This document shows positions 1 to 35,818 of a stretch of DNA of 35,818 nt, one piece after another. Both the position numbers and the translations under genes were made by a program. Source of the DNA: Saprospiraceae bacterium. Its GTDB lineage: Bacteria > Bacteroidota > Bacteroidia > Chitinophagales > Saprospiraceae. The notes under the pieces were generated by a model. The model was not told the DNA's origin, made no database searches, and saw nothing but the letters and a program-made list of their open reading frames with translations. The stretch spans positions 1-35,818 of the forward strand of contig JALVEE010000100.1 in assembly GCA_027008645.1 (NCBI GenBank). Direction: 5' to 3'. Within the stretch, counting starts at the first letter, position 1. The number at the start of each line of letters is the position of its first letter.

Positions 1-1
1 C

Positions 2-1654
2 TTTGAAAAAGATAAAGCATTTTATGTTCCTATCGATGTAAAAGATGAAAATTCCAAAGCAATTCTATCTAAATTTACAGAAGTATTGAGCAACAAATCC
101 ATTAAAAAGATAGGTCAAAATATCAAATACGATAATCTGATATTAAAATGGCATAGAATAGATGTCAAAGGGAACCTGTTTGATACTATGATAGCTCATT
201 ATCTGCTTGAGCCCGATATGAGGCACAAACTGGATTATTTGTCTGAATCATATTTGAAATATAAAATGGTTCCGATAGAAAAATTGATAGGTAAAAAAGG
301 TAAAGGACAATTGAGTATGGCTGATATTGATATCGCTATCGTCAAAGATTATGCAGCCGAAGATGCCGATATTACTTTTCAATTGAAAACTATATTTGAA
401 AAAGACCTCAAAAAAGAAAATCTTACAGAAGTTTTTGAAAAAATCGAAATGCCCCTTATCAATGTTTTAATGCAAATGGAATACAATGGTGTTTATATTG
501 ATAAAGATTTTTTAAATGAATATTCAAAAGTTCTTGAAAAACAAATCCGGGATTTCGAAAAACAGATCTATGAAAAAGCAGGAGTTAAATTTAATATAGC
601 ATCTCCCAAACAAGTAGGGGAAGTTCTGTTTGAAAAATTAAAAATTCCTTATCGCTGGAAAAAAACCGCGTCCGGACAACATTCGACAAGTGAAGAAAAA
701 TTGAGTGAATTGGCGGTGAAATATGATATAGTCAGAAATATTTTGGATTATCGTAAATTGCAAAAGTTGAAAAATACTTATGTTGACAGTTTGCCAAAAC
801 TGATTAATCCGAGGACAGGAAGAATCCATAGTTCTTTCAATCAGGCAAGAGCTGCAACAGGCAGATTGAGTTCAGAAAATCCTAATTTGCAGAATATACC
901 AATAAGAGATGAAGCCGGAAGAGAGATCCGAAAAGCATTTAAACCCAGAAATGAAAACTATTTGATCTTTTCTGCAGATTATTCACAGGTTGAATTGAGA
1001 TTGATTGCCGATATGAGCAATGAAAAAGCAATGCTGGATGCATTCAATAAAGGTTTGGATATCCACAAAGCTACCGCTGCAAAAATATTCAATATTCCTC
1101 TTGAAGAAGTAACTCCGGATCAAAGAAGACAGGCAAAAACCATTAATTTCAGTATTATTTACGGGGCAGGGGCTACCAATCTTTCAAGACAACTCGGAAT
1201 TTCAAGACCCGAAGCAAAGTCCTTGATAGAAAGTTATTTTAAGGAATATGGCGGTTTGCAACAATACTTTGAAGAAATAGTAAAATTTGCCAGAGAACAC
1301 GGATATGTTTTAACAAAACTGGGCAGGAAAAGAAAACTTCGCGATATTAATTCACGAAATAGTCTTGCCAGAAGCAATGCCGAAAGAATGGCAATAAATA
1401 CACCCATCCAGGGAACAGCAGCCGATATGATAAAACTTGCAATGATAAATATCCATAAGGAATTGGAAAAAAGAAATATGAAATCCAAAATGATCATGCA
1501 GGTTCATGATGAATTGGTATTTGATATGCATAAAGAAGAAAAAGAAGAACTGAAACAACTTGTAATCGATGAAATGACAACAGCAATTCCGGATCTTAAA
1601 GTAAATATCAAAGTAGATACCGGAACCGGAGATAATTGGTTGGAAGCACATTGA
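2..1654 (+). CDS. polA: DNA polymerase I, 3' part (5' end outside window)
   Basis: This is the C-terminal part of family A DNA polymerase, which fills gaps and removes primers during replication and repair. The reading frame is open from base 2 with no start codon, so the gene begins upstream and the 5'-nuclease domain and Exo I motif are not visible. The 3'-5' exonuclease domain comes first: an Exo II-like GQNIKYDN and an Exo III-like YAAEDAD are intact, so proofreading is probably active. The polymerase domain follows with motif A (DYSQVELRLIADMS), motif B (RRQAKTINFSIIYGAG) and motif C (QVHDELVF, with the catalytic HDE). The stop is at 1652-1654 and no terminator follows directly. Family identity is certain from these motifs. 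Confidence 0.97.
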   Translation, partial: FEKDKAFYVPIDVKDENSKAILSKFTEVLSNKSIKKIGQNIKYDNLILKWHRIDVKGNLFDTMIAHYLLEPDMRHKLDYLSESYLKYKMVPIEKLIGKKGKGQLSMADIDIAIVKDYAAEDADITFQLKTIFEKDLKKENLTEVFEKIEMPLINVLMQMEYNGVYIDKDFLNEYSKVLEKQIRDFEKQIYEKAGVKFNIASPKQVGEVLFEKLKIPYRWKKTASGQHSTSEEKLSELAVKYDIVRNILDYRKLQKLKNTYVDSLPKLINPRTGRIHSSFNQARAATGRLSSENPNLQNIPIRDEAGREIRKAFKPRNENYLIFSADYSQVELRLIADMSNEKAMLDAFNKGLDIHKATAAKIFNIPLEEVTPDQRRQAKTINFSIIYGAGATNLSRQLGISRPEAKSLIESYFKEYGGLQQYFEEIVKFAREHGYVLTKLGRKRKLRDINSRNSLARSNAERMAINTPIQGTAADMIKLAMINIHKELEKRNMKSKMIMQVHDELVFDMHKEEKEELKQLVIDEMTTAIPDLKVNIKVDTGTGDNWLEAH

Positions 1655-1744
1655 TGAAAGTGAATTAATGAATAAAAACTGGAATACTGGAGTGCAAGAA
1701 TGTTGCAGGGTACATGTTTCAGGTTTGGAAGTTTGGATGTTTTT

Positions 1745-1786
1745 GCACAGCTACCCCTCTGATGAAATATTCATAACTGAATTTCA
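1745..1786 (+). repeat. Partial third copy of the duplicated repeat
   Basis: These 42 bases align with 2250-2291 with only a few differences. They contain the same TGAAATATTCATAACTG core. The block is a fragment of the larger duplication. Confidence 0.75.
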
Positions 1787-1827
1787 AAAGAATCTTTATT
1801 GCTTTCTTTGCACTGCTGCCCCCCTGT

Positions 1828-2078
1828 GAAATATTCATAACTGAATTTCACAGGGCAAGCCTCTGCCCACCCCCAGTGAAATACTACGTTAATTTCACGG
1901 GGTAAACCGCAAAAGCACTGCACTCCCCCTTATGTTTTTCTTCCATTGCATTCCAGATAAAAATAGGGGGAAGTTGCATCCCGCACATTTCCCACTTCGA
2001 CTTAATCACCAGTTATTTTATTGAAAACTACCACTATCGACCAGACGCCAGGCTCCCTCTCCTTTTCGGGATAAGTTA
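1828..2078 (+). repeat. Direct repeat copy A (251 bp)
   Basis: This block is nearly identical to 2269-2519 at a constant offset of 441 bases, with scattered substitutions and no gap needed. Two hairpins are visible: 1822-1832 pairs perfectly with 1845-1855 (CCCTGTGAAAT, 11 bp, 12-nt loop), and 1871-1882 pairs with 1892-1902 (CCCC, one-base bulge, GTGAAAT). Stem-loops and the absence of coding suggest a dispersed non-coding element. A relative lies in reverse orientation at 18418-18632. Confidence 0.9.
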
Positions 2079-2189
2079 AAATTAGCTTGAAATTTTGTAA
2101 AAAGGAGAAGGGGAGAAAGGTGGTGCTTAATCGTTTGTGGTAGTAGTTGGATTGTATTGGTGGTTTTTGTTTGAAATGGGGAAATTAAT

Positions 2190-2205
2190 CCCCCGCTGGC
2201 GGGGG
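2190..2205. repeat. C/G-rich hairpin
   Basis: CCCCCGC and GCGGGGG are separated by two bases and followed by a second G run (GGGGGTGG). A similar arrangement (CCCC, TTTA, GGGG, then AAGGGG) occurs at 35766-35786. I recall such hairpins as common in Bacteroidota intergenic DNA, but could not check this here. Confidence 0.6.
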
Positions 2206-2268
2206 ACAAAGGGGGTGGAAAAGTACCGGAATAAAGGAATGTTTTCTTCGCACAGCTACCCTCCTGAT

Positions 2269-2519
2269 GAAATGTTCATAACTGAATTTCACAGGGCAAG
2301 CCTCTGCCCACCCCCAGTGAAATACTACGTTAATTTCACGGGGTAAACCGCAAAAGCACTGCGCTCCCCCTTATGTTTTTCTTCCATTGCATTCCAGATA
2401 AAAATAGGGGGAAGTAGCAACCCGCACATTTCCCACTTCGACTAAATCTCCGGTTATTTCATTGAAAACTACCACTATCGACCAGACGCCAGGCTCCCTC
2501 TCCTTTTCGGGATAAGTTA
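2269..2519 (+). repeat. Direct repeat copy B (251 bp)
   Basis: Second copy of the block at 1828-2078. The first hairpin is degraded here, with CCTGATGAAAT replacing CCCTGTGAAAT on the left arm. The second hairpin, around GTGAAATACTACG, is kept. The 190 bases between the two copies are unrelated to either. Confidence 0.9.
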
Positions 2520-2529
2520 TAAGCAAGGT

Positions 2530-2577
2530 AAAATCGTTTACCCCGTAGGATATTCATCCAACGGGGTAAACGATTTT
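2530..2577. terminator. Perfect 17-bp hairpin, terminator-like
   Basis: AAAATCGTTTACCCCGT (2530-2546) pairs without mismatch with ACGGGGTAAACGATTTT (2561-2577) around a 14-nt loop. On the plus strand the stem ends in a short T run, and it has A/T tracts on both ends. It could stop transcripts in either direction. No gene ends close by, and polA stops almost 900 bases upstream, so it may instead be a mobile repeat: the GGGGTAAAC end also occurs in the 1871-1902 and 18330-18362 hairpins. Confidence 0.55.
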
Positions 2578-2887
2578 TGATTTCAGAAGTTGGGATATGC
2601 TTATTTTTCAGTGGATAGAAAAAAGCCTCGTTAGAGGCGAAATTATGGTAGTAGCAATAATGCACAACCCCAAACCTATTTTGGCGGTATTTTTGTGGCG
2701 ATAGCAAACAAAAATAGTGACAAAATAAGATATAAGCAGAGCTAAAAAAGTAAGGACAAACTATAAAATATAAGGATAATGGACTTTATCGAGATGATTT
2801 CGACAAAAGAAAACAAAAACCGGACTACGGGATAGCGAAATATTAAAATTTTTGTATTTTCGGGCAAACATTAATTATAATAATATA

Positions 2888-4207
2888 ATGGGTAAACTAA
2901 ACAGACAAAAAAAGAGCTTGGGATTGATAGAATTGATTGCTATCGCTATTGGAGGAATGGTAGGGGGTGGAATTTTTAGTATTTTGGGAGTATCGGCAAC
3001 AATGGTTGGGTTTTTAACACCGGTTGCTATCATTATTGGAGGAATAATCGCTATGCTTGCAGCATATTCTTATGTGAAATTAGGGGTTTATTACAAAGAT
3101 GAAGGAGCTACATATTCCTTTGTAAAGAGAACCTTTTCAGATAGTCCGGTAATGGCTTCTTTTATCGGTTGGCTGGTTATTTTCGGTTATATCAGCACTC
3201 TGGCTTTATACTCTTATACTTTTGCTTCTTATGCTATTAGCGGAACCGGATATGCAGATAGTGAATGGTTAAGAAAAGGTGTTGCCTGGGGTATTATTTT
3301 AGTATTCACTTTGATAAACGTATGGAGTGTTGTAGGTATGGGTAAAATCGAAGACCTTATGGTCTATACAAAATTGGTTATTTTATTTGTTATTTCCGTA
3401 TTGTTAATTCAACACGGACAAACAGATTTTGGTACTTTTATGCAAAAAATGGCTGAAGACGCCGGACATTCTTCATTGTTGACTATTTTAATTGTTGCTT
3501 CCATAACCTTTGTAGCTTATGAAGGTTTTCAGCTTGTTATCAATGCGGTAAAAGAAATGAACAATCCCGATAAAAATATACCAAGGGCTATTTATGGTGC
3601 GATTTTAATAGTAATATCAATATATGTTGTGATTGCATTGGGTGCTCTTTTTGCTATTCCATTACAAGATTTGATCAATAATAAAGAATATGCTTTGGCT
3701 TCGGGAGCAAAGCAGGTTATGGGCAAAATAGGACTGAATTTGGTTGTTTTCGGAGCGATACTGGCAACTAGTAGCGCTATCAGTGGTACGATGTTTGGTT
3801 CTTCCAGGCAATTAGCTGTTATTGCCGAGGATGGCTTTATGCCAAAATTTCTCGCCAAACGAAACAAAGCTAACATTCCGGTAAATGCTATTATCATCAT
3901 GGCATTACTGGCTTCCGCACTTATATTAATCGGTGGTCTGAAATTGTTTTTAGAATTCGGTAGTGTAACTTTTTTAATGGTATCAATTTTGGTAGCAATA
4001 ACAAATTATATCATCAGAGATAAAACAAGATCTTCAAAACCGGTTACTGTTCTGTCTATTGCCGGATTAGCTCTCAGTGGTGTTTTGATTCTTTATTATG
4101 AATTGACTCATAATTGGTATCAAATGCTCTTTATTATTGTAGTTTATATAATTTTGTGGTTAAGTGCATATTTTTATTCAAAAGAAAGAAAACAATATAC
4201 AAAATAA
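2888..4207 (+). CDS. APC-family amino-acid permease
   Basis: A 439-residue integral membrane protein of the amino acid-polyamine-organocation superfamily, expected to import amino acids across the inner membrane. It has about twelve hydrophobic segments. The glycine-rich first segment reads GGMVGGGIFSILG, typical of substrate binding in this family, and the loop after segment 6 has the conserved E-NP-K-IPRAI pattern (KEMNNPDKNIPRAI). The ATG at 2888 is preferred over a TTG at 2852, because translation from 2852 would add a polar stretch before the usual start and would overlap a possible -7 element TATTTTCG (2855-2862). The gene converges on the dehydrogenase with only 6 bases between stop codons. 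Substrate cannot be assigned. Confidence 0.9.
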   Translation: MGKLNRQKKSLGLIELIAIAIGGMVGGGIFSILGVSATMVGFLTPVAIIIGGIIAMLAAYSYVKLGVYYKDEGATYSFVKRTFSDSPVMASFIGWLVIFGYISTLALYSYTFASYAISGTGYADSEWLRKGVAWGIILVFTLINVWSVVGMGKIEDLMVYTKLVILFVISVLLIQHGQTDFGTFMQKMAEDAGHSSLLTILIVASITFVAYEGFQLVINAVKEMNNPDKNIPRAIYGAILIVISIYVVIALGALFAIPLQDLINNKEYALASGAKQVMGKIGLNLVVFGAILATSSAISGTMFGSSRQLAVIAEDGFMPKFLAKRNKANIPVNAIIIMALLASALILIGGLKLFLEFGSVTFLMVSILVAITNYIIRDKTRSSKPVTVLSIAGLALSGVLILYYELTHNWYQMLFIIVVYIILWLSAYFYSKERKQYTK

Positions 4208-4213
4208 CCCGTA

Positions 4214-7072
4214 TCAACTCAACACCTCTATCCAATGCTTTATTTCTTTGTCGCTAAAATCCCTTAATTGATGCCTGCAACTAAATCCGGTCGCAAGGAT
4301 TGTCGAACCGGTTGTAAGTTTTGAAACAACAGGATCCAATTCGATTTCATATATCTTTTTAGACAGATCATAATGCTCTTTTTCAAAACCGAATGCTCCC
4401 GCCATTCCACAACATCCGACATCCAGAATTTCAAATGTGCCTTCAACAAATTTAAAAATGTTTTCAATCGATTCCATTCCTTCTATTGCTTTCTGATGAC
4501 AATGTCCGTGAATAACATGATGTTTTAATGTGGATTTGAATTTGTTTTCTACTTTTCCCGAAGTAACCAGATCAGAAACAAATCTCTCAATCGAAACAAC
4601 ACTGTTTTTTAAGATCTTTGCCATAAATTCATCATCCATCAAATCAGGAATATCGTCTGCCAGAGCGGAATAAGACCCCGGTTCAATAACAATTACCGGA
4701 ATTTCCCTGTCCATATACGGTTGAAGTTTTTCTATGATCTTTGAACTATATTGTTTTGCTTTTCTCAGAAAACCATTTGATATCAATGGTCTTTTACTTC
4801 CCCCTGTATTTACCAAGATCACTTTATATCCCAATTTGTCCAGAAATCCGATAGCGGCTTTCCCTATTTCCGGTTCGTGATAATTGGTATAAATATCTGC
4901 GAAAAGAACTACTTCTTTATCGTTGTTCGTTCTGTACTCCTTGTTATACCATCTCACCAATGAATATTTTGCATAATACGGTAAAATCCTGCGGGCATCG
5001 ATTTTTGCCACTTTTTCAAGTGTTTTTCTGAATATCTTTGTTTTTATTACCGCATTTACGATTCCGGATAGGGTACCTGAAAGGTATTTGGACATCAGAT
5101 CACTGTAAATAATAAAGAATTCTCTGATACCATATCCTTTTTTATCGTATTTCTTTTGTAATACTTCACTTTTCAGTTTAGCGACATCCACATTACTCGG
5201 GCATTCCGTTTTACAAGATTTGCAGGAAACACACAGATCCAAAGCTTCTGCCAATTCTTCATTTGTCAGATCTCCATCTCCCAATTCACCGGAAATGGTC
5301 ATTCTCAACGCATTTGCCCTTCCCCGGGTTGAATGTTTTTCATCCAGTGTCGCTTTGTAAGTAGGACACATCACACCTCCGGAAACCCTGTGACAAACAC
5401 CAACGCCATTACACATATTGATGAGGGTAGAAAAACCTTCTTCTTTTCTGTAGTGATAAAGTGTCGAAACTTCTATTTCTTTATAATCCGCACCATATCT
5501 CAAATTGCTATCCATCGGATACGGATCAACAATTTTGCCGGGATTCATCAATCCATGCGGGTCAAAAACTGTTTTTAATTTTTTGAAATCATTGTATATA
5601 ACATCTCCGTAAAATTTAGGAATACCATAACTTCTGGATAAACCGTCTCCGTGCTCACCTGACCATGATCCCTTATATTCAATCACTCTGTCAAGTGCAA
5701 ATTCCGATATTTTACGCATTTTATCAATGTCTTCCTGCAATCTTAAATTCAATATAGGTCTGATATGCAAAACACCCACACTTGCATGTGCATACAATAT
5801 GACTCTTGTATCCAAATTATGACAAAATTCCAATACCCTGTCAACATATTCGGGTAAATGCGGTATCGGAATACAAAGATCTTCAATAAAAGGTATGGGT
5901 TTTGCGTCTGTTTTCACACTTAACAACAATCCTAATCCTTGCTTCCTCACCTCCCAAACATCTCCAAAAGCCTTTTCTTCCATTTTGAAAAAAGGATAAG
6001 CATAACCCCTTTTCAATTCTTTAAGATTATCAACAAGTTTTTGGTGTTTATTAACCAATTCTTCATGATTTTCTCCAAAAAACTCTACTATTAATATCGC
6101 TCCCGGATCACCTTCAATAAAATAAGATATAGGTTTGGTCGCAGGATTATTTTTTGCTATTTCTATTACATTATTATCCAGCAATTCTATTGCAGAAGGT
6201 TTATGTTCCAATATCTTTCCCACAGTTGAGATGGCTTCCAGTCTGTCTTTAAAATGAACTACCGTGATCGAACGTTTTTTAGGCAAATCGATAAGATTTA
6301 ATTTCATTTCCAGTATTGTTGCAAGTGTTCCTTCACTACCACTTATCAATTTTGCCATATTCCATTGCTTGCCTTCTACAAATTCATCAAGACTGTATCC
6401 GGTTACCCTTCTCATTACTTTCGGATATCTGGCAATGATTTCTTGTTCATCTTTTTCCAGTATTTCGATAAGGGTTTTATAGATATTTCCTTCTTCATCT
6501 TCTTGTTCTGCCTTTTTCAGTGCTTCTTCTTTGGTTATTTCTCCTAAATTGATAACCTTTCCTGAAGCTAGTGCTATTTTAACTTCCAGAATATGGTCTA
6601 TTGCTTTTCCAAAAACCAAACTACGCGAACCCGAAGAATTATTTGCAACCACACCTCCCACATTTGCTCTGTTTATTGTGGCTTCATCCGGAGCATAGAT
6701 CAATCCGTAAAGTTCCAGAAATTTATTCAATTCACTATGAACCAGTCCCGGTTGAACCCTTATCCATTTCTCTTTTTCATTAAATTCAAGAATATTGGTC
6801 ATGTATTTAGAAAAATCCATAACTATAGACTCTCCGACTGTTTGTCCTGCAAGACTGGTACCTCCACCTCTGGGCAAAAGACTTATCTTGTGCTCTAAGG
6901 CAAATTTAATCGTTGTCAAAATATCATCTTCATCTTTGGGAACAACTACCAATTTTGGCATGATCTTATAAATACTGGCATCCGTAGAATATATTCCCCT
7001 GGTCAGATCATCATCATAAACTTCGCCTTTTATCGTTTTTTTTAAATCTGCGCTAATTTGATTTATACTCAT
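4214..7072 (-). CDS. FAD-binding / Fe-S 2-hydroxyacid dehydrogenase (YdiJ/Dld-II type)
   Basis: A 952-residue flavin and iron-sulfur oxidoreductase, likely oxidising D-lactate, D-2-hydroxyglutarate or a similar 2-hydroxyacid. The order of domains is visible. A PCMH-type FAD domain carries PRGGGTSLAGQTVG (residues 67-80). The FAD-oxidase C-terminal domain carries the conserved EHGDG motif. A ferredoxin-like part begins near residue 550 (CNGVGVCHR then CPTY) and has CVSCKSCKTECP near residue 610. A CCG domain carries HGHCHQKA near 856 and GCCGMAGAFG near 890. There is no signal peptide, so it acts in the cytoplasm or at the inner face of the membrane. Length matches the YdiJ-like fused form. 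It lies 18 bases downstream of the acetyltransferase on the same strand and is probably cotranscribed. Family certain, substrate inferred. Confidence 0.93.
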   Translation of the reverse strand: MSINQISADLKKTIKGEVYDDDLTRGIYSTDASIYKIMPKLVVVPKDEDDILTTIKFALEHKISLLPRGGGTSLAGQTVGESIVMDFSKYMTNILEFNEKEKWIRVQPGLVHSELNKFLELYGLIYAPDEATINRANVGGVVANNSSGSRSLVFGKAIDHILEVKIALASGKVINLGEITKEEALKKAEQEDEEGNIYKTLIEILEKDEQEIIARYPKVMRRVTGYSLDEFVEGKQWNMAKLISGSEGTLATILEMKLNLIDLPKKRSITVVHFKDRLEAISTVGKILEHKPSAIELLDNNVIEIAKNNPATKPISYFIEGDPGAILIVEFFGENHEELVNKHQKLVDNLKELKRGYAYPFFKMEEKAFGDVWEVRKQGLGLLLSVKTDAKPIPFIEDLCIPIPHLPEYVDRVLEFCHNLDTRVILYAHASVGVLHIRPILNLRLQEDIDKMRKISEFALDRVIEYKGSWSGEHGDGLSRSYGIPKFYGDVIYNDFKKLKTVFDPHGLMNPGKIVDPYPMDSNLRYGADYKEIEVSTLYHYRKEEGFSTLINMCNGVGVCHRVSGGVMCPTYKATLDEKHSTRGRANALRMTISGELGDGDLTNEELAEALDLCVSCKSCKTECPSNVDVAKLKSEVLQKKYDKKGYGIREFFIIYSDLMSKYLSGTLSGIVNAVIKTKIFRKTLEKVAKIDARRILPYYAKYSLVRWYNKEYRTNNDKEVVLFADIYTNYHEPEIGKAAIGFLDKLGYKVILVNTGGSKRPLISNGFLRKAKQYSSKIIEKLQPYMDREIPVIVIEPGSYSALADDIPDLMDDEFMAKILKNSVVSIERFVSDLVTSGKVENKFKSTLKHHVIHGHCHQKAIEGMESIENIFKFVEGTFEILDVGCCGMAGAFGFEKEHYDLSKKIYEIELDPVVSKLTTGSTILATGFSCRHQLRDFSDKEIKHWIEVLS

Positions 7073-7090
7073 TTTTACGGTTTTTTTGTA

Positions 7091-7666
7091 TTATTCCTTC
7101 CACACTTTTTCATCTTTCAATCTATATTTCTCTCCGCTTTCAGAACATATTGCAATATTATTTTCATCAAAATTCAATCTGTGACCATATTCGCTCATCC
7201 AACCGATCTGTCTGGCCGGATTACCAACCATTAAAGCATAGGGTTTAACTGTTTTTGTCACAACAGCCCCTGCACCAATAAATGCAAATTCTCCTATATC
7301 ATGACCGCAAACAATAGTTGCATTTGCACCGATACTGGCTCCTTTTTTAACAACGGTTTTTGAATACTGCCCACGTCGAACAATACCGCTACGGGGATTC
7401 ACCACATTTGTGAATACCATTGAAGGTCCCAGAAACACATCATCTTCACAAATCACTCCGGTATATAATGAAACATTATTTTGAACTTTAACATTATTGC
7501 CAAGTACAACATCATTGGCAACAAAAACGTTTTGGCCCAAAATACAACCTTCTCCCAATTTTGCCCCGTTCATAACATGGCAAAAATGCCAGATCTTTGT
7601 ATTTTTACCTATTATAGCCCCTTCATCTATCACTGCTGTTTCGTGTGCATAATATTCCTGATCCAT
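7091..7666 (-). CDS. Left-handed beta-helix sugar N-acetyltransferase (WbpD/WlbB-like)
   Basis: A 191-residue hexapeptide-repeat acyltransferase. The repeated [LIV]-G-x4 pattern is clear ([20 protein letters not shown], then [15 protein letters not shown]). The KIWHFCHV segment and the ending [14 protein letters not shown] match enzymes that acetylate the 3-amino group of UDP-GlcNAc3NA in surface polysaccharide synthesis. The ATG at 7666 is chosen over one at 7693, because a possible -7 element CATATTTG (7691-7698, minus strand) overlaps the upstream choice. No other sugar-nucleotide genes are adjacent. Its operon partner is a hydroxyacid dehydrogenase, which does not explain the role. The polysaccharide role is inferred from the family. 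Confidence 0.88.
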
Positions 7667-7833
7667 TTTTATTATTTTGTTGATAAAATGCAAATATGGT
7701 GAAAAAAATATAACACAGTTATTCTTTTATCTTGTTATTTTCCTTTCTTTTAATGATTTTAAATAAATAATGTTTTGATTTGTAATTTAGTTAGATGGAA
7801 TTGTTTATTACTACTTCATACTATTTATCCTGA

Positions 7834-8175
7834 TTACCCTATTCTTAGTCCGTTTTTCACGACTTTATCCGGTTGTAACAACACAACTGAATCGTCATCA
7901 ACGACACCCAATACCAGACATTCACTCATAAAATCCGCGATTTGTTTAGGGGGAAAATTAACTACGGCCACTACTTGCTTCCCAACTAATTCAGATACAG
8001 AATAGCGTTTGGTGATCTGAGCTGAGGACTTTTTAATACCCTGATCTCCAAAATCTATTTTTAACTTATATGCAGGTTTTTTTGCTTTTTCAAATACTTC
8101 TGCATCAGTAATAGTACCTACACGTATTTCTACCTTGGAAAATTCATTCCAGGAAATAGTATTTGATTCTTTCAT
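7834..8175 (-). CDS. csaA: CsaA-like tRNA-binding domain protein
   Basis: A 113-residue single-domain protein with an OB fold of the tRNA-binding type (as in the Trbp111/EMAPII and MetRS C-terminal domains). Diagnostic segments are EIRVGTITDAE near residue 16, SSAQITKRY near 50 and VVNFPPKQIADFMSECLVLG near 68-87. Full length for the family. CsaA of Bacillus was described as an export-related chaperone; the in vivo role in Bacteroidota is not settled. It is a single gene. An imperfect -7 element TATCTTTA lies at 8233-8240 on the minus strand. Confidence 0.9.
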   Translation of the reverse strand: MKESNTISWNEFSKVEIRVGTITDAEVFEKAKKPAYKLKIDFGDQGIKKSSAQITKRYSVSELVGKQVVAVVNFPPKQIADFMSECLVLGVVDDDSVVLLQPDKVVKNGLRIG

Positions 8176-8265
8176 GTGTTAATATTTTTAATTTTATTAA
8201 AGTAGTGAATAATTCGGATTAAATTAACGATATAAAGATATAAAAAACTATAGTCTTTATTGATA

Positions 8266-8366
8266 GGTGTATTTCATTTTTTCGCATTGCGGGTTGGGTT
8301 CTCCTTTATTTATCCCTTTGGGAGGAGTCAGAGGCGAAGGAAGGGAAAAGCGAAAAAATGAAATGC
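8266..8366. repeat. Inverted-repeat element, family GGTGCATTTCATTTTTTCGC
   Basis: The left end GGTGTATTTCATTTTTTCGC (8266-8285) contains a 15-base arm, 8271-8285, that is perfectly complementary to 8350-8364. Between the arms are 64 bases including a TCCTTTATTTATCCC...GGGAGGAG region. Related left ends occur at 14455, 25396, 27211, 28028 and 29497. This looks like a small non-autonomous element. Confidence 0.75.
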
Positions 8367-8457
8367 TGTCTCTCATGCTAAGGAACAATTTGATAGCGGT
8401 GAGTTTCTTTCTCACAATAAAGCCAATAAAGAAATTGATAAATGGTTCGAAAAATAA
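8362..8457 (+). pseudogene. Antitoxin remnant (C-terminal 31 residues)
   Basis: The frame reads from just after an in-frame TGA (8359-8361) to TAA (8455-8457) and has no start codon. The peptide contains EQFDSGEFLSHNKANKEI and ends in KWFEK, resembling the C-terminal end of small type II antitoxins of Bacteroidota. Its last codons overlap the start of a toxin-like frame by 16 bases, as in functional modules. The 5' part is cut off exactly at the repeat arm ending at 8366, suggesting the element's arrival or a recombination there removed it. Family assignment is by recognition only. Confidence 0.45.
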
Positions 8458-8513
8458 CCTGGTCAAAAAGAGCTCAGGAAGATAGAAAAGAGATTTTTAC
8501 ATCTTCAATCTAA
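8442..8513 (+). pseudogene. ParE/RelE-type toxin remnant (N-terminal 23 residues)
   Basis: An ATG inside the end of the antitoxin remnant opens a frame starting MVRKITWSKRAQEDRKEIF. This is very close to the usual start of Bacteroidota ParE/RelE toxins (about 100 residues, beginning M-x-[KR]-I-x-WS-x-RA-x-x-D-x-x-x-I). It then runs four unrelated residues to a TAA at 8511-8513, so around three quarters of the toxin is gone and no activity is expected. Together with the preceding frame this is a relic of a toxin-antitoxin pair. Confidence 0.6.
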
Positions 8514-8588
8514 CTCAATCTTCATTCAATCTCTCATCAATCTTTATTATCAACGGTACTCAGCAATAAAAAGATCATTTACTCCATC

Positions 8589-11500
8589 CTACTCCTTCAA
8601 TATTACAACTTTTTTATTAATAATACCTTTTTCCGTATATAAACGAACAAAATATAATCCCGGAATCAAATTATTTACATCGATTTTATTCAATTTCTTT
8701 ATCTCATCGAATTTCTTTATTGTTCTGCCCGAAAGATCACATAATGTAAGTTTATCCACATTTTCATAATTATTGATAAAAACATTTAAGTATTGAGTAT
8801 TGACGGGATTTGGGTATATTTTAATTTCCGGTGTATCAAATTTTGCAATACCTGAATTAACAACACTTACACATTCAGATGTCTTGGAACAGTCTTCTTT
8901 ATTAATTATTACCGCATAATTTCCGGTTTCTACCGTCACATAAAACCATTCATTTGCTCCCTGTATAGTATCATAATTCGGACAAGAAACCCATTGATAT
9001 GTTGCTGCACTATCCAAAACTGCAAATAATGTGTCTCCATTTTGAATTACCGTATTGTCGATTATTATTTCTTCAACATAAATTTGGTAAATACTATCAC
9101 ATCCTTCCGTTGTTTCATACTGAGCATAATATGTTCCAGTACTATCAATATTAATTCCCTGCCATATCAGTGTATCACCTTCACATATCTCTGCTTCTTC
9201 TTCAAAATAATAATTTGGTGAAACTGTTAAATTCAACTGATATGTACTATCACAATTATCTATAGTTGAGTATGATGCATAATAGGTTCCGGTACTGTCA
9301 AGCAACATTCCCTGCCACGATAATGTATCGCCTTCACATATCCCGGCTGCTTCTTCAAAATAATAGCCTGGTAATATGGTTAAATTCAACTGATATGTAC
9401 TATCACAACCATTAACAGTACTATATGTTGCATAATATGTTCCCGTACTATCAAGTAACATTCCCTGCCACGAAAATGTGTCTCCAGAACATATCATTGC
9501 ATCCTCTTCAAAATGATAAACTGATAAAACGGTTAAATCCAGTTGATAGGTACTGTCACATCCGTCGATTGATGTATATTCCATATAATAGGTTCCCGTA
9601 CTGTCTAGCAACATTCCCTGCCACGAAAAGGTATCTCCTGAACACATCATTGCATCTTCTTCAAAATGATAATTAGCACTTAGATTTAAATTCAAATAAT
9701 AAATACTATCACACCCTTCTATTGTTTCGTATGTTTTTTGATAATTTCCCGGAAATGCATAACTCTGTCCCTGCCAATCAAAATAATCTCCCTCACAAAC
9801 AGAGGCTGTGTCATAAAACTCATATGTTGGCAATAGATTTAAGGTCAAAATATAGGAACTGTCACAACCGTTGATTGTTTCATATTCTGCATAATACGTG
9901 CCACCTGATGTCAATACATAATCCTGCCATTCAATAGTGTCTCCTTTGCACATTGACATATTTTCAGAAAACAAGTATGATGGAAAAACAATTAAATCAA
10001 GTTCAAAAATACTGTCACAGCCATCAACCGTATTATAGTTTTTAGTATAATTTCCTGCATTTGCATAGTATTCCCCCTGCCAAAAATATGAATCACCTTC
10101 ACATATTTCCTGCTCTTCATATTCATAATAATTAGGATTTACATCCAAAACAAGAGTATAAGTACTATCACAACCATAGATGTCCGTATAATTTTCAATA
10201 TATACTCCGGAATCTGTATAATAACTACCTTGCCATTCAACACTGTCTCCTTCGCAAATTGAAACATTGTTTAGCTGAGAAAAGGGTTCATGGGTTTTAA
10301 ACCATATTTTTTCACAATTCTTATTTATACCATAATCATTGTATGGATTTATTTGTATAAAAATAGTATCTCCGCAAGATAGATTATGTAAAATATAATT
10401 TGTAGTATCGCGCATATCCAGATGGCTCACAATATCAAATGTATCACTCGAAGTACCGGCGGAAAAATAATATCCGGCTGCTCCTCTGGCTTCTCCCCAT
10501 ACTACTTTTATATCCAATGGCAGATCTGTTGAATAAGGCGCGGGTGCCAATATATCTGAACAACAAGGAAATGGTTTTTCGAAATCCGGGGTCATCTTTA
10601 AAACAAATCCGTCTCCTCCGTCTCCGTTATAATAACTATCATATCCAAGATATACCGGAAAATCAATTGAATTGGTAAATCCGGCAGTAAAAATATTTCC
10701 TGATATATCTTTCGTAATCGAATAACAAAAATCATTGTCATATCCCCCAAAATATGTTGAATTCAAGAGGTTTTCCAGTTTTGGAGAAAATTTTGCTAAA
10801 AAACCATCCGCTCCTCCATTATATGAATCATCATAAGAATTGCAGAAAACAGGAAAATCAGAGGAATATGTAAATCCTGATAAAATAACATTTTTTGACG
10901 AATCTACAATCAATTCTCCCGCTATGTCTATGTTATTACCTCCTAAAAACGTAGATGCTTCAAGATGGCTTAAATCAAAATCCATAATACATAAAAAAGC
11001 ATCTTCGTTTGACATAACAGAATTTGCAAAAATAGTATCATAAGCATTTAACGTAGTAGGAAAACGAGGAGAATTTGTCGATCCTGATAAATAAATATAT
11101 GTCAAATCATTTGTAATAATACTTCCCGGAATCTCATCCTTTTTGCCTCCCAAAAATGTAGATGCTTCTATATTGGAAAGATCATCAGGTAACCTGATAA
11201 TAAAAATATCTGATCTGCCTTCTAATGTATCAGAAAAAACTCCTAAAGTTACGGGAAATGATGGATCTGTTGTCGTTCCTGTAATAAAAACCGTATGATT
11301 ATCAGCTGCAACTATATCAATAGGGACTGTAAGGCTATCTGTTTGAATGCTGTTGGAAGCTAATAAATTAGATAAACTATCATTCATTTTGAAAAAGACA
11401 AATTCTTTTGTGCCGGGATAAAGTTGTGGCCCAACAGACGGAATTCCATTATCTGAAACACCTGTTACAACAAGATTATTTTCCATATCAAAATCAAAAG

Positions 11501-12674
11501 CGATAGCTATATCATCGTAATCGCCTCCTACAAAAGTTGAGTATTTCAATTCATTTAACTTACGATCCAAACAGGAAATTATCATATCTCCGTACGAAAT
11601 AAGACCTAATCCATTGAATATCGTATCAAATGCATTGGTAGTAGTCGGATAATCTTTGGATTCTGTCCTGCCGACAAAATAAACATTGCCTGCTGTATCC
11701 AGTTTCATATCTTTTAATATATCTACATCAGATCCTCCGATATAAGTACAAGTTTCCAAAACGGAAAGACCGGAATTATACATTGCAATGAAAATATCCG
11801 TAGAATCATTGTACGTTTCATCATAAGCACCATTGGTTACAGGAAAATCAGAAGAACTTGTAACTCCTCCAACATAAACCTGTCCGTTTTTTCCAACTAA
11901 CACTTTTTCTGCAAAATCAAATTGACTTCCACCTATAAAAGTTGAAGAAAGTAACGGATCAATAAATAAAGTATATTTAGGATCATAATTTCCCAATTCA
12001 AAACCATAAACAAAATCTTCTTTTATGTTATACTTTACTGCAATATTCACTTTTTTCCCTTCTATCATTTGCCAGGCAATAGGTTTTGTGAAAGAAATGA
12101 TCCTGTTGTTTATTTCCAACTGCAATTCTCCTTCTTCGTTTTCGCACATATCGTCAATTCCATTTAATTTGAACTGAATAAATGCCGGATCTGCATTGGG
12201 TTCTATTTTTATTACTTTTTCAATATTATTCCCATTGATATTAATATTCATTGTCAATCCATCATATATTTCTCCAAAATCCACAGTATTAAAAGAAGAA
12301 ATATCTGCAATTTTTTTTCCTTTTCCCTGTTTTAAAAAATTGAATTTTGTCTGAGATATATTTTCACCTGTAATCTGAGTATTCTTTAGTTTTTTATTTA
12401 AAATGGTCTCTGTGAAATGAAATCTTTCACCGGAATCAATATTTACGAAATAATTTAAATCTCCATTGTTTAAAATGGCAATATCAGCCACACGTGTTTT
12501 AGTAGCAAAAGCAACTTTGCTATCATATTGTCCTGCATTTTTTATCCAGGGCAAAACAATTGTACTGCTACCATTAATTGAATTATTCTTTATTCTGTCC
12601 GGATTATTACCAAGAAGAACTAAAGAGAAAAAAGAAATAACAATAATTGCAGAAATAGTAAAAGATTTAATCAT
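8589..12674 (-). CDS. Secreted SBBP-repeat protein with eight cysteine repeats and T9SS tail
   Basis: A 1361-residue secreted, probably surface-attached protein. The ATG at 12674 is chosen because it gives a signal peptide (MIKSFTISAIIVISFFSLVLL); the ATG at 12716 would put 14 polar residues in front. After an N-terminal region starting PWIKNAGQYDSKVAFATKT, as often found in such proteins, residues about 240-690 hold SBBP repeats (STFIGGSQFDFAEKV, TYIGGSDVD, ASTFLGGKKDEIPG and others, with YVGGVTSSSDFPVT). A fibronectin III-like part (about 690-800) follows, then eight tandem 51-residue repeats (about 803-1200). The end is a type A T9SS sorting domain starting KIYPNPVN, about 80 residues. It lies 121 bases downstream of the anti-sigma gene in the same direction. 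Adhesion is inferred from architecture only. Confidence 0.9.
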   Translation of the reverse strand: MIKSFTISAIIVISFFSLVLLGNNPDRIKNNSINGSSTIVLPWIKNAGQYDSKVAFATKTRVADIAILNNGDLNYFVNIDSGERFHFTETILNKKLKNTQITGENISQTKFNFLKQGKGKKIADISSFNTVDFGEIYDGLTMNININGNNIEKVIKIEPNADPAFIQFKLNGIDDMCENEEGELQLEINNRIISFTKPIAWQMIEGKKVNIAVKYNIKEDFVYGFELGNYDPKYTLFIDPLLSSTFIGGSQFDFAEKVLVGKNGQVYVGGVTSSSDFPVTNGAYDETYNDSTDIFIAMYNSGLSVLETCTYIGGSDVDILKDMKLDTAGNVYFVGRTESKDYPTTTNAFDTIFNGLGLISYGDMIISCLDRKLNELKYSTFVGGDYDDIAIAFDFDMENNLVVTGVSDNGIPSVGPQLYPGTKEFVFFKMNDSLSNLLASNSIQTDSLTVPIDIVAADNHTVFITGTTTDPSFPVTLGVFSDTLEGRSDIFIIRLPDDLSNIEASTFLGGKKDEIPGSIITNDLTYIYLSGSTNSPRFPTTLNAYDTIFANSVMSNEDAFLCIMDFDLSHLEASTFLGGNNIDIAGELIVDSSKNVILSGFTYSSDFPVFCNSYDDSYNGGADGFLAKFSPKLENLLNSTYFGGYDNDFCYSITKDISGNIFTAGFTNSIDFPVYLGYDSYYNGDGGDGFVLKMTPDFEKPFPCCSDILAPAPYSTDLPLDIKVVWGEARGAAGYYFSAGTSSDTFDIVSHLDMRDTTNYILHNLSCGDTIFIQINPYNDYGINKNCEKIWFKTHEPFSQLNNVSICEGDSVEWQGSYYTDSGVYIENYTDIYGCDSTYTLVLDVNPNYYEYEEQEICEGDSYFWQGEYYANAGNYTKNYNTVDGCDSIFELDLIVFPSYLFSENMSMCKGDTIEWQDYVLTSGGTYYAEYETINGCDSSYILTLNLLPTYEFYDTASVCEGDYFDWQGQSYAFPGNYQKTYETIEGCDSIYYLNLNLSANYHFEEDAMMCSGDTFSWQGMLLDSTGTYYMEYTSIDGCDSTYQLDLTVLSVYHFEEDAMICSGDTFSWQGMLLDSTGTYYATYSTVNGCDSTYQLNLTILPGYYFEEAAGICEGDTLSWQGMLLDSTGTYYASYSTIDNCDSTYQLNLTVSPNYYFEEEAEICEGDTLIWQGINIDSTGTYYAQYETTEGCDSIYQIYVEEIIIDNTVIQNGDTLFAVLDSAATYQWVSCPNYDTIQGANEWFYVTVETGNYAVIINKEDCSKTSECVSVVNSGIAKFDTPEIKIYPNPVNTQYLNVFINNYENVDKLTLCDLSGRTIKKFDEIKKLNKIDVNNLIPGLYFVRLYTEKGIINKKVVILKE
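9060..10262 (-). repeat. Eight in-frame 153-bp tandem repeats inside the SBBP protein
   Basis: Each unit encodes C-x-GD-x(3)-WQ-x(8)-G-x-Y-x(9)-CDS-x-Y-x-L-x-L. The first cysteine codons of units 1 and 8 lie at 10254-10256 and 9183-9185, exactly 7 x 153 bases apart, so there has been no net length change. The DNA motif AACATTCCCTGCCACGA sits at 9304, 9457 and 9610, again 153 apart, showing that units 5-7 are the youngest copies. Two cysteines per unit may form a disulfide within each repeat. Confidence 0.9.
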
Positions 12675-12795
12675 AATGCGTTTTTTAGAATCATTAAAAA
12701 ATAAAACAACCGGCAACCTTTTATATACAAGATACTTTTAACAGGTAAAATGCTGCTAAAATTGTTAAAATTTTAATTTATTCTTGTGCAGAGCA

Positions 12796-13899
12796 TTAAT
12801 TACTGACCCAGCTTCTTTCCACTTCAAATCCCCTAATATTTAAAGCAAAATGTTTTCTTTTTGATTTTGACTCTTCTTTATAATCCATTTTAGCAATATT
12901 AAGTTTTTCCAATGAGGCGGAAGCTATTTCAATTGGATTGATCTTATTATAATCTTTATTGTCTATTTCCAACTTGGTCTTAACTGTTTTAATTAAAAAT
13001 TGCTTTGGGGTTAAAGCTTCTACAATTTCTGTTTTTTCCGGCTTTGTTATTATTTTCGGTGTATTTCCTTGTAACAATACAATTGATTTTAATGCCGGTG
13101 CCGGATTATTGATTTTGAATGAGGATTTCCTTTCCGGAATTGAAATATCAACTACTGAATATGCAATCAAATTGTTTTTATTTTCTTCTTTTCTCAATTC
13201 TTTTTGCGTTTTTTCTCCTGAATTATTACGAGATTTCTGATTCTTAACATATTTTAGTGATATGTCTTTAGTACTGTTTTTCTTTTTTTGAGTAATATCT
13301 TCTACAATTATTTTTTCATTGATTTTATCAACATTATTTTTTAGATTTTTATGATCATTTTCCACTATTTTGGTATTATTTTCAATTTTAGTGGAATTAT
13401 CATTTATTATACTCTTTGCAAATACCAACAGCAATAAAACAGCAGCGACGGAAGTTACAATTTTAACCCACATAGGAACAACAATATCTGTTTTCCTTTT
13501 CAGGCTTCTTTTATTTTTGTAAATTAAATCTTTTTCAGGCTTTAGAATAGTATGATTAAATGCCAGAAATTCTTTATTCTTTTCTTCCGAAAATCTTAAA
13601 ATACTGTTTAATTCCGCTTTTTCGGTTTTGTTGATTTCTCCTTCAAGGTCTTTAACGGCAAGTGTTTCAAATTCATCCAGATCTGCAATAGTATCGATAT
13701 TCAGATTTTGTTTTAAATTGTCTTTTTTATTAAACGTTGCTTTCCCTGCATCAAGAGTTAATAGCTCAAAATCATCAAATTCTTCCTTAAGTTCAGGGTT
13801 TTTATCCAAAAAATCATATAAAATACGGATATCCTCTTCCGAAAGATCTCCTTCGAAATAATCCAAAAACCATATTTCATAATTTTCTCTGTTTATCAT
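12796..13899 (-). CDS. Anti-sigma factor-like single-pass membrane protein
   Basis: A 367-residue protein with an acidic N-terminal cytoplasmic part (WFLDYFEGDLSEEDIRILYD), repeated short motifs such as LKEEFDDFELLTL and LDEFETLAVKDLEGE, one membrane helix at about 141-161 (MWVKIVTSVAAVLLLLVFAK), and a long lysine- and asparagine-rich periplasmic part. Its start overlaps the sigma factor stop by four bases (ATGA), so the two are translationally coupled. The pattern fits Bacteroidota anti-sigma factors, where the N-terminal part holds the sigma factor. I see no zinc-binding HxxxCxxC motif, so it is not the ZAS type. The function is inferred mainly from the coupling. Confidence 0.7.
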   Translation of the reverse strand: MINRENYEIWFLDYFEGDLSEEDIRILYDFLDKNPELKEEFDDFELLTLDAGKATFNKKDNLKQNLNIDTIADLDEFETLAVKDLEGEINKTEKAELNSILRFSEEKNKEFLAFNHTILKPEKDLIYKNKRSLKRKTDIVVPMWVKIVTSVAAVLLLLVFAKSIINDNSTKIENNTKIVENDHKNLKNNVDKINEKIIVEDITQKKKNSTKDISLKYVKNQKSRNNSGEKTQKELRKEENKNNLIAYSVVDISIPERKSSFKINNPAPALKSIVLLQGNTPKIITKPEKTEIVEALTPKQFLIKTVKTKLEIDNKDYNKINPIEIASASLEKLNIAKMDYKEESKSKRKHFALNIRGFEVERSWVSN

Positions 13900-14381
13900 A
13901 ATTCAACTCCCGATTTTATTAGATGATCTTTCATTTTTTTTCGCCCGCGATAAATATATACCTTCACCTGTGACTGTGTTAAACCCGTTATCTCTCCTAT
14001 CTCATCATAAGAATACCCTTCATAGTCGCGTAGTAAAATAACTGTTCTTTGGATATTGGAAAGAGTTTTAATTGCTTTGTCCAAACTTTCTTTCAAATCG
14101 GAATATTCGTGATTGTAAGAATAATTTTCCTGTGATATATTCTCTATATCTGCAACAAATTTATTTTTTCTGTAAAGATCGATTATCAGATTATTTGTTA
14201 TCCTGAACAAATATGATTTTACCCTTTCAAAATCCACTTCTTTCACATGTTGCCACAAACGCAAATATGTGTCCTGGACAATATCATTTGCCGTATTTGA
14301 ATCGCGAACATTTTTCAATGCAAAACGGTAAATATTATCCGAATATAAATCAACACATTTATTGTATTCCGTTGTAGTCAT
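13896..14381 (-). CDS. ECF-type RNA polymerase sigma factor
   Basis: A 161-residue extracytoplasmic-function sigma factor. Region 2 is residues about 10-75 (DIVQDTYLRLWQHV, then SYLFRITNNLIIDLYRK, the -10 recognition helix region). Region 4 is about 95-155 (LSNIQRTVILLRDYEGYSYD, then EIGEITGLTQSQVKVYIYRGRKKMK, a helix-turn-helix for the -35). There is no anti-sigma domain or C-terminal extension. It is translationally coupled with the membrane protein downstream. Upstream is a small dyad at 14420-14439 that may be its promoter. Two T9SS cargo genes flank the pair and are candidate targets. Confidence 0.95.
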   Translation of the reverse strand: MTTTEYNKCVDLYSDNIYRFALKNVRDSNTANDIVQDTYLRLWQHVKEVDFERVKSYLFRITNNLIIDLYRKNKFVADIENISQENYSYNHEYSDLKESLDKAIKTLSNIQRTVILLRDYEGYSYDEIGEITGLTQSQVKVYIYRGRKKMKDHLIKSGVEL

Positions 14382-14419
14382 GTTTTTTCTATATCACTTA
14401 GTTTTTAAATATTACGTAT

Positions 14420-14439
14420 CTGTAGCAAAAAAGTTACAG
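14420..14439 (-). promoter_or_regulatory. Dyad upstream of the sigma factor, possible promoter
   Basis: On the minus strand the sequence is CTGTAACTTTTTTGCTACAG. CTGTA and TACAG form an inverted pair, and TAACTTTT is close to the TAnnTTTG consensus. It lies 39 bases upstream of the sigma factor start, a suitable place for an autoregulated promoter. Confidence 0.35.
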
Positions 14440-14454
14440 CAGATCATTTTTTGG

Positions 14455-14471
14455 GGTGTATTTCATTTTTT
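14455..14471. repeat. GGTGTATTTCATTTTTT repeat overlapping a stop codon
   Basis: Another copy of the family seen at 8266. The TGA stop of the C39-like peptidase gene (14463-14465, minus strand) lies inside it, so the last residues of the protein are encoded at the edge of the repeat. Confidence 0.6.
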
Positions 14472-15803
14472 GATCAATAATTTCGACAATTTTCTTCCTT
14501 TTGATAACAGATTTAAAATATACGTTCCGCCTGGAATACTGTTATTCAGCAAAATTTGTATTTGACCATTTGTTTGATAGAATTTTTTATCATAAACAAG
14601 ACGACCTAATGTACTGTAGATTTTAACTTCGACATTTTGTTGGTTTTCAAGTTCAAAATCAATATTCAGTTTATCTACAACCGGATTTGGATAAATTTTT
14701 ATACTTTCTTTATTATCCAAACTGATATCTTCTGTTGCCGTAGCGTTTTCATCGTAAAAAGTATATGAAATTCCTCCCTTGTTAAACCAGGATTCTGATA
14801 TCTGCTTTTTATCATAAGCAATACCATAGCCATCTGTTCGTGCAGGATTGTGCAAAAGAGGGTTTCCGTATTCATCAAAACCAGCCAACATCATCAGATG
14901 TCCGCTAAATAAAGGAGGTCCAACGGTAATAGCTATCCTTCCTCCGTTTTTCAATACTTCATAAGCCTCTGTCCAGCTCCGGTATCTTGTCACTCTTCCT
15001 CTCAATCCATATTCGGAAGCGCTTTGTACCCCTCTTGGCCAATCTCCGAAAATATCCCAGTAAGGATCTCTTGTTCTGACTGCAAAATCATAGGTATCTA
15101 CATCGTAACCAAAAGATTGAATAATCATAGACAATGATGACGGAGAACAAATTCTCTTTCCAATCACGGGATCAACTCCATATTGATATACAAAATTGGT
15201 AGAAATAAATATCTCCGGTGGATTATCATTTACTAATTGCGAAATAATTATCTGATCTGTTGTACGGGAATCACTAACGAAAAAACTCAGTTGTTTTAAA
15301 CTTGGAGGTTCAAAATCCGGATTAGTTCTTTTAAATTCGATTTTATATTGATATTCCGATATATAAACATCCAGTTTGACATAGTCAATATCAACTTTAC
15401 CTCCGTCAAAAACGGTAGAACCGTAATAAGTCCAGATATATTTGTCCCAATATCCGACCGTTACCCATTTTGACCAACTATAAGACATCTTGAACCTCAT
15501 GGAAACCCTGAATGAAGATTTTTGATCTTCCGGAGCATGACCGTTCCACGAGGGCAATCCACGATTGAATTTTTCCGGAAAACTCAGCGGTTTGGATATA
15601 TAAAAACCCTGTGTAAAGCCTTCATCAAGCTCCATTGAATTTGTTGTGGAATTATACGTTACATTTTGACTGGAATCTTCATATTCCGATAGTTCTTCTA
15701 TTCCTCTTATCACAAATTGCTGATCTGGAAAAGGCTGTGCAAAAACCGGTAAACTAAGTATTGTTGAAAATAAAAATATAAATATAAGTCTGAAATGATT
15801 CAT
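14463..15803 (-). CDS. Secreted C39-like cysteine peptidase with T9SS sorting domain
   Basis: A 446-residue exported protein. A signal peptide is clear at 1-23 (FLFSTILSLPVFAQ, cleavage after AFAQ or VFAQ). Residues about 30-190 look like a beta-rich region. Residues about 200-345 form a papain-like C39_2-type peptidase domain: CSPSSLSMII with the nucleophile C219, GHLMMLAGFDEYGNP with H302, and N319 in LLHNPA in the place of the third residue. The tail is a type A T9SS domain starting IKIYPNPVVDK at 368 and ending KGRKLSKLLIKK. The protein should cross the outer membrane by T9SS and be attached to the surface or released. Substrate unknown. A good promoter lies at 15822-15852. Confidence 0.88.
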   Translation of the reverse strand: MNHFRLIFIFLFSTILSLPVFAQPFPDQQFVIRGIEELSEYEDSSQNVTYNSTTNSMELDEGFTQGFYISKPLSFPEKFNRGLPSWNGHAPEDQKSSFRVSMRFKMSYSWSKWVTVGYWDKYIWTYYGSTVFDGGKVDIDYVKLDVYISEYQYKIEFKRTNPDFEPPSLKQLSFFVSDSRTTDQIIISQLVNDNPPEIFISTNFVYQYGVDPVIGKRICSPSSLSMIIQSFGYDVDTYDFAVRTRDPYWDIFGDWPRGVQSASEYGLRGRVTRYRSWTEAYEVLKNGGRIAITVGPPLFSGHLMMLAGFDEYGNPLLHNPARTDGYGIAYDKKQISESWFNKGGISYTFYDENATATEDISLDNKESIKIYPNPVVDKLNIDFELENQQNVEVKIYSTLGRLVYDKKFYQTNGQIQILLNNSIPGGTYILNLLSKGRKLSKLLIKK

Positions 15804-15821
15804 CTGCTTGAAATTTGTTTG

Positions 15822-15852
15822 CGAAGATATAAAAAAAACCGATGTACTTCAA
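15822..15852 (-). promoter_or_regulatory. Bacteroidota-type promoter of the C39-like peptidase gene
   Basis: On the minus strand TTG (15852-15850) is followed after 20 bases by TATCTTCG (15829-15822), seven of eight matches to the TAnnTTTG box. The predicted start near 15815 leaves a leader of about 12 bases to the ATG at 15803. Confidence 0.55.
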
Positions 15853-15897
15853 GAATAGAAAGGATACATCTTAAATAACTTGTTTTTTATATTAATG

Positions 15898-17172
15898 TCA
15901 AGTCAACAACCATTTCCAAAGGGGTAAAATATTTATGGTTTTATCTTCTATTTTCACAACATCTTCTATTTCCGATGTTATTAACAAACTATTTTTAAGA
16001 TTAAAATACTCCATCCCTTCATTTAAAGAATTAATTTCCCTGTTATAAGTTTCTTTGTCATTTATATCAAAACTTACATTTATTAATTTCTGTAAATTAG
16101 CAGGAATATAAAAATCTATTTCTTGTTTTTGTTTGAAATAAAAAATCTCATCTGTTTTTCTTCTCAATTGCAAAAACACAAGATTTTCATACAATTTACT
16201 ATAATCATTCGTAAATGAAATATTAAAAAGTTGTTTAAAACCATTATCAATTGAATATGTTTTTTGGGGATTTCTTTGTTCCGATTTAATTGAATTACTA
16301 AATACAGGGACAGAGAAAAATGCATAAGTATCCTGAAGAATGGAAAGATATTCATACAATGTGTTTCTGCTAAATTTGAAACCCATTGATCTAAAATCAT
16401 TATACATTTTATTAACACTAAATAATGTTCCCATATTTACTGTCAAATACTTTATTAAATTTTTTAATAATCCGTGATTTTTGATTCCATATCGATCAAT
16501 AAGATCTTTATAAATAATTAAATCCAGATAATTTTTAAGTATTTTCAACTGAATATCCGGTTCCTCATCAAATGTTTCTGCAAATCCACCTTCAAAAAGG
16601 TATTTGTTGAAAGCATTTTTAATAAAACTAATACTATTTGATGAATAAAAATCTATATTAATATTTTTATATATCAAATATTCTTTAAATGAAAAAGGAA
16701 ATATTTCATAAGTGATAGTCCTGCCTCTTAATGAAGTTGCAATTTCACTTGAAAGCAGTTTTGAAGAAGAACCTGTAATATATATCTGTATATTCAGATT
16801 ATCATAAATTCGCCTTACAAATAATTCCCATCCTTTAACATTTTGCACTTCATCTAAAAATAAAAAAATTCTTTCCTTGCGTTTTTGTGGAAATAATTCA
16901 AAATATCCCTCAATTAGTGAATCCAGGTTTTTCAATTCAAGAGGAAATAATCTGTCATCTTCAAAATTTATAAAAATAATATTTTCTCTATTTTCCGTTT
17001 TTCTCAATTTATTGATTAAATCATACAAAATAAATGTTTTACCACTCCTTCTTACTCCTATCAAAGACACAATTTTTTTTGTTTTTAATGGTATCTTATA
17101 ATCACGAAAAGAAATGTTATTATATTCTTTTTGTTGAGAATCTATTATTAATTTTTTAAATATTTCTTTCAT
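15898..17172 (-). CDS. AAA ATPase with DUF4143-type C-terminal domain
   Basis: A 424-residue ATPase of the AAA_14/DUF4143 type, related to archaeal-style ATPases found often in bacterial genomes and of unknown function. Walker A is GVRRSGKT at residues 39-46 and Walker B is RIFLFLDEVQ with D107 and E108. The later YITGSSSKLL and SLRGRT segments include a likely sensor and arginine finger. The C-terminal half (about 190-424) has the winged-helix and nuclease-like DUF4143 features, ending FYFKQKQEIDFYIPAN with the typical E-x-DF pair. It is noticeably richer in A/T than its neighbours, which could mean acquisition. It is divergent from the cyclophilin across a structured intergenic region. Confidence 0.85.
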   Translation of the reverse strand: MKEIFKKLIIDSQQKEYNNISFRDYKIPLKTKKIVSLIGVRRSGKTFILYDLINKLRKTENRENIIFINFEDDRLFPLELKNLDSLIEGYFELFPQKRKERIFLFLDEVQNVKGWELFVRRIYDNLNIQIYITGSSSKLLSSEIATSLRGRTITYEIFPFSFKEYLIYKNINIDFYSSNSISFIKNAFNKYLFEGGFAETFDEEPDIQLKILKNYLDLIIYKDLIDRYGIKNHGLLKNLIKYLTVNMGTLFSVNKMYNDFRSMGFKFSRNTLYEYLSILQDTYAFFSVPVFSNSIKSEQRNPQKTYSIDNGFKQLFNISFTNDYSKLYENLVFLQLRRKTDEIFYFKQKQEIDFYIPANLQKLINVSFDINDKETYNREINSLNEGMEYFNLKNSLLITSEIEDVVKIEDKTINILPLWKWLLT

Positions 17173-17288
17173 CTGTTTAAAATTTTTATTCTGTAAAAAA
17201 TTAATAAAAATTTATAATACATTACTCACGAAACTTATTATTTTTTTTTATTTGTGTTCGTGAATCTTCGATTTCAGGAACTCTCATG

Positions 17289-17304
17289 TCCGTCAGCTGA
17301 CGGA
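17289..17304. repeat. 16-bp perfect palindrome
   Basis: TCCGTCAGCTGACGGA is its own reverse complement. It may be a protein site or the tight-loop form of a hairpin repeat. No second copy was seen in the window. Confidence 0.6.
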
Positions 17305-17366
17305 TAATCATAACTTTGTATGTATTTTATGATTAAAAAAATTCATGTTCGTTTCATCTTTTTGTT

Positions 17367-17424
17367 TTTGTACCTGTTAATAAGTACAAATATATGCTTT
17401 TTTGTACTTATAAACAAGTACAAA
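17367..17424. promoter_or_regulatory. Two tandem 24-bp dyads, operator-like
   Basis: Four half-sites alternate in direction: TTTGTAC at 17367 and 17401, GTACAAA at 17384 and 17418. Their starts are exactly 17 bases apart. They form two near-perfect 24-bp palindromes (17367-17390 and 17401-17424) with a 34-base pitch. The pair lies 83-140 bases upstream of the cyclophilin start and about 195-250 bases from the ATPase start. Dimeric repressor binding at two adjacent sites is the simplest reading; the protein is unknown. Confidence 0.65.
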
Positions 17425-17479
17425 ACCGTATTTTTTATAAAAAACTAAATGTTTGTCATTATATTTACCATGTAATAGT

Positions 17480-17487
17480 TACTTTTG
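17480..17487 (+). promoter_or_regulatory. Cyclophilin -7 promoter element
   Basis: TACTTTTG matches TAnnTTTG fully and lies 19 bases before the ATG. The nearest upstream TTG (17453-17455) is 24 bases away, somewhat more than usual. Confidence 0.5.
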
Positions 17488-17506
17488 CATTTCAAAAAAT
17501 ATAACT

Positions 17507-18007
17507 ATGTCAGCAATTGATAAAATAAATAAACAGGAAATGCTGGATGCAATAAATTCAGCAAAATTTGATGAAGATCTTTCCGTAGTGATGAAAACCA
17601 ATAAAGGAGATATCAATTTGACCCTTTTTGCGACTAAAACACCTAAAACCGTAGCTAATTTCACCGGTTTGGCTAAAGCGGGTTATTATGATGGATTAAA
17701 ATTTCACAGGGTTATCAATGATTTTATGATCCAGGGAGGATGTCCGATGGGAAATGGTATGGGTGGTCCGGGATACAAATTTGAAGACGAATTTCATCCT
17801 GATCTGAAACACGATAGTCCCGGTATTCTTTCGATGGCAAATGCAGGTCCCGGAACTAACGGTAGTCAATTTTTCATCACCCATGTTGAAACACCGTGGT
17901 TGGACGGAAGACATACCGTATTCGGAAAGGTAAAAAGCGAAAAGGACCAGGCGGTTGTTAATTCCATTCAACAGGGAGATGTGATAGAGACCATAGAGGT
18001 GCTGTAA
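17507..18007 (+). CDS. Cyclophilin-type peptidyl-prolyl cis-trans isomerase
   Basis: A 166-residue single-domain cyclophilin that isomerises X-Pro bonds. Active-site segments are [13 protein letters not shown] (arginine, phenylalanine, methionine and glutamine of the pocket), [16 protein letters not shown] and [12 protein letters not shown] (histidine). There is no signal peptide or lipobox, so it is cytoplasmic. The ATG at 17507 is chosen over a TTG at 17453, because the -7 element lies between them. Only a short, A-rich leader is left. It is a single gene. Confidence 0.95.
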
Positions 18008-18329
18008 ACCAAATTTCTACAAACATATATAAGAGAAAGGTTTTTTAAAACGCAGGTCCTGACGGAAGCGAGATTGCCACGCTATCGCTCGCAAATTCGT
18101 AGTTTTTTTAACTGTTAGTGATATTTTATGAGAACTAATAAAAGGATTATGGTATTTTTAAAACCGAAGCAAAAAGGATGCTGGTATTTTTGAAACAGGA
18201 TTCTGCGAGCGAAGCGTAGCAGTCTTGTTTCGCTTTGGGATAGCTTATTTTTGCCACGCAGCCTTTCCGATGTTTAGCGGGACAGCCTCCTGTTTCTCCG
18301 TTTTACTCCGAAACCGGAGTTGCCGCCAA

Positions 18330-18362
18330 CCCCAAGTGAAACACTTCGTTGGTTTCACGGGG
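18330..18362. repeat. Hairpin related to repeats at 1871 and 2292
   Basis: CCCC, two bases, GTGAAAC pairs with GTTTCAC, GGGG around a 9-base loop (ACTTCGTTG), and GTAAAC follows. The base changes on the two arms relative to 1871-1902 compensate each other (GTGAAAT/ATTTCAC versus GTGAAAC/GTTTCAC), so the structure appears to be kept. Confidence 0.7.
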
Positions 18363-18417
18363 TAAACGCGCAATTCCCGTTTCAAAAATAACCTGAGTTT
18401 TTATTTAACCTGCCTTT

Positions 18418-18632
18418 GCGGGTTGCTACTTCCCCCTGTCGTTTTACGTAACGCAGTGAAGTAAAACTACAAGGGGGAGCGCAGGGCTTTTGCGGGTAGG
18501 CAGAGGGGGCGGCTGTGGAGAAAAAATAAAGATTATTTTGAAATAAAAGTGGAGAAAAACATAAGGGAGAGAGCAAGGCATTCGCGGGATGGCAGAGGCC
18601 TGCCTTGTGAAATTCAGTTATGAATATTTCAC
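18418..18632 (-). repeat. Inverted relative of the 251-bp repeat
   Basis: Read on the minus strand this block shares with 1828-2078 the GTGAAATATTCATAACTG hairpin (18607-18632), the CTCCCTTATGTTTTTCTCC segment and the AGGGGGAAGTAGCAACCCGC end. The middle is rearranged. Three copies in two orientations indicate a mobile or amplifying non-coding repeat. Confidence 0.7.
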
Positions 18633-18932
18633 AGAGGGGGGGGTGCTGTGCCAAAAACCAAGAGTGTTTCATCAAAGATAAAACAATATCTTCAACATCT
18701 TTTACTTTCTTATCGGATTGCATGGTGTGCTTCTGGGTCTTAAGCGGCAGGTAGGACTTTCAAGCGCGATAGCTATTGTTTTTTAATAAAGTTAATTTGG
18801 TATTACTCAACCAGGGTTCTTTTAAAATGAAAAAATTGAATTTTTTAGATTCACCCTATTGCAGCATATAAGTTTTATATATCATCTACCAAATGATTGT
18901 TTTGTTAATTTATTAATCGACTTTGTTCAAAT

Positions 18933-21900
18933 ATGAAACTCCAAATATATTTTTTACGTGTTTTTCTTATCATCATTTTTAGCGCAATAAGTTTTCTTGA
19001 ATACTCTTATTCCATTGATAATTTTACTTATAAGTATAGTGATTTGGTAAAAGTCAATAACGCACCGGTTGTCACGCTTTTAACGCCGGTTACGGGTTCA
19101 ACCTACTTGATAGGAGAAGATATTTCCATGTCGGCAAATGCTTCTGATCCGGATGGATTTGTGGTAAAAGTGATGTTTTATGCAGGGAATACTTTTCTCG
19201 GAGAAGATGTATCAGAACCTTATGAATACAAATGGCTTAAGCCAAATGGAGGAAATTATGCCATTACAGCCAAAGCAATAGATAATGACGGTGATACCAC
19301 TACATCCAATATATCCAATATCGTAGTGATCGATGAAGGACAATCGGGTGAATGGATGCATTCCGGTTTAGGTGGCGGTGGAGCAATGTTTTCGCCTTCT
19401 ATAAATCCTTTTGACAATAAAGAAATATATATTGCTTGTGATATGAGCGGAATTTACAATTCCAAAGACGAAGGGGAAAGTTGGGATTTATTGGATTTTA
19501 GACAGATCAGGGCTAATATTGAAAGTAAAATAAATTTTACAAGTTCTCCCGATACCCTTTATTCAATAGCAAATTATCCCTGGCCTAATGAAAGAACACC
19601 TGTAAAAAGCACTGATGGTGGAAAAACATGGTCGGGATTATCAGGTGATCCGACTTCAGCGGAAACATATTATTTATTTGCCGACCCCAATAGTACCAAA
19701 AGAGTGATTTTGAGTAGCTATTCGGAATTATATTATTCTGATGACGGAGGAGCATCTTTTACGCAAATTTATACAGCCAATGATCTATATGTTGGTGGTG
19801 TATTTTGGGACGGAAATGATATTTACATCGGTTGCATCGACGGTTTATTAACTTCACATGATAATGGTAATAGTTTTAATCTTGAAAATTATGATGATGA
19901 AATGCCGGCGAATTTCGGAATATTAACGCTGACAGGTGCTAAACAAGACGGAAATGTACGTTTGTTTTGTGTTGCAAGGCTTTCCGTTGATATGTGGCCT
20001 GATATTAGTCCAACCGAATATTGGTCGAATGAAGCGGATGTTTTTAGACTCAATTATCCTGATAGCAACGGCTGGACACGTGCAAATAATGGTATAAATT
20101 CGGGTGATTTTCCATATTTTGTTGCTATGGCAGCTAATAATATCGACATAGTTTATATGGCTGGTGCAGATGAAAACGGAGCAAATCAAATCGTCTATAA
20201 ATCATCCGATGGAGGAAATTCCTGGACAAATACTTTTCTAACAACCAACAATCAAAATATAGCTACGGGTTGGATGGGAGATAATGGAGATTTGGATTGG
20301 AGCTGGGCTGAATCTATTTTAGGCATTGATGTTTGCCCGAATAATCCGGATATTGTTGTGGTGACCGATTGGGGATTTGCTCACACATCGAGAAACGGCG
20401 GAAATAGTTGGCAACAAATATATGTTCCCCAAAATGAAAGCAATCCTCCCGGAAGCCAAACACCTAAAGGATTGGATTATCACTCCAACGGATTGGAAGT
20501 AACAAGTTCCTGGTGGTTGACATGGATTGATAAAGACAGTATATTTGCCAGTTACACCGATTTCACAGGTATTAAAAGTGCGGATGGTGGTAAAAGTTGG
20601 AATAAAAACTATTCGGGCAATGATTATAATAGCACTTATCAAGTAGTTAGAAGATCCGATAACGGAAAACTATTTGCAGCGGTTTCTTCGATCCATGATT
20701 TATACCAAAGTACATATTTGGAAGACTCAAGAATTGATAGTGGAACCGGAGCCATTTTGCAATCGGACGATAATGGTTTTACTTGGTCAACACTGTATGA
20801 CTTCGGGCATCCCGTAGTGTGGATTGCATTGTCACCAAATGATCCCGACAAAATGTATGCAAGTGTTGTCCATAGCACTGATGGTGGTATATTTTATTCT
20901 TCCGATTCGGGAGCAAACTGGAGCAAACTTTCAAATCCTCCTCGTACCGAAGGGCATCCTTTCAATATTAGAATATTATCTGACAATACTTTGGTTTGTA
21001 GTTATTCGGGCAGAATAAATTCATCAGGAGATTTCACGGAAAGTTCAGGAGTGTTTTACAGTACTGACAATGGAACAACTTGGTACGATCGTTCTCATCC
21101 TGATATGTATCGCTGGACAAAAGACGTGATAATTGACCCTCATGATCCCGCTCAAAACACTTGGTATGCCTGTGTTTTTAGTCATTGGGGACATTACCCG
21201 AATGAAGTAGGAGGAGTGTTTAAAACAACTGACCGCGGTGTGAATTGGACCAGACTCAATAATCTTTACAGGGTTAATTCTTTGACCGTTCACCCCGATT
21301 TTCGCGACATTGCATATATCACAACAGAAACACAAGGATTGTGGTATTCATCGGATATGTCTCAATCAAATCCCGGTTTTATGCAATTGAATTTTCCTTT
21401 TGCTCAACCGATGCGCATATTTTTCAATCCTTATGATCACAACGAAGTGTGGGCAACAAGTTTTGGAACCGGTATGTTGAAAGGAACTACTCGTCTCGGA
21501 AGAACATTTTATGTTTCGACTACAGGAAATGACAACAATTCAGGTACAAGCGAAGCACAAGCATGGCGTACAATCACTTATGCCGCATCGGCAGCAAGTC
21601 CCGTTGCACCGGGAGATACGGTTTATATCAAAGCCGGCAATTACGGAAATGAAAATGTAGTATTTGAAAAAAGCGGAACCGGTATATCGCTTATCACTTT
21701 TGCAGGATACCAAAATACTCCCGGTGATAATCCCGACCTTGAACACCAATTTGGTGACCCGCTTGATCCGGCTATTATGCCTCTTTTGAACGGTGGGGAT
21801 AGAACTACAGGAGTTGCGATTGCATTATATTCACAAAAATTTATTAATATCAAAAATATACAAATCTCTTCTTATGAGCAGGCTATTGATGGTTGGGGCG

Positions 21901-23180
21901 CATCGAATATAACATTGGAAAATATTACTGCAACCGACTTCGGGGATGTCAGTGATTCTTATGATGGTAGTGGTATTACATTTAGTCCTGATGATGACGG
22001 GAATGGTGGTGACAATAATATTTTAAGAGATTGTTTTATTGAAAATGCCGCTGCCGAGGGTATTTCTATTGCCGGCGATTCCAATAAAATACTTAATTGT
22101 AAAATCTATTGTGATCAAAATACAGACAATGCAGCTATGGATTATTATATTGTACTGGAAGGCAACTATAATATACTTGACAGTTGTTATGCTGAACGCA
22201 TAGGTAATCTGGATCATGATGGGCATGGAATAGGTTTTAAAGGAAATTGTGAAAATAATTTGGTCAAAAACAGTACTGCTAAAAATCTTGGCGGAGGATT
22301 TTATGTCCGGCATAGAGGGTGTAAAAACAATGTATTTTCAAAATGTACAATTCAAGGTTTGTATGGATTTACCATAAGGGATGGAGCAAGTTACAATACT
22401 TTTAAAGGGTGTAAAGCGATAAATACCCTTAGTGCGGTTTTGTTTTATGATACGGGTGAAGACGAAGGAGCCCAATATGCAGGACGACATAATGTATTTG
22501 AAAATTGTATATTTCAAAATACATCTGAAAATGTAATAGATTTCTTTTATTATGAATTGGAATCTATTTGCGATAGCAATACAATCGTAAATTGTGTGAT
22601 AGATGGTGGAGATTATTTGTTCAATTGCGATAGATCGAATAATCACAACAAGTTGGTTAATTCGATTATTACCAATGTGCAGAATTATTACAGGACAGCA
22701 TATCACCAAGGTGTTTCATATCCTCTTAATATCGATATCTACTATACTGATTTTTTCAATAATGGATTTAATGCTCCAAGCGGAACTGCAATAATGACAT
22801 TTGATCCGAAATTTGTAAATATTTCAGCGCATAATTATCATTTGCAGGATATCTCGCAATGTATCGACAATGGAACAAAGACGAATGCACCCCTAATTGA
22901 TTTGGATAGTGTGCCTCGTCCGTTATTGAATACTATTGATTTAGGAGCTTACGAATTTGGAATATATTGGCTTGGCGAAGAAAGCAATATGTGGCATACA
23001 TCGGGTAATTGGTCAAATCATACTGTACCAAATTCAAATGATAGTGTCACAATACCACCGCGGGAATACTACAAATATCATCCTGAAGTCAACTCTGCTG
23101 TTGATATTAGAAAAATATTTTTATATGATAATTCAAAAATGAAGATTAAAAGTAATGTTTTGTTTAATGTAATAGATTGA
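18933..23180 (+). CDS. Large secreted BNR/beta-helix protein with novel C-terminal tail
   Basis: A 1415-residue exported protein. A signal peptide is at 1-27 (FLRVFLIIIFSAISFLEYSYS). Residues about 45-140 form an Ig-like domain (NAPVVTLLTPVTGSTY, ASDPDGFVVKVMFYAG). Residues about 150-855 hold at least eleven BNR/sortilin-like Asp-box motifs (STDGGKTWSG, SSDGGNSWTN, SADGGKSWNK, TTDRGVNWTR), forming one or two beta-propellers as in xyloglucanases, but no catalytic residues could be assigned. A right-handed beta-helix begins at 857 (TFYVSTTGNDNNSGTSEAQ) and runs to about 1340. The last 72 residues (1344-1415) start IYWLGEESNMW and contain NWSNHTVPNSNDSVTIPP. No canonical T9SS sorting domain is present. 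The end matches the C10 peptidase at 31444-35253. A glycan-directed role is possible, unproven. Confidence 0.85.
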   Translation: MKLQIYFLRVFLIIIFSAISFLEYSYSIDNFTYKYSDLVKVNNAPVVTLLTPVTGSTYLIGEDISMSANASDPDGFVVKVMFYAGNTFLGEDVSEPYEYKWLKPNGGNYAITAKAIDNDGDTTTSNISNIVVIDEGQSGEWMHSGLGGGGAMFSPSINPFDNKEIYIACDMSGIYNSKDEGESWDLLDFRQIRANIESKINFTSSPDTLYSIANYPWPNERTPVKSTDGGKTWSGLSGDPTSAETYYLFADPNSTKRVILSSYSELYYSDDGGASFTQIYTANDLYVGGVFWDGNDIYIGCIDGLLTSHDNGNSFNLENYDDEMPANFGILTLTGAKQDGNVRLFCVARLSVDMWPDISPTEYWSNEADVFRLNYPDSNGWTRANNGINSGDFPYFVAMAANNIDIVYMAGADENGANQIVYKSSDGGNSWTNTFLTTNNQNIATGWMGDNGDLDWSWAESILGIDVCPNNPDIVVVTDWGFAHTSRNGGNSWQQIYVPQNESNPPGSQTPKGLDYHSNGLEVTSSWWLTWIDKDSIFASYTDFTGIKSADGGKSWNKNYSGNDYNSTYQVVRRSDNGKLFAAVSSIHDLYQSTYLEDSRIDSGTGAILQSDDNGFTWSTLYDFGHPVVWIALSPNDPDKMYASVVHSTDGGIFYSSDSGANWSKLSNPPRTEGHPFNIRILSDNTLVCSYSGRINSSGDFTESSGVFYSTDNGTTWYDRSHPDMYRWTKDVIIDPHDPAQNTWYACVFSHWGHYPNEVGGVFKTTDRGVNWTRLNNLYRVNSLTVHPDFRDIAYITTETQGLWYSSDMSQSNPGFMQLNFPFAQPMRIFFNPYDHNEVWATSFGTGMLKGTTRLGRTFYVSTTGNDNNSGTSEAQAWRTITYAASAASPVAPGDTVYIKAGNYGNENVVFEKSGTGISLITFAGYQNTPGDNPDLEHQFGDPLDPAIMPLLNGGDRTTGVAIALYSQKFINIKNIQISSYEQAIDGWGASNITLENITATDFGDVSDSYDGSGITFSPDDDGNGGDNNILRDCFIENAAAEGISIAGDSNKILNCKIYCDQNTDNAAMDYYIVLEGNYNILDSCYAERIGNLDHDGHGIGFKGNCENNLVKNSTAKNLGGGFYVRHRGCKNNVFSKCTIQGLYGFTIRDGASYNTFKGCKAINTLSAVLFYDTGEDEGAQYAGRHNVFENCIFQNTSENVIDFFYYELESICDSNTIVNCVIDGGDYLFNCDRSNNHNKLVNSIITNVQNYYRTAYHQGVSYPLNIDIYYTDFFNNGFNAPSGTAIMTFDPKFVNISAHNYHLQDISQCIDNGTKTNAPLIDLDSVPRPLLNTIDLGAYEFGIYWLGEESNMWHTSGNWSNHTVPNSNDSVTIPPREYYKYHPEVNSAVDIRKIFLYDNSKMKIKSNVLFNVID

Positions 23181-23206
23181 AAAAGTTATTGTAAGTTTGG
23201 CAAATT

Positions 23207-23222
23207 AACCCGCATTATTCAC
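23207..23222 (+). repeat. CCCGCATTATTCAC repeat copy
   Basis: AACCCGCATTATTCAC shares its core with 28058-28086 and 31299-31327. It lies just past the stop of the BNR protein gene. The 246-base gap to parE also holds small inverted pairs, ACTTTC/GAAAGT near 23224-23240 and CCCTTC/GAAGGG near 23315-23335, which could serve as terminators for the converging genes. Confidence 0.6.
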
Positions 23223-23426
23223 GGACTTTCTTAGTGAAAGTACAAAATGGCATAAGTAAATTTGAGAGGTCAGAGACCTTCAACTCAATACGGACATCAG
23301 AGCCCATCCCAGACCCTTCCCTTAGCAGGTGAAGGGAGACATACCAGCTCTTAATCCTTAGTATTTTTTAGGCTTTTTCTTCTGCAAGCTAGTTGATTTT
23401 ACTTAAACAAAATCTCTGAATTCGAG

Positions 23427-25319
23427 TTAAGCTCCAGCTCCTACTTTGATTTTACCCTTATTCAGTTCATCTTCAAAATCATTGAGTTCAACCTTAAGAT
23501 TTCCGATAATAAAATCTTGTCTTGAAGGTGTATTTTTTCCCATATAATAGGACAATAATTCTTCCACTTCAGTTGAGCTTTGGAGATTGACAGGGCTTAA
23601 GCGAATATCGTCACCAATAAATCCTCCAAACTCATCGGGTGATATCTCCCCCAAACCTTTGAATCTGGTGATTTCAGCTTTACCTCTCAACTTTTCAATA
23701 GCTGCTTGTTTTTCCTCCTCCGAATAACAATAAAATGTTTGTTTTTTGTCCCTTACTCTAAAGAGCGGGGTCTCCAAAATAAACAGATGATTATGAGTGA
23801 CCAACTCCGGAAAAAATTGCAAGAAAAATGTCAGAAGCAATAATCTGATATGCATTCCATCAACATCGGCATCTGTAGCAATCACAACTCTATTGTACCT
23901 TAGTCCCTCCAATCCCTCTTCTATATTCAAAGCGTGTTGCAATAGATTAAATTCTTCGTTCTGATACACTATTTTCTTAGTAAGTCCAAAACAATTAAGA
24001 GGTTTTCCTCTCAAACTAAATACTGCTTCAGTCTGTACGTTTCTCGCTTTGGTGATTGATCCACTTGCGGAATCACCCTCCGTGATAAAAATTGTACTTT
24101 TGTCTTTAATCTCCGGATCGCCTTTGGTCATATTGTAATGAATTCTGCAATCGCGAAGTTTTTTATTGTGAAGATTGGCCACTTTGGCTTTTTTACGGGC
24201 TATTTTCTTTATCCCTGCAATCTCGTTACGCTCTTTTTCAGCCTGTTTTATTTTTGCTAAAATGGCTTTGGCCGTTTCATCATTTCTATGAAGAAAATTA
24301 TCCAATTCGGTAGAAATAAAATTACCGACGAATGCCCTCATACTCGGTCCATCCGGTCCTATATTATTAGACCCAAGTTTTGTTTTGGTCTGAGACTCAA
24401 ATATAGGGTCTTCTATCCTCACACTAATCGCTCCGATTACTCCCGCATGTATATCTCTGGAATCAAAATTCTTGTTATAAAAATCACGAATTGTTTTTAC
24501 AATAGCTTCTCTAAAAGCATTAAGATGCGTTCCCCCTTGAGTAGTAAATTGCCCATTTACAAAGGAGTAATAATCATCTCCATAGCTATTGGCATGCGTC
24601 AAAGCAACTTCAATATCATCACCTTTGAGATAGATGATAGGATATTTTAGATTTTTTTCATTGACTTTTTTGGATAGCAAGTCCAAAAGCCCATTTTTGG
24701 AGTACATAGTCTCTCCATTGAATTTCAATCTTAGCCCAGAATTCAAAAAAGCATAGTTCCAGAGCATATCCGCTACAAATTCTGCTCTAAAATGGAAGTT
24801 TTTGAATATTGTACTATCAGGGACAAACTCGATAATAGTCCCGTTTGGTTCATCGGATTTTACTATCTTACCATTATTGGTGATTTCCCCTTTCTTGAAT
24901 TCAGCCATTTTGCTTTTGCCGTCTCTTATGGATTTTACCATAAAATAGTCTGACAAAGCATTGACAGCTTTTGTCCCGACACCATTAAGTCCCACAGATT
25001 TCTTAAATGCCTTGGAATCGTATTTACCACCGGTATTTATCTTGGATACACAATCTACAACCTTTCCCAATGGGATACCTCTACCGTAGTCACGAACTGT
25101 GACTTTATCGTCTTTGATGTTCACTTCCACTTTCTTCCCATAGCCCATCACATACTCATCAATAGAGTTATCCAAAACCTCTTTTATCAATATATAAATT
25201 CCGTCATCAGGGGCTGATCCATCACCGAGTTTACCTATATACATTCCCGGTCTAAGCCTAATATGGTCTTTCCAATCGAGGGAAACTATATTATCTTCAT
25301 TATATGTTACATTCTCCAT
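23427..25319 (-). CDS. parE: DNA topoisomerase IV subunit B
   Basis: A 630-residue type IIA topoisomerase ATPase subunit, which with ParC decatenates daughter chromosomes. The GHKL ATPase motifs are [15 protein letters not shown] (N51 for magnesium), DYGRGIPLG and [15 protein letters not shown]. The TOPRIM domain has [10 protein letters not shown] with the catalytic glutamate and [12 protein letters not shown] with the DxDxD cluster. The ParE choice over GyrB rests on the [13 protein letters not shown] form and on the length of 630 with no insertion. parC is not adjacent: downstream is a convergent secreted-protein gene. A promoter with correct spacing lies at 25349-25379. Confidence 0.9.
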
Positions 25320-25348
25320 CTTTTCTATTCTTTTATCTATTCAAAACG

Positions 25349-25379
25349 TAAAGATACAAAAACATATTATAAAAATCAA
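25349..25379 (-). promoter_or_regulatory. parE promoter
   Basis: On the minus strand TTG (25379-25377) is followed by 20 bases and TATCTTTA (25356-25349), seven of eight matches to TAnnTTTG. The ATG lies 29 bases beyond the -7 element. Confidence 0.55.
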
Positions 25380-25395
25380 TATATCTTATAAAAGA

Positions 25396-25415
25396 GGTGC
25401 ATTTCATTTTTTCGC
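25396..25415 (+). repeat. GGTGCATTTCATTTTTTCGC repeat, intact copy
   Basis: The clearest copy of the dispersed 20-base left end (compare 8266, 14455, 27211). It directly follows parE's promoter region. Confidence 0.75.
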
Positions 25416-25440
25416 ATAAAAGGCTATTGACCAACTAAAA

Positions 25441-25459
25441 TGCGTGCCGTAGGTACGCA
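25441..25459. repeat. Small hairpin with 3-base loop
   Basis: TGCGTGCC pairs with GGTACGCA (one G-T pair) around GTA. It follows the repeat at 25396 and may be part of the same composite element. Confidence 0.5.
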
Positions 25460-25658
25460 ATGTTGCCCACATAAACAAAATTTCTTGTGATAAAGCTAAA
25501 AAATAAAATACACCTTATAAAAGCAAAGTTGATTATCATAGATTGTACCGCAAGTTGGGGATTAACATTTTTTAATTACTCAAAAAAAATCTTGTACCAT
25601 TCTAACTTTAAAATGACGCATATTTTACACTATAAAGTTACTTTGGTAATAAAAAAAT

Positions 25659-26099
25659 TTAACGCTTTTTTTTGAAATAAATGTTCCCTTCGTAATTAAG
25701 CTGAAAATTTTCTGTTCTGTAATAATGTATAAACATAAATATTGAGTCGTTTTCGGGAAAAAATTCACCGTTCCCTTCAAGTGTTTCATAATAAAACCTT
25801 GGAGTACCTCCGGGCGAAGGCAATCCTTCCCTCTTTACATTTTTATATTCATCCAAAATAATCTTACAGCCATCCAGCCTCCCCGAAAGTGGAGCATTAG
25901 GAAACCAAAACCCATATCCAAGTAGTCCTGTTGTAGTAAAACCTATAGAGTCCCGGCTGAATTGAATAGTATGTGTTGAAGTATCTGAATCGGAGAAAAA
26001 AATATATTGTCCGGATAAATCATCAATAGAGCAACTCGTCTCCGGATCACAGCTCCAAAAAAGGTTTAAAGTAATAAGTCCTAATAGTAATATTCGCAT
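25659..26099 (-). CDS. Small lipoprotein of unknown function
   Basis: A 146-residue protein with a signal peptide and lipobox near residue 17 (LITLNLFWSC, with the cysteine as the acylation site), so it is anchored to a membrane. The mature part has two further cysteines (TSCSIDD and GCKIILDE) and mixed beta-like sequence with a glycine and proline-rich loop (GLPSPGGTPRFYYE). I do not recognise the family. It is monocistronic in appearance, with two -7-like boxes upstream (26167-26188). It is near but not coupled to the two membrane proteins upstream. Confidence 0.7.
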   Translation of the reverse strand: MRILLLGLITLNLFWSCDPETSCSIDDLSGQYIFFSDSDTSTHTIQFSRDSIGFTTTGLLGYGFWFPNAPLSGRLDGCKIILDEYKNVKREGLPSPGGTPRFYYETLEGNGEFFPENDSIFMFIHYYRTENFQLNYEGNIYFKKKR

Positions 26100-26414
26100 A
26101 ACAAGTAATTATAATGATATAAGCATTTTATCAAATCAACTCAGCCCCTTATTTTTGTTCCCATTACAAAAATAACGTATCAAAGGTATAAAAAATTATC
26201 GAAAATTTAAACAATTCAAATTCTTATTCCCATTTATATCGTTTTGGTGTACCCTTTTGTCCATATTTTTCATCCTTATAATTGTCTAAATGATTTTATA
26301 CTATTCTCCTTTCTCATTGAAATATTCTTTTTTAATTATTAATGCTTTTATAATTTCGAGCTTTTTCGATTTTTCTTATGAAGAAAACTAATTAGACAGA
26401 CAATGTTCATAATT
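26100..26414. other. AT-rich intergenic region
   Basis: Contains the two promoter-like boxes at 26167-26188 for the lipoprotein gene. No repeat of the families seen elsewhere and no gene were found in the rest. Confidence 0.6.
26167..26188 (-). promoter_or_regulatory. Two perfect TAnnTTTG boxes upstream of the lipoprotein
   Basis: On the minus strand TACCTTTG (26188-26181) and TATTTTTG (26174-26167) each match the -7 consensus fully. No TTG is at the ideal distance (one is 23 bases from the first box). Leader length would be about 60 bases. Confidence 0.35.
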
Positions 26415-26837
26415 TTAATTAAATAATTTTTCCTTATAAAGGTAATTAACCGTCAATATCAATACAAAACCGAACAAACCTCCAAAGACTTGACCAATTA
26501 ATACCATTCCTATTCCGGCATCCATTCGTGCCAACCAAGTTCCGGCAGCGTTACTTCCTACTGCTTCATTCCATGAAATTATTCCTCCTAATAAAAACAA
26601 AAAAACGACCATACTCAGATAAAAAATTAATAATTTGTAAAACCAATTCTTTCTTAAGAGCAATATTGGATATTGCACTAAAACAATTGGTATAGCGGTA
26701 GCAAATCCTATTGCAATTATATCCCAAGGCATTTCATTTTTTTCACCATTCAAGAAAATAAACAAAAACACTATACATAAGAATACTAATGACCCATTAA
26801 TTATAATAAATAAACGATATTTTTCTTTTTCAATCAT
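26415..26837 (-). CDS. Four-helix membrane protein, unknown
   Basis: A 140-residue inner-membrane protein with four hydrophobic segments (FIIINGSLVFLCIVFLFIFL near 10-29, IIAIGFATAIPIVLVQYPIL near 40-59, LLIFYLSMVVFLFLLGGII near 69-87, VFGGLFGFVLILTVNYLY near 117-134). A polar loop with WNEAVGSNAAGTWLARMDAG separates the last two. It begins 9 bases after the stop of the three-helix protein upstream and is likely cotranscribed with it. No family was recognised. Confidence 0.75.
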   Translation of the reverse strand: MIEKEKYRLFIIINGSLVFLCIVFLFIFLNGEKNEMPWDIIAIGFATAIPIVLVQYPILLLRKNWFYKLLIFYLSMVVFLFLLGGIISWNEAVGSNAAGTWLARMDAGIGMVLIGQVFGGLFGFVLILTVNYLYKEKLFN

Positions 26838-26846
26838 CTCGCTTTA

Positions 26847-27134
26847 TTAAAAATTCATAGTTATAATGAAAATGATTCCAATGATAATCCAAGTTAATCC
26901 AATATAATTTAAAATCAATGTAAGTTTACTCTTTCTCTTTCTAAGCAACTCAATCAAGGCAGTTACTATAAATAAATGATAAGAGAAGGTGAATGGCAAA
27001 ATAAGTAGTCCATAACCAAATTTCCCGCCGCCAGTTAAAATATTAAGTATGGTAAATCTGATAAAGAATATATTTGAAAGCAGAATCAAAATTGCAATAT
27101 ATTTCCTAGTTCTTTCATGTTTAACTTTTCCCAT
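26847..27134 (-). CDS. Small three-helix membrane protein, unknown
   Basis: A 95-residue protein with a basic N-terminus (MGKVKHERTRKY) and three hydrophobic segments: YIAILILLSNIFFIRFTIL, LLILPFTFSYHLFIVTALI and LILNYIGLTWIIIGIIFIIT. The basic start predicts a cytoplasmic N-terminus. It forms an apparent two-gene unit with the next membrane protein. Not recognised. Confidence 0.7.
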   Translation of the reverse strand: MGKVKHERTRKYIAILILLSNIFFIRFTILNILTGGGKFGYGLLILPFTFSYHLFIVTALIELLRKRKSKLTLILNYIGLTWIIIGIIFIITMNF

Positions 27135-27210
27135 ATTACATTATTGAGTATGATTTCTACTAAAACTTTAAACAAATCATCGAAAAAGCCAATAGTTATT
27201 ACTAAAAGAA

Positions 27211-27293
27211 GTGTATTTCATTTTTTCGCTTTCCCATTCTTTGCCTCTAACTCCTAAAGGAGCTACCCGCATTACTAAAAGAATGAAATGCGC
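27211..27293. repeat. Copy of the GTGTATTTCATTTTTTCGC element with inverted end
   Basis: The left end is at 27211-27229. The inverted partner, AATGAAATGCGCC, ends at 27293. Inside is CTCCTAAAGGAG (27251-27262) and ACCCGCATTA (27266-27275). Both internal motifs also occur in the element at 35659-35813, linking the two repeat families. Confidence 0.7.
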
Positions 27294-27346
27294 CTATTAA
27301 AATAGCTGATATTCACAATTATTCCTTAAGTATTTTGAACTATTTA

Positions 27347-27967
27347 TTAAAAACTCCAAAAAGTTCCTTCATATTTTAGTGGATACAAAATCTCAATATT
27401 GTAATCATCGCCATCCATATACACTCTCTTACCAAGAAGTACATCCTTAATCATCCCCTCTTCTTCCAACAAACTAAATATTGTTTGAAAAGCCTCATCA
27501 AAGTCTTTACTAAAATATTCTGCTATTCCAACCCCCTTGTCAAAATCAAGATAATTATTAACAGCAGAATCATTGTGCATCAATTCTTCGTCTAAACGCG
27601 CTATTAGCTTTTTTATATGCTCTTTATTTCCTTCAATCTTTTTAAATTGAATATAGACTATTCCATCATATTCTTTAAACATTGGATCCATTGACATAGA
27701 AACATAATCACTATCCTCAATTTTTGTGTAATCCACATCCTTTTTAAACTTATCCAATTTCTGTATTGTTCTTCCTTCATTGTCAAAAGAAATATTTCCT
27801 TCTATATAGTAAGTCGTACTATCTAATGATATTAAACTCTTATAAAAAGTCTTGGATTCTGAACTTTTATAATAGTATTTTGAGTCCAATAATCTTATCT
27901 TGGTATTTTGTGCAAAAGCTATACAAGATAAAACAATTACCAATGCACTTGTCAATATGTATTTCAT
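27347..27967 (-). CDS. Secreted protein of unknown function
   Basis: A 206-residue protein with a signal peptide (MKYILTSALVIVLSCIAFAQ). The start at 27967 is preferred to the ATG at 27991, because a full-match -7 element TATATTTG lies at 28001-27994 and puts the RNA start just past the upstream ATG. The mature part is acidic, without cysteine, and has a helical middle (NKEHIKKLIARLDEELMHND). There is no C-terminal T9SS domain, so it probably stays in the periplasm. Not recognised. Confidence 0.7.
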   Translation of the reverse strand: MKYILTSALVIVLSCIAFAQNTKIRLLDSKYYYKSSESKTFYKSLISLDSTTYYIEGNISFDNEGRTIQKLDKFKKDVDYTKIEDSDYVSMSMDPMFKEYDGIVYIQFKKIEGNKEHIKKLIARLDEELMHNDSAVNNYLDFDKGVGIAEYFSKDFDEAFQTIFSLLEEEGMIKDVLLGKRVYMDGDDYNIEILYPLKYEGTFWSF

Positions 27968-27993
27968 AATAAAACTCTTTTTAAAATTCATAA

Positions 27994-28001
27994 CAAATAT
28001 A
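27994..28001 (-). promoter_or_regulatory. -7 element of the secreted protein gene
   Basis: TATATTTG on the minus strand, a full match to TAnnTTTG. A TTG at the usual distance is lacking. Confidence 0.4.
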
Positions 28002-28027
28002 CGCTTTTATGACATAATTAATAAAAA

Positions 28028-28086
28028 GGAATATTAAATTTTTTCGCCCTACGGTTGACCCGCATTATTCACAAGTATTTCTATTA
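28028..28086 (+). repeat. Composite repeat: degenerate GG...TTTTTTCGC end plus 29-base repeat
   Basis: GGAATATTAAATTTTTTCGC (28028-28047) is a variant of the 8266-type end. It is followed by CCTACGGTTG and the 29 bases 28058-28086, starting ACCCGCATTATTCAC. Those 29 bases are identical to 31299-31327. This shows the two repeat parts side by side. Confidence 0.7.
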
Positions 28087-28163
28087 AAATTATAGACGAG
28101 ATAAGGAAAAAAAATTAAATATGCCATGCCATGGGAAGATCCGTCTGTGGATTCTTTTCTCCT

Positions 28164-29426
28164 TCAAGAGAACTTTGTCCATAAAAAGAATAAACTAAAA
28201 CCGGTGAGAAAAATTATTCCTGTAATACTGAGAATATGCATTAGCAATCCCGGCCTTGCCTCCTTAGGAAAATCTCTCATTGTGACCAATCTGTAATTTA
28301 TAAATGCGATTATAGGGGCTACTAAAAATGACAAAGTTGTCGCAACGTCAATCAATAATTTAAAGCCTTTGGGATTGCCCGAGAAGAACCAAATAATCAA
28401 AAAACCGCCTATCCCGGTGATAAATAGTGCTATCGTATAGGGCTTTTTATTCTGATGAACATCTGATTTTTTCAAAAATATCAATTCCCCTACCCTTTCT
28501 AAAGATCTGGCATAACCGTCAAATAAGCCTATTGATGTCCCAAACATAATGGAAAACCCGGAGGCTGCAATTATCCAATAACTCCAATTCCCCATAGTTT
28601 CAGTATATAGGCTTATCACTTTACTAGCAAATGAAGCACTTCCATTCGGCATTTCTTTACCTGTTCCGAACATCAGGAATGCACCTAATGTCACAAAACA
28701 GATCGACAAAAAAGCAGATATCCAATATCCTAAATTAAATTCTCTCAAAGTCTCCTTCAGTGTAGGCTTATATCCGGAAGTCTTGATTCTTTCCAGAGTC
28801 CACAGACTATTCCATGTGGATAAATCCACAGCTGTAGGCATCCATCCCATAAGCGCTATTAAAAAAGTAATATTGGCAGCATCCCAAATATCAGGAGCTT
28901 TTACTTCTGAAATATCAGCAGTCGAACCTTTGTACAATGCTATAAAAAAAGCGGTTAGTGTCGAAAAAAAAAGTACTATCCCTACAACTTTTATCATCGA
29001 ATCAAGTATCCGGAATTTACCAATGGCAAGTATCCCTAAAGTAATAACAAAAAGCAAGATAACAGGAAGCATTTTAAAATTGCTAATAGAAGATATCCCA
29101 AATAGATTGTCCATAAACCCTGCTGTTACTGCACCAACTGCTGCAGTCACAAAAAACATTGTTCCTACTGTAATCAAAAAATACAAATACAGCATCCAAT
29201 TACCGATTTTTTTATATCCGTCAATCAGGCTGGTACCTGTTGTATTTGCATACCTGGATCCATATTCAAAAAAAGGAAATTTCAATATATTTGCCAGAGC
29301 AATCGCCCAAAGCAATGTAAATCCGTATCCGGCTCCGGCTCTTGTAGATTGCACTAAATGCGATACCCCTATTGCTGTTGAAGCAAATAATATTCCCGGC
29401 CCTAAAGTCTTAAGAAAGTTTTTCAT
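28164..29426 (-). CDS. Nramp-superfamily transporter lacking the canonical metal site
   Basis: A 420-residue inner-membrane protein with eleven or so hydrophobic segments. The first segment has LGPGILFASTAIGVSHLVQS. The frame and spacing match Nramp (L-G-P, then 9 residues, DPGN), but GVSH stands where the metal-binding DPGN should be. In segment 6, the family's A-x-x-MPH becomes GWMPTAV, keeping MP but not the histidine or usual neighbours. Later segments include the STWNSLW and GFSIMFGTSIGLFDGYARSL regions. It is therefore a related transporter, and manganese or iron transport should not be assumed. It is a single gene. A -7 element lies at 29461-29468. Confidence 0.82.
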   Translation of the reverse strand: MKNFLKTLGPGILFASTAIGVSHLVQSTRAGAGYGFTLLWAIALANILKFPFFEYGSRYANTTGTSLIDGYKKIGNWMLYLYFLITVGTMFFVTAAVGAVTAGFMDNLFGISSISNFKMLPVILLFVITLGILAIGKFRILDSMIKVVGIVLFFSTLTAFFIALYKGSTADISEVKAPDIWDAANITFLIALMGWMPTAVDLSTWNSLWTLERIKTSGYKPTLKETLREFNLGYWISAFLSICFVTLGAFLMFGTGKEMPNGSASFASKVISLYTETMGNWSYWIIAASGFSIMFGTSIGLFDGYARSLERVGELIFLKKSDVHQNKKPYTIALFITGIGGFLIIWFFSGNPKGFKLLIDVATTLSFLVAPIIAFINYRLVTMRDFPKEARPGLLMHILSITGIIFLTGFSLFFLWTKFS

Positions 29427-29460
29427 CTCGTAAAATTAGAAAAAAGCTTTTAATATTTTC

Positions 29461-29468
29461 CAAAAATA
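29461..29468 (-). promoter_or_regulatory. -7 element of the Nramp-like gene
   Basis: TATTTTTG on the minus strand, a full match; the ATG at 29426 follows 35 bases later. No correctly spaced TTG was found. Confidence 0.35.
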
Positions 29469-29496
29469 ATAAAATAAGTTCACAATGTGAAAATAA

Positions 29497-29513
29497 GGTG
29501 CATTTCAATTTAT
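29497..29513 (+). repeat. Degenerate GGTGCATTTCAATTTAT repeat
   Basis: Shares GGTGCATTTCA with 25396-25406 and then diverges. GGAGTAGTG at 29530-29538 matches the repeat end seen near 31410-31424 in reverse. Confidence 0.5.
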
Positions 29514-29558
29514 ACCCCTGCATCAGCATAGGAGTAGTGCATCCTTGTAAGAAGCAAT

Positions 29559-30482
29559 TTATTTTCCTACAAATTCAATATTCCTTTTCAATCCCTCAAA
29601 CTTAGTTCTGGCGACAGGTGTACCAAAAAACAATTTTTCGAATTTTGTTTCATTCAACTCTATCCAATCCCTTGCTGTCATATCTAAAAATTCTTTTTTA
29701 GGGGCAAAATCAGGTTCATCGTGCTCTTTTGCAAATCGATTCCAAGGACATACTTCTTGGCAAATATCACAGCCAAAAATATAATCTTCCATTCTGTTTT
29801 TAAACTCCTCCGGTATTTCTTCTTTGTTCTCTATTGTCAAAAAAGAGATACAACTGTTAGCATCTACGATATAGCCATCAGGATGAATAGCATTTGTCGG
29901 ACAAGCATCAATGCATTTCGTGCATTTACCACAATAATCGGATATAGGACTATCATAATCAAGTTCCAAATCAATGACTAACTCGGATAAGAAAAAATAA
30001 CTACCTTTCTTGGGATTTATCAATAATGAGTTTTTTCCTATCCATCCCAATCCTGCTTTCCTAGCCCAAGCTCCTTCAAGCACAGGTGCAGAGTCCACAA
30101 ATATCCTCCCTGACACCGGATGGATTTCATCATTTATATACTTAAAAAGCTTTTTTAGTTTATTCTTGACTACCTTGTGATAATCCCTTCCATATGCATA
30201 TTTTGATACTTTAAAAATGGACTCATTGTTTTGGCTTAGTTCCGTATGGTAATTGTACATCAAGGAAATCACGGTCTTTGCTCCCGGCACTAATTCTGTC
30301 GGGTCTAAACGCTTTTCAAAATGATTATTCATATATGCCATACCGGCATTAAAGCCCTTATCCAACCAGACTTTAAGTCTTTCTTCTTCTTCTGTTAGTT
30401 TCTCTGCTTTTGAAAAGCCTATTTCAGAAAAACCCAGCTCTTTTGCCCTTTCTTTAATAAGTTTATTATAACTTCTACCCAT
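29559..30482 (-). CDS. queG: Epoxyqueuosine reductase
   Basis: A 307-residue cobalamin-dependent iron-sulfur enzyme that reduces epoxyqueuosine to queuosine at the wobble base of certain tRNAs. Visible features: GRIFVDSAPVLEGAWARKAG around 126-145 with the active-site aspartate D130, GWIGKNSLLI at 146-155, the first cluster C184, C187, C190, C194 (CGKCTKCIDACP) and the second C238, C241, C245 (CDICQEVCPW) together with C211. The length fits the short Bacteroidota form without HEAT repeats. No other queuosine genes are near. Cytoplasmic. Confidence 0.96.
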   Translation of the reverse strand: MGRSYNKLIKERAKELGFSEIGFSKAEKLTEEEERLKVWLDKGFNAGMAYMNNHFEKRLDPTELVPGAKTVISLMYNYHTELSQNNESIFKVSKYAYGRDYHKVVKNKLKKLFKYINDEIHPVSGRIFVDSAPVLEGAWARKAGLGWIGKNSLLINPKKGSYFFLSELVIDLELDYDSPISDYCGKCTKCIDACPTNAIHPDGYIVDANSCISFLTIENKEEIPEEFKNRMEDYIFGCDICQEVCPWNRFAKEHDEPDFAPKKEFLDMTARDWIELNETKFEKLFFGTPVARTKFEGLKRNIEFVGK

Positions 30483-30576
30483 TTATTTCCCAAAATTTTT
30501 ATAAATATACTCAACCATTTAGCTTTTCCGGAAATATGACAAATTTATTTTTATGAAAATAGTAGTAAAAAGCGTT

Positions 30577-30598
30577 TTCGTCCTGAGCTTGTCGAAGG
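30577..30598. repeat. Widespread short repeat TTCGTCCTGAGCTTGTCGAA
   Basis: TTCG...CGAA forms a small dyad. I recall the reverse complement, CCTTCGACAAGCTCAGG, as a common intergenic sequence in many unrelated bacteria. The rest of the 256-base gap 30483-30738 holds the promoter element below and a GTGAATAATTCG repeat (30682-30693). Confidence 0.5.
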
Positions 30599-30704
30599 AA
30601 AAAAGTCAAAAACCCGAAAAATTATGTGGTTTGACTATATAATAAAATTAGCCTTTTTGTCAATAGATAACAATTAAAGTGGTGAATAATTCGAATTAAA
30701 AATA

Positions 30705-30712
30705 TATCTTTG
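30705..30712 (+). promoter_or_regulatory. -7 element of the 186-residue protein gene
   Basis: TATCTTTG, a full match to TAnnTTTG, 27 bases before the ATG. The repeat GTGAATAATTCGAATTAA lies in the place where the -33 box is expected, and a similar arrangement (GTGAATAATTCGGATTAA next to TATCTTTA) precedes csaA, but on the opposite strand. Confidence 0.45.
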
Positions 30713-30738
30713 CGGCAATATTAATAAACTTAATAACA

Positions 30739-31299
30739 ATGAAAGCAAAAACAACTCAACTTTTAGATGATTTATACTTAGAAGCAAAAGCTTTGAACGG
30801 CATCTCATTAAGCGAAGAGCCAATCAGATTTGATGTGGCCGCACCTATTATTTCAGAATGGAAAGAATTGGACAGAGAAAGACTTACTTCTCTAAATGAT
30901 AAAAGAGATACACAGAAATTTCTTCAAAGTGTAATTTCAGTTGCAGACATCCAAGTACCTTATGACAGAAAGGAGACAAAACAGATTTTTGAAACAGGTA
31001 TTTCTTTTGTGTCAGTACTTTTTGCCCGAAATTCCAATGGAGATCCTACAATAATGCTCAGAGCATATATTCCAACTGAAACCAGGTTTTTTGATTTCGA
31101 AAGATTGACAACTGTCTTGTCTAAAACATACTGCCCTAACAAAGGAATATCTTGGGAAAATCTTTGTGACAATATCAAAACTTTGGGTATAACCGATGAG
31201 TTTCACATGATTGTAGAGGAATTCAAAAAGACAATTCACGAAGTGAAAAGCAGGGAAGAATTGGAAACCAAAGTTCACAAAACCTTTAGATTGGTATAA
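30739..31299 (+). CDS. Conserved-looking soluble protein, unknown
   Basis: A 186-residue soluble protein with no signal peptide or membrane segment. It begins MKAKTTQLLDDLYLEAKALN and contains a central hydrophobic beta-like stretch (FETGISFVSVLFARNSNGDP), a single Cys (TYCPNKG) and a helical, charged end (KTIHEVKSREELETKVHKTF). I do not recognise a family. It is flanked upstream by a GTGAATAATTCG repeat and downstream by the related CCCGCATTATTCAC copy in opposite orientation, the latter touching its stop codon. Strong codon regularity and its own promoter suggest a real gene. Confidence 0.75.
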   Translation: MKAKTTQLLDDLYLEAKALNGISLSEEPIRFDVAAPIISEWKELDRERLTSLNDKRDTQKFLQSVISVADIQVPYDRKETKQIFETGISFVSVLFARNSNGDPTIMLRAYIPTETRFFDFERLTTVLSKTYCPNKGISWENLCDNIKTLGITDEFHMIVEEFKKTIHEVKSREELETKVHKTFRLV

Positions 31300-31327
31300 C
31301 CCGCATTATTCACAAGTATTTCTATTA
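31299..31327 (+). repeat. 29-base repeat identical to 28058-28086
   Basis: Begins ACCCGCATTATTCAC with its first base being the last A of the TAA stop. It is preserved without mismatch relative to the other copy. Confidence 0.8.
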
Positions 31328-31373
31328 CGAGCTCAAACTACCTGGAATTAAAGGAAATGCTCAAAAATTTTAT

Positions 31374-31397
31374 AAGCGAATGTCTCTGACTTCGCTT
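31374..31397 (+). terminator. Hairpin between convergent genes, terminator-like
   Basis: AAGCGAA (31374-31380) pairs with TTCGCTT (31391-31397) around TGTCTCTGAC, and TTTG follows. It sits between the 3' end of the 186-residue protein gene and the convergent C10 peptidase gene. Confidence 0.45.
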
Positions 31398-31443
31398 TTG
31401 TGATAAATTCACTACTCCTGTGCTGAGGCAAAGGTTCAGTCAG

Positions 31444-34400
31444 CTATGGCTCAATATCCAACTTATTGTTTTGCATAATCTCAAGTTTGGCTGTGTCTTT
31501 CAATACCATTTTTCTCACGCTTTGATTATTGAAAATAATCGGTCTGAAATCATAATCAGGGAAAATAGTGACACAGCTTTCTATATTTGGCATCAATTCT
31601 CCAAACCAATTTTTCTTATTTCCCCAAGAAGAATTGAATTTCCCAATCCAATACAATCCGTGTTCATACGCTCCAAGATCATAATGCTCAAGCAATGGTC
31701 TTCGCTTTTTGTTAAAATCATCTAAAATTCCATTTGTACTAAGGTCTATCCCTATATCAATCGCAGGTGATGAATGCACCAGAGTAAAATCGTGATTCAA
31801 AGCATCGGTAAAAAGTGGGTTTAATGCAATTTCAGAATCAGTCCAAGCATATGCATTCCATTGAGAAATAGTCTTCTCCGTCAATACATTTGAATTTATT
31901 ATTGCCAAATGTTGGATATTTGAGTTATTATACCACAAATTATGGGAATATAAATTATTGTCATTTGTAGATATCTCATCAATGGTACAAGCATATCTCT
32001 TAGCTTCACCACCAACAGCCATACCAATATTGTTTTTTATTAAATTGTTTTGAGAATGCAATATTCCCCCACCCGGTAATTCAGCATCAAAAACAGATAT
32101 CTCAAATCTACCAGCTCTACTACCTAAATCTTGACCATTTCCATATAGAGTATTGTTATAAACTTCATTTCCGCTTGATCCAATTAGCTTAATTCCTGAA
32201 CCATCATTCTCATAAATTACATTATTGCAGATTAGATTTGAATCACACCACATATCTATTTGGACACCATTTCCATCCGTTCTGGCTCCCGTATCATCTT
32301 TTGTCCCATATACCTCATTATACCTGATAATATTGTGATCTCCACCTCTATCCGCTGATTGATTCTCACTTTCTGTTCTGGAAAAAACATGTATCCCACT
32401 TGCTCCACCAACATTATTCTGACCATTGTTATAAACAATATTTTTTTCTATAATATAATACCTGCAAGCCATTTGGATACCATGACTACCATTATTATAT
32501 ATTGTATTGTTGATTACTTTTGTTTCGTTACCGGCAGAACAATCTGTTTTGTCAAATTCAATACCTATTTCTTCATTACCGTGAATAGCATTATCAGTAA
32601 AAAGATTATTGCATCCCAAAGAATACCCTCCGTCTCCTTCGCCTGTCCAAATCCCCGTTTGGTGATTAGAAATTTCATTGTTTTTAACTATACAATTGAA
32701 AGCTCCATCCGTGATATAAATTCCTGCAGAGCTTGTCCCATTATTATTATTGTCTATGATATCATTGTTGAGAACCCTTATGCTTTCGGGAGGATTATTG
32801 TCAGTATCGCCCTTTACGAGTACAGCTAAATCGGACTTGACATTGAAGTTTTTTATTGTTAGAAATGAGCTTCCGTTAAATATAGCTCCATAGTCACTGT
32901 GTGAAATAACAGGTTTGTCGCCCGTACCATAAGCTTCAATCACTATATTAGCTTTATTACTTCCTTTTTTAGTTTCATCAAAATCAAAAAACTCTTCCCA
33001 AGAATCTCCTCTTTTGAAATAGATATGATCACCGGGTTCAAAGCTTGAACTATTGACTTTACCTATAGTTTTCCAAGGAGATAATTCCGTTCCATCATTA
33101 TTATCATCGCCATTTGAAGCAACATAAAAACCCCTGTAATTTGCATCGCAACTCCAATTGGGACTATTTGGACTTTTCCTCAGTTCTATTCCATGAAAAT
33201 TGCCACTTGCATCTTCTATGTCAAAGCCGGTACCTTTATCCAAATGCATCAAAAGTATATCATCACTATCTTCGACCAATTCATCATAATGATGAGGTGT
33301 GAAATTTACAGTGTATCTGGCAACTTTTGAGTATCTTATTTCATCAAGTCTGCAATCATCGATGTACCTCACATACCCGCCACTACTACTACTGTATCTC
33401 GCTCCAAAATTTATCGCAGCTATAGATGCATCCAAATCAAAATCCGGATCTGTTGAACTACTGACTTCCTGACCATCAAAATACATTTTTGTTGAAGTTC
33501 CGGTGTGTGATACCGCGATATGATGCCATTGATTTAAACTCAGATAATCGCTTCCGGAATTAAAACTACCCTCAATATCAAACCCATTTCCCGTGCCATC
33601 AAGAGCAATCATCCCAACACCAAGATTCCCTGAAGTATTTCTAAAATAAAGTTCAAAAGAATATTTTCTGCTGATTATTGCCGGAAAAGTACCGCTGGCA
33701 GGAACAGTTGTAGGATAAACCCAGGATTCTATAGTCCAATCGCTACCATTGACATCTAATAGATCAATCGAATCGTTTACAAAATATGAATCATTTCCAT
33801 CAAAATCCAATGATGTAATATCTCCTTCTACAAATACAGTTATAGGTACAGAGTAATTGTCTGCATACCAATGACCATCTATTTTTGCCCTTACTCTATA
33901 TCGATATTCTCCACATTGATCAACAGTATCTGCATATTCCTGCACTACAGTTTTACCAATAGTAGTCCAAGTAGAATTGATATACTTTTGAATCTGGAAA
34001 CTATCACAAACCAAATTGGCTGCTATATTCCAATGCAAGGTGAAGATATTTGAATTCTGAACCTGCATTTCTTCAAATTCGGGATCGGGTAAGATATCAA
34101 AAACGGCAGCATCAACCGAGGTATATCCACCGGCATTAAACGTACCTCTTAATCTATACCAAGCATTACTTGCCCCCCACCAATTCATATTGAGATGATA
34201 ATACCTATTATTAATATCAGGATCATTATCCAATACTCCATACCCATCGCAGACGGGAGCGTGACCTATAGCCCCGGCTCCTCCAATATCAAGTTGTAGA
34301 GGATGACCGTTTTCGATATTTTCATCAAACCTATCCCAAAAATGAGACCAATTTTTTGTTTGGTAATGTCCGGTATATCTAAAATAATCATCCAAAGCAG

Positions 34401-35253
34401 CCGGTGTTCGATTGATATTGGATGTAGATCCGTTATACTCATAATCCATATCCAACGCAGTCCCTGCTTGAAAAACCAATCTTCCAACGGCTTTCCTTTC
34501 TATTGTATCCGATACTTTATACATATATTCGTTGAGCATATTGCTCCAATCATAATAAGTCTTTTCAAAATTGGCATAGTATGAACCTTGAGATGAGCCT
34601 GAATTGTCATTGTTTGTATGTGAACCAATACCGTGTACCGGCCATCTGTAGTAATGCAATATTTGACTGAAAGAAAGTGCTACACAACCTCCGGCATAAT
34701 GATTGGGAGTATAAAAATTAGTGACATTTATATAAGAACTATCTTGGTCTTTGCAATTGACTTGTCCCCAGATATCAGGCAAATGAGGACCATAAAGCTT
34801 AACAAATGCTCTGTTTTTTATCGTCTTGCCCCCATTCCATTTACTCTTATTTCTTTCATAAAGTTCAAGCAATCGCTCATCATTTGTAGTCTTTATAAGA
34901 GAAAGCTGATGGCGCATATCATCCCGAATCAAATTCAAAAGTGTATTGTAAGGAGATTCTTCAAAAACAAAATCACTATCAAATGAATAAGCAATTAGAG
35001 GATACAAATATTTATTGGCTGAAAAAACCATAAATCCAATAGGATTGACCTCTACAACATAAGCCAAAACTGTATCTTCATCCAATATCGTTTTTATATC
35101 TTTATCAATCGAAGAAGCTTCAGGATTTAATGTAATCAAATATTTATCTGCTACTCCCTCCAATACCCTACGCTCTATCTGTCCGTTGATATTAAAACTA
35201 AAAAGAGAAACAAAAACAATTAAAAAAATATATCTCATAATAAAAAATTTCAT
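31444..35253 (-). CDS. Secreted C10 (streptopain-like) peptidase with LamG, beta-helix and shared tail
   Basis: A 1269-residue exported protein. Signal peptide at 1-25 (FIMRYIFLIVFVSLFSFNIN); a start at 35238 is also possible. A propeptide-like part (about 26-140) is followed by a C10 peptidase domain: GGCVALSFSQILHYYRWP with nucleophile C190, GHAPVCDGYG with H331, and NMNWWG at 355-360 (N357, W358, the family's usual NWGW region). A fibronectin III-like domain (about 400-475) and a LamG-like domain (from about 485, SDWTIESWVYP, QWHHIAVSH) follow. A right-handed beta-helix begins near 710 (FYVASNGDDNNDGTE). The last 72 residues start LYWIGKFNSSW and carry NWFGELMPNIESCVTIFPDY, resembling the BNR protein's end. 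No canonical T9SS sorting domain. A broad-substrate secreted protease is likely; the target is unknown. Confidence 0.88.
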   Translation of the reverse strand: MKFFIMRYIFLIVFVSLFSFNINGQIERRVLEGVADKYLITLNPEASSIDKDIKTILDEDTVLAYVVEVNPIGFMVFSANKYLYPLIAYSFDSDFVFEESPYNTLLNLIRDDMRHQLSLIKTTNDERLLELYERNKSKWNGGKTIKNRAFVKLYGPHLPDIWGQVNCKDQDSSYINVTNFYTPNHYAGGCVALSFSQILHYYRWPVHGIGSHTNNDNSGSSQGSYYANFEKTYYDWSNMLNEYMYKVSDTIERKAVGRLVFQAGTALDMDYEYNGSTSNINRTPAALDDYFRYTGHYQTKNWSHFWDRFDENIENGHPLQLDIGGAGAIGHAPVCDGYGVLDNDPDINNRYYHLNMNWWGASNAWYRLRGTFNAGGYTSVDAAVFDILPDPEFEEMQVQNSNIFTLHWNIAANLVCDSFQIQKYINSTWTTIGKTVVQEYADTVDQCGEYRYRVRAKIDGHWYADNYSVPITVFVEGDITSLDFDGNDSYFVNDSIDLLDVNGSDWTIESWVYPTTVPASGTFPAIISRKYSFELYFRNTSGNLGVGMIALDGTGNGFDIEGSFNSGSDYLSLNQWHHIAVSHTGTSTKMYFDGQEVSSSTDPDFDLDASIAAINFGARYSSSSGGYVRYIDDCRLDEIRYSKVARYTVNFTPHHYDELVEDSDDILLMHLDKGTGFDIEDASGNFHGIELRKSPNSPNWSCDANYRGFYVASNGDDNNDGTELSPWKTIGKVNSSSFEPGDHIYFKRGDSWEEFFDFDETKKGSNKANIVIEAYGTGDKPVISHSDYGAIFNGSSFLTIKNFNVKSDLAVLVKGDTDNNPPESIRVLNNDIIDNNNNGTSSAGIYITDGAFNCIVKNNEISNHQTGIWTGEGDGGYSLGCNNLFTDNAIHGNEEIGIEFDKTDCSAGNETKVINNTIYNNGSHGIQMACRYYIIEKNIVYNNGQNNVGGASGIHVFSRTESENQSADRGGDHNIIRYNEVYGTKDDTGARTDGNGVQIDMWCDSNLICNNVIYENDGSGIKLIGSSGNEVYNNTLYGNGQDLGSRAGRFEISVFDAELPGGGILHSQNNLIKNNIGMAVGGEAKRYACTIDEISTNDNNLYSHNLWYNNSNIQHLAIINSNVLTEKTISQWNAYAWTDSEIALNPLFTDALNHDFTLVHSSPAIDIGIDLSTNGILDDFNKKRRPLLEHYDLGAYEHGLYWIGKFNSSWGNKKNWFGELMPNIESCVTIFPDYDFRPIIFNNQSVRKMVLKDTAKLEIMQNNKLDIEP

Positions 35254-35261
35254 TTTTATCT

Positions 35262-35640
35262 TTGACCTATTGGCTCAAACACTCTCTCACCTCCCCCTCG
35301 ATAGAGGGTAGAAACCTTTATCCCAGGCTCTCACCTCACTGAGCCAAAGCGTCTCCGACCTAAACCTACATACTCGACCAGAGGTTAAAAACCTTTATCT
35401 CAGAATCTCTCTCATCAAAACCTGAACCAAAGCGTCTCTGACCTCTTGGCTCAATCACACTCTCACCAAAACCTGAGCCAAAGCGTCTCCGACCTCTTGG
35501 CTCAATCACTCAGCACCAACCCTGAGCCAAAGCGTCTCTGACCTCTTGGCGAACACACTCTCCTATTCGATAAGAGGTTAGAAACCTTTATCTCAAATAC
35601 CTCAACCTGAACCAAAGCGTCTCCGACCTCTTGGCTCATA
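35262..35640. repeat. Mosaic tandem repeat of two modules
   Basis: Module 1 (GAGCCAAAGCGTCTCCGACC and the following CTTGGCTC) occurs at 35341, 35424, 35475, 35524 and 35609, with a partial copy at 35262. In complete copies GAGCCAA pairs with TTGGCTC (35475-35481 with 35497-35503). Module 2 (GAGGTTAGAAACCTTTATCT) occurs at 35304, 35381 and 35574. Spacing of module 1 is 83, 51, 49 and 85, the longer steps being those that contain module 2. Confidence 0.8.
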
Positions 35641-35658
35641 CATTCTCACCCCATCCTC

Positions 35659-35813
35659 CAGGACTGGACAGTTCTGGATTGCTTTTGCTATACTCGCCTC
35701 CCAGCCTCCTAAAGGAGGTGCATCAACCCGCACTTTATCAATGCCTTGAAATTGCGTGTGGATTTCCCCTTTAGGGGATTAAGGGGCAAGTGTTGCAGAA
35801 CTGTCCAGCCCTG
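35659..35813. mobile_element. MITE-like element, 18-bp terminal inverted repeats
   Basis: CAGGACTGGACAGTTCTG (35659-35676) and the reverse complement of 35796-35813 agree at 17 of 18 bases. The 119 bases between contain CCTCCTAAAGGAGG and CCCCTTTAGGGG dyads and ACCCGCA, but no coding frame. Target-site duplication could not be judged since the window ends five bases later. Confidence 0.6.
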
Positions 35814-35818
35814 CCCCA

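Follow-up and report, generated by a model that had tools for sequence, protein, structure and literature searches.

The Saprospiraceae window analysed here (the whole stretch of 35,818 nucleotides) encodes two large secreted proteins, W1 and W2, that close on the same C-terminal domain, the W-x-G tail. Our preferred reading, to which we give a probability of roughly 45%, is that the tail forms a C-terminal domain in its own right, which replaces the T9SS C-terminal domain and sorts or anchors a set of Sec-exported enzymes and adhesins at the cell surface; this would apply to such proteins in the order to which Saprospiraceae and Chitinophagaceae belong. The likeness of the two proteins had been described in an earlier note, and this observation was confirmed and proved larger than first noted.

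Two window proteins with a common end

Both proteins were found at the positions given in the earlier note, from which the minus strand of W2 was absent. Their features, with two window proteins for comparison, are:

18933..23180, plus strand: W1, secreted, 1415 residues, terminal W-x-G tail (signal-peptide-like start by a hydrophobicity rule only)
19065..19271, plus strand: W1 Big_7 Ig-like domain, residues 45-113 (Pfam PF17957, E 2.4e-14)
19350..21497, plus strand: W1 Sortilin/BNR-type propeller region, about residues 140-855 (PF15902, five stretches, E 7.5e-29; limits approximate)
21501..22832, plus strand: W1 right-handed beta-helix, about residues 857-1300 (by homology to C12a)
22833..22958, plus strand: W1 choice-of-anchor Q domain, residues 1301-1342 (NF041518, 30.9 bits, cut-off 25)
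22956..23177, plus strand: W1 terminal W-x-G tail, residues 1342-1415, then stop codon (profile; AlphaFold2 pLDDT 96.5)
31444..35253, minus strand: W2, secreted, 1269 residues, terminal W-x-G tail (coordinates confirmed)
34156..34749, minus strand: W2 peptidase C10 domain, residues 169-366 (PF01640, E 9.6e-35)
33349..33798, minus strand: W2 LamG domain, residues 486-635 (PF13385, E 1.9e-15)
31792..33135, minus strand: W2 right-handed beta-helix, about residues 707-1154 (PF13229, E 9.6e-14; limits approximate)
31660..31791, minus strand: W2 choice-of-anchor Q-like domain, residues 1155-1198 (NF041518, 22.0 bits on the protein, below the cut-off of 25)
31447..31662, minus strand: W2 terminal W-x-G tail, residues 1198-1269, then stop codon (profile)
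8589..12716, minus strand: comparison protein with a standard type A T9SS end (TIGR04183 at 8601-8819, 53.9 bits)
14463..15803, minus strand: comparison protein with a standard type A T9SS end (TIGR04183 at 14466-14696, 46 bits)

The front modules of the two proteins differ, in line with the note: Big_7 and a Sortilin/BNR propeller in W1, where a PF02012 match fell below that model's cut-off, and Peptidase_C10, LamG and a weak Pfam match to Inhibitor_I69 in W2. The Pfam search gave no beta-helix match in W1 itself; W1 is 62% identical over 569 residues to C12a, a protein of the same genome whose beta-helix matches PF13229. The earlier note had described a common C-terminal half. BLASTP bore this out at both ends of the beta-helix region: a match of 123 C-terminal residues has 36% identity (E 3e-18), and one of 82 residues where the beta-helix begins has 35% (E 6e-8). 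In the middle no comparable match was obtained. Common to both proteins are the choice-of-anchor Q region, for which NF041518 scored 27 bits on W2 in the genome search, and a tail of about 74 residues that ends at the stop codon; the DLGAYE motif, which the note had listed as part of the shared sequence, is the end of this NCBIfam model. No T9SS sorting model matched either protein at E <= 1, and TIGR04183 was found in two other genes of the window, in agreement with the note on both points.

Stop position and alternation with type A domains

The tail was found in nine proteins of the genome, and all eight that are uncut by a contig end stop at the same profile position; with nine copies in one genome and this uniform stop, the shared end point reported for W1 and W2 is therefore more than chance. 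Match coordinates place choice-of-anchor Q (NF041518) immediately before the tail in all nine, and a beta-helix precedes the tail in each, as judged by Pfam (some matches below the cut-off) or by homology to such a carrier. Seventeen proteins of the genome carry choice-of-anchor Q: nine run directly into the tail (one of them cut by a contig end), two are cut by contig ends, and six have a type A T9SS domain, which was matched by the model in five and recognised by eye in one (the TIGR04183 genome search scored 150 of 241 candidates). The 15 resolvable proteins are thus divided into nine with the tail and six with the type A domain, which occupies the tail's slot. The neighbouring paralogue C12Q_T9 ends in TIGR04183, yet an alignment of 564 columns gives it 44% identity with C12a, and over about 495 columns it shares 46-47% with W1 and C170. 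These data showed that in this genome choice-of-anchor Q is followed either by the W-x-G tail or by a type A T9SS domain. Signal-peptide-like starts were seen in 59 of the 61 carriers with a 5' end, under a lenient rule that 119 of 228 control frames also pass, and a lipobox in none of the 61.

We then considered whether both window genes had simply lost a downstream T9SS domain through nonsense mutation. The homologous module does often continue into more sequence elsewhere, in keeping with such losses. However, the same stop recurs in the eight uncut genome carriers and in 73 distinct modules of a wider collection. Moreover, the tail is under purifying selection, with a dN/dS of 0.118 in seven ortholog pairs versus 0.155 for the preceding 350 residues, and no T9SS-like sequence was seen by eye in seven genes when about 300 bases past the stop were read in three frames. 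On the common stops, the peaks of stop distance and the purifying selection, truncation was rejected for this genus, and we assign it a negligible probability. The earlier note's preference for a deliberate module over two truncations is upheld by the tail's recurrence, always with the exact stop, at the end of unrelated proteins across 31 genomes, by purifying selection (seven pairs) and by the alternation with type A domains.

The wider collection comprised 165 distinct modules, counted after leaving out those under 25 bits, those whose match began beyond profile position 8 or finished short of 60, sequence duplicates, and modules lying within 100 residues of an open end. The distance from module to stop was two-peaked, with 73 of the 165 at -1 to +5 residues and none at 6-24. 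Relatives comprised 80 stretches taken from the matches listed in a wider search, and a further module listing left out entries under 15 bits, those starting after profile position 6 and those without a stop in reach. Terminal tails were found in 31 genomes of seven families, all in the window's order, among the matches listed. In a second sample of 57 best-per-genome loci, where matches under 30 bits were left out, 20 had a terminal tail and 37 had no terminal copy, within two families of the window's order; the distance was -1 to +2, or at least 23, in loci with a known stop. The N-terminal partners include enzymes (GH9, C10, M1, matrixin, purple acid phosphatase, alpha-amylase and pectate lyase) as well as DUF6259, Sortilin/BNR, LamG, PKD, GEVED, F5/8C and DUF285. 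The tail is therefore exactly the last domain of many unrelated secreted proteins within the window's order, as in a C-terminal sorting or anchoring class.

The homologous module is also common in internal positions, both in the window's order and in all other orders sampled: it was internal in 28 of 29 loci drawn from the phylum and in six of six loci from other orders. RemA of Flavobacterium johnsoniae carries such a module at residues 891-960 of 1436, homologous to the tail over profile positions 4-72 of 73 (E 6.6e-14). These internal modules differ from the tail in that further sequence follows, often, by eye, with a type A T9SS domain at the end. On whether the module is normally C-terminal, which the earlier note had treated as decisive, the outcome was divided: the exact terminal form stood, on unrelated proteins in 31 genomes, but the homologous module is often internal with more sequence behind it. 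The module as such is therefore not new, and newness looks limited to its use as last domain; being commonly internal, the module need not be a signal in itself. A tree of the 165 modules left 91 of 162 inner branches open, owing to too few columns; it required 12 changes between terminal and internal states, compared with 54 for shuffles, and the starred branches force only two.

Predicted fold and relation to T9SS domains

AlphaFold2 modelled the W1 tail at a pLDDT of 96.5 and a pTM of 0.82, with five strands of three or more residues. The upper of two structural matches was Amnionless 6gje (Foldseek E 0.16), and VIA-align, which compared just the two chains from Foldseek, a short list that excludes nothing, gave a Z of 5.4 (below the tool's safe level) and 2.4 Å over 64 residues. 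At the sequence level, 15 of 30 tails matched Pfam Amnionless (PF14828) at E <= 1, the best at 3.3e-5; the best score given for any carrier, 20.3 bits (C121), is below the gathering score of 30.4, and W1 and W2 had no match to this family up to E 1. The isolated W1 tail had G8 as its sole Pfam match (E 0.2), not Amnionless. G8 (PF10162) was weakly matched by 10 of 30 tails, the best at 0.004, but on the W1 tail it scored 12 bits against a cut-off of 22.9 and covers just positions 1-25 of 124. The closest structural match, a modest one, is Amnionless beta-helix 1 (PF14828; PDB 6gje), with a weak sequence match besides, and the hydrophobic base residues of Amnionless described in PMC6283879 appear to be spaced as in the tail. 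Amnionless beta-helix 1 differs in being N-terminal, in a eukaryotic membrane protein, and in docking trimeric cubilin. By prediction, then, the tail is a short and compact beta-helix of the Amnionless kind, and hardly any residues follow its last rung.

In terminal tails, 93-100% of the residues in the six last-rung columns are V/I/L/M/F/W/Y, and the same holds for internal modules; in W1 these hydrophobic positions are I1395, L1397, M1403, I1405, F1411 and V1413. A terminal-specific aromatic surface patch at profile column 54 (Y/F) appeared promising in pooled counts but was confined to the window's genus, with a hydrophobic fraction of 0.86 there versus 0.17 in group f20 and 0.38 in other groups, and was set aside. 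A longer model, which covered the C-terminal 560 residues of W1 and was built from seven alignment rows, reached a pLDDT of 57.9, and nothing was drawn from it on how the tail packs.

Types A (TIGR04183/PF18962), B (TIGR04131) and C (ChiA type) of T9SS domain resemble the tail in being last domains of 70-100 residues on Sec-exported Bacteroidota proteins, with many unrelated cargos. Thirty tails had no match among the NCBIfam T9SS models, types A and B included; the type C model is presumably part of that library. Two weak matches of the first profile fell on type A domains (C297, C170), and BLAST alignments extended into these, but profile-profile comparison of the tail with the type A domain gave a probability of 0.0, that is, no detectable similarity; a relationship between the two was rejected. 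Recognition by the same PorV route is therefore unsupported. The folds may differ as well: the type A domain is reported to be a seven-stranded Ig-like sandwich (PMC12618676, PMC10994853), whereas the tail's best structural match, by prediction, is a beta-helix. PMC10202324 describes recognition of type IX cargo via type A, B and C domains. Inspection by eye of the listed neighbours of W-x-G carriers revealed no porP/sprF-like gene, and a type B-like pairing with an SprF neighbour was dropped. A phage origin of the module was likewise discarded, as PHROGs gave just single weak matches; in the one IMG/VR locus (L016), the module is followed by further open sequence.

SprA is present in the source genome and in 59 of 60 genomes of the window's order. 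The earlier note had raised the matter of genomes without T9SS, and for the module in any position the raw counts, which ignore phylogeny, were these: 68 of 228 SprA-positive versus 0 of 68 SprA-negative Bacteroidota genomes carry it, at E <= 1e-9 with at most 19 candidates scored per genome, the 208 negative genomes of the per-genome listing not being itemised. The terminal form is not separable in these counts; since SprA is near-universal in the order where that form occurs, the association cannot test it.

Alternative roles and proposed docking

A purely structural role, in which the tail caps the beta-helix against fraying or proteolysis and does no sorting, would explain why a beta-helix stands before it in all nine genome carriers and why its own best match is a short beta-helix. 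We consider this unlikely, as the tail is also the end of proteins in which no beta-helix was detected at E <= 0.01 (a matrixin, a phosphatase, an alpha-amylase and two M1 peptidases), it is predicted to finish in a hydrophobic rung with almost nothing beyond, which is the opposite of a cap, and the adjacent paralogue with a T9SS domain manages without it. Somewhat less probable still is a role in binding extracellular polymers, with the tail as a small lectin or carbohydrate-binding domain. Glycans are the substrates of several partners (GH9, amylase, pectate lyase), the module also lies inside large proteins such as the adhesin RemA, and its W residues are invariant; however, internal modules keep the invariant W, N and P almost as strictly, so that these residues look structural, proteases and a phosphatase are among the partners, and binding modules are usually not tied to the last residue of a protein.

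A signal peptide without a T9SS domain makes a protein periplasmic by default, and the carriers have signal-peptide-like starts, so they might never be exported but held in the periplasm through docking of the tail on a periplasmic partner. This we rate as slightly more improbable again, since the partner set (PKD, GEVED, BNR, LamG, cellulase) looks like that of T9SS cargo which is secreted or placed at the surface, and the neighbouring paralogue has a T9SS domain. Under the preferred reading of a sorting or anchoring domain, the tailed proteins would use the T9SS to pass the outer membrane, perhaps served by a carrier that is not PorV, and a predicted open hydrophobic base of the tail would dock end-on onto a beta-strand face of a partner, by analogy with Amnionless beta-helix 1 on trimeric cubilin. 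Candidate partners are a surface scaffold, an outer-membrane carrier or a second copy of the tail. More doubtful than the sorting or anchoring role is the fuller proposal, drawn from the same analogy, that T9SS-bearing bacteria may have in the tail one more class of C-terminal signal for cargo, in which an uncapped beta-helix pyramid at the extreme end of the protein plugs onto a partner's beta-strand face in the manner of Amnionless.

Among the matches listed in a literature search by titles and starts of abstracts, which covered few subscription papers and had preprints outside its scope, no C-terminal domain of this kind was found. If the tail does act as a signal for sorting or anchoring, a class of cargo with cellulase, pectate lyase and peptidases among its members goes unnoticed when secretomes of Saprospiraceae and Chitinophagaceae are predicted, and a carrier would need to read a fold that is not the Ig-like one of type A. 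The docking model is testable at the residues named above, and it would suggest a possible principle shared with the animal vitamin B12 receptor.

The tail in the source genome

Two proteins of the window, W1 and W2, share a C-terminal W-x-G tail of about 74 residues that ends at the stop codon:

18933-23180, + strand: W1, with Big_7, a Sortilin/BNR-type propeller, a beta-helix, choice-of-anchor Q and the tail
31444-35253, - strand: W2, with peptidase C10, LamG, a beta-helix, a choice-of-anchor Q-like region and the tail

Between DLGAYE and the C-terminus, W1 and W2 share 35% identity (81 columns), and BLAST aligned their 123 C-terminal residues at 36% identity (E 3e-18). When a profile of both tails was run against their own genome (G000), nine proteins matched at E <= 1e-18, the next match appearing only at E 0.005. 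The earlier note had described a common tail stopping at one place in W1 and W2, and this holds more widely, as all eight complete carriers stop at the profile end and the ninth runs off its contig. A wider profile added one terminal copy, on contig C88, in a 136-residue frame (locus L023, 7360-7770), together with modules on contigs C290 and C121 that are followed by further sequence. The C88 frame may be an M1 peptidase remnant, because its tail groups with those of loci L077, L085 and L149, whose frames are some 630 residues long; two of these, L077 and L149, matched Peptidase_M1. Since G000 (4.1 Mb) has 22 type B and at least 150 type A T9SS hits over the cut-off, the W-x-G tail is a minor class there.

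Across seven ortholog pairs between G000 and genome G002, the tail gave a dS of 0.376 and a dN of 0.044 (ratio 0.118), and the 350 residues preceding it gave a ratio of 0.155. W2 and its G002 counterpart L069 are 94% identical in the tail but only 64% in the preceding 350 residues, as if the body had been exchanged or were evolving fast. Inspection by eye of all frames 3' of the stops in the ortholog-pair genes revealed no T9SS-like sequence.

Other features were seen alongside. A block of three genes, encoding a 389-aa ATPase-like protein, a 287-aa protein and a beta-helix-tail protein, occurs twice in G000, on contigs C12 and C170 (L018 804-7086 and L022 1-6143). In the window, a 1375-aa type A T9SS protein (8589-12716, - strand) carries several tandem copies, identified by eye, of a repeat of about 60 residues (CEGDxxxWQG...GTYY...GCDSTYxL), and a sigma/anti-sigma-like pair adjoins it at 12796-14381.

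Terminal and internal copies of the module

A profile of the nine G000 tails was run against 60 relatives, 80 stretches were fetched, and it was measured how many residues separate the end of the profile from the stop. Where the stop was in hand, this distance was either -7 to +4 or at least 25 residues, and 57 modules were terminal. The split was thus found with a profile made from G000's own tails, and it was repeated with A3, a profile of 30 rows made from terminal tails only: of 165 distinct modules among all loci collected by that point, the stop fell -1 to +5 residues from the module in 73, at 6-24 in none and at a distance of at least 25 in 59, while 33 continued past the fetched end. 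Searches of two families yielded the module at E <= 1e-7 in 54 of 98 f20 genomes and 62 of 100 f1 genomes; 57 further best-per-genome loci had a terminal tail in 20 cases (6/28 in f20 and 14/29 in f1, five of the f1 genomes being already known and the terminal copy of L282 not being its best) and internal copies only in 37. The f20 genomes G392, G422 and G432 had 29, 16 and 17 module hits, and the one locus classified in each was not terminal. Terminal tails were found in 31 genomes under seven family codes (f1, f6, f8, f11, f13, f20, f21), all belonging to the window's order, and also in three named records outside the window's genus, L146, L147 (stop 5 residues past the module) and L149. G148 alone had 11 in 14 fetched stretches. 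The six stretches that came from other orders in the class were all internal, and in a draw of genomes from the phylum 28 of 29 new loci were not terminal, the lone terminal locus (L192) again coming from the window's order. The question of whether the module is normally C-terminal is therefore answered in part: terminal use recurs in the window's order, but internal copies of the module are common.

We also considered whether genomes without a T9SS carry the module, using SprA as the marker protein. SprA was present in 59 of the 60 relatives, too frequent to discriminate, and in all 17 of the 31 terminal-tail genomes that were examined for it (G000-G004, G006-G009, G021, G041, G043, G046, G048, G056, G091 and G148). 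Of the 296 genomes in the phylum draw, 228 had SprA and 68 had the module in any position, the module being searched at E <= 1e-9 with up to 19 candidates scored per genome. All 68 module-bearing genomes had SprA (hypergeometric 1.2e-9). This figure is uncorrected for kinship, and among the 20 listed of the 68 SprA-negative genomes, 16 belong to one family. Outside the phylum the link is not strict, because a contig of the spirochaete Treponema bryantii (L167) carries three internal modules in one frame.

Partner domains and alternation with T9SS domains

Pfam was run on 20 chosen terminal-tail proteins of relatives (two without a match), six G000 carriers and one more relative. Enzyme partners were a metallophosphatase, two M1 peptidases, a matrixin, an alpha-amylase, a pectate lyase and a GH9 cellulase; the others were DUF6259, Disaggr_assoc, LamG, Sortilin/BNR, PKD, GEVED, fn3, F5/8C, DUF285, DUF7948 and beta-helix. 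A signal-peptide-like start was found in 59 of 61 carriers with the 5' end in hand, by a lenient rule that 119 of 228 other long frames from these loci also pass, and none of the 61 had a lipobox.

In NCBI naming, "choice-of-anchor" denotes domains that are followed by varying anchors. Choice-of-anchor Q was found in 17 G000 proteins at E <= 0.001. Nine lead directly into the W-x-G tail (one cut by a contig end), five carry TIGR04183 (C12 by protein scan; C279, C60, C192 and C66 from the frame and position of genome-search hits), one (C211) has a TIGR04183-type domain recognised by eye, and two are cut by contig ends. Among the resolvable proteins none had neither the tail nor a type A domain. 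The C60 frame continues oddly past its TIGR04183 domain. Next to the tail carrier C12a on contig C12 lies a gene whose product aligns with it over 564 columns at 44% identity and has a type A domain in the slot where C12a has the tail.

Predicted fold of the tail and a proposed docking model

Searched against NCBIfam, the 30 A3 tails gave no match to a T9SS model, and no model in that library matched more than one of them at E <= 1. In Pfam, Amnionless (PF14828) matched 15 of the 30 at E <= 1 (best 3.3e-5) and G8 matched 10 (best 0.004); of these two, the W1 tail itself matched only G8, at E 0.2. Because half of the bacterial tails match PF14828, the N-terminal beta-helix of this animal protein and the bacterial surface module may have common ancestry. 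The tail profile also matched RemA of F. johnsoniae, a known T9SS adhesin (residues 891-960 of 1436, E 6.6e-14), whose copy is internal; the C-terminal domain of its homologue RemZ is described as the only part well resolved (PMC10994853).

An AlphaFold2 model of the W1 tail with 31 homologues reached a pLDDT of 96.5 and a pTM of 0.82, and the 74-residue tail therefore folds alone in prediction. The better of two PDB matches by Foldseek was Amnionless (6gje), with a probability of 0.97 but an E of 0.16. VIA-align placed model residues 9-74 on Amnionless 26-89 (64 residues, 2.4 A) with a Z of 5.4, in the range below 8 that can mean a common arrangement. Here, however, sequence matches of the family and the structure of the model converge on one protein.

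In the Amnionless study, beta-helix 1 has at its base a hydrophobic triangle formed by Met69, Leu71, Leu77, Leu79 and Phe85, and this triangle docks end-on onto three strands of cubilin (PMC6283879). From the alignment end points, and assuming that the two unpaired model residues lie in the Tyr-rich loop, these residues would map to W1 tail positions 54, 56, 62, 64 and 70 (I, L, M, I, F), with identical spacing if the mapping holds. The mapped columns and position 72, past which W1 has two more residues, are V/I/L/M/F/W/Y in 93-100% of terminal tails (per-group minimum 75%, f20, column 61) and in 95-100% of internal modules, where later rungs could bury them. An uncapped hydrophobic last rung under selection suggests that the open end of the tail is a docking face.

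There is good support for a small domain being put to a distinct C-terminal use. This use, observed to date in one order, appears to be undescribed in the literature searched, the module itself being common internally. Given the tail's position, its partners and its alternation with T9SS domains, the best reading is that the terminal tail sorts or anchors its carriers; that it would do so by docking through its open base is a guess, but a specific and testable one.
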